From Coptis chinensis (lineage: Eukaryota; Streptophyta; Magnoliopsida; Ranunculales; Ranunculaceae), in the NCBI GenBank assembly GCA_015680905.1, contig CM027377.1:24638501-24702500 (forward strand): a stretch of DNA of 64,000 nucleotides. The letters are read 5' to 3'. Under the pieces are notes generated by a model. It did no database searches. It saw only the letters and a program-made list of their open reading frames with translations, and had not been told where the DNA came from. Made by a program: the position numbers and the translations under genes. Numbering within the stretch: the stretch's first letter is position 1; the number at the start of each line of letters is the position of its first letter. Positions 1-64,000 of this stretch are shown here, one piece after another.

Positions 1-540
1 ATGTGAGTGATCGGCCTTAACCCAAGCTTATTAACTTTTCAAAAAAATAAAAAATAAAAAAATAATTGTTCATAGTTCACGTTGAGGTATGAACAATCAT
101 TGGTCATATACCCCAAATAGGTATGAACAATGATTGTTCATATTTCAATAGGTGTACTGTTCTCATTGATCATACATTATATTGAAGGATGAACTAAGAT
201 TGTTCATTACCCAAACACGTACAAACAATGATTGTTCATACTTCAATAGGTGCTCTCACTAATCATACATTATGTTGGCGTATGAATAGTGATTGTCCAT
301 AGCTCATGTTGAGTTATGAATCCATGAACAATGATTATTGTTCATACTCCAATAGGTGTTCTCACTGATCATAGCTCAAGTTGAGGTATGAACCCATGAA
401 CAATGATTGTTCACACTCTAATAGGTGTTCTCACTGATCATATTGTTCATACCCCAAATAGGCAAATAGATACAAACTCAATTAGGTGTTCTCACTTATC
501 ATAACTCATGTTGAGGTATGAACAATAATTGCTCATATGA
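1..540. repeat. Degenerate tandem repeat array
   Basis: The segment is built from diverged copies of a unit roughly 70-110 bases long. Recurrent pieces are CAATAGGTGTTCTCACTGAT, TGTTGAGGTATGAAC and GAACAATGATTGTTCAT; the last is itself a small palindrome. At least six copies of the short palindrome and five of the GGTGTTCTCACT piece can be read. The array starts at the window edge and probably continues to the left. No coding potential is visible. Confidence 0.7.
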
Positions 541-1725
541 TATATGCCAGGTCATTTTGGTTGGGTTGGGCTTTTATTTCGCGTCAGGGGTATATATACT
601 CGACTTTTTACCACCCAGGGCTATTTTTTACTTCGCGTCAAGACTATATTCTACCTTTCACCTACCAGGTCCTTGTAAAAAAAAATGATTGTGGGTTATT
701 TTAGTTTCTTTTTCCTTGTAAGTTACTCTGTTCTACCATAGCCCAATCATAATAAAAATTAAAGAAAGGTTTGATTTTGGCTTACAACAAATGCCAGATA
801 TATGCTTAACATATGCAAGCTCCTAGAGAGGCCAACTTTGCCGTCGACATTTGTGCCACTAAAGAGCTTCAATGACTATGAACAACAATTAAGTAATGTT
901 GGGACAACAGGGCACCATTTCCATCTACAGATTTGTTAAATGAAGTGTAAAAGGAGTTTAAAGTCTCTAGCAGAAATGTACTTTTTTAATTATTTTTCTT
1001 TCTTATTTTGTTACCTTGTAACCTTTCTTTTGCTATTAATTCATATCACCCTTTAGCCAAAAAAAAATAGGCTCCTTGCTAAAGGTGTGTATCTTGTCTC
1101 GTAGGTAGGGATGACCCAGTAAACCATTGGCACTACAAATGAAGAACCAATGGCAACCTTGGAGGAGTACTACTACCACGTAATAATGATTTTACCACAT
1201 AAACATTAAAATCTATGTATGTGTTATGAGAGGTGTAGGCCTCATGTGGTTTCCCACCATTGAGCCCATATGTGGACCTCCTAATATATTTATGTTTTTG
1301 TGATCTTTGTATCTTGGAGAGGATGTTACCTAGTTATATATAATATATAAAGATAACCTCCTCCTCCCCCCCCCCATTCACTAGATACTTCTATCAATAA
1401 AAAATTTCTTATTTAATATTCTATTTATTTACTGTGGTATTTATTCTCTGAGAAGCTAGTTAGGTTTACCCGTAGCTAGTTATAACAAAAAGCAATACTA
1501 CATCAATAGTATTTCAAGTTTATATATTTCCAAACAAATTATAACCTTTATGTACTCTACTTTCAAAATTGGATGTTTAGGAAGTTTAATTTAGGTACTT
1601 TCCTTATAAATCAAGTTATTTCCACTTTGTACCCAAGCCTTTTCTAATTCCTCATTAAAAATAATAATAAAAACATCGTATATTCAAACCCTTCGCCCAC
1701 CCAAAAAAAAAAAGAGAATAAGCAA
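541..1725. other. No gene seen; AT-rich intergenic DNA
   Basis: No open frame of useful length or recognisable product was found. A short imperfect repeat (TTTCGCGTCAGGG / CTTCGCGTCAAGA) lies at about 578-640. A cytosine run lies near 1363-1375. The base composition and poly-A/T runs look like ordinary plant intergenic sequence. Confidence 0.5.
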
Positions 1726-1729
1726 TTCA

Positions 1730-1878
1730 TAGAAGCTTCCACTCAGCCAGAAGAAACCACGACATTTTCCTCTTATCAACCTTCCAACCCTTGTAGATGG
1801 GAAGAAATAGAGGACAATCTCAAATCACACCTTCCCAAGCCCTTTGATGCATTCCATTGTAACCAACTCTTGAAGGTA
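1730..1878 (+). pseudogene. Exon-like coding remnant, unidentified
   Basis: An open frame with normal codon look runs through residues reading EASTQPEETTTFSSY, PCRWEEIEDNLKSHLPKP and FDAFHCNQLLK. It ends at a possible donor, AAG|GTAGGG, at about 1878. There is no ATG: the codon where a start might be expected reads ATA. No partner exon was found on either side. It may be a single leftover exon of a host gene or chance coding look. I do not recognise the product. Confidence 0.25.
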
Positions 1879-2099
1879 GGGCTTGTAGGCTATAGTTGTT
1901 GTTCTATAAGCCAAAAGGAAATCACCAACATCCACTGTTTTTGTTTATTCATTCTCTTCTACTCATCAAAAACCCTCTCTGAACCACCTCCTTACCTTTG
2001 TTTCAAGTAATATACTAATTGTTATTTTTCTCTTATGCAAATTACATGAAGTTGTTCATGCCGGACATTGCTATATTTTGTGCTGGGAAATTTCACTAA

Positions 2100-2560
2100 G
2101 AAATAACACCTCAACCTAGTTACTTACTAACCTAAATGTTGGGAGCTCACACTAATGAAGACACCAACCCCAAGGATTTTGGTAGTTAACACAATAAACC
2201 CAATAATGCAAAACTTTCAATTTATGCAAGCAATTACTTAGCTAGCAATTATGAAATAGTAAATGCAAAGAGATACACAAGAAGATTTACTATGGTTTGG
2301 TATGTTGTACCTACAAAAGCTTTCCACTATAATCATTGTGGGAGCCCTATTGAGCTGGGGTAAATCAATTGCAATATACAAGAGAGTTACACTAGCTCAA
2401 TAGAGCCCCCACAACTCTTAAATAAATCAACTCTCAAAAATCACTTTCAAACCCTAACCTATGTTCCCTTTAGGTGTACAAAGATAGTAGGAGAAAAATA
2501 GTTAGAAATGGGTACAAGTTTTGGGTATCTCATGTCCTTCGACATTATGGTGAGAACCAA
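2100..2560. mobile_element. Possible Ty1-copia-type LTR remnant
   Basis: The stretch around 2265-2420 (CACAAGAAGATTTACTATGG, then GTACCTACAAAAGC and CTCAATAGAGCCCCCACAAC) has the layout of the leader-proximal part of many plant copia-type LTRs. Neither end is defined and no duplication was found. It is called only by resemblance and looks fragmentary. Confidence 0.3.
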
Positions 2561-2978
2561 ATCACTATGGTGGTGCTCAAACCACTTATTCTCTCTCTGT
2601 AACACATTCTTTTATTCTTAATACAATTCCTTACTTACGTATATCACAAAGCTGTGTGAAGGCTGAGACCTGAAATAGGGAATCTTCTGAGCAACGATAG
2701 AAGCAATGATTAGGGCTAGCTCGTCTTAGGCCAAAAAAAAAAGATTGCCTAAGAACCAGGCCTCGCAATTGGAAGTCCACCCAGATGGCGCTACTAAACG
2801 GGTCTAAATTTGGTTGGTGTGATAAAACTTGAAGCCAGCTAAATTTTGAGAGGCAGTACAATGAGGATTTGCAAATATAGTAGCAATAGCGAAGCCGGGA
2901 ATTTATTTCAAAGTGAGCAAAATAAAAGGTTAATTTGAGATTTTTTTGAGATTGCCTGTTTTGAAATTCGAGAGACAT

Positions 2979-3659
2979 ACCCCCTACTTAATGGCTCTCG
3001 TTAGTTAAGGAACCATTGACTCTACATAAAACTAGCTTTCGAACCCATGCTTAAACGGGTGACGTTATATTAAAATATTCTAAAATATATCAACAGCTAA
3101 GTAAAGCTATGAGATACGAATATTATATTAATCATGAAAACCCCACTCTCCATAAAAAGAAAGAACACACCCTTAATAAAACCCTTCTTCAATTCTTTTT
3201 GTAGTTTAAAAATATAAGTTTATTTAAAGTTTTGTGAGAATGCCCCGACGAAGATCATATTGAATTGAAGCTACTTGAATAGCAAGGCATTTCCAATCAT
3301 ACGAAAAAGAGATATGATAAACAACATTTTAAATGCAAAACAATACTTATCAGGGCATTCTCACTATATATATATACTAGAAAGTAGGTTCGTGCATACA
3401 CACCGGCTATTTTGAAAACATGTTCAACAATCATAACTATATACATATAGAAATTTTCTAACAAATCGGGATTCCCGTTTTAGTAGCTAACCTATTGTAA
3501 TTTCATAACAAATCGTTTTACTTAAGTTTTAAAAACCCATTTTAATTTTCTAACAAATTGTTTTAATTAAGTTTTATAAACCCATTTTTTAACCCCATTT
3601 TAATAGTTGACTTAATTTAGAAATATGATTTCCGTTTTAATAGGAAAATGATTTTCATT
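2979..3659. other. No gene seen; dispersed repeat fragment
   Basis: No coding sequence is visible. The piece at about 3016-3068 (AAACTAGCTTTCGAACCCAT ... AACGGGTGACGTTATATTA) resembles the piece at 23477-23525 (AAACTAGTTTTTGAACCCGT ... AACGGGTTGCGTTTTATAAT). This marks a dispersed repeat whose class I cannot settle. Confidence 0.45.
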
Positions 3660-3960
3660 TTAATTAGATATGCTATATTTTTCATTTTCAATAGGGAAAG
3701 AATTCCCGTTTTAATCAGAAGTATTAGAATTTCTTTTTTCTAATAGAGGAAGAATTTCTGTTTTAATAGGAAATTGATTCCTGTTTTAATTAGAAGTGTC
3801 TAATAAATAGGAAAAGAATTCCCATTTTAATAGGAGATGATGATGTCGAATTTTAATAGAGCTCGAAAAATACCCTTTGTGGGAGCTTTAATATTAAGAT
3901 ATAGATATAGATATAGATAGGAGATAAATTCCCGTTTTAATAGGAGATGACGTGGAATTT
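3660..3960. repeat. Short imperfect tandem repeats
   Basis: Copies of a roughly 25-40 base unit with the core AATTCCCGTTTTAATAGGA recur through the segment, for example near 3700, 3815 and 3930. A longer duplicated stretch of about 95 bases (TTTTAATAGAGCTCGAAAAA and GTGGGAGCTTTAATAT) is present twice, near 3853 and 3958. A short GATATA run lies near 3897. Confidence 0.6.
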
Positions 3961-4015
3961 TAATAGAGCTCGAAAAATACCCCTTGTGGGAGCTTTAATA
4001 TATATATATATATAT

Positions 4016-4193
4016 AACCATGTTTTGAGGTTAGTTCAATGCATTGTCCGATTTTTTATTTCTGCTGTTGGGGCTTTTAAACATGAAGATGTTGTTGAAA
4101 AAGTGAATAAATTAAACTACTTAGAAAGTTACCACTTGAATCTGCTACAACTTCTAAATAGCTAGGTTGCCAAAAAGCTAGCAATATTTACAG
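4016..4193 (+). repeat. Third copy of the palindrome's inner segment
   Basis: This block (from AACCATGTTTTGAGGTTAG to GCTAGCAATATTTACA) is a direct, slightly diverged copy of 5648-5825. It is inverted relative to 5440-5610. It abuts the outer end of the left palindrome arm exactly, so the order is block (+), left arm ending in block (-), then block (+) and the rest of the right arm. Confidence 0.8.
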
Positions 4194-7064
4194 GTTTTGA
4201 CAAGATTTAAGTTTATAAAATGTTGAAAATACAGAGGAGATTCTGTCGAAATTTTTGTATGATTTTTCCGTCTTTATATAGTTTGGGTTTTGCTTGTTTG
4301 GCCCATATAACGTCCTGAGTTTCGCAATGACTGTAGATGTCATGTGTCTTTGGTATTCAGGCATTACGAAATTTGGGGCATGACACCTATCTTGTAACAA
4401 ATTATTACTAGAAGTTTTATAACCATAATGTGCTTATAAGAAACTGTTTATTGTTATAGGCACATCTAGGGCTGGCAATGGGTTGGGTAATAACCAATAC
4501 CCGATCCAATCCAAACCAATAAAAGTGGGTCTGCGATAGGTAGTTAGCATTTTGGACCGGTTCTGGGTCCTCAAAATAGGAACTAGACTTTTATTGGATT
4601 GGTTCTAGATTAAATGTGTGTCAAACTGTTATGGGCCTGATCCGGTTGAAATTTTGGATCTTATTGTTCCAAAATCCTAATTTTCCTCCCCCCATATAAA
4701 GATTCAGCAAATGAATAAGAGATGCATGTTTCCTAGTAACAATTTTTTTTGTCCGTAATAAGCTTTTTTTAATAAGGTTTTGTGACGTGCATTGTCAAAA
4801 AAAATTAGGGTTTTCTAGAGCATCCACGTGTCATGGCTAAATACGAAAAATTAGGAAAACCTCATCAATTGAGGGAGAGTTTTCAGTGTCCACATGAAAC
4901 TAAAAGAAAAGATGCCCAAAACACTCGCTAATAACCAAAGCTAATTACGGAAAAGTAGGAAATAAAGTACAAGATAATAGGAAACAAATATTTTATTGCG
5001 ACCACTTTGCTAATTGGTAGAAAAATAGGAAGAAACTATCAAGTCTTTTGAATCAACCAAATGTGACTCTTACTAAAGGATTACCCTTCGGCTTTTTTCA
5101 CTCAAGCAAATTCCTTAAAAAAAACACACACACAAATCTCCTTTCACCAACAGGCTTTATCTACCAACAATGTCCACGATGCTCTTTTGAATGCAACAGC
5201 GAACATCATCAACGATTCGAACCTGAAAAAATCACAAAGCTACCAGCAAGCCACCAGACTTACCTTGGACTTAGGAGAAGTTAACTGTTCACATTAAATA
5301 ATATATAACAGACTCTACTAGCTTAATCTACCTTTAACAATGCGTGTGTTTGGTTTATAAAGGTGTTAAGGTTATACAAGGACTTAGAACAAACTATAAA
5401 AGGAAATCTAAGAATTACAATATACCTCAGACATGTAAATGTTGCTGGCTTTTTGGCAACCTAGCTATTCAGAAGTTGTAGCAGATTCAAGTGGTAACTT
5501 TCTAAATAGTTTAATTTATTCACTTTTTCAACAACATCTTCATGTTTAATAGCCCCAACAGCATAAATCAAAAATCGGACAATGCATTGGACTAACCTCA
5601 AAACATTGTTATCTATGCCTCAAAACATTGTTATCTATGCATTGAACTAACCATGTTTTGAGGTTAGTTCAATGCATTGTCTGATTTTCGATTTCTGCTA
5701 TTAGGGCTGTTAAACATGAAGATGTTGTTGAAAAAGTGAATAAATTAAACTATTTAGAAAGTTACCACTTGAATCTGCTACAGCTTCTGAATAGCTAGGT
5801 TGCCAAAAAGCCAGCAATATTTACATGTCTGAGGTATATTGTAATTCTTAGATTTCCTTTTATAGTTTGTTCTAAGTCCTTGTATAACCTTAACACCTTT
5901 ATAAACCAAACACACGTATTGTTAAAGGTAGATTAAGCTAGTAGAGTCTGTTATATATTATTTAATGTGAACACTTAACTTCTCCTAAGTCCAAGGTAAG
6001 TCCGGTGGCTTGTCGGGTAGCTTTGTTTTTTTTCGGGTTCGAATCGTTGATGATGTTCATTTGTTGCATTCAAAAGAGCATCGTGGACATTGTTGGTAGA
6101 TAAAGCCCTGTTGGTGAAAGGAGATTTGTGTGTGTGTTTTTTAAGGAATTTGCTTGAGAAAAAAAGTCAAGGGTAATCCTTTAGTAAGAGTCACATTTGG
6201 TTGATTCAAAAGACTTGATAGTTTCTTCCTATTTTTCCACCAATTAGCAAAGTGGTCGCAATAAAATATTTGTTTCCTATTATCTCGTACTTTATTTCCT
6301 ACTTTTTCGTAATTAGCTTTGGTTATTAGCGAGTGTTTTGGGCATCTTTTCTTTTAGTTTCATGTGGACACTAAAAACTCTCCCTCAATTGATGAGGTTT
6401 TCCTAATTTTTCGTATTTAGCCATGACACGTGGATGCTCTAGAAAACCTTAATTTTTTTTGACAATGCACGTCACAAAACCCTATTAAAAAAAGCTTATT
6501 ACGAACAAAAAAAATTGTTACTGGGAAACATGCATCTCTTATTCATTTGCTGAATCTTTATATGGGGGGAGGAAAATTAGGATTTTGGAACAATAAGATC
6601 CAAAATTTCAACCGGATCAGGCCCATAACAGTTTGACACACACTTAATCTAGAACCAATCCAATAAAAGTCTAGTTCCTATTTTGAGAACCCAGAACCGG
6701 TCCAAAATGCTAACTACCTATCGCAGACCCACTTTTATTGGTATGGATTGGATCGGGTATTGGTTATTACCCAACCCATTGCCAGCCCTAGATGTGCCTA
6801 TAACAATAAACAGTTTCTTATAAGCACATTATGGTTATATAACTTCTAGTAATAATTTGTTACAAGATAGGTGTCATGCCCCAAATTTCGTAATGCCTGA
6901 ATACCAAAGACACATGACATCTACAGTCATTGCGAAACTCAGGACGTTATATGGGCCAAACAAGCAAAACCTAAACTATATAAAGACGGAAAAATCATAC
7001 AAAAATTTCGACAGAATCTCTTCTGTATTTTCAACATTTTATAAACTTAAATCTTGTCAAAACC
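4193..7064. repeat. 2.9 kb near-perfect palindrome
   Basis: The left arm (4193 to about 5608) and the right arm (about 5650-7064) are inverted copies some 1.4 kb long around a loop of about 40 bases near 5629. Paired coordinates sum to about 11257-11259 along the arms (for example 4193 with 7064 and 5444 with 5815), so there are few net indels. The same 70-residue open frame appears on the minus strand at 4188-4400 and on the plus strand from 6857, differing by about one residue over the shared part. Each arm carries the motif TAGGGCTGGCAATGGGTTGG (near 4467, and inverted near 6791). Each arm also carries the start of a long-LTR fossil, at about 4399 and 6872. No gene is supported inside. Confidence 0.85.
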
Positions 7065-8530
7065 TTAAAATCATAACAATATATATCTCATTGCTCAACC
7101 TAGCTACTTAACCGTCTTGACGAATGCCAGAATAGTTAAGTAACTCTTACGCCTTGAGACAATTTAGTTCCTTCCCTCGGAAGGCATTAGTTTCTCTAGG
7201 GCGTCTAAAATCTAATAAAAACATTATATAACTTACATTAGGACAGTTAGTTCCTCTATACAGTGTGAGGCGTCCTTTTTTTTACATTGTTCAAAAATCT
7301 TTATATGGTAATCCACCCCTACAAGAAGGTTAGTATATTTACCATCCTACAAAACATATTTTAAACGAGTGAAACTAGTTAACATTTATAATAATTCACA
7401 TTTAACTACATATCCGAATTCATTATAATATTACACACAAATATTCCTAGCCACGACCACGATAGTCACCTCTACACATTGCTGTGACTGACACATATAT
7501 CTATCTATGTCTCCTCGCATAACCAACACCCAATCTCACTAATAGGCAACCATCTCAGTCGAGATATCGACTCAGGCTCACAAAATGCTGAGAGAGCTGG
7601 ATCTATGTGTTCGCACGCTAAATCATATCATAAATATCACAACAACCACTCTTGGGGTAACAGCCACACTTGGGCTAATATATATAATCGCACATCGGGG
7701 ACTATAGCCAAGGAATTTCCTAATCCCTACACACCTTGGTGATCAAGCAAGGAATTTTACTACTCACTACACCCCCAAAAGATTCACCAGAGGAATTTTC
7801 ATACAATAAAATTAGTCATTACATGACTTTCATATCAAAGGAGTCGTGGCGGACTAGGGATTTACACATGCATACTATAGAGTTTCTCATTTCCGAGTAG
7901 TTCCCTTACGAATATCAAAACAAGTAGTTCCTCTTACTTTCCGAGACTCACATGATAGTTTATCATTTAAGTAGAGGCATATAGTTTCTTGACTCGTACG
8001 TAAAACACAAATTCATTTACGGATACTACATCCATCACACACATATATTGATCGCAAAAACTAAATATATAATATGTACTATAGCGGCTGCACCTTTACA
8101 TAAGGCTGCCTACGTATCCAATCTTTCAAGATTAGAATTAAGCCTTACGTAGCTCTTAACCAAAAACATAATTGCCATACAAAACCGTGTTCAAAATAAT
8201 CATTATTCTCACTTTAGATAACGCTCATATTCAAACATCATATATAATCCCAAGGCATATCTAACACAAGCACAATGAAAACATTTCCAACAAGTTCAAC
8301 TAACATTTGTTATGAAACAATTGTCCCACTTTAGTAAGAGAACTTATCTAGAGCTCACCTCATAACTCTAGAGCACAAAACAGTCTCCATGACATCCAAA
8401 CATAAAATTCCTCGAGCAATAAAACGAATTCAAAAGCAATAGTGTATAAATCTCATTATGTTTACAAATAAGGAAACCAACTGCTTAAATCATCTAAAAA
8501 TAGGTACAACAAGTTCCAAATATCCCCTAC

Positions 8531-8925
8531 TTCTTCTCTAAAAAGTAGTTACTTAAGTTAACTTAAAATAAGTACGTACGTAAAACTTCACCTACAAAAT
8601 GAATTCAAACCTAATTTTTTGTGGTTATGAAGCACTCACCATAATGATTATCTTTCCAAAATTTCAACTCGTTTGGAAACCTCTAACATAGATAAAAATT
8701 ATTGTCAACTTTAAAAAGAAATCTAATGGTCCATAAATGTCAAGTTTTTGTAATCGTTTTTGTCAATGTTAGAGGTTTCCAAATGAGTTAAAATTTTGTA
8801 GAGATAATCTTAATATTGAGTATATCATATCTATAAAAAAAAAATAGGTTTGAATTCATTTTGTAAGTGAAGTTTTACTTATGTACTTATTTTAAGTTAA
8901 CTTAAGTAGCTATTTTTTAGAGAAG
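8531..8925. mobile_element. Foldback MITE-like element
   Basis: Arms of about 150 bases are inverted copies. The left arm contains TAGTTACTTAAGTTAACTTA and CAAAATGAATTCAAACCTA; the right arm contains TAGGTTTGAATTCATTTTG and TAAGTTAACTTAAGTAGCTA. The middle also pairs (GTTTGGAAACCTCTAACAT with ATGTTAGAGGTTTCCAAAT). No protein-coding frame is present, so it would be non-autonomous. The target-site duplication was not resolved, so the superfamily is open. Confidence 0.65.
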
Positions 8926-9489
8926 GTATATATAAATAGTTTCAACCCTAGTGATGCACAATAAACCTATAAGTCAGAATTGCTCAAAAACTAATTTTAC
9001 TATACTTTCGGGCCTCCAAAAACTATCTTAAGATCCATGTCGGTTCCAAATAAAACCACCATTTAAAACTATGCTACAAATGTTATATAATACACTCAAG
9101 AAAATTTTAAGAAACTTTTTATTCATTACTAGACATATTTCCCAAAACAGGTTCATGCACATAATTAAAGGACAACACGGTAGATTTTTTAGCTAACTTG
9201 TCAATGTTATAGTTTTTCCTATATTTATCCAAATGAGACATGACTTGATAATTTAGAAACTAGGATATGTAAACTTACTTTTTCATGTAAAGCTCGAAGT
9301 ACCAATCTTAGCCTATCTAGAAGAAAACTTAGGTCGAAAATGGTAAAAATCCTTATTTTCGGCAAAACTAGATTTATGACGGCTATCTTCGGGATAGCAC
9401 AACTCTTTCCACAGATATCCAAAAGCAACGAGGCTTTTTTGCGTTGTAAATATAACACACAGACTTTACTTCTTTATGTTTTACAAAAA

Positions 9490-9877
9490 GGGGATGGTTA
9501 TATGAACTCCACTTAAAGTGACTCCAAAGTTACTCCACCACTAAATACAATGAATTAGAAACAGATTTTTGGTGGAGATGTTCTCCACACAATAGAGATC
9601 ATCATCACAAAAAATCAGTTCATTTGAAGATGTACAACCTCGTCAAAAATCGTTTAGAATGTTATGAAATTATCCAACGGCTTAGAATTTTTTAATTTCA
9701 TAACAACTTTTGACAAGGTTAAACATATTCAATTGAGCTGATTTTTTGTGGGGGTGTTCTCTATCATGTGATGTATACCTCCGCAAAAAATTAGCCGTCA
9801 ATTCATCTTGTAAGTCCACTTTTAGGAGTGGAGTAACTTTGGAGTCACTATAAGGTGGAGTTCATATAACCGTTCCC
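9490..9877. mobile_element. Mutator-like MITE with 9-bp duplication
   Basis: Terminal inverted repeats of about 50 bases begin GGGGATGGTTATATGAACTC on the left and, read inward from the right end, GGGAACGGTTATATGAACTC. The element is flanked by a perfect 9-base duplication TTACAAAAA at 9481-9489 and 9878-9886. A 9-base duplication with long inverted termini fits a Mutator-type MITE. It is 388 bases long and non-coding, and sits inside the long-LTR fossil. Confidence 0.85.
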
Positions 9878-10989
9878 TTACAAAAATTCTCAATCTCATT
9901 CTAAATATGCTAAAACTAGGCTCGAACACAGTGCGCAGAAACTGATTTCAGACCCACTGTTTTCTGCCAACCAAACTTTTAGAAACCGTATCTATCTCCA
10001 CAAGACTCTGAATGTGTCGAGGCCAAAAGGGTTGGAAAGCAGACACACGGGTCTTACTTTTTCATGTTTTAACATGGGTTTGAATCTTAACCAAACTATG
10101 TGAAAACGTGGCTCCAAAACTGACGCAGATCCTGATTTTCAGACTACAGATTTCTGACGGTGTATCTTATCAACTGCCTAACCTTTCACATACACCTTCA
10201 AATAGCGTAGGACTTGCTGCATTGGACTGAAGTCTCATTGAACCTATCTATTTATGTTTAGACATAGGCCATATCAAATAGGAGGTAGTAGCTATCTTAC
10301 CTCTAAATTAGAACAAAGGTATTTGAAATATCCATTAACTTCAATTCCTCAAGACATGAACAAATCAGTACCAAGCATTTACCAAGATGAAACCTCTTAT
10401 ATTAAAATCCATACATCAGGCCCCAAACAAGGAAATCCAAATTTATAATACGAAACTGTTTTGAAGTTTTCTCACCTTAATCCACTATATATTTACAACA
10501 CGAAAAAGACAAGAAATCAGGAAATAACAATGTCCAATTCAATCAAAAGCTCCAATTAAATGACCCGCACGAAATTGATAAGATTTAACAATATAAACCA
10601 TCTCCCAATAGTTCCATCTCCCAATATAAATTATTGAACTTCCAACTTAATCACCAATTTCAATAAGAGATTGTATACAAATCGAATAGAATTTTCTAAA
10701 AGAAGTCTATTTAACTACAATTTTTCACAACTCCATATCATATGATTCACCAAACATTTACCATATACCAAGATTTAATAAGGAAAGTAAACGATTACGC
10801 ACCTTAAATCTTAAAGCAAACCAATTCCTACAAACGAATTCAAAACTAGGGTTGAAATTTATCAAAATATTTATTTGTCAAATTTGCCAATGGCAAAAAG
10901 TGTGTTATCAAGTACCGCCAAATCTTACCAACATTTGCCTCAAACAAACAACAACAAAACTTTATTTTCCAACTAGATAGTTTACCGGC

Positions 10990-11430
10990 AAATTTTTAAG
11001 TGGGAAATTGTTTTCCCTCAACATATTTCCCCAGCAACTGGGAATTTTTATCAAGCTGGCCCTTACTACTTAAATTGAGTACAAGCTTTTGCTCGACAAA
11101 CAATGCTATATTGGGTGGGAAATCAGTATCTTCCCAATGGTAAAGTTTAGGTTCGCCTCCCACTTCTAGTTTTTTATTAGTTCTGCCATGTTTGGCAAAC
11201 AAGTGAGCAGGTATTATTCTATTTCTTTCGACCCAATTGAATGTCCAATAGGAGTGGTTTTTTCATACGATCTCCTCCTTAATTCTTGTATCTCTGAGTA
11301 CCTGTTGAACCTCGGTAATCTGATCGTCGTGCACCTCATCAATTTTGTTCTCTTTTAAAAACTTATCCCAATTGGACTTATCCGGGGGTCAAGGTCCAGC
11401 TTGTGCACCCCATACAAGGCGAGTCTGACC
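10990..11430 (-). pseudogene. Unidentified coding remnant
   Basis: The minus strand reads like protein for over 400 bases, with more than one break. Readable parts include GQTRLVWGAQAGP, NWDKFLKENKIDEVHDDQ and ITEVQQVLRDTRIKEE, then YWTFNWVERNRIIPAH, LFAKHGRTNKKLEVGGEPKL, YHWEDTDFPPNIALFVEQ and LLGKYVEGKQFPT with a stop at about 10996. The charged and aromatic mix looks like real former coding DNA. I do not recognise the family. It may belong to a retroelement leader protein or to a host gene. Confidence 0.35.
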
Positions 11431-11602
11431 GCCATTAGTTGACAAAGCACTTCTTCGTCTTTCCCAAGTGCAGGTCCCTTCCCTTTGATGAGAGGCCAGC
11501 TATGCATTCACCATGTGATATAAATATTTCCCCTGCCCCACTTCCCCTATTGGAATTTGACCCAGGACAATTGAACGCCGTATTCTTTCGAGTTCGCCTA
11601 GT

Positions 11603-11712
11603 TCGCCTACCCCGAGGATATCCTCATAGGGACGACATCCGATACCGTTGGATCCGAAATCCAAATCCAACGGTATCGGCACACTCATTCCTATAGGGAT
11701 ATCCTCGGGATA
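11603..11712. repeat. Hairpin with about 48-base arms
   Basis: CTACCCCGAGGATATCCTCA ... GATACCGTTGGAT on the left pairs with ATCCAACGGTATCG ... GATATCCTCGGGATAG on the right around a loop of about 11 bases. The right arm and its flank (through GCCCAGGCCTATTCTTAATG) are repeated directly at about 11765-11828. The unit is therefore a hairpin followed by a tandem copy of its right half. Confidence 0.7.
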
Positions 11713-11965
11713 GCCCAGGCCTATTCTTAATGTTGTTTTTGATTTTCGGACCGTTGGATCTCGCCAGTATCAGCACACTCATCCCTATGGGGATATCCTC
11801 GGGGTAGCCCAGGCCTATTCTTAATGTTTCGTTAGTTTATTCGTTGTACTCTATGTTAGTTAGTTTATGACCAGATCGAGCTTTACAAGTGACGTGAAAG
11901 AGACCTACTCTTTTTGGTTTAAACGAAACACATTGAAATCTTTCTTCGATGTTTGGGGGCGCACC

Positions 11966-13335
11966 TAGGGGTGTTTCTTTTTTCCGAAAACCCAATATTT
12001 CCGAATTCCAATCCGATATTTTTCCGAATTTGACAATAATATTTGTGTTCTGATATCTGAAACTCCGATATCCAATTTTTCCAAAAAATAATTGAAATTG
12101 GATATGTTTTCAAAATCCGATCCGATCCGATTTCCAATTAATTTTCGAATTTTTAACATTCATATCCGGTCTACTTCATATAGTTACTAAATTAAAACTA
12201 TATATAGTTTACAAACCAAATAAAAATCCTAGAGAAATAGAACATTGTCTCTCTCACAACTTCAATAAATCAATATTTTTATTCTAGTACATGTCTCAAT
12301 TTATCCCATATTCATATTTATTGAATTAATACATTAACATACATGAAGAAAAAGTTTGCTAAATGAATGAGTTAAAAGGTCTAAAAGCATCTTTAAGTGG
12401 TAGTATAACCTGTTAAATCTTTCAAATTTGAAGGAATAATTCGGAATTTTCCGGAATTCCAACTATAGGTGGTAGTAAATTCGGTCGTATAACATGTTCG
12501 TTCGTATTCTTGTTCACAAATTTGACAATTTGGATGCGGAGCGACATTGGTAATGTCTCCTCAATTTTTTTTTTTTACTTTGACCAGCACCACGCGCCAG
12601 TAGTACTGTCGCGCGCCACTATTAATGTTGCTCGAGTTATTTTCGGAATTCCAACTATAGGTGGTAGTAAATTCGGTCGTATAACATGTTCGTTCGTATT
12701 CTTGTTCACAAATTTGACAATTTGGATGCGGAGCGACATTGGTAATGTCTCCCCAATTTTATTTTTTTTACTTTGACCAACACCACGCGCCAGTAGTACT
12801 GTCGCGCGCCACTATTAATGTTGCTCGAGTTATTTTTTTTTTACTTTTTCAATTTGGTGCGACAGTGGGAATGTCGCGTGAGTTTTTTTTTTCAACTTGG
12901 AGGCGACAGTATCAATGTCGCGCAAGGTAGCCCTATTCCAAATTTGCGAATGATATTTGCGACCACCTAGAGTTAGTCGGAATTTGTGACCAGATTCTCC
13001 AAACTTTTTCTTCAAATATGAAGAGTATGCTACCACCACCTAGAGATGCTCTAAATTGTTTTTTTAGAATTAATACATTTCAAAATGATTGCTAAATGAA
13101 TGTATTAACTGGATAAAAAATAGTTATTCTAAGAGAATCCGATTATATAATTCAAATTTCCGATTTACTTCCATATTTTACGGATTCCGAAATTTCTTAA
13201 AAAATTTCGATTTTCCGAATTCGGAAAAAAAAATTGTCATCCGAAAAAAAAATTGGATCGGATTTGGAAAGGATATTGCCAAAAAAAATTGGAAATTTTT
13301 CCAAAAGCCCTTTATCCGATCCAAAGTTATCCCTA
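11966..13335. mobile_element. Non-autonomous hAT-like element
   Basis: The left end reads TAGGGGTGTTTCTTTTTTCC. The right end closes with TATCCCTA, the inverse of a TAGGG-type hAT terminus. CGCACC flanks both ends (11960-11965 and 13336-13341). Joining the flanks gives TTTGGGGGCGCACCAAAACAA, which resembles an uninterrupted stretch near 22970 (TTTGGGGGAGCACCAAGAAA); this supports the call that 11966-13335 is an insertion. The ends are rich in TTCCGAATTC-like motifs, as in subterminal repeats. No transposase is seen. Confidence 0.6.
12452..12835. repeat. 192-base tandem duplication
   Basis: Two adjacent copies, 12452-12643 and 12644-12835, are almost identical. Each runs from CGGAATTCCAACTATAGGTG through ACCACGCGCCAGTAGTACTG to CTCGAGTTATTTT. 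The high identity suggests a recent duplication inside the hAT-like element. A shorter related piece with GTCGCG motifs follows to about 12930. Confidence 0.85.
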
Positions 13336-13341
13336 CGCACC

Positions 13342-14618
13342 AAAACAAGGCTTCGATAAAACATGAGACATCCTCATCCTAACAAAAAAGAAGAGAAAAA
13401 AAAAATAATAATGGGAATAAAATATTGAAAAAACTAAGACAATCACACTACCTTTACTTAGTCTAACATGACCGAAAAGATGAATATCCTAAAAATAAAT
13501 AAGTAAACTGGGCTTGCACAGATTATTATTTTAGGGTTAACTATTTACCTTGTATTAGACACGAAGAAATGTATAGTTAAAGAAACTTACTAAGTATTGA
13601 GCGCACCTACACTTCTTTATTCAAATAAAAGTACACTAAAAAAGAAAGTCCTCTCCGATCAGACTTAGAGGCAATATAGGGGCTGCTTAAGGGATGTATA
13701 AATAGAATATTTGGTTTCCTAAACGGACTGCATAGTACCGTTCTCGTTTTTTTTCTATTTTAGTGTCAATAAACCAACAGTGTCAATAAACTTACACCAC
13801 AATCACTCAATAAATAAACATACATACCAAGATGAAGGTTTATAGGACATGAATAAACATCTGAATGGAAATATAAGTATTGCTTGTTCCAAACTTCAAC
13901 ACGCGACTTTAAAGAAAACGATCAACTTTGAAACTGAAGACTATGTAATGACATAAACTCTCAAATGAACATAAAATGGACAAGTTTTAAGCAAGTTTTA
14001 CAAAGAGTCTAAAAGAATTGCGAAGTTTACTTGAACGTGTAAAAGGCGACAAGAAAAATGAATACGAAAATTAAAAAACTCTTGATCTCCTTCATGAATC
14101 TCTTTTATGGGATGATAGAGTTCCAAATAATCATTGACAAGTAGACAAAATGACAAAAGGAAATAAAAACGTGTATCGAGACCAAGAACAGTTAGTAAGT
14201 ATATGGTTACTCACATGACGGCAAACCTTTACGTGCTTAAGTGAAGGAAAGCGAGGGTTTGGAATATAAGGCTTGGAGCATCTTTAATGGTGAGACCTGA
14301 AAAACACCAAATATTATTTAGAGCAAATAAACACCAAACATCTTCAGCCCAGACCTTTTGTCAATGCGTGGCCTAAGCTCCAGAGGGTGGTGAATCCAAT
14401 CAACTAGGATAGTTAGGTTGCTGTTTGCTTATCTTTCACCATTGGCATCGACGTGATGAGTATTTGAATAATTAGAGAAAAACTGCCAATTATTCCAACA
14501 TCAACACCTTTAATAATTTGATATCACTTATTTTCTTTTATTTCTATTTTTTTTTTTTTAAACTTTCTTTAGTTGTTGTTTCTTTGGATTATCAGTTGAG
14601 TCTCCTTTGAACTTGCAG
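13342..14618. other. No gene seen; promoter-like repeat copy
   Basis: No coding sequence is recognisable. The missing 5' exons of the downstream glycosidase relic are not here. The stretch 13588-13725, from AAGTATTGAGCGCACCTACA to TGTATAAATAGAATATTTGG, resembles two tandem copies at 23051-23475. All three share a TATAAATAG box. Confidence 0.5.
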
Positions 14619-16571
14619 TGGTACCTCTAGATGACCCAGAATGAAATATTTCGAGGAATGCAAAGTGGTGATGACGATGCTGTCTGGTTGATGCAGGTAC
14701 AACATTAGTTACTGTTATTGTATTATATTACTTTTATTTTTACTATTATTATCATTATCGTTATCATTATTATAGTTACTTAGTAGTAGCAGTAACCACA
14801 TCTCTTCTTACAAGTTTCGAAAATGGTTGATAAATATGAAGTCCTATCTTTATCACTTAAATTACAGTTGATTTGGGTCATAGTTTTGAAAAGTTGGCCT
14901 TTGTTGTGCGGGGATGGTTGTTTTCATATGATCCATTTTGGAGGCCAGCGCAGATGAAGGTGAGGTGTTTAGCAATATCTTTTTCATATTGCTCCTAAAT
15001 ACAGATTTTTTTTCCTCTTTTGTTTTCCTTTTATGCTGAATTTATCTGACACATCTAATTAGCATGTTATAATGTTCTTCTAGTGTTTTTATTGCATTTC
15101 TCCTGATTCTCTGTTGCTGAATATTGTGTTTTAGGCACTCTTGCATTCTGTTCCCATCGGGAACCTGGTTGTCTTTGATTTATTCGCTGAAGTGAAACCT
15201 TTGTGGATTACTTCCGAACAGTTTTATGGCGTTCCTTACATATGGTAAGGCCTAGCTCATTAGTCTTTTACACTGTAATGGCTTGGTGGCTTTAGTAAGT
15301 GAACTTATAGGATAACGGAGAAGGTAGTAATATACATACTTATTTACCATGGGCTTGAACTCAATCTGCTATGTGACATTCAGGTCAGTAGAATCTTCAA
15401 GCCCCATATAAAATTGACTAGCCTCTTGGTTTGTTGAGAAGCTGCCTTTAAACTGATTTTGATCAGTATTCTTCTTTTTGTTTTTGGTAAAAACTAAAAT
15501 GGTAATGTGAAAAATATGAGGTTCAGTTCAATGGACCTTGAAACTTTTAATATCTGATGTTTCCCTTTTCTTCTGACCATTTTGTGGGTCTTCTTTTACA
15601 GGTGTATGCTGCACAACATTGATGGGAACATTGAAATGTATGGAATTTTAGATGCAATTGCAGCTGGCCCTGTTGAAGCTCATACAAGTGAAAACTCGAC
15701 CATGGCAAGTTCATCTAGTTTCACTTGTTTTCATTAACATCTATCACTTCATGGAGATTTTCAAGATGTTAGAGCTTTAGACTTGCCGGTGTGATTTTTT
15801 AGATACCACAAGTTGTAATTCTACATTCTTATTTTCAGTATTTTGAGTTCAATTTAAGCATTTTTACAATACTGAAATGAGATTTAAATGATGGAAGATG
15901 ACAGTCCAAGACCATTTTGCTGTATTTTAGGGAGCACTAGTGAGCTGGATAAGATGTTTAGCGGTTGCATAACAATGCCATAGCCCATATGAGCTTTTCA
16001 AAATATTGGCCTAACAATGCCCAAGGAAAACAGATCAGGTTATCCTGAGTTACCAACCGAAGGTTGCTACTTTATGTATGCCTCTTTGTGTAGATGCATT
16101 TATGTATATATGCACATATATGTAGAACTGCCCATATTGGTACTAGCCTCAGAGCAAAGTTGACATATGATTCAAGATTGAGTAAAAATAAGAAAAAGCA
16201 TCACTATGAATATAGGTTGCTCAAAATTGAGCATGATTACCTGTATAAAAAGGTTTTCTGGTGAGTGGGCAAGGTAATTTGTGTATCTAAAAAATGGATC
16301 CTTTTTGGTGGGTCCAGTTATGTTGCAGTCTTGCAGTTATTGTTATATGTTTCTTCTCTTAATTTTTTGTTTCATTGCCCAAAGGTTGGTGTTGGAATGT
16401 CCATGGAGGGAATTGAGCAGAATCCTGTGGTATATGATCTTATGTCAGAAATGGCATTTCAACATAAAAAAATCGATGTAAAGGTAAATGTTGTGTTCCA
16501 GTTGCTTACCCAGGTTTGCATGTAGTGTTTGTCTTTTAGTCGTTTACTTTTATGGAAGTCCAAGAACTTAT

Positions 16572-17135
16572 CTACGAAGCACGTATACTTCTTGAGATGC
16601 GAAATATCCATGTTCGAAATGTATCGGCAGGGATACGGCCCGATACACCTCAGACACATTTGGAATAGCAGATTCATATTTCAGATACCTTGGGGATACA
16701 CTGGGTACACATTCAAATACACCCATGGCATGACATGACATGGAAGTATGATTTTTTATTTATTTTAAATATTTGTTTTTATTTTTTAAGTTATAAAAAT
16801 AGTAAAATAAAACAGACACGATGTAAGGATTTTATTACTTGATCAAAACAAAACACCAGCAGCACATCTCCTTCTCATTCTTCTCCTGGAATATGTATGT
16901 TGCTACTTATTTTGCTCAATCTGTTAGAACTGGACATGCTCTGATTTAGATGATTAAAATTTCTATTTTGATTGAATTTGGTGGATAATGTTATTTTTCT
17001 GTATTTAAATATATTTCTATTTTTTTTTAAAATGTATCCAATACGTATCTGTATCCTACTTTTCTGAAAAATGTTGTATCCTCATATTTGTATTTGATCG
17101 TATCTGTGTCACCTGTCGGTGCCCGTGTTTCATAG
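16572..17135. mobile_element. MITE in NAGLU-relic intron, copy 1
   Basis: The element begins CTACGAAGCACGTATACTTC and ends with CCCGTGTTTCATAG, whose inverse is CTATGAAACACGGG. It is flanked by a perfect 8-base duplication GAACTTAT (16564-16571 and 17136-17143), or 9 bases with one mismatch. It is 564 bases long and non-coding. It shares terminal and subterminal motifs (GATACG, CGGACAC-type repeats) with the element at 20563. Both lie in introns of the same relic, here between blocks 5 and 6. Confidence 0.8.
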
Positions 17136-19170
17136 GAACTTATTAATAGAAGTCTTTGGTTAAATTCCCGTTCATCCCCCTTTCGAGGAGACTCTCATTG
17201 GGACATTATGCCCTTCAACAATGCTGACGGCTTAGGAGGACTACTCGGTGTCACCTTGATGAAGTCTTAAAATATGGCAAGGTGGCACAAACATTTCCAT
17301 CAGGAGCAATGACTGGATTGGAGCTTCTGTAGCCATGCCAATTGTAAGCAGGCGTGTATAATGCAATAGGTTGAAGTTACCATGTTTAAGGGGATTGTGG
17401 CTGGAGTTGGGACGAATTGCAGGCTAAACATTGAAGAGAGAGTTATTACCAGAGCAAAGATGACTCCTAGATGCATATCTTGAGTGAGGGTGTGCAGAAG
17501 AAGGGAGAGGCTGAAGGATAAGATGAGAGAGAGAGAAGAGACAGTAAGAAGAAGAACCCATGGAGTTTAGCAGAGAGCTGAAGAGTGAGTTGACATTTGT
17601 AGAGTGATCATTGTGATTTTGATGTCTTAACTGTTAGGCTCTTGGATATGTATTAATAGTGGTGTTACATCCTTCTTGTCAAAAATTAAGCACCACGAAT
17701 TGTAGATCGTGCCCTCCAAGGATGCTTAGTGGACCATTTTCCTCTATACAATATAATTCTTTTGCCCCAAGGCTGCTGGAAAGGCACCAAAGGGGTGATG
17801 GTTGAGATGGGAGTTTAGTCCAGCATCGGTTAGGTTCCGTCCATGACCTGAAGTTCTTATGCTACATTGAATCTCTACTTTCATAGAGGCCTTTTGAGTA
17901 AAGTGTATTCTCACATATAGCTGGTGAAGTCGGGACAGTATAGGTAGTACTGTAGTAGAATGGAGCGGGTTGTCACATATTTTTCATTTTAGATAAAAGA
18001 GTGTCAATTCATGATCTATACATCTTTGATTGTTTTGATAGAACTGGTTATTCCTCTATAATTGTTTGTGTTACTCTGGGCCTAGCTTCTCCTTGGTACT
18101 GTCGTAGCCAGCTAAATAGCCAAGTTCACTTTTAAAAAGTTATTTATCTCTTTAACTTATTATTTTCTTTCATTGAGACATAAAGGTTAGATGTGTGTGT
18201 GGTGGATCGAGATTGGGTGGTGGTTGGTATGTGTTGGCATTTGAGAAGGATATTATTATCTTTAAGTGAATAATATACAAATTATCTTTTCAGATGTGGA
18301 TTGATCTTTATCCAATGAGGCGTTATGGTAGTTCTGATTCATTAATACTAGATGCTTGGAGTATCTTATATCATTCCGTCTACAACTGCACTGATGGTGC
18401 ATATGTAAGTCCTTATCTTGTCAAGTTTGCTCGTTTTATAAGCAATTTGTATAAAATTTCTTGATCATTCCTGTTGTATTAGGCATGCTATCTACTAAGG
18501 CAGTGTTTCGATCACAGAATCCAGTGATAATCTAATTAATTTTCACCGTCTTGTATCAAGTTTGTCATCCAACTATCAAAGTTCACGTCAAGATACATCG
18601 ATGTGTTTGCCTTGTTCAAATGCAAACAATTAAGCACATCGTATCAGGACATGAGCTAAACTGTTAGTCTTTTTTTATCCGTACAGATTTAATATATTAA
18701 TTAAACATGTCAAAAGATGTCAGAAGAGAAATCCTGAAGTCCTACAGCTTAAACGGTAGTAAAAAAAAACAAGAAAAGAGAAATACAAGAAGTAGATTGA
18801 AACATTTTTCAACGCATGATGTTTTCCCTTCTGAAAGCAATAAATCCAAAGTGTAATTCTCGGGTCTCTGCAAACATTAGTTACTAAATTTTTTATTCTT
18901 CCATAGATGTCGTTGTTCGTGCTATCTTTTTGAAAGGCTATATGTGTTTATCACAGATGTCTTTGGTACTTGAGGATCTATGCAATACAACTACGTCCAC
19001 CTCACACTCAATCTAAATATGCTTAACTAACTTCATCTCATTTTTCTTTTGGGAAATTGATGCATATAATATGCAATGTCAGAAATAGAAATCACGAAAT
19101 TGCATGGTGTAAGATCATCAGTACAATGGAAGTCGAGAATGTAGTCACCTACACCCGGTTTAGTATACAA

Positions 19171-19286
19171 TATCATGGTTATGATTCTTTCTGGTAAGTT
19201 TTTGAACAGAACAAGAACATACTATTAGTATCATGGTTATGATTCTTTCTATTAAATTTTTGAACAGAACAAGAACAGAGATGTAA
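19171..19286 (+). repeat. 58-base tandem duplication holding a splice acceptor
   Basis: Units 19171-19228 and 19229-19286 both begin TATCATGGTTATGATTCTTT and contain TTTTTGAACAGAACAAGAAC. The second unit supplies the acceptor (AACAG at 19263-19267) of NAGLU-relic block 7; the first contains the same acceptor one unit upstream. The duplicated copy would offer an alternative 3' splice site. Confidence 0.85.
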
Positions 19287-20562
19287 TTGTTGCATTTCCA
19301 GATGCTTATCCATTCTCTATTTCACTAGAAGATATATCTTTTAATGGAAAGCATCAGATTTTAACGGAACAAGTATTACGCATATGTCATGTGAAGGAAT
19401 TGACTGATTCTTATGATAAGCCACATCTATGGTATTTAACTTTTGATGTCATACATTCCCTGGGACTTCTGATTGCAGGTGGAAATGAAGTAGCAGAAAG
19501 TAACACTTACAGGTCAGCATTATCTCAGCTTTTGCCTTATTGCATTTTTCTATCTGCATTTGAAGCATCACTTTTATATACCTTTTTAAAAACTTTTAAC
19601 TACTTTCCTTTTTCATGGCTTTTATTATTTCAACTAACGGTATATCTTCTTGCAATTCTATATGGATAAGAACATTTCCCCCATTCGACACCCATGGGGT
19701 TACATGCTTATCCTCCATTTTTATGATAGATTACTTTTCAGATATTACCCAAACGTTAATATTCTTTTAGTTCTCTACTTGTCAACCCCAATGTTGTATC
19801 TCTGCAACTAAAGATACTTTGCAGATGTTAAAATGTGGCTGAATAATGAATGCTTTATTTGTCACTTTGTTTTATTGTGATCCATATTGAGTGTTGTTAT
19901 GTTAAGAAGCAATGCTGTGAATTAAGCTCACTGTTACAAGTGGATATATTGCTAGGTTCCCTGCATTATTGTAGGTATATGATAAATTATGCATTTGATA
20001 ATCATAACTATTATTGATTTCCTCAGATATGACCTTGTTGATGTCACGCGACAAGCTTTGGCAAAATACGCAAACGAAGTGTTCTTAAAGGTCATAGAAA
20101 GATATCGATTAAGAGATGTCCATAGGGCTACTTTCTACACCAAACATTTTTTGGACCTTGTAACAGATATCAATACACTCTTAGCTTGCCATGAAGGATT
20201 TCTTCTAGGTCCGTGATTGGAGAGCTCAAAGCAACTTGCACAAACGCAAGAGCAGAAAAAACAGGTATTTACAAACTCATCTCTAACCTGAGCCTAAAAC
20301 ACCTACAGTATTGTGTAGTAGACTGTTGCTACTAACCATAGTGTAATCCTCCCGAGTGTGCCTGTTGGTCAAGTGCTCTCTGGTGCAATTGTGCTTAGAC
20401 CATCTCCTTTGCATTTGGGATTATTAGAGGATTTTACATGTCGCAAGTTATATTGCTTTGATGTATAACATGAGATAATTGAGAAGAAGAAAAAGTCTAA
20501 CCAGTTACCATGAGCTTTTTTTTCACCAAACATAATCCATCCTATCAAATTGTGATTTACAG

Positions 20563-21039
20563 CTAGGAAGTACGGATACCGATACGTGACACGGATACGA
20601 CACGGATAAGCGGACACGGCATTTTTCAAAAATATAGGACACGGATACGTCATGGACACATTTGAATAATATATATATAAATATTATATAATTGATCATT
20701 TTTCACCAAATTCAAATTAAAATAGCAATTCTACTTCATAAAATGACCAATTCAAACACATTAAGCAGCAACTTACATGTATAATTTGGATTCACTTCAT
20801 CTTTCTTCTCTTGCATCTCTTCTTAACTTGGATTTTATTTCACTTGTTTTTTTTCTGTTGAAGTTCCAAAAAAAATTCTTGTATGTGTGAGATTACTGTC
20901 CCCCGCGTATCCCCGCGTGTCGGAAATTAAAAAATTAATTATAAAATCGGATACTCCAAATTGCGTATCCGACATGTATCGGGGCGTATCCGTGTCGGAC
21001 ATGGATACTTCACCCTTAGGGACGTATCGGTGCTTCATA
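20563..21039. mobile_element. MITE in NAGLU-relic intron, copy 2
   Basis: The element begins CTAGGAAGTACGGATACCG and ends GTATCGGTGCTTCATA, whose inverse TATGAAGCACCGATAC matches the left end with small gaps. It is 477 bases long and non-coding. The flanks are GATTTACAG (20554-20562) and GATTTGCAG (21040-21048), a 9-base duplication with one mismatch. The right copy is the splice acceptor of block 9. It belongs to the same family as 16572-17135, and the 9-base duplication suggests Mutator type. Confidence 0.85.
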
Positions 21040-21493
21040 GATTTGCAGTACGAGTGGAACGCAAGAACTCAAATAACAATGTGGTTTGATAACACGGAAG
21101 AGGAAGCCAGTTTGCTTCGTGACTATGGTATGGATTAAGAGCCTTTTAGAGATATCCAGTTTTTCCTCTCATTGCTTTCATTTCTGAATATTGTGTTCTT
21201 CATTCGGTTTTAGGGAACAAATACTGGAGTGGACTCTTACGAGAGATTATTATGCACCCCGGGCAGCTATTTATTTCAAAGATTTATTGAAGAGTCTAGA
21301 AAATGGTGTTGGGTTCCAGTAAAATGGTGTTGGGTTCCAGTTGAAGGATTGGAGGAGGGAGTGGATCAAGCTCACCAATGACTGGCAGAACAATATAAAC
21401 AGTTATCCAGTGAAAAGTACAGGTGGCGCACTCAGCACCTCCCGTTGGTTATATGAAAAATACATGAGGAATCCAGACATTCTTGATCACTAA

Positions 21494-22850
21494 AAGCAGA
21501 TGTTTTTTGTTTGCACCTGGGCAGAATTTTTTTTTGTACAAGTCTGATCGCATCCTCAAAATTTGTGCACGCCATATAGCGCAAGTCTGATAGCTTCCAG
21601 TTCTACAATAACTTTTTCTTTACCCTTATATAATATATGGCCTCTTGATGACATGCCACCAACGCATTGCCCCACCGAAGAACATCGCGCCTGCACCACT
21701 TCTACCTGAATTATCTGTCCCATCTGCATAGATGGATATAGGGGTGTGTGGGCGGTTCTACCCTCTAAGATTAAAAAAACTTTACTACCACATATCTAAT
21801 TGTTTAGAAAAAATTTCAAACTATAACGACTCGCACCCTCTAATTATTTTAGTAAATTTCCACCATCGCAACCTAAATTTTTTACAACTATAGTGAGAAT
21901 ATAATCAGCAAAAAAAATAGTATTAAAAAAAACTATAAAAAACATTCCAATAAACCAATGTTTTTTTTACTTCTCTTTTTGCCCTTACAAAATTATCATT
22001 TATCATTTAATTTGAGTTCAAAACAATTAAAGAGCTACAAATGTATCTTAAGATGTTTGATGGATTAATGAGACTAAAACAAATAGCAAAATGCCTAAAT
22101 CCCAACCGGTCAGTTTGTATAATTCTAATCACTCATAACATACCAGTAAGCTCTTCCTCCTTTCCTTCACTCTCAATTCTTAAACAAGCGTCAGACTTCA
22201 ACCCAAACAAAAAACAAATTCAGAAAGGACTTTGTGGCGAAGCTTGTTGCACAATTGTCCTAATTATTTGTAAAACTCGTTATCATTATCAATAAAATTT
22301 CTATTTAAAAAAAATAAAACAAAACAAATCAAGGTAATTTTATACTTTCAATGTTAATCTTTTATAGTTTTCTTCACATGATAGTAGGATTATATATACT
22401 TATAACAACAAAACAAGGTAATTTTTACTTTCAATGTTAATCTTTTATAGTTTTCTCCACATGATAGATGATAGTAGGGTTATATAGACTTATAATATTA
22501 TAGAAAGTTAACAATTTGTTGAATTGTTGTAGATTTGCATGTGGACTAGATTATGTAGATATATATAAACATAGTAGTATTAATTAATAGCTTAAGTGCT
22601 TAAGTAGTTAACTTCATCAGTCCATATTAAATTCTTAGTAATCAACGCATTATAGTTTTGTAAATTGAAATAAATGCATAATTTTGTTGATCTTTATTGG
22701 GTAGACCTTCTAACAAAAAATAAATAAATAAAATAAATTGCATATTTTTTTTTTCGGTGGTAGGGTGGGGTGTGCACATAATCTCGCACCCCTTGGCTTA
22801 GAATCCTAGCTCCGTCCCTACCCATCTACTAGGACTATGGTACGCCCAAG
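21494..22850. other. No gene seen; possible decayed hAT-like debris
   Basis: No coding sequence is supported. A pair of hAT-like ends, TAGGGGTG near 21739 and CCGTCCCTA near 22820, could bound a degenerate element, but no matching duplication was found. A direct repeat (AAGGTAATTTTxTACTTTCAATGTTAATC) lies at about 22333-22365 and 22414-22445. Confidence 0.4.
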
Positions 22851-23050
22851 TAGTAATGCTTTTGTAGTCTCTGCATTGATCTCAATCCTTGTAAGTTTAT
22901 AACTAGATTTAGAAGAGACGTTAAAGGAACCAACCCCTTTGGGTTTAAAGGAAACACGTTGGTTTGGGGGAGCACCAAGAAAAGGCTTCAATGATGATAA
23001 TACATGAGACATCCTGGTGTCACTGAAGTATTACACGAAGATGTATACCT

Positions 23051-23475
23051 TAAGTATTGAGTGGCACGTACAGTTTTTTCTTTAACGTACCCTAAATAAA
23101 AACCTCAAGTATTGATTGAGCACGTACAATTCTTTCTTTCTTCTTTCTTCAGAAAACGTAACACTAAACAAGAAAGTAACCCTAAAAAATAAAGTTTAAC
23201 GATCAGACTTGCATGTCAAGGGATGGGGGTGATTAAGGGGCTTATAAATAGTTTATTTTCTATTTAGAAAGTCCCTTATCACTGACTAAGTATTGAGTGC
23301 ACATACAATTTTTTCTTTAACGTACCCTAAATAAAAACCTCAAGTATCGATCGAGCACGTACAATTCTTTCTTTCAGAAACATAACCCTAAAAAAGAAAG
23401 TTAAACGATCAGACTTGCATGTTAAGGGATGGGGGTGATTAAGGGACGTATAAATAGTTTATTTTCTATTTAAAA
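23051..23475. repeat. Two 236-base tandem units with TATA-like box
   Basis: Units starting at 23051 and 23287 share TAAGTATTGAGTG, CTTTAACGTACCCTAAATAA, CGATCAGACTTGCATGT, GGATGGGGGTGATTAAGGG and TATAAATAGTTTATTTTC. A diverged third copy lies at 13588-13725. The flank at 22910-23015 also resembles 11885-11965 joined to 13336-13375, so a longer segment was once duplicated around the glycosidase relic. Each copy keeps TATAAATAG, as a core promoter would, but no downstream gene is evident. Confidence 0.7.
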
Positions 23476-26400
23476 CTAGTTTTTGAACCCGTCCTACAAA
23501 CGGGTTGCGTTTTATAATATTGTTTTCATAAAAGGTTATTTTTAATTATTTTATTAATAAATCATCATTAACATAATCTTCTTTGATTTTTTTTCCCTAC
23601 AATGTTATTTAACTAAAATAAAAAGAAAACAATGCTTGTATACAACACATGATTCATTAGTGGTAGAATACTTTAGTTTGAACACAATTAATTCCATTAG
23701 TGATTTTTATTCATTAGTGGTAGACTACTTTAGTTTGAACACAATTAATTCCATTAGTGAGTTTTGTTCCATGATCAGAATGAGCTTGTTGTCATGAAGA
23801 AATGTGCATGAAAGGTATATATGTTTAATTAAATATGTTTAGACACTTGTTAGCGTGTTTAGCCTATGAAATGCATTGTTTTTTATTTTATTTATTTATA
23901 CTATTTATTCTATTCTATGTGTTATCTAATAGCAATTTTTTTCATTATGGCTTTGCCAATATTATTATTTTTATTTACTTTCTATTATATATTTTGTAAC
24001 GATAATTAAAAATACAGTTTATTTAATATTTTTTTTGGTAAAATTTAAAAAATACTTATAGTTGGGCCTGTTACATTGATAGGTAACGATCCAAAGGCCC
24101 CAAAGTCCACTTGAAAAAATAATATATGTACATTGATTGTTAATGGTTCAATAGGCCAAAGTCCAATTGAATTAATAATCTATGTATTGATTTTTGAAGT
24201 ATAATCCATTGCTTGGGTTTCCGGTTTTAAAATTATTATTGTTTTTTAAACCTGTACAATTAATGTGGTTGGGTTTTTTTTTTTTTTTTTTTTTTCAAAT
24301 CTATTATTTCTGGGCCTGTTAATTTTTAGGCTTTTAATTTTGTTTGATGTGCTTAATGCAAAAGCCCATTTGTTTGTATAATGAACACGTGGTAAGATTT
24401 GATTTATTCCACCGAAAGATAACACATGTAAACTTACACTTTATTCTTAAAACAAATTCACTGATAATACCTTCATCTGCGCTGTCCATCGTTGATTGTA
24501 CTACAAATTTCCTTGTTTGCTTTATACAGAGTTGGTTTTTTTTTTTTTTTTTTAATGAATAATTGATTTGAGTGTGCTTTATTTATTTTTTTTTTGTAAT
24601 ACTTGAAAAAATTGATCGTTTAACAGATGACACTTTTGCTAAAGGTATCTTCTTTAGTTGATTTTGAAATTGTATTTTTACTATATATAATTATTGCACT
24701 GAGCTGTATGGTAGACTTAAATTAATTTATTCGAATACTTTCACGTTGGTTCCTAATTGGTGGGGATTTTAACTTTATTCACCTTAGTGTATTTTATGTA
24801 ATAGGTGGATTTTTTCTGTCTCAATGGTTGATTTCTGTCTCAATGGGGTTCAATGTGAATATGTGATTAGTTAGTTAGTTAGTTAGATCTCTAATTTCTG
24901 AAACCTTACGTCCTTAATACAATAGGGACGCTCAAAACAAACATTCCCCAATGTATATGTATCATATGAAACCATAGCTCCACAAAATGAGAAAACATAA
25001 AAACAATCATTAGATTATAGTTGCCTTGCTGCCGTTGAGCATTATTGACGAAGTAAATTAAGAAAATTGCTTATCCTAAGAAGTCAAACAACTCACCAAT
25101 CATTACAGTTGAAACCAAGCTCTAGTTAAGTATTCCTCAGTATAAAAATGAAAATTTAGTTTGACCATAGTATTTAAGTTTCACGAACTGGTGCCATTTT
25201 ATGTAATCAAATTAAATGAGCATGTAGATAAGAGTTATACAATCAAATTGGAAAATCCAAAGAACCATGATAAAACTTTATTGTAGCTCTATATTATATT
25301 AAAACAAAATCTTACTGTTCTCACTGATGTTCAAGAACATAGTTTCAATGAAAAGAGCAACAATACCGCTCTTTTTATTAAAAACATTAAAGGTTCTTTC
25401 ACGTCGAATGAGTTTAAGCTTCCTATGATATTTGAGCGTGCTCCAGTCCTCCTTGTATAAGATCCCATAGGATTTCATGATTTGTAAGAATATTAATATT
25501 GCTTTAAATAAATTTTCATCGGTTCATCAACTATTCTCGCTAGTGGTAAAACCCTTAAAAAAATGCAAAATGTGTCATTAATATTAGATTCAACCATTTC
25601 CTAAACCCTTAATAAGAGACATGACAAACACTACAACTCATAACCTCAAATGAGAGAAGTAGTGACTTAAGGCATCCAGAACCCTCTTATCACCACACCA
25701 ATTACTTAAAACAAATAAGTGCTAAATATATCAAGATTAATAGTGCCCAAAAAATTAGTTTCAAATGATATAATAATGTGACTTCTTCAGGTAGCTCACC
25801 TAGATGATCAGTTTATCGAAGCCAAGGGAGAATAGCACTTTGACTATACTGACTCGATACTAAAATCAATACCCTTTTACACTTAATTGGATAAGGATTG
25901 CAGCAGTGATCCCAAATCAATTCATCTAAGAAACACATATATAGACTATTATAGTAGTATTACCTCCCCACCCCCCCCGTGTTTATGTAGCACCAATGGC
26001 TATAGAGGCATGCCCAAAATCTCCTTGGAAAAGTAGATTTTATTAAGAGTCCAATCCTATTAATTATGCTCCACCATGGTAATTGTGTTGTTCTTTAGCT
26101 CTTCTTGTAACTAAGAACTGAAAATAGTGTGGCTCATGTTGCTTCTTAGGGATATTCTGGAGAAGGATTGATCTTGTGTAAATTGTGGATGATCAATATG
26201 AATATTTATAGATTCATGATAACCACAACTTGAAAAATAACCTTTTAAGATGGGAAGTCAAGTCCATGCAAAATATAATCGAAGATAACCACCTATATTT
26301 TTCAGCCCTAATAGGATCAGCTCCCTCGAAGGTAAACAAATGGAGTGTTTCTATCCTTGGGGTCAATACTTGTTGTAAAGGAATAATATAATACATAAAT

Positions 26401-26760
26401 CTTATTTCAGATTTTCTTTTTTTATATTAAACCGAATTGTCTATTGACTACTAATGCTATTATCGTACTATACAAAATTTCTAACATGTTTATAAAAATG
26501 GAATTTCAATTCAAATTTTAATTCGTCCATGCCTATTATGTGAGCTACTTGATTTTCAATTCATAGTTTAGTTCTTCCATGCCTATTATGTGAACTAGTG
26601 GCATTTAAATTCTCATATTATAAAATTGGAAATCATTGTTTGAAAAGATATATATACAAACTTACTTGTGTTAGCAAAGGTGCAACCCATCGAGGCATTT
26701 TCCTAGAACTTCGTACTATCTTTCCGACAATTTGATAATTGCAGTTTGACACATTTGTGA
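23476..26760. other. No gene seen; AT-rich intergenic DNA
   Basis: About 3.3 kb contains no frame with recognisable product on either strand. It holds poly-T runs (near 24275-24297 and 24537-24553) and short direct duplications, such as the ATTAGTGGTAGA block at about 23653 and 23714. I see no RNA gene or complete transposon. Confidence 0.5.
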
Positions 26761-26856
26761 TAGATCTAAGGGTCTTTTTGTAGTACGTCACACTATATTA
26801 GTGCGTTTTTAAGTTTAGTCACACGAAGTTCAAAATTTTGATTTTAGTCACACTCT

Positions 26857-27693
26857 TCAATAGGTCTGTGCATTGTCTTTCTTGCTTTTTGGGCATTTAG
26901 CGTCAGAGTGACCAAATATCTTGCAGCTTGTGCACATTTCCGAAATCCATTCATAATCAAGTCCGATATCAGCAATGTCTCCTTCACCAAACTTAACATA
27001 AATGTGGGAAGGAAATTCGAACTTTGTGTCCACCATAACACAAATTCTTACATAAGAGATTCTAGTTCTCCTTGCTGTAGCATCATCCATACATATTGGC
27101 TCCCCTATGATGCTAGACACAAAATCAATGCCATTTTTTGTCCATAGATGTTTTGGGAGATCCACTCTAACCCAAATAGGAAGGGCTTCGATCCCATTGC
27201 GATACTTCTCTACTGCTGGAGACCATGGCCTTACTACAAATATTCTATCCGCAAGAAACAGGGGTCCATGGTCTATAACTAGCTGTTTGTCCTCTTCATT
27301 AACAAATTTGAAGTAAAACAAGTTTTTATCAGCTATCATATCAAACCCTCCTTTTAACTTCCATTGCTTTTGAACTGCATCCTTAACAAAGGGGTAAGAT
27401 AATTTCTTTTCCACAAAGAAACCAACAACATATTCATTCCACAATTCTATACCTTCGTTTGCAATATCTGATGGAACTTCCGCAATACCATTTGAAAAGG
27501 AATGATAGACCTTTGTGAGATTTGGTTGAAGTTTGGAGTTCTTACTCTTTGTGAAAAGTGAGCTCCATGTTTGTGCTTCTGTATTTCTAGGGTTTTGTTG
27601 CAAAGAAACATGTCGATCTGTCGCTACCGTGGCTGTCTCCGGTGTTGGTGATGGGCCCGAGCTCCCGTCTGGTTTCTTTGTCTTTTCCATCAT
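26857..27693 (-). CDS. DUF4283/zinc-knuckle protein (LINE ORF1-like)
   Basis: An uninterrupted frame of 278 residues starts at ATG 27693. After a low-complexity Ser/Thr/Pro head it carries a DUF4283-type domain (about residues 70-170: IELWNEYVVGFFVEKKLSYP, FYFKFVNEEDKQLVIDHGP, FVVRPWSPAVEK, LPIWVRVDLPKHLWT). It then has a DUF4283-associated stretch and a CCHC knuckle CTSCKIFGHSDAKC (about 256-269), ending soon after. This layout is typical of ORF1 of plant L1 LINEs and of host genes derived from them. It binds nucleic acid in those families. No ORF2 follows, and no A-tail is clear at the lower-coordinate end. It is either a 3'-truncated LINE or a domesticated gene. It stands head to head with the mannosidase gene, with 321 bases between the two ATGs. 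Confidence 0.75.
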   Translation of the reverse strand: MMEKTKKPDGSSGPSPTPETATVATDRHVSLQQNPRNTEAQTWSSLFTKSKNSKLQPNLTKVYHSFSNGIAEVPSDIANEGIELWNEYVVGFFVEKKLSYPFVKDAVQKQWKLKGGFDMIADKNLFYFKFVNEEDKQLVIDHGPLFLADRIFVVRPWSPAVEKYRNGIEALPIWVRVDLPKHLWTKNGIDFVSSIIGEPICMDDATARRTRISYVRICVMVDTKFEFPSHIYVKFGEGDIADIGLDYEWISEMCTSCKIFGHSDAKCPKSKKDNAQTY

Positions 27694-28014
27694 CGGTCAA
27701 CGGCAGCCCTTGCCGGGAAACATGAGTCAAGAATTGCCAAAAGAGGCAAAACTTCCCTCCAAACTCTGTTTCGAACTAAAAATAGTTAATTTTTTTTGGA
27801 AAAGACCTAAATACCCCTGCGCTCTCTAGTAGTCTAATTAAGCAACACCAAGCCCAACTCCAAATCCAATTCCAATTCCAATTCCAGCCCATTGGGCTTT
27901 TAATTTCTTCACATCTCGAACCAAAACAATTTCGCCCCGTCAATCTTCAATTTCGTCAAGTCTTTCGATATATTTGTACTCACACAGTGTGTGAAACGAA
28001 GCAAGATTTGTAGG
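27694..28014. promoter_or_regulatory. Shared divergent upstream region
   Basis: Only 321 bases separate the starts of the minus-strand DUF4283 ORF and the plus-strand mannosidase II ORF. The region must hold the mannosidase leader and core promoter unless that promoter lies inside the DUF4283 frame. An AATTCCAATTCCAATTCCA run occurs near 27867-27885. No clear TATA box was picked out. Confidence 0.4.
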
Positions 28015-31000
28015 ATGGCATTTGTTTCCTCTAACACTGGAAACACCAGAAGAGGAACAACAACAAATTGGGCTACATCTCTATTACCAACAACAACAAA
28101 TTCCAGTAGTCCCAGACTCACCAAACTATCTCGTAACAAATCTCGTTCTAGCCGTAGGATCACTTTTCTCAATTTCATCATAAAAAATTTCTTCACAATT
28201 GGCCTATCAGTCTCATTCCTCTTCTTCATCCTCATCGTTTTTCGATACGGTATTCCAAACCCACTCTCAAATCATACTAAACATAATAATAATAAAGTTT
28301 ACAAGCCTAGAAAGCCCGTAAATCGAAGTACTAATAATGGCGCTGTTGTGGATATTACTACTAAGGAACTTTATGATAAGATTGAGTTTAAGGATATAGA
28401 TGGTGGGGCATGGAAACAAGGTTGGGAAGTTGGGTACAGTGGGAATGAATGGGATGGGGAGAAGTTAAAAGTGTTTGTTGTACCTCATTCTCATAATGAT
28501 CCTGGGTGGAAGTTGACTGTTGATGAGTATTATGAACGTCAGTCGAGGCGGATTTTAGATACTATTGTTGAAAGCCTTTCTAAAGTGAGTATCACCTTCA
28601 TTTTGTTTGTTTTAGTACTTGTAATATATATATGTATGTTTTTTTTAGGATGTTCGTCGCAAGTTTATATGGGAGGAGATGTCGTATCTGGAGAAATGGT
28701 GGAGAGATGCGTCGGACAGTAATAAGGAATCATTTATCAGTTTGGTTAAGAATGGACAGCTAGAGATTGTTGGAGGTGGTTGGGTGATGAATGATGAGGT
28801 AAGGATATATTTGTGTATAAGTGTATTTGCAGTTCTTAGTATGTATAGGGATCTTGTTGGATACCTAGTATGCAGACTTTGAAATATTTAGGTAAACAGA
28901 AATACGACAGAGGATGTTAAAATATGCTTTAACCATTACAGAGTATAGTGTGATGCATACAGCTATTTGTTGTCCAATTAAGTAGCAATACGTAAGTTCG
29001 TTGACTTATTCCTTGTTTAGCGACTCTGTCATTTGATGATAAGAAAACTAATTGTAGTCTAACACAGCTTTTATTAATGCCATAAATGATTATCCAATCG
29101 TAATGTAGTTGTCAAAGGCTTTGATTCAAATATAGCAAATATTCTAAATAACTACTTGATGTAGAAAAGGTTAGAAGACTAATGCTATTATTCTGAACCC
29201 CTTGCCGCCCCCTGAACAAGAGTAGGGCAATGCTATTAATTGTAATTTCTTGTTTCTGGAACGAAAGCAATAGTAGCGGTGCATTATTCTTGAGCCCCCT
29301 CCAGGCCTCCATTCATGCCTGCTCTAAGCCTTATTTAGCTATGTTATTACTAAGCAATGAGAATTTTTTATGGTTTTTAGTAGTTTTCAGATATTGCATC
29401 TGTGGTATTCAATATGTTCAGAGAGTATTATGCATTAAGGAAGCACATAATGATATAATGCCTTTGGGATATGTAGTTCTTTTCATGGAATTGTGTTTAT
29501 AAAGAATGCTCCATTGATCTTTTCCCTTTTCTGCAGGCTAATTCGCATTATTTTGCCATATTAGAGCAGGTATTCTTCAATAGCTTTATTTGTGTTATGG
29601 CCTCTTTTTCAGTATTTATCTACTTAACAATGTATCTGGACGAAATAACCTTATTGTGGATTTTAGTCATTCAATATATATATATTTTATTTTAACTGCT
29701 TTGTGGGCACTTAGTTAAAGAACACATTTCAAAGTGGAGGTTGACTGTGCTATTCTTCAACCGGTTGCATATGGCGTTAATTATACAATTTTGACATTAT
29801 CACTACATTATCTACAAGGAAAGGAAACATAGAACTTTTTATCAGCATACTACTAACATTTCACTGTGGAGATAAATAGATAATAGCTTGAGAAGATCTG
29901 GAATAATTTGTTATGCTCTACAATATCTTGGCTAAAGCATCTCACTTGCGTATATGATCTCATTACTGTTTTTTTTTTCCCAAAGTAAGCTAGGGTTACC
30001 CTCACCTGTATTAGAATTAAACTCTGTTGTACAGTTTTCCAGAAGCATCTTCCTCCACTATTACATGTAAATTACAATCAAGTGGAGGACTAAAAAAACA
30101 ATTAAAATTGCAATCTCTCTGACATAGCCCCGCTAGATAATCTGCTGCCCTATTACATTCCCTGAATACATGAGTAAAGGAAACATCATCAAATGACTGC
30201 ACAAGGAAATGAATGGCCTTAACCAAGTCCTCACAATACCAAGGAGGCTTTTCAAGCTTGTTGATTGCTTGAATAGCTCTCAACGAGTCAGACTCCACTT
30301 GCACTTGCTTGAGTTGAAGTCTTGAGCAAAGAGAAAGCCCAATTTCAATGACCTTTATTTCCTGGTAAATAACTGATCCCAACCCACCACTGCCAGTAAA
30401 ACCGGCTATCACATTCCCAAATTCATCTCTAACGACACCTCCATATCCATCTCCTTTGGATCCAATTGTCCCATCTGCATTCAGTTTTGCCTTGCCTGGT
30501 TCGGGACAACTCCAATTGCACTGCTTGTGAACTGGAGGTATAAGTTGCACTTGTACACCAATGGCTTCAAGTAGTTGTCTAGTATCAGCTTCATCTGTCA
30601 GCTTTGGGAGTATACGATGCATATATCGTTTCAGTTCTCTACATAACTTGGAAAAAACCACTGCCACTGGTCTATTGGAATTTTGGAAGCGTCTAGCATT
30701 GCGTTCTCTCCAAATGGCGTCAGCTCCCGCACACACATACACTTCGTACAGCTCAGAAATTGGTCTAAAGCGGCTACATATCCTAATAATCGAAGACCAT
30801 TCTCTATTTGTGTTTCTAGAGTCAGTAGTGATGCCCAGCAGCTGCTTGATGCCTGTCCACAATTCTTTGGAGTACTCACACTAAAAGAATAAATGCTTTG
30901 AGAATTCCCGACTCTGATTACAAAGGCAGCAAGATGAATGAGAAAAAATTTTCTTTTGTATTAATCTGGCCTGGGTAGACAAACTATTAGAGAAATGTTG

Positions 31001-34000
31001 CCAGCACGTGAATGAGTGTTTAGGAATAACCCATTTTCCCCAAACCAAACTGTTCCATTTCACCTTCGGTCTCACTGATCGCAGTGCCATGTATGCACTA
31101 TTTGAAGTAAACTGTCTAGATTGGTGTGGCAGCCATATCACTCTATCATTCTCTAGATTTCTATTAATGCAGACCTCGAGAATTTGCTTCTTCAGCTGAG
31201 GGTTCTGGATGTTATGTACAATATTAGACCATTCGCCATTATGTATGATGTGACTGACCTTGGTATCGAGAGGGAATTGTCATTCTGCTACAGCCACAGG
31301 GTTTTCTATTAGAGGGGTAGTACCACACCATTAGTCATGCTAGAGTAGAGTGTGCTCTCCATTTGCTATGCTATATTGGATAAGTTTTCTAGCATCAGCT
31401 CTTGCTTGAAGCACATTTCTCCATGTCCGTGAACAGTCCCTTCCTTGGAACTTGCATAGTCCAAAAGAACTTGCCCTTTAGGTGTTGTTTCCAAGTCCAT
31501 TGTACCCACACACTATCATCCTTCGATACAATCTTGTGAACTAATCCACAATATGCACCTCTATTCCAACAGTCAAGATTCATAATACCAAGACCTCCTT
31601 CATCTTTAAGCTTACTGATGGTACTAAAGCTGGCTTGATGAATAGTTCTTTTCATTGCAGCACCACTCCATAGAAACTTCATGCATATTTTCTCCACACT
31701 CTCTAAGCAAGCTTTGGGAAGAATAAAAGTTCTGGACCAATAAGTGTGGAAAGACATGAGCACTGAATGAATAAGCTGAAGCCTTCCTGCATGTGACAAA
31801 AGCCTTGATTTCCAGTTAGTAATTCTGGCTGTGACCTTTTCTATGAGAGGTTGGCATTCCCTAATACCCAATCTAGCCAAGATGAGGGGTAGGCCTAGAT
31901 ATCTCACAGGGGGTTTAACGAGCTGCACGCCAAGAATATGTGCTAAAGCAGTACTATCTTGATGATTCAGAGCACCTGTAAGAATAGAAATTTTGTGAGT
32001 GTTAAACTGAAGACCAGTAGCAAGCCCAAACTCGAGTAACCCATTGTTCAGGCCTGATATAGAATCAATGTCACCCCTGCAGATATCAAGACATCATCAG
32101 CAAAGGCAAGGTACGACAGATGGCTTTTTCTGCATTTGGAATGGTACTTGATCTTTTTGGAGTTCAGGCTTTCCTTCAGAATGCAAGACAGAATCTCCAT
32201 CACAAGGACAAAAAGATACGGAGACATAGGATCTCATTAATGTTATTAATTAGGGAAGTCAATAATTTGTCTTGCTAGGATTGCTCTGTCCTCTAACGTC
32301 TCAATTATGAGTTTTCCTCTCCCCCTTTATCAACAACCTGCATGTTCCTCAATATCTAGACTTAAAAACATGTCCTGCAGATTGTAGATTGAAGCTATTT
32401 AATGTTTTAAAAGAATAGTGGTCTTCGTTCCAACATTTTATTAATAAAGTATGTATCCAACTATCTGTGCTTTGTAGTCTTCCTATCATATAATTAGCAT
32501 TGTGTTTGGAAGTTTAAAGTTTGTGCATATGTTCTCATACTGATCTTTATGGGCTTTTTGTACCAGATGACAGAGGGTAATATGTGGTTAAATGAAACAG
32601 TTGGGGTTGTTCCCAAAAATGCTTGGGCGATAGACCCATTTGGTTATTCAGCAACCATGGCATATCTTCTTCGACGCATGGGTTTTGAGAACATGCTTAT
32701 ACAGAGGACTCACTATGAACTGAAGAAGGATTTGGCCAGGCATAAAAATTTGGAGTACATATGGCGGCAGAGCTGGGATATTGAGGAAAGTACAGACATC
32801 TTTGTCCACATGATGCCCTTCTACTCATATGATATCCCGCATACATGCGGTCCCGAGCCTGCTATTTGTTGTCAATTTGACTTTGCTCGAATGCGTGGTT
32901 CTGGGTATGAGCTCTGCCCTTGGGGACAGCATCCAGTTGAAATCAATCAGGACAATGTGCAGGAGCGAGCATCAAAACTGTTAGACCAGTACAGGAAAAA
33001 GTCAACTCTATACAGAACAAACACCCTTCTAGTTCCTTTAGGGGATGATTTTCGTTATGTCAGCATCGATGAAGCAGAAGCTCAGTTTCGAAATTATCAA
33101 TTGCTATTTGACTATATCAATTCTAATCCCAATCTGAATGCTGAAGCTAAATTTGGTACTCTTGAGGACTATTTCCTAACCCTTCGTGAGGAGGCGGATA
33201 GAATAAATTACACACTTCCTGGTGAGGTAGGTTCAGGCGAGGTTGGAGGATTTCCTTCCTTATCAGGTGACTTCTTTACATATGCTGATCGGCAACAGGA
33301 TTATTGGAGTGGTTACTATGTTTCTAGGCCCTTCTTTAAAGCAGTTGATCGTGTATTGGAGCAGACACTGCGTGGATCAGAAATAATGATTTCATTATTG
33401 CTAGGATACTGCCAAAAAGTAACATGTGAGAAGTTCCCTACTAGTTTTACCTATAAGTTGACTGCTGCGAGAAGAAATCTGGCCCTCTTTCAGCATCATG
33501 ATGGGGTAACTGGTACTGCTAAGGATCACGTGGTTAAGGATTATGGCATTCGGATGCACACTTCTTTACAGGATCTACAGATATTTATGTCCAAGGCTGT
33601 TGAAGTGCTAGTGGGCTATCACCATGAGAAATCGGAGAAAGATCCATCCCTGTTTGATCCCGAGCAGGTGAGGTCAAAGTATGATGTTCAACCGGTGCAT
33701 AGAACAATTAACACTCCAGAAGGGAGTGGTTATGCAGTTGTTTTCTTTAATCCTCTGGAGCAAACTAGAGATGAAGTAGTGATGGTCATAGTTAACAGGC
33801 CAGACATGATTGTGCTTGATTCAAATTGGTCATGTGTAAAAAGCCAAGTTTCTCCTGAATTGCAGCATGACAGGGGCAGGACTTTTACTGGAAAGCATCG
33901 TCTGTATTGGAAGGCTTCTGTTCCTGCAATGGGGTTGCAAACCTATTACATTGCAAATGGATTTCTTCGTTGTGAAAAAGCTAAACCAGCGACGTTGAGG

Positions 34001-35305
34001 ATATATTCAGAGATTAACCCATTAAATTGCCCTGCTCCATATGCTTGCTCAAAACTTGAAGGAGACATGGCAGAAATCAAGAACCAACATCAGTCACTTT
34101 CTTTTGATCTAAAGCTGGGTTTGTTGCACAAAATACACCACAAAGATGGGACTGTGACTGTTGTGGAAGAAGAGATGGCTATGTACTCTAGTTCAGAAAG
34201 TGGGGCCTACCTATTCAAACCAAATGGAGAGGCTCAGCCTATTGTTCAGCCTCGTGGGGAGGTGGTTATATTAGAAGGCCCTTTGGTGCAAGAGTTTTAT
34301 TCTTATCCAAAGACAACCTGGGACAATGCCCCCATCTCTCATAGCACCCGTATTTATAATGGAGAAAACAGTGTACAGGAGTTTGTCATTGAGAAGGAGT
34401 ACCACGTTGAGCTTCTTGGTCATGACTTCAACGACAGGGAATTGATAGTCAGATACAAGACGGATCTTGACAACAGAAGGGTGTTCTACACTGACTTAAA
34501 TGGCTTCCAGACAAGCCGGAGAGAAACCTACGATAAGATCCCTCTTCAGGGAAATTACTATCCAATGCCCTCCCTTGCCTTCTTACAGAGTTCAAACGGT
34601 CAGCGGTTTTCTGTCCATTCTCGGCAGTCATTGGGTGTGGCAAGTCTGAAAAATGGTTTCCTGGAGATTATGTTGGATCGTCGTTTGATCAGAGATGATG
34701 GGCGTGGTCTTGGACAAGGGGTACTGGATAATCGTCCGATGAACATAGTTTTCCACATCCTGAAAGAATCCAACATTTCATCTGCTTTGAATCCTGTTTC
34801 TACCTCATTGCCTCTGAACCCTTCTCTCCTCTCTCATCGTGTAGGCGCCCATTTGAACTATCCACTTCATGCATTTATTTCCAAGAATCCCCAGGAAACA
34901 TCTGTGCAACCACCTCTGAGATTTTTAGCTCCTTTAACAGCTTCCTTGCCATGTGACTTGCACATTGTCAATTTCAAGGTCCCTCGCCTTGTGAAATATT
35001 CTCAGCAATCCCCCGAAGATTCGAGGTTTGTTTTAATTTTTCAGAGGCGACAGTGGGATTCTTCATACTGTCGGAAAGCACAGACTGGTTGCTCACGCAT
35101 AGCTGATGAGTCCGTGAACTTGTTCTCTATGTTTAGGAATCTTTCAGTCGTAAATGCAAGAGTAACTTCCTTAAATCTCTTGCGTGATGACACAGAGAGT
35201 CTTGGGTATATTGATCAATTTGGAGATGTTGCACAAGAGGGACAAGTGATCATATCTCCAATGGAAATACAAGCGTACAAATTAGAGTTGAGACTTCACC
35301 AATGA
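28015..35305 (+). CDS. GMII: Golgi alpha-mannosidase II (GMII, GH38)
   Basis: This type II Golgi membrane enzyme trims two mannoses from GlcNAcMan5GlcNAc2 during complex N-glycan formation. Exons: 28015-28584, 28649-28798, 29537-29569 and 32567-35305, all GT-AG and phase 0, giving 1163 residues, close to the Arabidopsis enzyme. A short basic cytosolic tail is followed by a membrane anchor at about residues 57-77 (NFFTIGLSVSFLFFILIVF). GH38 landmarks follow: PHSHNDPGW with metal ligands H160 and D162, WAIDPFG with the predicted nucleophile D274, SGDFFTYADR, and FQHHDGVTGTA with H561/H562/D563. The tail SPMEIQAYKLELRLHQ matches the family C-terminus. The ATG at 28015 is the first in frame; an upstream in-frame GTG is not a credible plant start. 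No stops or frameshifts were seen. Intron 3 (29570-32566) is enlarged by a LINE on the opposite strand. Confidence 0.96.
29966..32229 (-). mobile_element. 5'-truncated L1-type LINE in mannosidase intron 3
   Basis: Read on the minus strand, the element begins inside reverse transcriptase (PMSPYLFVLVMEILS, then the catalytic box AFADDVLIS near 32090-32110). It continues through the RT end/thumb (31395-31928: PPVRYLGLPLILARLGIREC), a zf-RVT-like block (30881-31141: VWGKWVIPKHSFTCW) and an RNase H domain (30017-30862: AKLNADGTIGSKGDGYGGVV, QVQVESDSLRAIQAINK). The A-tail appears as a T run at 29969-29978. GATCTCATTA flanks the insertion at 29956-29965 and 32230-32239 (13 bases with one mismatch if extended by three). 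The 5' part with ORF1 and the endonuclease is missing. At least two frame breaks separate the domains, so it is dead. It lies antisense in the host intron. Confidence 0.92.
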
Positions 35306-37309
35306 ATGTAAGTCCTGCACTACCTGGTTTTGGATGCACAGAATGGCAAATTTTGAGTTCTTTTAGTTGGGTCTTCTCAGCATGATTTCCTGGATTGATG
35401 GCACTTTTCAGCTTTAGCAAGGCGGTGGTGTCTACAATGTTGTTGTATCTAAAATTAAGAGCAAACTCTAATAACCAGCACTGATGTCTGACAAAGTTAA
35501 ATCTGCAGCAAGCAACCGGCCATTTTGTAGAGGTATTGAGTTAGTGTCTAAAGATTGCCCTATACGTTTTGTAGAATGATTATTATGATCTACTCATATG
35601 ATTTCCGTAGCCCTTGTCTTAATCTTTTCCAGGGCTGCTCAACTAGATACTGGGTCAGCTTCTTTTTTTTTTCCTTAAAATTCACGTGTTTTATCAGGAT
35701 TTATGCATATAGACTGGCATTGGGAAATTGTACGTGTAAAACAAATAATCAGTTTTCAATGATGAAATGTGCTTTGATTTGTTTCTCCGATGTTTCTATA
35801 TTTCAGTTATTGTATATAATTGTACTGTGCTTCATAGATGCTTTTGTTACGCGTGGAATGGAATAATAGTTCCAAATCAGTCGTGATGTTCACGTGCTTT
35901 TTCCATGTTCTTGCATGTATGAACTAATTGACGTTGGGAGACTGTACTACACGTAATCAGCTTTCAATATTGAAATGTGTTTTTCCTTGTTTCTCTGATT
36001 ATCAATAACTTCCTTGTGCTTCATGGATGCTTCAGTTGTTAAAATATGTGGAGCAAACTCATTGTTCCACGTAGGGTCTGATGCTGGTTAAGCGTTGGGA
36101 TGCTACCTCCACTATCACGGAGGGATCCTTGCCTACTTAGACAATTGTATAGATGCGTTGGTTGTTCTCTTCTTGTCTAAATTTATATTTTTGTTCAACT
36201 CTCCCTGTTTTATTGGCATTAGTTGGTAGCATGCATTGCCTAGAGAAGAATGTTGCAACTAAAAAATAAATGTAATCTGGTTCAAGGTGCAATTGCTGGT
36301 TTTGAGCTTTGGGTATCTCCATAGTTTCAGAATTTAATTCTTGAAACCAAGTTAATCTTCCTTATAGAGTAGGATTTCGTTGAAGGGATAGCTCAGAACT
36401 CCTTTCGCCAATCGTCATCTTGAAACGAAACTCATTATGTAGTTCACCGCTATATGTAATTTTTGTCACCGGATGCATAATCACTTTATCACTCAGGAGA
36501 CTCTAAACAGTCTAAAGAGCTTGCTTCAAATTAAATGTCTTCTACCAGATATCGCATAGACCTCTTACGCAAACACCGATAAAACTCTACCAATCAAATT
36601 GCTCCGTCCAAATAAACATCCGAGATACTCTGCCCAAGTTGGCTAAGGATGCACACTGTCGATTTTAGTAGTTAGTTCGATATAATATTAATTCGGACTG
36701 ATAACTGCACCACCCGTAAGTTGTGTTTGCAGTTTTGCACGTTGAGACTATACAATCTCGCACCACGGGAATTTGATTTTCAACCAGTAAATTACAAGGT
36801 GTAATTCTAATGTCTTCTGTTTTATTTTTCTGTTAAACGAACGGAGAGAAGAAAATTTTGTTGGAACAGAATAAATTCATGAGAATCGTCCTAAAATATG
36901 CTCAACCCTTGGAACATTACAATCACTTCGAGTAATTCCAGTACCATCCTAAATCAGTGCCAGCTACTACTACACTTAAGAAGTTGCTTCCACTTGCTGC
37001 AAATCACCAATGAAAGCTACGGAATTATCATACTTGTTGCTGACTTGTATACACAAAGAATTCCACAGGAAAAAGTTACTATTTATTGTTTCAATATGGA
37101 CAAGTGTTTTACAAATGAGTAATCCAGCCCGAAATAACCCCAGATGCAAGATGTTAACTAAATCTACTTATTTATAGATAAAACAATTACATGAAATGAA
37201 TAATAATAATAATAAAACACATAGGAAAGGAGTAAGAAAATAAATAAAAAATTGATGGAAAAAATGCAGCACACTGGGGAAAGAAAATGTTGTCTGCCAT
37301 CACATTCCT
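35306..37309. other. Mannosidase 3' region and intergenic DNA
   Basis: This holds the mannosidase 3' untranslated region and the gap to the convergent KONJAC-like gene. Both genes end into this 2.0 kb space, so their 3' ends face each other. Two imperfect copies of a piece with GTACxxGTAAAACAAATAATCAGTTTTCAAT-like content occur near 35730-35770 and 35945-35985. No separate gene is seen. Confidence 0.5.
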
Positions 37310-40300
37310 TCATAGAATAATTTCATCCTGTACACTGATATTGAGAGTCTTATTTGGAAGAATGATGCTGTTAATCACCACCACCTCATCCTCAACAGTC
37401 ACAGCCTCCCCTGATACATATTTATTCCAACGAACAGTGAATATTGGATTTCTTTTCGAAACAGAAAAAGTGAATATATAAGAACGAAATAAAAGAATCA
37501 GTACCAAGTATGGTAATCCCAAGTTTTGCATTGTAATTCCCTTCAGCCTGAAATAAACAATCGATTTGAGTATATGTTAGAACCCTAGTATTTTATTCAC
37601 GGACGACAGCCTAAAGCTAGATTGATGAATATTAAAAATGAAATATCTATTTTCATTCCTAGTTGATAGGACATAATGGAGTGAACCCTGTTTTTGGGAT
37701 AAATGACCGAATGTCAAAAAAATCTTAGCTCTGTAGACCCCTTTTAAAAGGAACAAGATGTTTATCAAAACAAACAGACAAGAATTGTCCTATAGAAGTC
37801 ACAAAGGTCAACTATCAAAAAGCACCAGTTCTTTAATGAAACAACCATGACAATCCCCAATGTGGCAATTACATTCACATGCCTGACTCATTATTTTAAC
37901 GGATATTTCATACGCTTAGATTTTTCTGAGTAAACATGGAAATGAAAATTGCATTATAAATGACTGAAAATGCTCTCATATGTGGTACTTTAGACAGAAC
38001 AAAGTGTCTTCATATTTTGCTGCTAATTTTGGCATAAATAAGAAATCTATTAGATACTTGCCTGAACACGAGACCATTTCCCAATACAGGATTTCCACCC
38101 AACAATTGAATGTATCACGACAGCATTTTCCTGTCAGGAGTAAGATGTAATTATATACTTGATGTGCAAATACAAACTGAAGTGCCTGACATATCCTTAA
38201 GCCTTCATACTACCTTAATTTCAACATCATCTAAGATGATACAACTGATGAGCCTAACACCAGCTCCTATACGAGCATTTGCAGAAATTGAGACATTAGG
38301 ACCAATCTGTAAAAATAGACGAAAGGTAGGTCAGCCATGAAGATAGATTAATTAAGTCAACTACTGCTGGTCTGACATTCAGACAATTCAGTAAAATACC
38401 TGGATAGATATACAAACATAAGAACATAAGATTACATAGTATATATAGAATGTGTTCTACTTGTCGAGTGGGAATAACATCAGTGACAGGGTCTCGCGGG
38501 TCCTCACAAGACATGTCTAGGCCCTAGGGTCACAGAAAGAAGAAAAAACTTGACCTTTAATGAAGTTCTATTACCTCATCAATTTCATTGACCAAAATAT
38601 AGGTCTTCCTCATTATACCTCTTTTATTTCAGTCAGTGTAAATTCCTATGGCTCAGTTCACTGAGGCTGTGACAAACACCTTGTGGTTTTGGTCTAAAAT
38701 CGTCATATTCAATGGACTTTTTATGAATTGCTACAACAGGGGAAAATTGTATTTGGTCTGAAAAAAAAATCATTTACCTTTGCAGACGGATGTACTTTTG
38801 CTGATGGATGAACATACACATCCCCAACAATGGTAGCACTCTTTGAACCATCACCAGCCGCCAGAAGATGAGGGGAAGTTAACCGGAACTGTGCAAGATA
38901 GAGTCCAGAACATTTCAGAGACATTCTGCACATTCAGTTGTAAAGTTTGGATAAGTCATCAGAGTCTCCTTATTAATGCCAAAGAGGAAAAAGAAGAAAA
39001 TGGAGAATTGACTGAAATTTATTACCCCGGAGTTTTGATCTGTTCCCAGAAATCTAGCGTTTTGTATGTATATAGCTGTTTTTTTCCGGCAAGAGGTGAT
39101 AAAATATCTTGATCCAATCTTACAAAGTCTGAAGGAAGTGTCCTGTTGAAGCAGAAAACATACCGAAAGAAGTCAAAGAAAGTAAAGCTTCTTCTTCTGT
39201 AAGCCAATGGAGACATGGCAATAATAATGTTTCCATGAGTAAATAATAATCACATCTGTCAACTGCATTCAAAAGGAAAGAAGTAAACTCTGCATCAGCA
39301 AGAGTTAAACTGATTGCAGACTTTGCCTTATTGCATCATTTCAGTTACCAAAGAATTAAGCGAAGTGTGTTCAATCGCAAGTCCTAGATTGTGTATTCAT
39401 ATCATAAAAATTACAATGACAACACATGCTGTTAAGATTATGTATCAAATAACATCATTAGATATATAACATGTTCACATTCTATGTTGTTTTTGAACAC
39501 TAATATGTAGACAGCCAGTTGAGAAATTTCATATCCAGACAAATTTCAACTTCCAGAAATTACAAGGCAATGCATTTAATAAAGTAAATTCAACATATCT
39601 TTTGATTTCACGTTGAGTAATCCATGATGTTTTGAAGACAAAAGAACCCTAATTTAACAAACTTATTACAAAGCTAAATATCATACTTTGTGGCTGACTG
39701 AAGAGCTTCAAAGCTGGATACACGTCGCAGATTAGCTGCAAAATGAAAAAATGAAAAGAAACTCAACAGTAGTAATATAAGAAATCAGCAATAATAACAA
39801 CATTATATATCTACCGACACCTTATCTTTTGTCTGAGAAAATAAACAAATCAAAATTTTCATCATATTATCACAAAGTCCAGAATAGATGTTTTGAAACC
39901 AGATGAGTAAACGATATATAGTAGAATTGTTTTCACAAGGGTAACAACCAAATGCTAGATTCAATTTTCAAATGCACAAGTCATCGATTTTGATTTATGT
40001 TCATGAATGTAACTTCAGAGATTGCAGGCTTTAGGAATTCCAAAGTTTATGACGGTATTAGAGAAGGCCATTTTCAGTATTTGACCCAAAAGTTGGTACT
40101 AGAACGGGCTATTAAATTTACTATAAATTATGTACTCAGATTAGACAAAGCTTTCAGATGGTACAAATCACAGGAACCAGCTTTAAACGTTCTTTCATGA
40201 TCATTTATCTATTGAAGTTCAATGTTTTGATAAAAACTGAATGAAATAGTCCAAAGAATTTTGTGTGTGCGTGAGACCTTTAAAAACGGATAAGTCCAAG

Positions 40301-42825
40301 ATATGAAGCTAGCTAAACACCACTTTAACATCGAGGCAATAAAATTCATACTGCAGAGCATAAAAACAATATATGACCTGACAGAGGATGCAACAAGAAA
40401 CACAGTATTTTGATGCAACGGAAAAGTCGGTAAAACCTTTGGGTGATGATACCAGAGGTCTGGGGATCGAACCCCGCCAACATCAAAGAGTTATTGATCT
40501 CATTTAAAACAGGCTTACCAATAAAAAAAAACAGTTGCATACAACCTCACTAAAAAACAGTTAATGTCCTGACATTCCAAAAGTACAATTGAAAGTTGGA
40601 ACCCAGACGAAAAGGGGGTCTATCAGCCAGGTGGCTTGTATGCAACTCAGAAGTGATTGTCTTCTAGCACTCATGCTCACACATATTTTGACACATGCTA
40701 ATTCTTTTCACTTCGGTTTTAAGAAGCAGGTGAATGCAAATACCCACATCCCTGGTATAAACACTCACAGGTTTAGAATGACTAATAAAGCTAGCTGAAT
40801 CCACCTTCGGCACATGAAAGAAGTTTTATTTGCGGAAACAGATGAGAAGGTGTGCCCACCGTTAAACATGAGAAATCATTGGCTGACGGACAAGAGGCCG
40901 ACAACGCGAGCTTCATTTCTGACTAGGGTGTGGTCCAAGGTGGCATGAGTTAACTATACAGCCACGACTTTATTTGGGGATCATTGGATTCTTAGGGATA
41001 GGAGAAAGGGCGGAGACCATTACTTCCTTGTTTTGCCATACGTGCTCAACCCATTCACTAACTTCAGTGTCAAATAACAATCTACTAGACGTGCTTAAGC
41101 ATAGGGTAGTACGTGAAAGGCATCACCTCATTAGAGAAGAATTACAGTTAGGAATATGTACGTAGAACTAAAAGAGAAATCCGTCGCATGGAATATGCCT
41201 AGAAGTTGGAGTTTCCTAGTGATATGGGTCTAGACTGCAGACACATCCGCGCACAAACACGCACGAACGAGAGTGAAGAAAAAAGAAAGCCCTTCTCTTA
41301 TATATAGAACTTTTTTACTTCGTGCAGATATTCATCCTCAACGGGGCAGTTTGAATCCAATATGCACTATGCTCTAATCGAATGGAAGTATAAAAGGTTA
41401 AAAAAGAAATGAAACTGAATTGACATTCTATCAGCACGGATCTATAGTTGCCAACCTCTGTCTTTCCGTTGTGTAGATAGATCCTGGATGGCGGTAAAAA
41501 TATCTGGTGTAAATATGTACACACCACAATTTATAAGATCACTCACCTGTTGATCACAAGAAAACAACGTTGGTCAGAAACAAGTTCTCATTTACAAGCT
41601 GCCGACTATACACTGAAAAGAAGTTGAATCTAAACTAATTACGTACAAAGGTCTCTGGTTTCTCTGTGTAATGTAATAATTCGTTGGTGATTGGATCTGC
41701 CACCAATTCCCCAAACTGGTTTGCTGATTCGGCTGAAACCTGCACATGAAAAGTGGGAAAAAAAATGAGCATGATAAAAATCAATTAAGTCGACAACAAA
41801 TCTACTCAAACAAAGTTCATGCTTCAGTTAGCCGACCTGAATCACTAAGATTGTTCCCATCCCACCATAACTTCTATGGGCAGCTGTAATGAAGGGCAAG
41901 CCAAAAACAACAAGCAACAATGAGATCACAAAGAAAACAATTCAAGGTAGAAACAGTTACGGTTTTATTATTAATAAAAGTATTAAACATCAGTGACTTA
42001 ATAGACCTACCAAGCATTTCTGGCAATGGAAAACTGCAGCAAACGTCACAATTCAGCAAAAAGATGTGTGACTGCCACATTAAACAACAACCATATTAAC
42101 TATTTTATTGGAAATAGAATCACGGAACCTGGAAAAAAAATCATTATACAAACAGATCTCAGTCAACATGAGTAAGTCAAACCGGATTATCTTCCATGAT
42201 CAGATCTCTAAAGTTGTAAAGTCCGCCAGCTGAACCATGTGGTTTATCTTCTTTCAAGTATCTATAAAATTTCAGCATCGCAATTGCATATCAATAAGCC
42301 CCTAACTTTCAGATAGTATACGTAACCAAAGTTCAAGCTAGAAACACACTAGTGCATAACAATTACCTTACTGGGACTCTAAGCTCATTAGAAACAGACG
42401 AAACATATAATGCGAATTCACGCTCCTCGTAAAACCCAACGAGATAGATTTGTACCAAGTTAGGGATCTACACAAGCCCATAATTCATCTTAATTACAGA
42501 AATAAAATAAAATGATCCAAACACATAACAGAAGTATTAAAGAGCATACCCTTTTACAAGCTGAAATTGGATGATGAACCATTGCCTGCCCTGCCAAAGG
42601 AAATAATGGCTTGGGTATATTCAACGACAACGGTCGAAAACGAGTTCCTGCAAAATCCAAACACAATAACCAAAATTCTACTAAAAAAACAGACACCACC
42701 AATCCAACCAACCAATCTAAACACTAAAATTTCAACTAATTCAATCATAATCAAATCAAGATTTCACCTTTAGTTGGTCCACCAACCATGATCACAGCAA
42801 CAACTTTCTCTTCAGAGCTCCCCAT
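37310..42825 (-). CDS. KJC: GDP-mannose pyrophosphorylase-like KONJAC/GMPPA protein
   Basis: Fifteen exons join to 415 residues, the length of Arabidopsis KONJAC. Exons (high to low): 42768-42825, 42550-42647, 42367-42467, 42183-42261, 42011-42071, 41837-41883, 41647-41739, 41456-41546, 39687-39735, 39026-39142, 38778-38925, 38214-38306, 38062-38130, 37505-37547, 37310-37410. All phases fit. The N-terminal nucleotidyltransferase fold starts [20 protein letters not shown] and [18 protein letters not shown]. The C-terminal half is a left-handed beta-helix with hexapeptide repeats ([48 protein letters not shown]) ending [15 protein letters not shown] proteins stimulate GDP-mannose pyrophosphorylase (VTC1/CYT1), feeding glucomannan, glycoprotein and ascorbate synthesis. 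Intron 13 uses a GC donor (CAG|GCAAGT). Intron 8 (39736-41455) is unusually long at 1.7 kb. Confidence 0.95.
40400..40550 (-). mobile_element. Possible tRNA-derived SINE in KONJAC intron 8
   Basis: The minus strand carries a polymerase III B-box-like GGTTCGATCCC (within 40461-40480). About 50 bases upstream is an A-box-like TTGGTAAGCCTG (near 40515). The layout suits a SINE head, but no A-tail or flanking duplication was found. The call is weak. Confidence 0.3.
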
Positions 42826-43983
42826 CTCAAAAACCCAAATTCTATCCAAAACCCAATCTCACTATCTCACTTGTTTATCTAAAACCATGTAAATTAGACA
42901 AGAACTTTTATTGCAGCAATAATGTATGACGAAATGTCTGAGAGACCGAGATCACGAGAATATTTGAACAGAGCTGGTTTTTCCAGTTTTGAGGACAGAT
43001 ATAAAAACTAATATAAGAGAGTTGTACTTGATCAGAAGGACACATGAGATAGAGTTTATTTGAGATAGAGTGTCGGTACTGCAAAGTGGATTATATTATT
43101 TAATTATTACCGCGTAAAATAGTTGAACACCACTCAAATTGCGATAAGTTCGCATACAACTGAAGAGGAAAAATGTCAATTTCTCATGGGGCCCTATTGT
43201 GTGTGGGGACTTGGGATATTGATTGAATTGTTATTAAGGAATATATATACTATGATTCTTGTATGATGTAAAATTAAAACACGTTCTTCAATAGTATTGG
43301 AGTTTAGCAATTTATTTTGAGAAGTGTTATTGATTGGTTAGACAATTTGTGGTCCAAGAGTTTGTTAGTAACATGAACATTTGGAGTTTTGTCGAATGGT
43401 CAGATAGGTCGTGAATATTCATATTTTGGACATTAGTATATTTTCAGAACCAACACAGGTCAGACGTTCTTCATACATGAAACTTTTTTTTTTCGCTATC
43501 CTCCATACATGAAACATTGAAACTTCTCATGTGTGTTTCGTGGTTGCCTAGATCTAGGCATCTAGCCATCTAGGTGACTTAACGGTCCTCTAACTGGCTA
43601 AGGCAAATTTGGCACGACCATTTGTACGCTATAACAGTATGTATGAAATAAAGAGGATGTATGGGAAACTAAAGAAGAATACGATATATAAGATACAAGA
43701 CTTGCTCACTAAACAAAATTACCAACAACATGGAAAGACTTGCTCACCAAGAATCTAATAATTAGAAACTATACAAAAGGAAATACACATGAATTTAGAA
43801 ACTAAATATACATAGATATTCTAATAGTACGTAACATATCCAAATTTTCATCGAGTCTTAAAATAGGAATGCAATCATACGAGATACAAAATTTACCCAC
43901 TTTCCCTTTTGGTGTACTACTAATAAATCACAAAATCTGATTTCAAAAATTGTCAAGAAGCCAAAAATAAATTTTCAAATCAT
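42826..43983. other. Divergent intergenic region, no gene seen
   Basis: The region lies between the minus-strand KONJAC-like gene and the plus-strand defensin-like gene and should hold both promoters. The segment about 43395-43530 (TTCATATTTTGGACATTAG, AGAACCAACACAGGT, GACGTTCTTCATACATGAAA) has a second copy split by the CACTA element downstream. Confidence 0.5.
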
Positions 43984-43991
43984 TATAAATA
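43984..43991 (+). promoter_or_regulatory. TATA box of the defensin-like gene
   Basis: TATAAATA lies 46 bases upstream of the ATG at 44038. That is close but usable for a short-leader plant gene. Placement is by inspection only. Confidence 0.45.
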
Positions 43992-44037
43992 ACTCAAAGA
44001 CTGGGGTATAATTTCCGTCTTATCAAACACTTGCAAG

Positions 44038-44417
44038 ATGACAAAATTTTCTCCTACCCTTTGCTTCCTTTTTGCACTACTTTTCTTGGTTTCAGGTTTA
44101 GTTTTTGTGTTGCTCTCCTCTTGCATTCACACACCTTGAGTTTGCTAGGATTATTTTTTGTTGTTTTTGTTTAAAATGTTAGTATTGTATAGATTTGACC
44201 TGGTATCTAATGTGCAGTTGAGAAAATCGCAACCAAAGTGAGCGCACGGGATCGAAATGTTTGCGATGATATTGGGACAGCGACGATATGTCTGACCCAC
44301 GAAGAATGTGACCAAGCATGCAAGTTCAAGATTGGTCCTGAATATGAAGGATATTGCACTGTAGTTATCCCTTCAAATACTAAGATGTGCATGTGTCATA
44401 ATACTCGTTGTCAATAA
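44038..44417 (+). CDS. Defensin-like cysteine-rich secreted peptide
   Basis: Two exons, 44038-44095 and 44218-44417, join in phase 1 to 85 residues. The intron sits near the end of the signal peptide, as is usual in plant defensin-like genes. The head MTKFSPTLCFLFALLFLVS is a signal peptide. The mature part has eight cysteines spaced C-x8-C-x5-C-x3-C-x11-C-x10-C-x-C-x4-C. This fits the plant defensin (DEFL) scaffold with the C-x3-C and C-x-C pairs (CDQAC and CMC) and four expected disulfides. Such peptides act outside the cell in defence or in pollen and seed signalling; which applies here cannot be told. The region after Cys4 has KIGPEYEGYC where many defensins have GGxC. Splice sites G|GTTTAG and GTGCAG|TT are canonical. 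No damage is seen. Confidence 0.85.
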
Positions 44418-45248
44418 ATTTTTTTGTATGTCATGGAATGACATGTACTGAATAAATAGACTATTTTTCTTGATAAAAGGAAAATGTGATGGGTTATATT
44501 GGTGTCAAATGTCAACAACTTTTTTCTCTTTTCTTTTGAATGTAAAACTTTTTGAGCCAAACCTAAGACAATACGCTAAACATTTTTCTCTCTCTCTTTT
44601 TTTTTCGATAATCTAAAAAAAAAAAAAAAAATCTCTCTAAGAGTCTAAGTCGAGTTGCAAATCAATGAATATTGATGTTAGAACGAAACGACCTCAGAAT
44701 CACAGGAGGATCAGGAGGGGATATGTCAAGCTACTTTTGCAGAGTAACTTATCACAGGGAAGGCTATAGCTATTAATTACTAGAAGAGTCCTTGAGTAAC
44801 TACAAAACTAAACAGGAAAGGTTTCGTTACAAATCTGAAAAATGTAATCTCTTTTATGCTAAATGCTAATTCAAGTGAAAGAAAAAAATCATTCTGTAGC
44901 CGTTGGATATTGGATTCATTTTAATCTCCAGATCGATCAGATAAGTCACCCGAGAGATCGACTTCATTTCTTCCTCTTACTTGAAGACAACTTCAACAAC
45001 TTACGTACTTCATATCTTAACTCAATCTTAAACTTTGAATTTTAGTTTCAGTGTTACTGACTGTGGCACTGCATGTAAGACTTACTGCTAAATCAAATAA
45101 GCGTAAAAACATGCGAGCTACCATTTTCAGTGCTCATGAATGGTTAGATACTTAGAGGTCTGAAATTTTTCATATTTTGGACATTAGCATATTTTTAGAA
45201 CCAACATAGGTGATTAGACATACTTCCATAATATCACTACTCATATCA
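44418..45248. other. Intergenic DNA left of the CACTA element
   Basis: It holds the defensin-like 3' region and AATAAA signals (for example 44451-44456). From about 45150 there is a diverged copy of 43395-43450 (CATATTTTGGACATTAGCAT, AGAACCAACATAGGT). A poly-A run lies near 44617-44631. No further gene is supported. Confidence 0.5.
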
Positions 45249-46246
45249 CACTACGACATAAATGGCATTTTCCATCACTTAAAAAGTGATGTCAAAAGTA
45301 TAAGACATCACTTTTGAGAGTAATGTGAATGGTGGCAACGTAAAAAGTCGGGGTTTTCCACATCACTTTTTAAACCATGTCCACAAGTGATGTTACTTCA
45401 CATCACTTTTTAATTGATGTCCACAAGTGATATTATAACTTTGCATCACTTTTTAATCGATGTCCATAAGTGATGTTATAACGTTTAACATCATTTTTTA
45501 AGTGAAATCAATAAAGCTGATTAACATCACTTAGGAAGTGATATTTCATTCAGATTCCAAATTACGTGTAAAGTGATGTGAAATAACTCTATAAATCACT
45601 TTAAAAGTGATGTCCCATTTATCAAAATAATAATAAATAATAATAATAATAAAACAAAATTGCCAATATCATCCCAATATAATACCATTTTTCTCGTCAT
45701 TTATCATCAAATAAAGATGAAATGTATCTTAAAATCATATTCATCATACAAAAATCATCTCAAATTACAAATATTACACTATATACAAAAAATTGTAACG
45801 AGCCAACATATACCAACAAAATCTAATATGCAGTACCGAAATGAGCAAAAGAGAACCACAATCACCCAACCAAGAACCTATCACAGCCTGGCTTGATGCA
45901 ATTAATTTAATCCAAGAACCTATCACAGCGGGCCTAACAAATCACTCTGTTTTCTTTTTTTTGCAGTATGAAACATTGTACTAGAAAATCAATGCAAATT
46001 TTATAAAAGGAAAATAAACAGACGGAACATCCGCATAATATAGTACCTGAATGACAAAGAAAACTCTACAGAAGACAATTACTTGTGTTCAAGATCAGGT
46101 CCAGCCCTGTGCCAAAAGCTGGTTGGAGGTTGAGTTAAAATAAAAATGTTGTTGTCCATTTCCCTGCATCACTAGCGGAGTAATCTAAAACTTGTGTCTG
46201 CCCCAGAAAAAAACATTTAAATAGTTGTTAATGATTTGGGCAGTAA

Positions 46247-46335
46247 CACCAATAGCATGTAAGATGCACCAGTGTTTCAGGTGCACCAAACTCCAATAGC
46301 ATGTAAGCTGCACCAGTGCTTCAGGTGCACCAAAC
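46247..46335. repeat. Tandem duplication of about 43 bases
   Basis: Two units share CCAATAGCATGTAAG, TGCACCAGTG and TTCAGGTGCACCAAACTC. A second small array follows at about 46400-46515, built on CTTCAAATAATCCATxCCAACATCACAATTATTACAAAAG. Both lie inside the CACTA element, outside the gene fragments. Confidence 0.75.
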
Positions 46336-46726
46336 TCTTTTCCAATGGCAGCATTAACCCACTACAAATTAAAGGAACGACTTGACCCGACAGACGATTA
46401 TTACAATTGAAGCCTCTTCAAATAATCCATCCCAACATCACAATTATTACAAAAGAATCTACTTCAAATAATCCATTCCAACATCACAATTATTACAAAA
46501 GAAACCTCTTCAAAGAATCCCAATAGCCACACTTGGTATCAAACTTGAATGTTGAATGTCATCTCAAGTATTCATGATACCAAATCAATATATAATATGC
46601 TTAGTAATGTATATCTTAAGTTATAATACGCTTAAATTAACAATATACTTGGGATCTATAGAAGTATCTTTCTAAGTTCAATTTATTAATGAAACTACTC
46701 TACAAGAGAGACACATGAAAACACAC

Positions 46727-47112
46727 CTATTGTTGTGGGTAATTTCCATATCCAGGATAGGCTCCACCATAAGCATACATGTTAGGATCTTGAGCGGGAG
46801 GGGTATATCCGTAGGATTTGTAACCTAGCTTGGTTGTATCCATAATACCAAACACCATTCCACTAGTTTGGGTATGGTTGTGGCTGTGTCCACCCATCTG
46901 ACGTATCATGTAAATGCGTCAGATTAATATACATTCAAATATATTGATAAACAGGAAGAATGATTATAAACAAGCAAAGCAACAGTGAACTTGTTTGTTT
47001 GGAGGGCTACACCCCACCAGGAAAGTCTAATGTTTTGCCCTCCCAAAAGAGTTCCGTTTAACATAAGTGCTCTCCTTTGCACAAGCTCTACGTCACCTCT
47101 GCACAAGCTCAC
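46727..47112 (-). pseudogene. Captured RBP45/47-like C-terminal fragment
   Basis: Two blocks match the end of plant oligouridylate/RBP45-type RNA-binding proteins. Residues ALMLNGTLLGGQNIRLSW (47017-47070) are the end of the third RRM, with the RNP2-distal GGQNIRLSW motif. The Gly/Tyr/Pro-rich tail YKSYGYTPPAQDPNMYAYGG and AYPGYGNYPQQ ends at 46727. The frame is broken between them (SW is followed by an out-of-register stretch). The N-terminal RRMs are missing. The piece sits inside the CACTA element, downstream of the XBAT fragment on the same strand. Confidence 0.8.
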
Positions 47113-47273
47113 ACTTTAGCTGCACCTCTTTCTTGCAAAAGAAAAATGTGACCTTTTAGCCGCATGAAGTTGGTTAAGAGTAATATACATATACATTTTT
47201 TTCAAGTGAAATTGAAAAAATATTACATGGTCTGCTTTAATAAATCTATCGTGCCATTTTGAACCACCAAAAA

Positions 47274-47600
47274 TTAGATAATATAATTGGATATATATAT
47301 CATTTGATCCAAATATCCAATATCAGCAAGTGATGCTTTTTTAACACCATCAGAGTTTAACAGTACATGCTCTAAAGTAAGTTTAATCACATACCTTAAA
47401 GAATAGCCTGAAGTCTTTTCCAATGGTGATATCATGTGCCATAAGGAGCATGTAATTAATTTTAACACGAAATGAGACTACAACACAGTTTACCATTTCC
47501 TCGGATAGTTCCAGTTTCGGTAATAGTTTAAGCTGTCTTCTCAGATATATATTAAAAAAAACGTCATAAGTAAAAGGGCAGCAGCATATCATGAACATAA
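47274..47600 (-). other. Unassigned coding-like stretch between captured fragments
   Basis: The minus strand reads [35 protein letters not shown] and, in another frame, LEHVLLNSDGVKKASLADIG. It could be diverged intron or a third captured piece. I cannot assign it. Confidence 0.25.
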
Positions 47601-48506
47601 CTCTACCTATCAAATCGGTAGATGTGCCATAGTGAAATGTCACTACCGAGACGTTTGCTTGAATGTCGAGTAGTAATTGTACACAGTCAAAGTAACCATT
47701 CAATGCGGCCATATGAAGAGCTGTTATACCACCATCTGATGCTTTATTTACTAACTTAGACAGTGCACTGCAACAAATATATTAAACAAAATTTTTTAGG
47801 GGTAAGGAAAACTACTACAAGAAAATAAACTAATACCACAAAAAAGAAATCCTACAACTAGTGCTAAACAACAATCATAACATATATCTATATCTATAAA
47901 ATGAAACACCCACTCAAATTCATTGTAGTATATAAATCATCTATTAGAAAATAAGGCCACAAAATGAAAAGCAAAGTACAATACCATTAACCAAATTTGT
48001 TCTTTAAAACAGACCCATTGCCTCTATCACCATTGTTGGTCTGAGCACTCGTAACCTCATAACGTTCACTTGGTACGAAGTCTGCCACGACAAGTCTTAT
48101 GCATATCGTGGCCATTTTTACAATTTGCAAAATGAAGAGCAGTTCTTCCAATCGAGATAGTCCGCTTTCGAGTAACGACATATATTAAAAATCATTAGAT
48201 TTACCAAAAGGAAATGCCTCAATGCATAGGATATCACAAATATCAAAGTTTTACATAAACTAAAGACTGCATTTACATTGCTTTTTTGAACAGCTAGTAG
48301 AAGAGTCGCAGACAACTTCCCGGTGTCCATGCTCGCGACGCATGCATCAACGCAGTCTATGAAAACGGATACACTATTTCAATAACAATGTGTCTAATTT
48401 AACTTAAGAATCACTACAATTAAAAATAACCTCAATCCTACCTGCCCATAGTAATTCCTCGAATTCACATCTGCCCCATTCTCAAGTAACAATGCTACAA
48501 TCTAAT

Positions 48507-48508
<2 letters not shown>

Positions 48509-48572
<64 letters not shown>
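48509..48572. repeat. (TA)n microsatellite
   Basis: About 30 uninterrupted TA dinucleotides run through this segment. A shorter TA run lies at about 48942-48956, on the other side of the adjacent foldback element. This suggests the element inserted into or beside a TA-rich site. Confidence 0.9.
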
Positions 48573-48573
<1 letters not shown>

Positions 48574-48574
48574 G

Positions 48575-48945
48575 GCGAGGTTTTGTTTACCATACTTTTT
48601 ATACCATAGTTTATACCATACCCCATAACTTCACCTACAACGAGAATTATAACTTAGATTTGTGTGGATGTGTTCAACTAACAATGAAGATCACCTCTAT
48701 AAAATTTCAACTCATTTGATAATGTTTAACTATGTCAAAAGATGATTGCAAAATCGAATAATCTGAGCCGTTAAAAAAAATTCAAAGTTGACAATTATTT
48801 TTAACTAGAATAGAGATTTTCAAATGAGATCTATTTATGATTAGTAGATTATATCCACAAATTATTAGTCTTTAACTCATTTTGTAGGAGGGTGTGGTAT
48901 AAACTATGGTATAAAAAATGTGGTAAACAGAACCTGCTTTATATA
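48575..48945. mobile_element. Foldback MITE inside the captured XBAT intron
   Basis: Inverted ends of about 48 bases match: GAGGTTTTGTTTACCATACT and ATACCATAGTTTATACCATA on the left, with GGTATAAACTATGGTATAAA and GTGGTAAACAGAACCTGC on the right. It is non-coding. Both flanks are TA-repeat sequence, so the duplication cannot be defined. It is nested in the CACTA element. Confidence 0.75.
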
Positions 48946-50183
48946 TATATATATATGGGAGTTCAAAAACTACAATCTAACTACCAAGGCAATGATAATA
49001 AATAAATAATACCTCAGTGTGCCCTCTAGCAGCGGTGAAATGAAGAGGGGAATTATGACCACTAAATGTAGAGTACTTGGCAAGACATGGACTAAATTCC
49101 AGTAGCATCTTCGCTTCCACCAAATCGCCATCTCTGCCCGATACCAAATCTCCGACGATCGAAAGCATCCAAATGAATTCCCCATCACACTTAACTCACT
49201 CACTCACTGAGTCAAATGGAGAGTTGGGCTTGTGTTTGTTGAAAATGAAAATGAAAGATAGAGAGATCGGAACAACTCTACCTATTGCGGAGAGTAGCAA
49301 GGTTGGCTCAGAGGAACTGAATTACAACAGTTACAAGTAGTACATCAGAAGAAATCGACATAAATGATAACTCTGACCACTCAAAAATCTTTCAATGTTG
49401 TAATCGATTAATATCAAACTCGTTTGCACGTGGCAATCAATCTCCGATTTCAGTTCAATGACAGACTGTTAGGGTTTTGGAAAATAAAATACTGAAGATC
49501 ATCCCTAAAATCCCCAAAATTTAGAAGTGAGGGCCAGTTCCATTCTTAATTTTCTTCTTCGTATTCGTATGTATTATGTCTTATAAATTTATGGGCCAGA
49601 CCTTGCTTATGGGTTTAAGCCTTTTGGGTATTGTTCGCGGTTTTTTATTTTCTATTTTTCGTTTATGGGCGACTAGTCTAGCAAATCAGAGTGCACCCTG
49701 ATTCATTTCTATTTAACCTAATTTTTTAGATGGTCTAGCTTTTTCTAACTAATTAACTTAATTAAGAGGTATATTAATAATAACATTTCTAGAAGTCACA
49801 TTATTAGTGATTTTGAAAACTTGACAAAATCACTTTTAAAGTGATGTTGAATACATAAATATTACATCACTTTATTAGTGACACAGTGAGTGAACACCTT
49901 TAAAATGATGTTGAATACATAGATATTACATCACTTTATAAGTGACACAACGAGTGATGTAAAAAACTGTTACTACATCACTATCACGACATCACTAATT
50001 AAAATAATGTTGTACAACTCTACTATATCAATTTCTGAAATAAGTGATGTTAAAAAAAAAAATTGTGATAATTATTACATCACATGTTGAGAAAAGTGAT
50101 GTCATAGTTTTTTTTTATAACATCACTTCGCTGAAAGTGATGTAAAATTAGCGATATCATATGTCATATTTGTTGTAATGTCA

Positions 50184-50456
50184 ATACAATTTTGTTTGCC
50201 TTTTGCAAGAAAAAAGAGACGTTCTTCCATACATGAAACCTCTCATGTGTGTTTCATGGCGGAATACAAAATCATATTTCTTGGATTTAAGAGTATTGAT
50301 AAAACCATTACATTCATAGGTGACTTAAGAGGCCTATAGTGATTTCTATCGAAAATGTTTTGCATAAAGAAATTTAAGATGTACATAATTAATATTAGAA
50401 AAAAGGTACATTTTTTTTGTTTGTTTTTGATAATCAATATAATCGTGTGAGCGGAG
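50184..50456. other. Flank of the CACTA element, no gene seen
   Basis: The piece GACGTTCTTCCATACATGAA ... CTCTCATGTGTGTTTCATGG (about 50219-50260) matches 43470-43540. It continues the split copy whose left part lies at about 45150-45230. Confidence 0.55.
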
Positions 50457-50934
50457 TAGGGCTGTCAATGGGCCGGACATGAATAGGACACACCTAGGTC
50501 TAGGCCCGGCCCAAATCATATTTGATATCTTGAGTTCAAACCCGGCCTAAGTCCTATTGGGCAAGTTTGGATTCGGGCCAGGCCTAGGTCCATTAGCAAT
50601 ACATGGGAACTGTTATTTTTGTCTAAAATTTAATTAAATTTGTAAGTGGGAAGAATCGAACCCACAATTCTTGTGTGGCAGACACAATACTAACCAATAT
50701 GGCTTCCAATTTTTTATGTCAGCTTCCAATAAATATAATAGATATATTAATAATATTAAATATAAAACACATAAACTATTATAAATTTCGGGCCGGGCCA
50801 TTATCGGATCGGACATAGGTATGTCCAGACCTGGCCCAATAATCTTATCAGGCTAAATTTAAAGTCTAAGTCCTTATCTTATCGGTTCGGATTCAATCGG
50901 GCTTCGAGCTTGTCCCGGCCCATTGACTGCCCTA
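50457..50934. mobile_element. hAT-type MITE with 8-bp duplication
   Basis: It begins TAGGGCTGTCAATGGGCCGG. Its right end, inverted, begins TAGGGCAGTCAATGGGCCGG. The perfect 8-base duplication GAGCGGAG flanks it at 50449-50456 and 50935-50942. It is 478 bases long and non-coding. Its end motif is close to the TAGGGCTGGCAATGGGTTGG found in both arms of the 4-7 kb palindrome. Confidence 0.9.
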
Positions 50935-50942
50935 GAGCGGAG

Positions 50943-51641
50943 CTAACGATCTTGAGTTGAGGGCGAGGGCGAAGGTCGGGGACTCTCTCTCTCTCTCTCT
51001 CTTTCTCAACAACAAGATCGAGTTGAGACCAAAAAAGGGCAACTTATGTGCTACTGAATTTGCACTTCTTAATACAAAATTGAACTTTACAGACTTCATA
51101 GATGGTATAATAGAGACCACATCGCTGAGGATGTTTTTTGATAACCAAGATATGTTCGTTCACATTCTTTTCCTCCAAAAAGTCGATGATGACCTTTGCA
51201 TCCATCTCTACTAGTAGGTTGGTGGGATAATATAGTTGAGTTTCCTTAATCAGGTTATGGCTCAAAGCAACCCTTTGCCTTCTGCTGCCTCTGCATCTGC
51301 ATCCCATCCATTATCAGGGGCATCCCTGAGCTCATGCGAGACAGGCAACCGTATGGGCCCCCCAACATTTGACACATATATAAGTAGGGCCCTTGCTACA
51401 GAAAATAACTATACTATTAACATTTCTTCCCTTTCAGTCATAGTGTCCATTTAGCCATGTTGGTCTCTTGTTTATTTGTTTGGTCTTTAAATCCATATGC
51501 CCTTTGGTCGACTCATACAAACCACATTTCTCAAATGACATTTCCAAAATCAATTGATCATATAAGAGCCCCATTTGTAGAGTTTGTCTTGGGCCCCCAA
51601 AACCTCAAGGCTTCCCCTATCCATTATCATGCCCTGCTGGA
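50943..51641 (-). pseudogene. RNase H-like (RVT_3) fragment, C-terminal part
   Basis: The minus strand reads AEAAEGKGLLLAMTLIKE, then YYPTNLLVEMDAKVIIDFLE and, near the end, SANSVAHKLPFFG. These are the middle and end of an RNase H-type RVT_3 domain, as in plant LINE tails and the many host RVT_3 genes. Frames change several times. About 330 bases (51310-51641) upstream of the recognisable part are unassigned. A CT run (50981-51002) lies in the tail. The N-terminal half is 7.4 kb away, at 59037-59230, beyond a Mutator-like insertion. Confidence 0.7.
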
Positions 51642-51790
51642 ATAAAAATAGGGTCTTTTAGGTTTTGGTCCTTCTAAATAATTGGTATTTGGAGTTTGAT
51701 CCGCACTAATCGGCTTATTAGGTTTTGGTCCTCCTGCTAACAAATTGAATGTTTGTTGACTATTGGTATTTTGTAAATACCCATCATACC

Positions 51791-54370
51791 TGTAAAACCC
51801 CGTTTTTATTTTTCTAATTAATTGTGGTATTATTATTTATTTAGTTTTATTTATTGATATAATTTTTAGAAATTTCAAAAATATAGAAAATAGATAATTT
51901 TGAAATTTTGGTTTAGCAAAACTAGGAGAGAAACATGGGATAGTTATCAAGGATAACTCACGTAGCTAATTTTTTTCTCTCCCACGTTTTCAAAAAGAAA
52001 GACCCCTAAAAACCCTACTGAAAAAGAAGGAGAAAATAAAAGAGAAGAAAAAAAGAGAAAAGGGGAACACAAAGTATTGGGCTCACCGTATTATTGATAT
52101 TCCTAGTTATTTACATCTTGCAGATTTAATAAAGTGACTTATATATGATCACACATAACAAACAACATATCCTATTTCTATTGAAACAAATATATATTGG
52201 GAGTATAAAGCCATTAATGAACTGTATAGAGTTTTGTGAAGAAGATGAACAGTTAACATAAAACTTTATTCCAGAAAACTTGTCTGCGCAGTCGTTCAAA
52301 TGGAGATCTTCCCTTACTCGGATGTCTCTTAGATTTAATCCTTAGTTACCTGATACATAGAACTCTAACATATATAACATTTAGACAGATTCAACGGTGG
52401 AGTTTATGTTGAGGCACGCATAAGCGTGACTGGTCGTAGTATATACTACGCCAGAAAACTACACTGTGCAGTCATACGTTTAGGCGTAGATGAAGGATAA
52501 CCCAGTACTGGATTGTCCTCAAATTGGAGATGTATATTTATGACACATAGTAGTCATACCCATTAATATTGCAGGCCTATCCGACGGTGGGATGTCAATC
52601 GAGGCATTGAAATACGAGACTATTGATTTTGGATAAAGTTGTGAATGGAAAATGGTTAATTTTATTGAATGGATTGTTGTTTATGATCATTGTGCATGAT
52701 TTTCTACTGTGTGAAATTAGTATATTTACATCACAAGTGTAACGTTGGTTTATTTGAATATTAACATGGAATTGATTGAGCTTGTGCAAACTGTCGCTCT
52801 TGGGAGTGTGTTATAAAAAATATTGCACGAAAAGTATTATTGAATGGGAAATTTATTTTGTTTTGTATAACATATATACTATATGGATGTGAAATTATTA
52901 GAAAACCTATGACACTATTAGAATAAGATGGACATTTCCTATACTCATGATGATTACGCATTCCATCTTTAGGAGATGTGACGTGAATGTAGGTAGGATA
53001 CATTTGATGTTTAGACGCATTCCATCATTGTGAGATGTGACGTAAATGCGGGTTTGGATATGTTTTATGACGCATTCCATCATTGTGAGATGTGATGTAA
53101 ATACGGGATTAAAATTTATAACAAGGTTCCATCTTTTAGGGGAGGAACTAAATGTCCTTTGCCTCACTAAGGGATGTGACGTAAACCTTGGATATGTGGA
53201 TTCATATGATATTTTATGAAGCATTCCATCCTTGTGAGATGTGACGTAAATGTGGGATTAAAATTTATAATAAGGTTCCATCTTTTAGGGGAGGAACTAA
53301 ATGTCCTTTGCCTCACTAAGAGATGTGACGTAAACCTTAGTTATGTGGATTTGCATGATATTGGTATTTCACACAGTTGTTTATACGTGTCCAAGCGTCC
53401 GTTGTGTTATTGCATTTCTAGTTGTAGCCCCAACAGAAATGTGAGCACGAAATAGACTTGGGTGTGAATGAGAGTCATGCTTGGGCAGGGCATATTCCGG
53501 CACGATTTCAAAGTGCGAAAATGGGAAATGGTCCTTTAGGAAATAGAAAAGTTGTCTAAGATAATTTAATAAATCGTGGGGGAGTCTTAATGAAAAAGTG
53601 TATTAATAATTTATATAATACTTGAGACATTATTTTTATGTGTTATTGTTATTATTGAATTAACCCTGTTTTGTAGGAGGGTGTTATTGCAGGGATGAAG
53701 CCCACTCTAGACTGTTAGGCGCTAAGGTACTGTATACTTCTTAAAGTTATTATTTAGATAGTTGGTTTCTCTTGTCAGTTGGTGACAAGGGATCGATGTC
53801 TCTAACGTAGACGAATGATGTAGACGTGGTATACGCAACTTCATAGTGATAATGTGTATTGTTATGAACTATCATGAGCATTGCATTTAGGACACTCACA
53901 CCAGCATTTTTAATGCTGACCCTAGTTTGCTTTGCATTCGGGGTATGTTCCTTATGGAACCTAGACCCTTCGCAGGAACCGCAGCAGTAGTAGCTGTTTG
54001 AGTTGGAAAACCATTGAGCTACAGTTGGAGTAGCTAGCTTTGCTTAGGAGTTGTTTTTCTTTAAAGATTCTACCTTTTTTTATTGTATGTTGGATTTTGA
54101 GATAATAAGTTGAGACGTTCTCGTTTATCTTTTTTTCGGTTTGATGTTCCTCGACATATCAGGATGATTGTAATTTGGAGGTTATTCATTTTGGATTTAT
54201 GCAAGTATTCTTATTCCAATATTTGTTTTTAGCTATAATTAAATGCATGTTTATCATAAAGGTACGATCTCGGTTTACGCCTCGGGATTTGTAAGATTTG
54301 GATGACGTGGAAATAGAGTAAATATCTATTTGTTGTCGATTCAGATTCTTCGAAAAATTAGGGTGTGACA
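51791..54370 (-). mobile_element. Solo-LTR-like retrotransposon fossil 1
   Basis: A 2580-base block starts TGTAAAACCCCG and ends GGGTGTGACA on the plus strand. It has a perfect 5-base duplication ATACC at 51786-51790 and 54371-54375. Read on the minus strand, it begins TGTCACACCCTAATTTTTCG, like the other long LTRs in the window. No polyprotein or second LTR is present, so it is best seen as a solo LTR of a long-LTR family, probably Ty3/gypsy-like. It lies inside the left arm of the Mutator-like element and so is younger than it. A 149-base direct repeat occurs at 53072-53370. Confidence 0.82.
52973..53370. repeat. Repeated TGACGTAA motifs in the LTR
   Basis: The phrase GATGTGACGTAAA or a close variant occurs six times (near 52975, 53034, 53091, 53167, 53238 and 53321), usually beside ATTCCATCNTTGTGAG or TCCATCTTTTAGGGGAGGAA. 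TGACG is the core of plant TGA/bZIP sites, so the array could act as an enhancer. That is inference from motif identity only. Confidence 0.65.
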
Positions 54371-55919
54371 ATACCCTTATGTGTGTGAGTCACGTGTCAA
54401 CTTGGTTGACTGTAGTTAGGATGACCAAAACCTAATAAAATGATTAGTGCAGACCAAACCACAAATACCAATTATTTAGGAGGACCAAAACCTAAAAGAC
54501 CCAAAAAAAATAAACACGTATCAAGATCAATTAGTTTAGGAGAACCAAACCCCAAATATTGATTATTTAAGAGGACCAAAACCTAAAAAAAACCTGAAAG
54601 AAAGTGGAAGAGTTTAGTTTAGTTTCTCGTTTTTTTCCTACTGTATTTTTAAGATTGTAATAATACACATGTCTGTATAACAATGGTTTATATCAAGTTA
54701 ATCTATACAGTATGGCACCTGGGTTCCACTGTATAAAAAAAAATCATGAAATACGATTAGATTCAAGAAAACAATAACACACAAATTTCTTAACCCACTG
54801 TCACACCCCGAATTTCGACAGAATTTGGAAAAACAATATTTGTTCCTGACTCTTCGATTTTCGAGGTGTGATGCACTCTCCACTCCCAAAAACCCATAAT
54901 CATTTTAAATGTGCGGATAATTAAAAACCAATAAAAATTTTAACTTAAACAAAAGTCATCTTCATTACAAAAATTTACAAATAAGATTAGGTTACAAATC
55001 TCTTTTCAATAACTCTTTATTTAAATTTACAAATGAAAATACAAATAACCTTGTCTCAACTGAAAACCTATATCACCTCAAGGGAAAACAAAACATATCC
55101 TGAAATGCAACGCTAACGCAAACCACAAGCAGCAAGCAACCTTCTTCAACACTAAACCTGTCAAGACTTATCAACTATGTTCATTTAATGAACACACCCG
55201 ATAAGCAAACATGCAAATCGGGTCAGCATTATAAAAATGCTGGTGTGAGTAGCCCTAAAATACAACATATACTTATACATATACATACACAATCCATAAG
55301 ACAGTTAGTTCCTCTACCGAGGCGCCTTAACTTCCAACAACTAATACAACATTCTTAACTACAATAAGTAAGGCAGCCACTGAGGCGCCTTAACTTCCCA
55401 CTAACCACACAACAAACCATAAGCATAATAAAAAGGCATTTAGTTCCTCCACGAGGCGCCTTAGGTTCTAACTAAACTACTAACCAGCCAAACATATTCT
55501 ATACTTACCGCATTTCATGCTCAATTACTGAGTGGGTCGTCTCTGCCCAAGTAATTAGTTTGACCCACACTTCTGCAAAACCATATGCAATCATCTATCT
55601 AAAGATACATAATTAACCAACACATTACCATAATTATATTAATTTAGGCTTTCTTTGCGTGTCCCTAAAATCACGTCGTATCTATGTCTTACCTAGTTTC
55701 CCTGGCTACCACAATCGCTTCCCAACGCCGAAGATATACATCCACATGCCTCCCCTCACATAATGAACCACTCCGTATGTAACTACCCTGAGTGGGATGC
55801 CGCACACTAGGTAACCCTCACACACCTAAAGCCATTATGAGTAATCGCCATTATCGGCATAAAATATCACAAGATCTCGTTCTAATTTTGCGAACGGAAT
55901 AATCAAGCCACTATTCGGC

Positions 55920-56050
55920 TACGCCAGAAGGGCCATTCAGCTTTGCTAAAACGCCAGAAGGGCCAATCACATTACTTATGCCAGAAGGGCCATTCAGATT
56001 CACTAAAATGCCCGAAGGGCCAATTATATCACATACGCCCCTCATAAAGG
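55920..56050. repeat. Short GCCAGAAGGGCCA repeats in LTR 2
   Basis: Four to five copies of GCCAGAAGGGCCATTCAG or a close variant recur about every 28-32 bases. The unit is GC-richer than its surroundings. Confidence 0.8.
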
Positions 56051-56619
56051 CCAAATCATATGAGTTGTGGTAGCTAGATTTTAGGATTTTCGTTACGTAA
56101 TTTATTCAGGTGTCATACATTTATATCTCAGAATAATTCTTATTCTATCCCATGCCAGTATACTTAATTGTACTGAAGCTCAACGTTTCTCGTTATAATA
56201 CAATCCACATTATCACGTGCCAATACTATTCATTACACGATATCTAAATATCTCTATATCAAATCTCGAAACTTATTATTTTCACGTGCTAATCATATAT
56301 TGCACTACACCATATAGAATATCTCCAGCCTTCATACATACTACAATTCATTTAAGTAGCAACTCATAATAGTAATAAATCATGTAATGTATTCATTCAA
56401 TATATTTATGTGAACTCAATTCACCATCAAAGCCCAATACTAAAGTCCATGAATCTAAGTCTTATAAGAATTCCCTTCTTGTTACGTGCCAGTATTATAT
56501 TCTTTACACACTACTCACGTCGAATCTTAATTAGATAATGACAAACAAAGTTATACAATTTTCGACAATATTTTATTACTACCTTTGTCCATATTCTTAA
56601 ATATGAGAAAAACTGGAAA

Positions 56620-56707
56620 AAGTCAACATTCCACAGTCAATGGTCAACGGTCAAAGTCAAAGTCAGCACGTCATTGTCAAAGTCAATACATCATTGTCAA
56701 AGTCAAA
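56620..56707 (-). promoter_or_regulatory. Cluster of W-box cores in LTR 2
   Basis: Nine GTCAA pentamers (TTGAC on the minus strand) lie within about 90 bases. TTGAC is the core bound by plant WRKY factors. Function is inferred from motif density alone. Confidence 0.5.
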
Positions 56708-59036
56708 CTGTCGTTTCCATATTCAACAGGTTCAGGGTCATAGCCATGGTTCATGGCTAAGGGCAAAGGTGCATGGCTCATGGGCTCATGACTAAGGTAA
56801 TGGTTCGGACCCAACTAGCCAAACCTATGACTCAACCAAAGATTCAAATAATGTTAGCCGGATCCAACATAAAAGCCAAACTAGAAACCGGCCCAACAAT
56901 AGATTTAGCCCAACTAGAAATATCTAAAGGGAACAGATCCATTTAAAACCAAAATGACCCAGCCCACAAAATAAAAGAAAACCGGCCCATGTATACAAAA
57001 AATTAGAATTGGCCCCATAAAAAAACAAACTAAGTTCCGGCCCCAAACAACTAATTGGAAAAGGCCCAAACAAAATTAAAAGAAATGAATCTGGCCCAAC
57101 CACTAAAATTAGATTTTTGGCCCAAACAAAACTTAAACATTTCGGCCCAAGGCCCAACAGAGACCACCAGGTCGTCTTCTCCAGCAGCTCTCTCCTCCAC
57201 CACTTCCAGCTCGCGCCGGCCACCACTCCTCACCTGTATTGCCCCCTCATCCCCGCGGTTTGACTCATATAGAAAAACCCAATCTTCCCATACCATCAAA
57301 TCACGATTCCCCTCACCTCCAAAACTCGACCCCCGACCGCCATTGACGCCATTTCCAAGCTTTTTCCAAGCTTTAACAGCACCCATTAACAGCACCCATT
57401 CAAACCTCAATAACCAAACATCAACCCCTTACTACCACCTATCTTCAATCAACACAAAAACAACAATAACTGTTCCTATAACTTTTACTTGCGATTTTCT
57501 TAGTGCTGCCATTAATGAACATTTCAAGCTTCACAGCCACACCCAATTTCAATCCCGACATCCCCCACTACCTCCAATCAGTAATAAAATCAACACAACA
57601 AGAGTATAACCGAAAAATAAAATACAAACAGTTCCAAATCATATACAGGACCACTGTTTTGTTTGGGCGCGAGGGCTCGCACGCCATTAACGACCTCAGT
57701 TCCAACAGTTCAATAAATCTTGGTAATTAAGAACAACAACCAATATATAACAGGTTTTAACAATACTCCAAGTTTTAACCCTACGACAATACGCAGAATA
57801 ACAACCGGGAATGAGAAGGAAACAAGAGTGGAAATCTTAGACAATACAGTTATCTCTGTATAGACGTAAAATAATAGAAAAGCTAAACTACTCACCTTAA
57901 TTAACAGCTCGACGAATTCCTCCTAGTCCGAGTCGTCGCACTCCAACGCTTGAGCAAACAAGCCACCTCCATTTTTATTATTTTTCTATCTAAGAACCCT
58001 ATTCTCCAGAACAATACGAATATATACTTGGGTTTGAAACCCAAGCCCAACACAGACTCGGGCCCAGAAACCAGGCCCACATATCCCAAATCCAATCCAA
58101 TCCAATCAAATTTTAAATAAATAAATAAATTAAATTAATAAATAGATAAATACGTATTTTAAATACGGGCGTTACACCCACACTCAAAAGCTTGTAAGAA
58201 ATAATATTCACCGTCGATGTAGAAAGATAACTACATAACCACCTGCCTTAGCTTCACAAAATACCTGCAACATCACCTGTGAGTCCTTGTAATAATTGAT
58301 TCCGCATAAAGAGAACTATCCCAAATTTAAGGGTCTTTTAGGTTTTGGTCCTCCTAAATAATTGGTATTTGAAGTTTGGTCCAAACTAATAAGCTTATTA
58401 GGTTTTGGTCTTTCTGATTAACAGTCAACCAAATTGACACGTGCCTCTTTTGAGTGTGGGTTAAGAAATTTGTGAGTTATTGTTTTCTTGAATTTAATCA
58501 TATTTTATGATTTGTTTACATAGTGGAACCTGACCACCATACTGTATAGATTAACTTGATATAAACCATTATTATACAGACACGTGTATTATCACAATCT
58601 TAAAAATACGATAGGGAAAAAATGGAAAACTGAACTAAACTAAACTCTTCCACTTTCTTTTGGGGTTTTTTTAGGTTTTGGTCCTTCTAAATAATCAATA
58701 TTTGGGGTTTGGTCTTCCTAAACTAATCGATCTTGACACGTGTTTTTTTTTGGTCTTTTAGGTTTTGGTCCTCCTAAATAACTGGTATTTGGGGTTTGGT
58801 CCGCACTAATCGTTTTATTAGGCTTTGGTCCTCCTGACTAAAAGTCAACCAAGTTGACACGTGCCTCACACACGTAAGGGTATGATGGGTATTTACAAAA
58901 TACCAATAGCCAACAAACAGTCAATTTGGTTGACTGTTAGTCAGGAGGACCAAAACCTAATAAGCTGATTGGTGTAGACCAAACCCCAAATACCAATTAT
59001 TTAGGAGGACCAAAACCTAAAAGACCCATAAAAATA

Positions 59037-59230
59037 CCAGTATGATCTCTTAGTATGTATCCACAACCTACTGCATTTGTGTTTGAAATAAAACTTGAGT
59101 CTATATTCAACTTTATATGGGTCAGGTGGTGGTGATGACCATATAGTGGGATTTGTGTACATGGTATGTAATGGTGTTGTGTAGATGGTTGTTGGTAACA
59201 ATCGCTGCAACAAGAACAAACTGTGAATAA
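59037..59230 (-). pseudogene. RNase H-like (RVT_3) fragment, N-terminal part
   Basis: The minus strand reads IKLNIDSSFISNTNAVGCGY and ILRDHTGIFM, the start of an RVT_3-type RNase H domain with the first acidic residue in NIDSS. It runs up to the 9-base duplication of the Mutator-like element. The continuation is at 50943-51641. Its upstream end meets the copia fossil near 59225. Confidence 0.75.
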
Positions 59231-62200
59231 GAAGGCTGGCTGAGGCACGGATCAAATGCTTTCTTTAAGGTTGTTTCGCGTCTATTCTTCTTTATACAGA
59301 CAAAGCGCGTCAACCTCCATGATACAACAACCAGATAGACTCTCCTTTGTTTACTGCAGATAAACCAAAGAAGAAAAGAAGAACCACGATACTGATCTTA
59401 TGAAAGCCCTCAACTTAGTATAGAAAATAGTTTTTCGCATATCATATTAGCTGCTGCTCTAGGAGTATTTATAGAGGAAAACATGGAGCACTTAGTAGAT
59501 CCGGATAGGGTACTGATCTAGTTTCCCGATAAGAATTGGATTCTACAAGTCTATCACATCTTTTTCCTAATCCATATCCAATTCTATTTCCAAACTTATC
59601 CGGAAACAGCTTAAGGAAAATGGTTTACCAAAAAGAAGATAAGGGATCAAAGAGAGCCCAAGCCCAAGCCCAAGTTCACCTCTTATTTTATTCAAAATAA
59701 CACAACAATCCCCCACTTAATTTTGATAAAAACAAAATAGAAAATATACTTAAGGGTAATCAATATCAGTATCAACATGTTATGCATAGATGAAGGTGTC
59801 CACGACTTAAACCTTTACGTAGTGAAAATTACTCAAAGTATAAGAGCCATAAGTGACTAAGTCTTAAACTTAGGTCTTGAGTATACAATAAGTTATAATC
59901 ACGCACAACATATCAGTGTTCTCCTTTCATGTTCTGCACATTAAAGGCCCCAGCTCTCTTCCCGGATTTAGTGAATGATCTAGAGAATCAGCCCTTATTC
60001 TCATAGAAAGCGGCCTCTACTTTCACATTCACTAGGTGAGTCTATCAAGAGTGCTCCTGTAGCTATGCACTCCGCCCATAAGGACCATAGAACTTCATTA
60101 AGAGTTTTTCCCAGAAAACCTCAACCTCTATTTTCGCTGTAGGATTTCATACATTTTACTATCCAACTACGGGACAGATAAGTAACAATGTATGTCTCAC
60201 AACCAACATTCTATGACTTGTTCTTCTCTTTGAACTTAGTTCTTGGGATCTCCAGTCCCTAGGTTGGGTTACCATCATAGATGTTCATCTTTCAATTTGC
60301 TTCAGTCCCATGCTAGTAGAGCAATCCACATTGTATCTCTGGCCAGATCTTTGGTTTGTGAATCTGCAAGATTATCTTCAGATCTCACAAAATCAAAATA
60401 ATATGGACTCTCCCAGTAATAGCTGTAATGCTATCAACAAAGTATCATTGTAATTAATACCGTCTATCTTAGACTAGTATATGAGTAAGAAGGCCTTGTA
60501 CTCAACTAGCTTCTTCACTCGTACTAGCCAAAGCAATAATCTCATACTCCATAGCAAACTGTGCTATTATGGTCTGTTTCTTGGACTTCCAAGATACAAC
60601 ACCTCCACCAATGTTAAACACATAGCCACTGGTGATCTCGGAGTCTTCTGAAAGGATGTTCCAATCCAAATCTATTGCCTGCTAGTACACCTGCAAATAA
60701 TAACACCTACTATATAGGCAATGTCAGGTCTTAAACAATCTGTAGCATATCTCAAACTACCAATGATACTTGCATATTCCTTCTGATTCACAGGTTCACC
60801 ATTATTTGCAAATAATTTAACACATTAATCAAAAGGAATACTCACAGTCACGCAATTGAAGTAGTTATACTTCTTCAACATTTTCGCAATGTAGTGTGAC
60901 TGATCTAGCCTTATGCCATCAGACGATCTTGTAATTTTGATTCCCAACATTACATCAGCCTCACCTAAGTCTTTCATATCAAAGTTAGAAGACAACATGT
61001 TCTTGGTTTCTTTCACAACATGTAAATTGGAACCAAATATTAGTAGATCATCAACATATAAGCATATAATAACACATATCCCATCAGAATACTTATGATA
61101 AATGCACTTGTCACTTTCATTTATCTTGAACCCACTGGTAATTATAAAGTTATCAAACTTCTCATGCCACTGTTTAGGTGCCTATTCCAACCCATAAAGT
61201 GACTTAAGTAATCTGCATACCTTTTTATCATTACCTGGTTCCACGTAACCTGTTGACTGATCCATGTAAATCTCCTCTTCTAAATCCCCATTTTAGAAAG
61301 GCTGTCTTAACATCCATCTGATGAATAACAAGATTATGAACATCATCAACAGAAGATAATACTCTAATGGATGTTATCCTCGTAACAGGTGAATATGTGT
61401 CAAAGAAACCAAGTTCTCTATCTCTCTAAAGCCTTTGATAACAAGTCTTGCTTTAAACTTATCCATTGAACCATCGGTTTTAAACTTCCTTCTTAAAACC
61501 CATTTGATTCCTATAGTTTTACAACCAATAGGCAAATTAACAAGTTTCCAAGTTTTGTTTTCCATGACAGAATCAATCTCTCTTACATGACTTCTCTCCA
61601 AAACTCGAAATCAAAAGATGTGAGAGCTTCTTCAATGGAGGAGGGATCTCCTTCCAAAGTACAGTGACAAGGTCGGGTCCCAAAACCTTAGTGACCCTAA
61701 GCTCTTTTATATATTCTAGGTTCATCTTCTGTGTCCATGATCCTATCATACAATCTAGATATGTCAGTGTCAGAAACATCATTATTAGGGGCCTTGGAGG
61801 ATACTACTCCCACTAGCACCCCCACTATTTCTAGATAAATATGGAAATCTATCTTCAAGAAACTTAATATAGGATGATCAACAAAAACATTACTTTTCAT
61901 ATCTAGAAAAACATAGGCATTGCTCTCCATAGCATTGCATAAAACGATACACTCATAAGCTTTGCTCTCAAGCTTTGAAATCTTAGGATCATGCTTCCTT
62001 ACAAAAGCCAAACATCCATATATCCTTAAGTAGCTGAAATTAGGCTTCCTGTTATTCAATAGCTCATAAAGTGTAACCTTTGTATTAGAATTAACAATTC
62101 TATCAAACACACATATAGCTAATAATCAAAACAACTTCCTCTACAAATTTGAGGGTGCTCCAGAACTAAGCAACATAGCAAGTTATCAACAATTAATCCC

Positions 62201-62759
62201 TTTAAGTGTTCTATTCTTACGTTCATCTACTCCATTTATTTTAGGTGAATAAGGAGCTATCATCTCATGAATAATACCATGTGATTGCAAGAAAAAGATT
62301 AAAATCAGCATAACCATATTCAGTACCTCAATCACTTTGAATCACTTTAATGTTCCTATCATGCTGTTTTTAAACCTCAAGTACATAAGCTTTAAAAGCA
62401 TAAAAAACACCACTTTTTATCTTAAGCAATTAAACATATGTAAATTTCGAGCAACCATTAATGAACGTAATAAAATATCTTTTACCACCTCTAGTCAGAA
62501 CACCTTCAAGCTCACAAATATCATTGTATACAAAGTCTAGCAGATTTGTATTTCTTTCAACTGATTTGTGAAACATCTTTGTGATTTTAGCCTTAGTGCA
62601 AGATTCACCGTGTACAAAATCATCATCATTCAAATAAGGAATTAAATCAAGTATGCTCATGTTCTTAACATATTTCCTATTAATATGACATAATCTACCA
62701 TGCCAACATTAACAGAACAAGAAATCATATAAGTAGACGTATAAAATTATTAAGATCAA

Positions 62760-63010
62760 CAACATCCAATTCGGTCCATACACCTAACAATCTCCACCTT
62801 GGACCGAAACTGTTCTAACCGAGCCATCGGCTTTGTCCCACCAGTCAGGTATGACTAGGGCCAAGCCTAGGGACCATCCATGGTACCCTCATAGATGTCT
62901 CACCCAAGATTGATACTGTCCCCAACCTTAGCCATCACTTGGCCCAAACCTCAGTTGGACCTCATCTAAAGTGTGGGGTTCTATATCAATAGAAGTGTAG
63001 CTCCATTACT
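62760..63010 (-). mobile_element. Second copia-type polypurine/LTR-like sequence
   Basis: Read on the minus strand, GTCCAAGGTGGAGATTGTTA looks like a copia polypurine tract followed by an LTR start. The adjoining sequence (GGTCCCTAGGCTTGGCCCTA, ATTGATATAGAACCCCACAC) has the look of a conserved plant copia-related repeat. This suggests that at least two copia fossils meet here. Boundaries are not defined. Confidence 0.35.
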
Positions 63011-64000
63011 ACTAGATGTGGGATAAAAAAACTTCAATATCTCCTTACATGCATATCCCTTACCAAGAAAAACACCAACCTTGGTGTTCATATATATACA
63101 AAAGAGAAATTAATCTCTAACAATTATATCTAGTCAATGAAAAACTTTCAAAACATGTTAACTAACACCTAGTGCCACATCATATTGACTAGATAAATAA
63201 CTATAACATATAGACTTAGGTTTTAAATTTCCATAAATTAAAACCCTAGCATGTAATTCTATGTTTTAATCCATCTCACAATATAAAACAAAGAATTGCA
63301 TAGATTTGGTAAGGAATACGATACCTATCCTAATTGAAAAATCGGATTTTCACGTTTCGCTATTGGACGAGAAATTGGCCCATAAAGAACTATAAAACTG
63401 AATCAGTTCTAGACGAATTAGGCTTCAAGCCATACACCGTTGGAAACATATCTGAGTTAGCTTTCTAACGCAAAAAGCGGATTGTGAATCGGATCATCGA
63501 ACAATAAATTATAGCCGTTTTCGTCAGAATTGTCCCACCATTCCGAATTTCAAACTATTTCTTCTTTTTCGACAATCTCCGAATTCCAAATTCCAAATTC
63601 CAAATTTAGATGTTGTTCAAGGACCAAAACCAAATAAGTGAGTTTTACGATATATAGTAATCAATACCATTAATAAATAGAATAGAACATGTCTTGCGCA
63701 TGTGATTCTAAATAGATAATGTCTTACGTACAGTCAATATCTTATGAACAAAAACACATCCTAAACGTGTTTCCCTTTTCTCAGTCTTTTTAGTGGCATA
63801 AGCAAGAACTGCACATGCGTTAAAGTCATGCCCAATTACCTTTAGAAAGTTCACAAAGATGATAAACAATTCAAGCAAAGCAGATGTAAACCTTTTACGT
63901 TCTTTCACTTAAACAATTCATCTTTTAATGAAATTAACCAAAACCGAGAGCATAACCCAATATAACTCATCAATTGTCGAACACAAATTTTCCAGCCCAT
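63011..64000. other. No gene seen; probable retroelement debris
   Basis: No recognisable protein is present on either strand. A triplicated ATTCCAAATTCC run lies near 63582-63605. The region may be internal non-coding sequence of the copia fossil or ordinary intergenic DNA. Confidence 0.4.

Follow-up and report, generated by a model that had tools for sequence, protein, structure and literature searches.

A Pack-CACTA element of Coptis chinensis carrying pieces of three host genes, very probably gathered one after another

Gene capture by transposons is already known, and the element described here is a well-resolved example of that process. The closest published case found is Tgm-Express1 of soybean, a CACTA element of 5.7 kb in which fragments of several unrelated host genes are combined; it resembles the present element in that pieces of multiple genes have kept their exons and introns (PMC1947982). 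It differs in that, in the available text of that report, five other genes are involved and no copy without the last capture is described; moreover, chimeric transcripts were shown for Tgm-Express1, whereas the element here is known from sequence alone (PMC1947982). Similarly, Pack-TYPE elements can hold DNA from multiple loci, and tandem insertion has been argued as their route of capture in the accessible part of the corresponding report (PMC8903248). The likeness to these elements, Pack-CACTA among them, lies in the non-autonomous structure, the CACTA ends and coding DNA that sometimes derives from several loci; in contrast, the last piece here lies inside an earlier captured piece of which an uninterrupted relative exists, and tandem insertion as presented there does not fit that step (PMC8903248).

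A limited literature search found no equal case of stepwise CACTA capture, and no claim is made that such a case is unpublished. Helitrons differ from the elements here, which are CACTA, and lack inverted-repeat ends and target duplications. Stepwise gene capture is nevertheless described for maize Helitrons, and the likeness extends, within the text available, to several pieces taken up in successive steps and to the loss of internal sequence (PMC3288121).

Ends, repeats and copies of the element

The window, which is the whole stretch of 64,000 nucleotides that was analysed, contains a complete element with the following parts.

45249 to 50180, no strand: complete non-autonomous CACTA element of 4932 bp including a nested MITE, recognised by its ends, its target-site duplication and its end-to-end match with the copies L009 and L010
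45246 to 45248, no strand: left target-site duplication TCA, read from the sequence
50181 to 50183, no strand: right target-site duplication TCA, read from the sequence
45249 to 45271, plus strand: left terminal inverted repeat CACTACGACATAAATGGCATTTT, whose end sequence recurs genome-wide
50158 to 50180, minus strand: right terminal inverted repeat, read from the sequence
45274 to 45625, no strand: left subterminal repeats of the CATCACTT / AAGTGATGT type (repeat families D1, D5, D7, D8)
49796 to 50150, no strand: right subterminal repeats (repeat families D4, D8, D9, D12)
48507 to 48954, no strand: nested MITE with 46-bp inverted repeats (48578-48623 and 48890-48935), lying in TA repeats

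The left end, CACTACGACATAAATGGCATTT, begins at 45249, the right end, read inward as CATTACAACAAATATGACATATG, terminates at 50180, and direct as well as inverted subterminal repeats are present. When the 935.6-Mb assembly was searched with the 22-base end, 129 matches with at most two mismatches were obtained versus none for the reversed control, so the end sequence is not a product of chance. The left end reads CACTAC in the window, and CACTAC is also read at the right end in six of eight copies, the others being L010 (CACTAT) and the window (CATTAC). Matching 3-base duplications flank seven of ten copies (the window and nine others), three being not judgeable (L016, L017 and L019); they read TCA in the window, AAA in L009, AAT in L010, CAG in L012, ACT in L013, AGA in L015 and, depending on a shifted end, ATG in L014. 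The CACTA ends, the 3-bp duplications and the subterminal repeats place the element in the CACTA (En/Spm) superfamily, and the original prediction, which had named all three features with TCA as the duplication, is borne out by the sequence, the copies with matching duplications and the genome-wide recurrence of the end.

When the window element was scanned with profiles in all six frames (E up to 0.01), ankyrin repeats alone were returned, with no transposase profile and no match of any kind on the plus strand. Likewise, no autonomous partner was found when the end matches listed among the 129 were compared by eye with places matching PF02992 (Transposase_21; 2715 candidate places, 150 scored). 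L009 (on C1) and L010 (on C4) are complete copies with the same cargo, 89-93% identical by stretch, and identical cargo and joins thus occur at three places, each with a different 3-base duplication; the element has been mobile as a unit in the past. The nested MITE, which splits the ankyrin piece in the window copy, is absent from both. That ends and cargo recur as one unit had been proposed, as had the confinement of the cargo within the TCA-flanked ends; the match with L009 and L010 covers the full length of the element, and neither the ankyrin nor the RBP45 piece runs past it. Other family copies, which were expected in the host genome, were found both with and without the ankyrin cargo.

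Host-gene pieces and their likely donors

The cargo consists of three host-gene pieces, RBP45-like, reticulon and XB3-type ankyrin, all on the minus strand.

46689 to 47097, minus strand: RBP45-like gene piece, comprising the end of the RRM3 exon, an intron and the C-terminal tail; likely donor L020
47098 to 47353, no strand: spacer between the RBP45 and reticulon pieces, which occurs in other family copies too
47354 to 47601, minus strand: second part of the reticulon piece, comprising the end of intron 1, exon 2 and the start of intron 2; likely donor L042, bases 1654-1905
about 47605 to 49243, minus strand: XB3-type ankyrin gene piece, comprising 57 bp upstream of the ATG and exons 1-5 with introns, up to a splice donor; split by the MITE
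49248 to 49387, minus strand: first part of the reticulon piece, comprising the end of exon 1 and the start of intron 1; likely donor L042, bases 1500-1640

The original prediction recognised the common orientation correctly but counted two captured genes, and DNA identity with L012 and L042 adds a third, the reticulon piece that surrounds the ankyrin piece. Its supposition that parent genes could be traced in the host genome led to the likely donors L011 (ankyrin) and L020 (RBP45), and, judged by sequence similarity, the parents of all three pieces are likely still in the same genome. With host coding-gene pieces from the likely donors L011, L042 and L020, the non-autonomous element is a Pack-CACTA.

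The ankyrin piece is matched across its length by the intron-containing DNA of L011 (likely donor segment 4080-5327), and ankyrin profiles also hit the window's own sequence (E 2.1e-9 in the six-frame scan). A search with 47602-48480 gave four long matches, namely the window, L009, L010 and L011, together with three weaker loci, all seven candidates being scored. The match to L011, which now lies on another large contig, spans only about 47599 to 49243 of the window; beyond it, L011 has further open stretches resembling the remainder of an ankyrin-RING protein. L011 yields strong ankyrin profile matches; a three-frame scan at E 0.001 did not return a RING, and a PF24921 match on a partial exon (E 0.025) lies far below the cut-off. 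These similarities make L011 the likely donor, from which the three copies differ by K2P distances of 0.034, 0.036 and 0.072. An ankyrin fragment with introns had been foreseen, and this part stands by the DNA match and the profiles; the label XBAT32 is probably wrong, since the donor protein is presumably closer to Arabidopsis XBAT33 than to XBAT32.

For the RBP45-like piece, the earlier reading as an RRM end with its tail agrees with a DNA match of about 85% to L020, which bears three RRM stretches in one frame; at this level of similarity, the actual source could be a relative that has since been lost. The segment 46689-47097 recurs, wholly or for the most part, at 11 places besides L020 (the window, L009, L010 and L012 to L019, with L019 in part), and a shorter RBP45 tail at five more, among 25 matches altogether. 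K2P distances from L020 range from 0.104 to 0.165 at ten of the 11 places, L019 being left out. L018 carries a longer RBP45 piece, around which element ends were looked for and none identified.

The two reticulon parts, which flank the ankyrin piece in the window, are contiguous in L012 and in L042 (C7:95157096-95157504). PF02453 (Reticulon) matches the L012 version of the exon with E 3.1e-8; in the window the exon is more decayed, and the six-frame scan at E 0.01 did not recover a reticulon match for it. The lack of reticulon and RRM profile matches in the window element is attributed to short and decayed pieces. Two frames of L042 match the reticulon profile, over positions 108-146 and 2-114, and this, together with the contiguity of the parts, indicates that L042 is the likely donor; K2P distances to it are 0.037-0.081 over four copies and two parts.

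Other family copies carry further cargo. L012 holds a piece of selenoprotein K (PF10961, E 2.4e-9), and a search for that family gave three places, L012, C4:789989 and C6:84882721; the 1-kb match between L012 and the segment C4:789196-790220 has 93% identity. A piece in L013 is 88% like L056, in which CCT scores above the cut-off and the B-box just below, and L014 is 94% like L013 in the same part; by this resemblance, the L013 piece appears CONSTANS-like. L013 also shows a weak Rubicon-homology match below the cut-off (PF13901, E 9e-4), and a Rubicon-homology piece is probably present in the family. Profile scans of interiors covered L012, L013 and L015 (L016, L017, L018, L019 and L049 were left out); on the minus strand selenoprotein K was returned for L012, one CNNM match below the cut-off for L015 and nothing for L013, and on the opposite strand of the three interiors no family was found in nine frames. 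The six recognised cargo genes (RBP45, reticulon, XB3-type, selenoprotein K, CONSTANS-like and Rubicon-homology) all lie in one orientation, the element minus strand, for which the two-sided chance probability is about 0.03 in a post hoc test of a small, unsystematic set.

Order of the steps and the uptake of the ankyrin piece

All three pieces occur in the window, L009 and L010, and the RBP45 and reticulon pieces in L012, while in L013 to L019 the RBP45 piece is present and the loci examined do not match L042. L051, with reticulon parts and a left end and without RBP45, can be read as a deletion derivative. Because the reticulon piece of L012 is uninterrupted, the ankyrin piece arrived later, into the reticulon piece. 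In unrooted trees, the window, L009 and L010 are split from six other copies with an ultrafast bootstrap of 100 (right ends, 9 copies) and from eight others with 74 (left ends, 11 copies), the support of other branches being mixed (30-95 and 35-96, respectively). Divergence alone gives no order for the reticulon and ankyrin steps, since the K2P distance of reticulon part one between L010 and the donor (0.037) is no greater than that of the ankyrin piece.

The three copies with ankyrin cargo agree at their joins apart from point differences.

47596 to 47612, no strand: join of reticulon and ankyrin pieces, where the splice donors of the two genes are alike
49238 to 49256, no strand: join of ankyrin and reticulon pieces, with a 6-base local duplication and 13 reticulon donor bases missing
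49382 to 49387, no strand: short shared sequence of the CAAAAA type at the reticulon/CACTA join, with about 2.2 kb retained at this point in L012

On the plus strand of the window, the left join runs from reticulon ...AAC-TCTACCTATC... into ankyrin, the same in L009 and with one base different in L010. In the ankyrin donor gene this position is occupied by AACTTACCTATC; in the reticulon donor, AACTCTACCTAT is found at that gene's own splice donor, some 40 bases distant. Either a short stretch was copied from the reticulon splice site into the join, or a single base changed in the ankyrin splice donor. At the right join the duplication is AAAATG, with one base altered in L010, and bases 1641-1653 of L042 are absent from the window-group elements. 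The short shared bases at the joins allow more than one reading.

From these comparisons, a non-autonomous, Pack-CACTA-like element very probably gathered host-gene pieces one after another. The RBP45 piece is common throughout the family and the reticulon piece occurs in some copies; the window group is without some 2.2 kb of interior sequence and a segment of reticulon, both retained in L012. A 1.25-kb piece of the ankyrin gene occupies the middle of the reticulon piece, this form is found at three places, and the MITE is confined to the window copy. The ankyrin piece would have entered when a break inside the element was repaired by copying part of a distant gene, which would leave the 13 missing bases and, at the joins, the short stretches that are shared or duplicated; a transposase from elsewhere would then have spread the ankyrin-bearing form. 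It is conceivable, if rather doubtful, that CACTA elements are able to take up interior host-gene pieces by break-repair copying of distant genes, with joins guided by short matches such as like-oriented splice donors, and that repeated rounds would yield mosaics of one orientation.

Two other routes for the ankyrin piece have to be weighed. Tandem insertion, in which a pair of adjacent elements, once their inner ends are lost, transposes as a single unit together with the intervening DNA, has been proposed for Pack-TYPE elements including Pack-CACTA in the accessible parts of a report and a review (PMC8903248; PMC13317346); it is unlikely for this step, because the piece is bounded by two halves of one reticulon piece that are contiguous in L012 and L042 save for 13 bases, and no CACTA ends lie beside it, although the older RBP45 or reticulon steps could have proceeded in that way. 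That the piece was cargo of another mobile element (a Helitron, Pack-MULE or retrotransposon) inserted into the reticulon piece would agree with an insertion accompanied by a small deletion and with the existence of L021, an intron-less XB3-type copy elsewhere in the genome. However, the introns are kept and L011 matches over the whole length, inspection by eye revealed no extra ends, poly-A or target duplication, and no free-standing element with the same boundaries was present among the seven candidates, which renders this origin highly improbable.

State of the cargo and its meaning

By conceptual splicing, with exon joins guided by L021, the ankyrin frame is open in the donor and broken in the window, L009 and L010. 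Exon versus non-exon divergence from the donor is 3.2 versus 3.4% in L009 and 4.1 versus 2.7% in L010, and reaches 10.1 versus 2.8% in the window copy, where the excess lies in three patches (about 48100-48190, 48290-48340 and 49120-49165). Eleven of 15 multi-base changes in the window copy overlap CAG or CTG versus 4.2 expected in a post hoc test; these changes could stem from base-calling errors at methylated CHG sites, a cause for which a limited literature search found no paper, and the window reading frame should not be over-read, the frames of L009 and L010 being broken on their own account. Gene conversion as the source of the patches was rejected for the paralogues L021, L024 and L031, to which the window exons are less similar than the donor is. 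Elsewhere in the element and in further copies, CAG/CTG sites hold 10 of the 25 multi-base changes versus 3.1 expected; a general process targeting these motifs was likewise rejected, since nine of the ten contain one or more C>T or G>A substitutions, the pattern expected from methylation decay.

A functional chimeric gene, or a regulator of the parents kept by selection, would be in line with the shared orientation, the retained ATG and most examined splice sites, and the many 21-mers still common to cargo and parents (in the window, 394 of 1171 for ankyrin, 52 of 389 for RBP45 and 40 of 228 for reticulon part two); in addition, pieces in soybean Tgm-Express1 are spliced into chimeric transcripts, according to the text available (PMC1947982). 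Against this, the broken ankyrin frame in all three copies makes a chimeric protein unlikely, exon divergence about equals non-exon divergence in L009 and L010, and neither the window copy nor L009 retains the exon-4 acceptor. The ankyrin pN/pS values (0.61 in L009, 0.44 in L010 and 0.43 in the window) include change in the donor lineage and are therefore no proof of selection. Function of this kind thus appears quite improbable, and the gene combination itself is probably without one. An effect on both parent genes through one antisense or chimeric transcript, as supposed in the original prediction, is hypothetical. The cargo would be mostly decaying passenger DNA, which may still feed small RNAs against the parents, since the shared 21-base stretches leave such targeting possible.

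The capture of gene pieces by cut-and-paste transposons has no settled mechanism in the available text of the cited literature. Since a single assembly contains the likely donors, a relative free of the interruption and three descendants, one capture step can be read here at base level, and this ankyrin step does not fit the tandem-insertion model.

Insertion and repeats inside the window element
The CACTA element of the window contains two short tandem repeats and a MITE, the last of which has relatives at many places in the genome and is missing from both sister copies.
46245-46332: tandem repeat, two copies of a 44-bp unit
46394-46531: tandem repeat, three copies of a 46-bp unit
48507-48954: MITE with 46-bp inverted repeats, set in TA repeats

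Altered ankyrin exons and an intron-less copy
Dense, complex differences from the likely donor gene (L011) are gathered in three short patches, which are restricted to the window copy and, within its ankyrin piece, to these exons.
48100-48190: exon 4
48290-48340: exon 3
49120-49165: exon 1
The differences frequently fall at CAG/CTG and frequently gain CG; they represent either base-calling error or real change. Separately, the XB3-type ankyrin gene copy at the paralogue locus L021 and C1:37549546-37550154 lacks introns, contains a TAG in frame and appears to be processed.

Neighbours and cargo of related elements
Close to the longer RBP45 piece of L018, and perhaps within an element, open stretches resemble callose synthase (L018:7816-8754, minus strand), for which the profile search returned a weak FKS1_dom1 match (E 1.1e-4), below the cut-off. 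Adjoining the L012 element are polyprotein stretches (L012:7160-9813, minus strand), presumably of retrotransposon-like kind.
L012:3751-3861: selenoprotein K piece, likely donated by C4:789196-790220
L013:2530-4605 and L014: CONSTANS-like piece, with L056 as its likely donor, and probably also a Rubicon-homology piece
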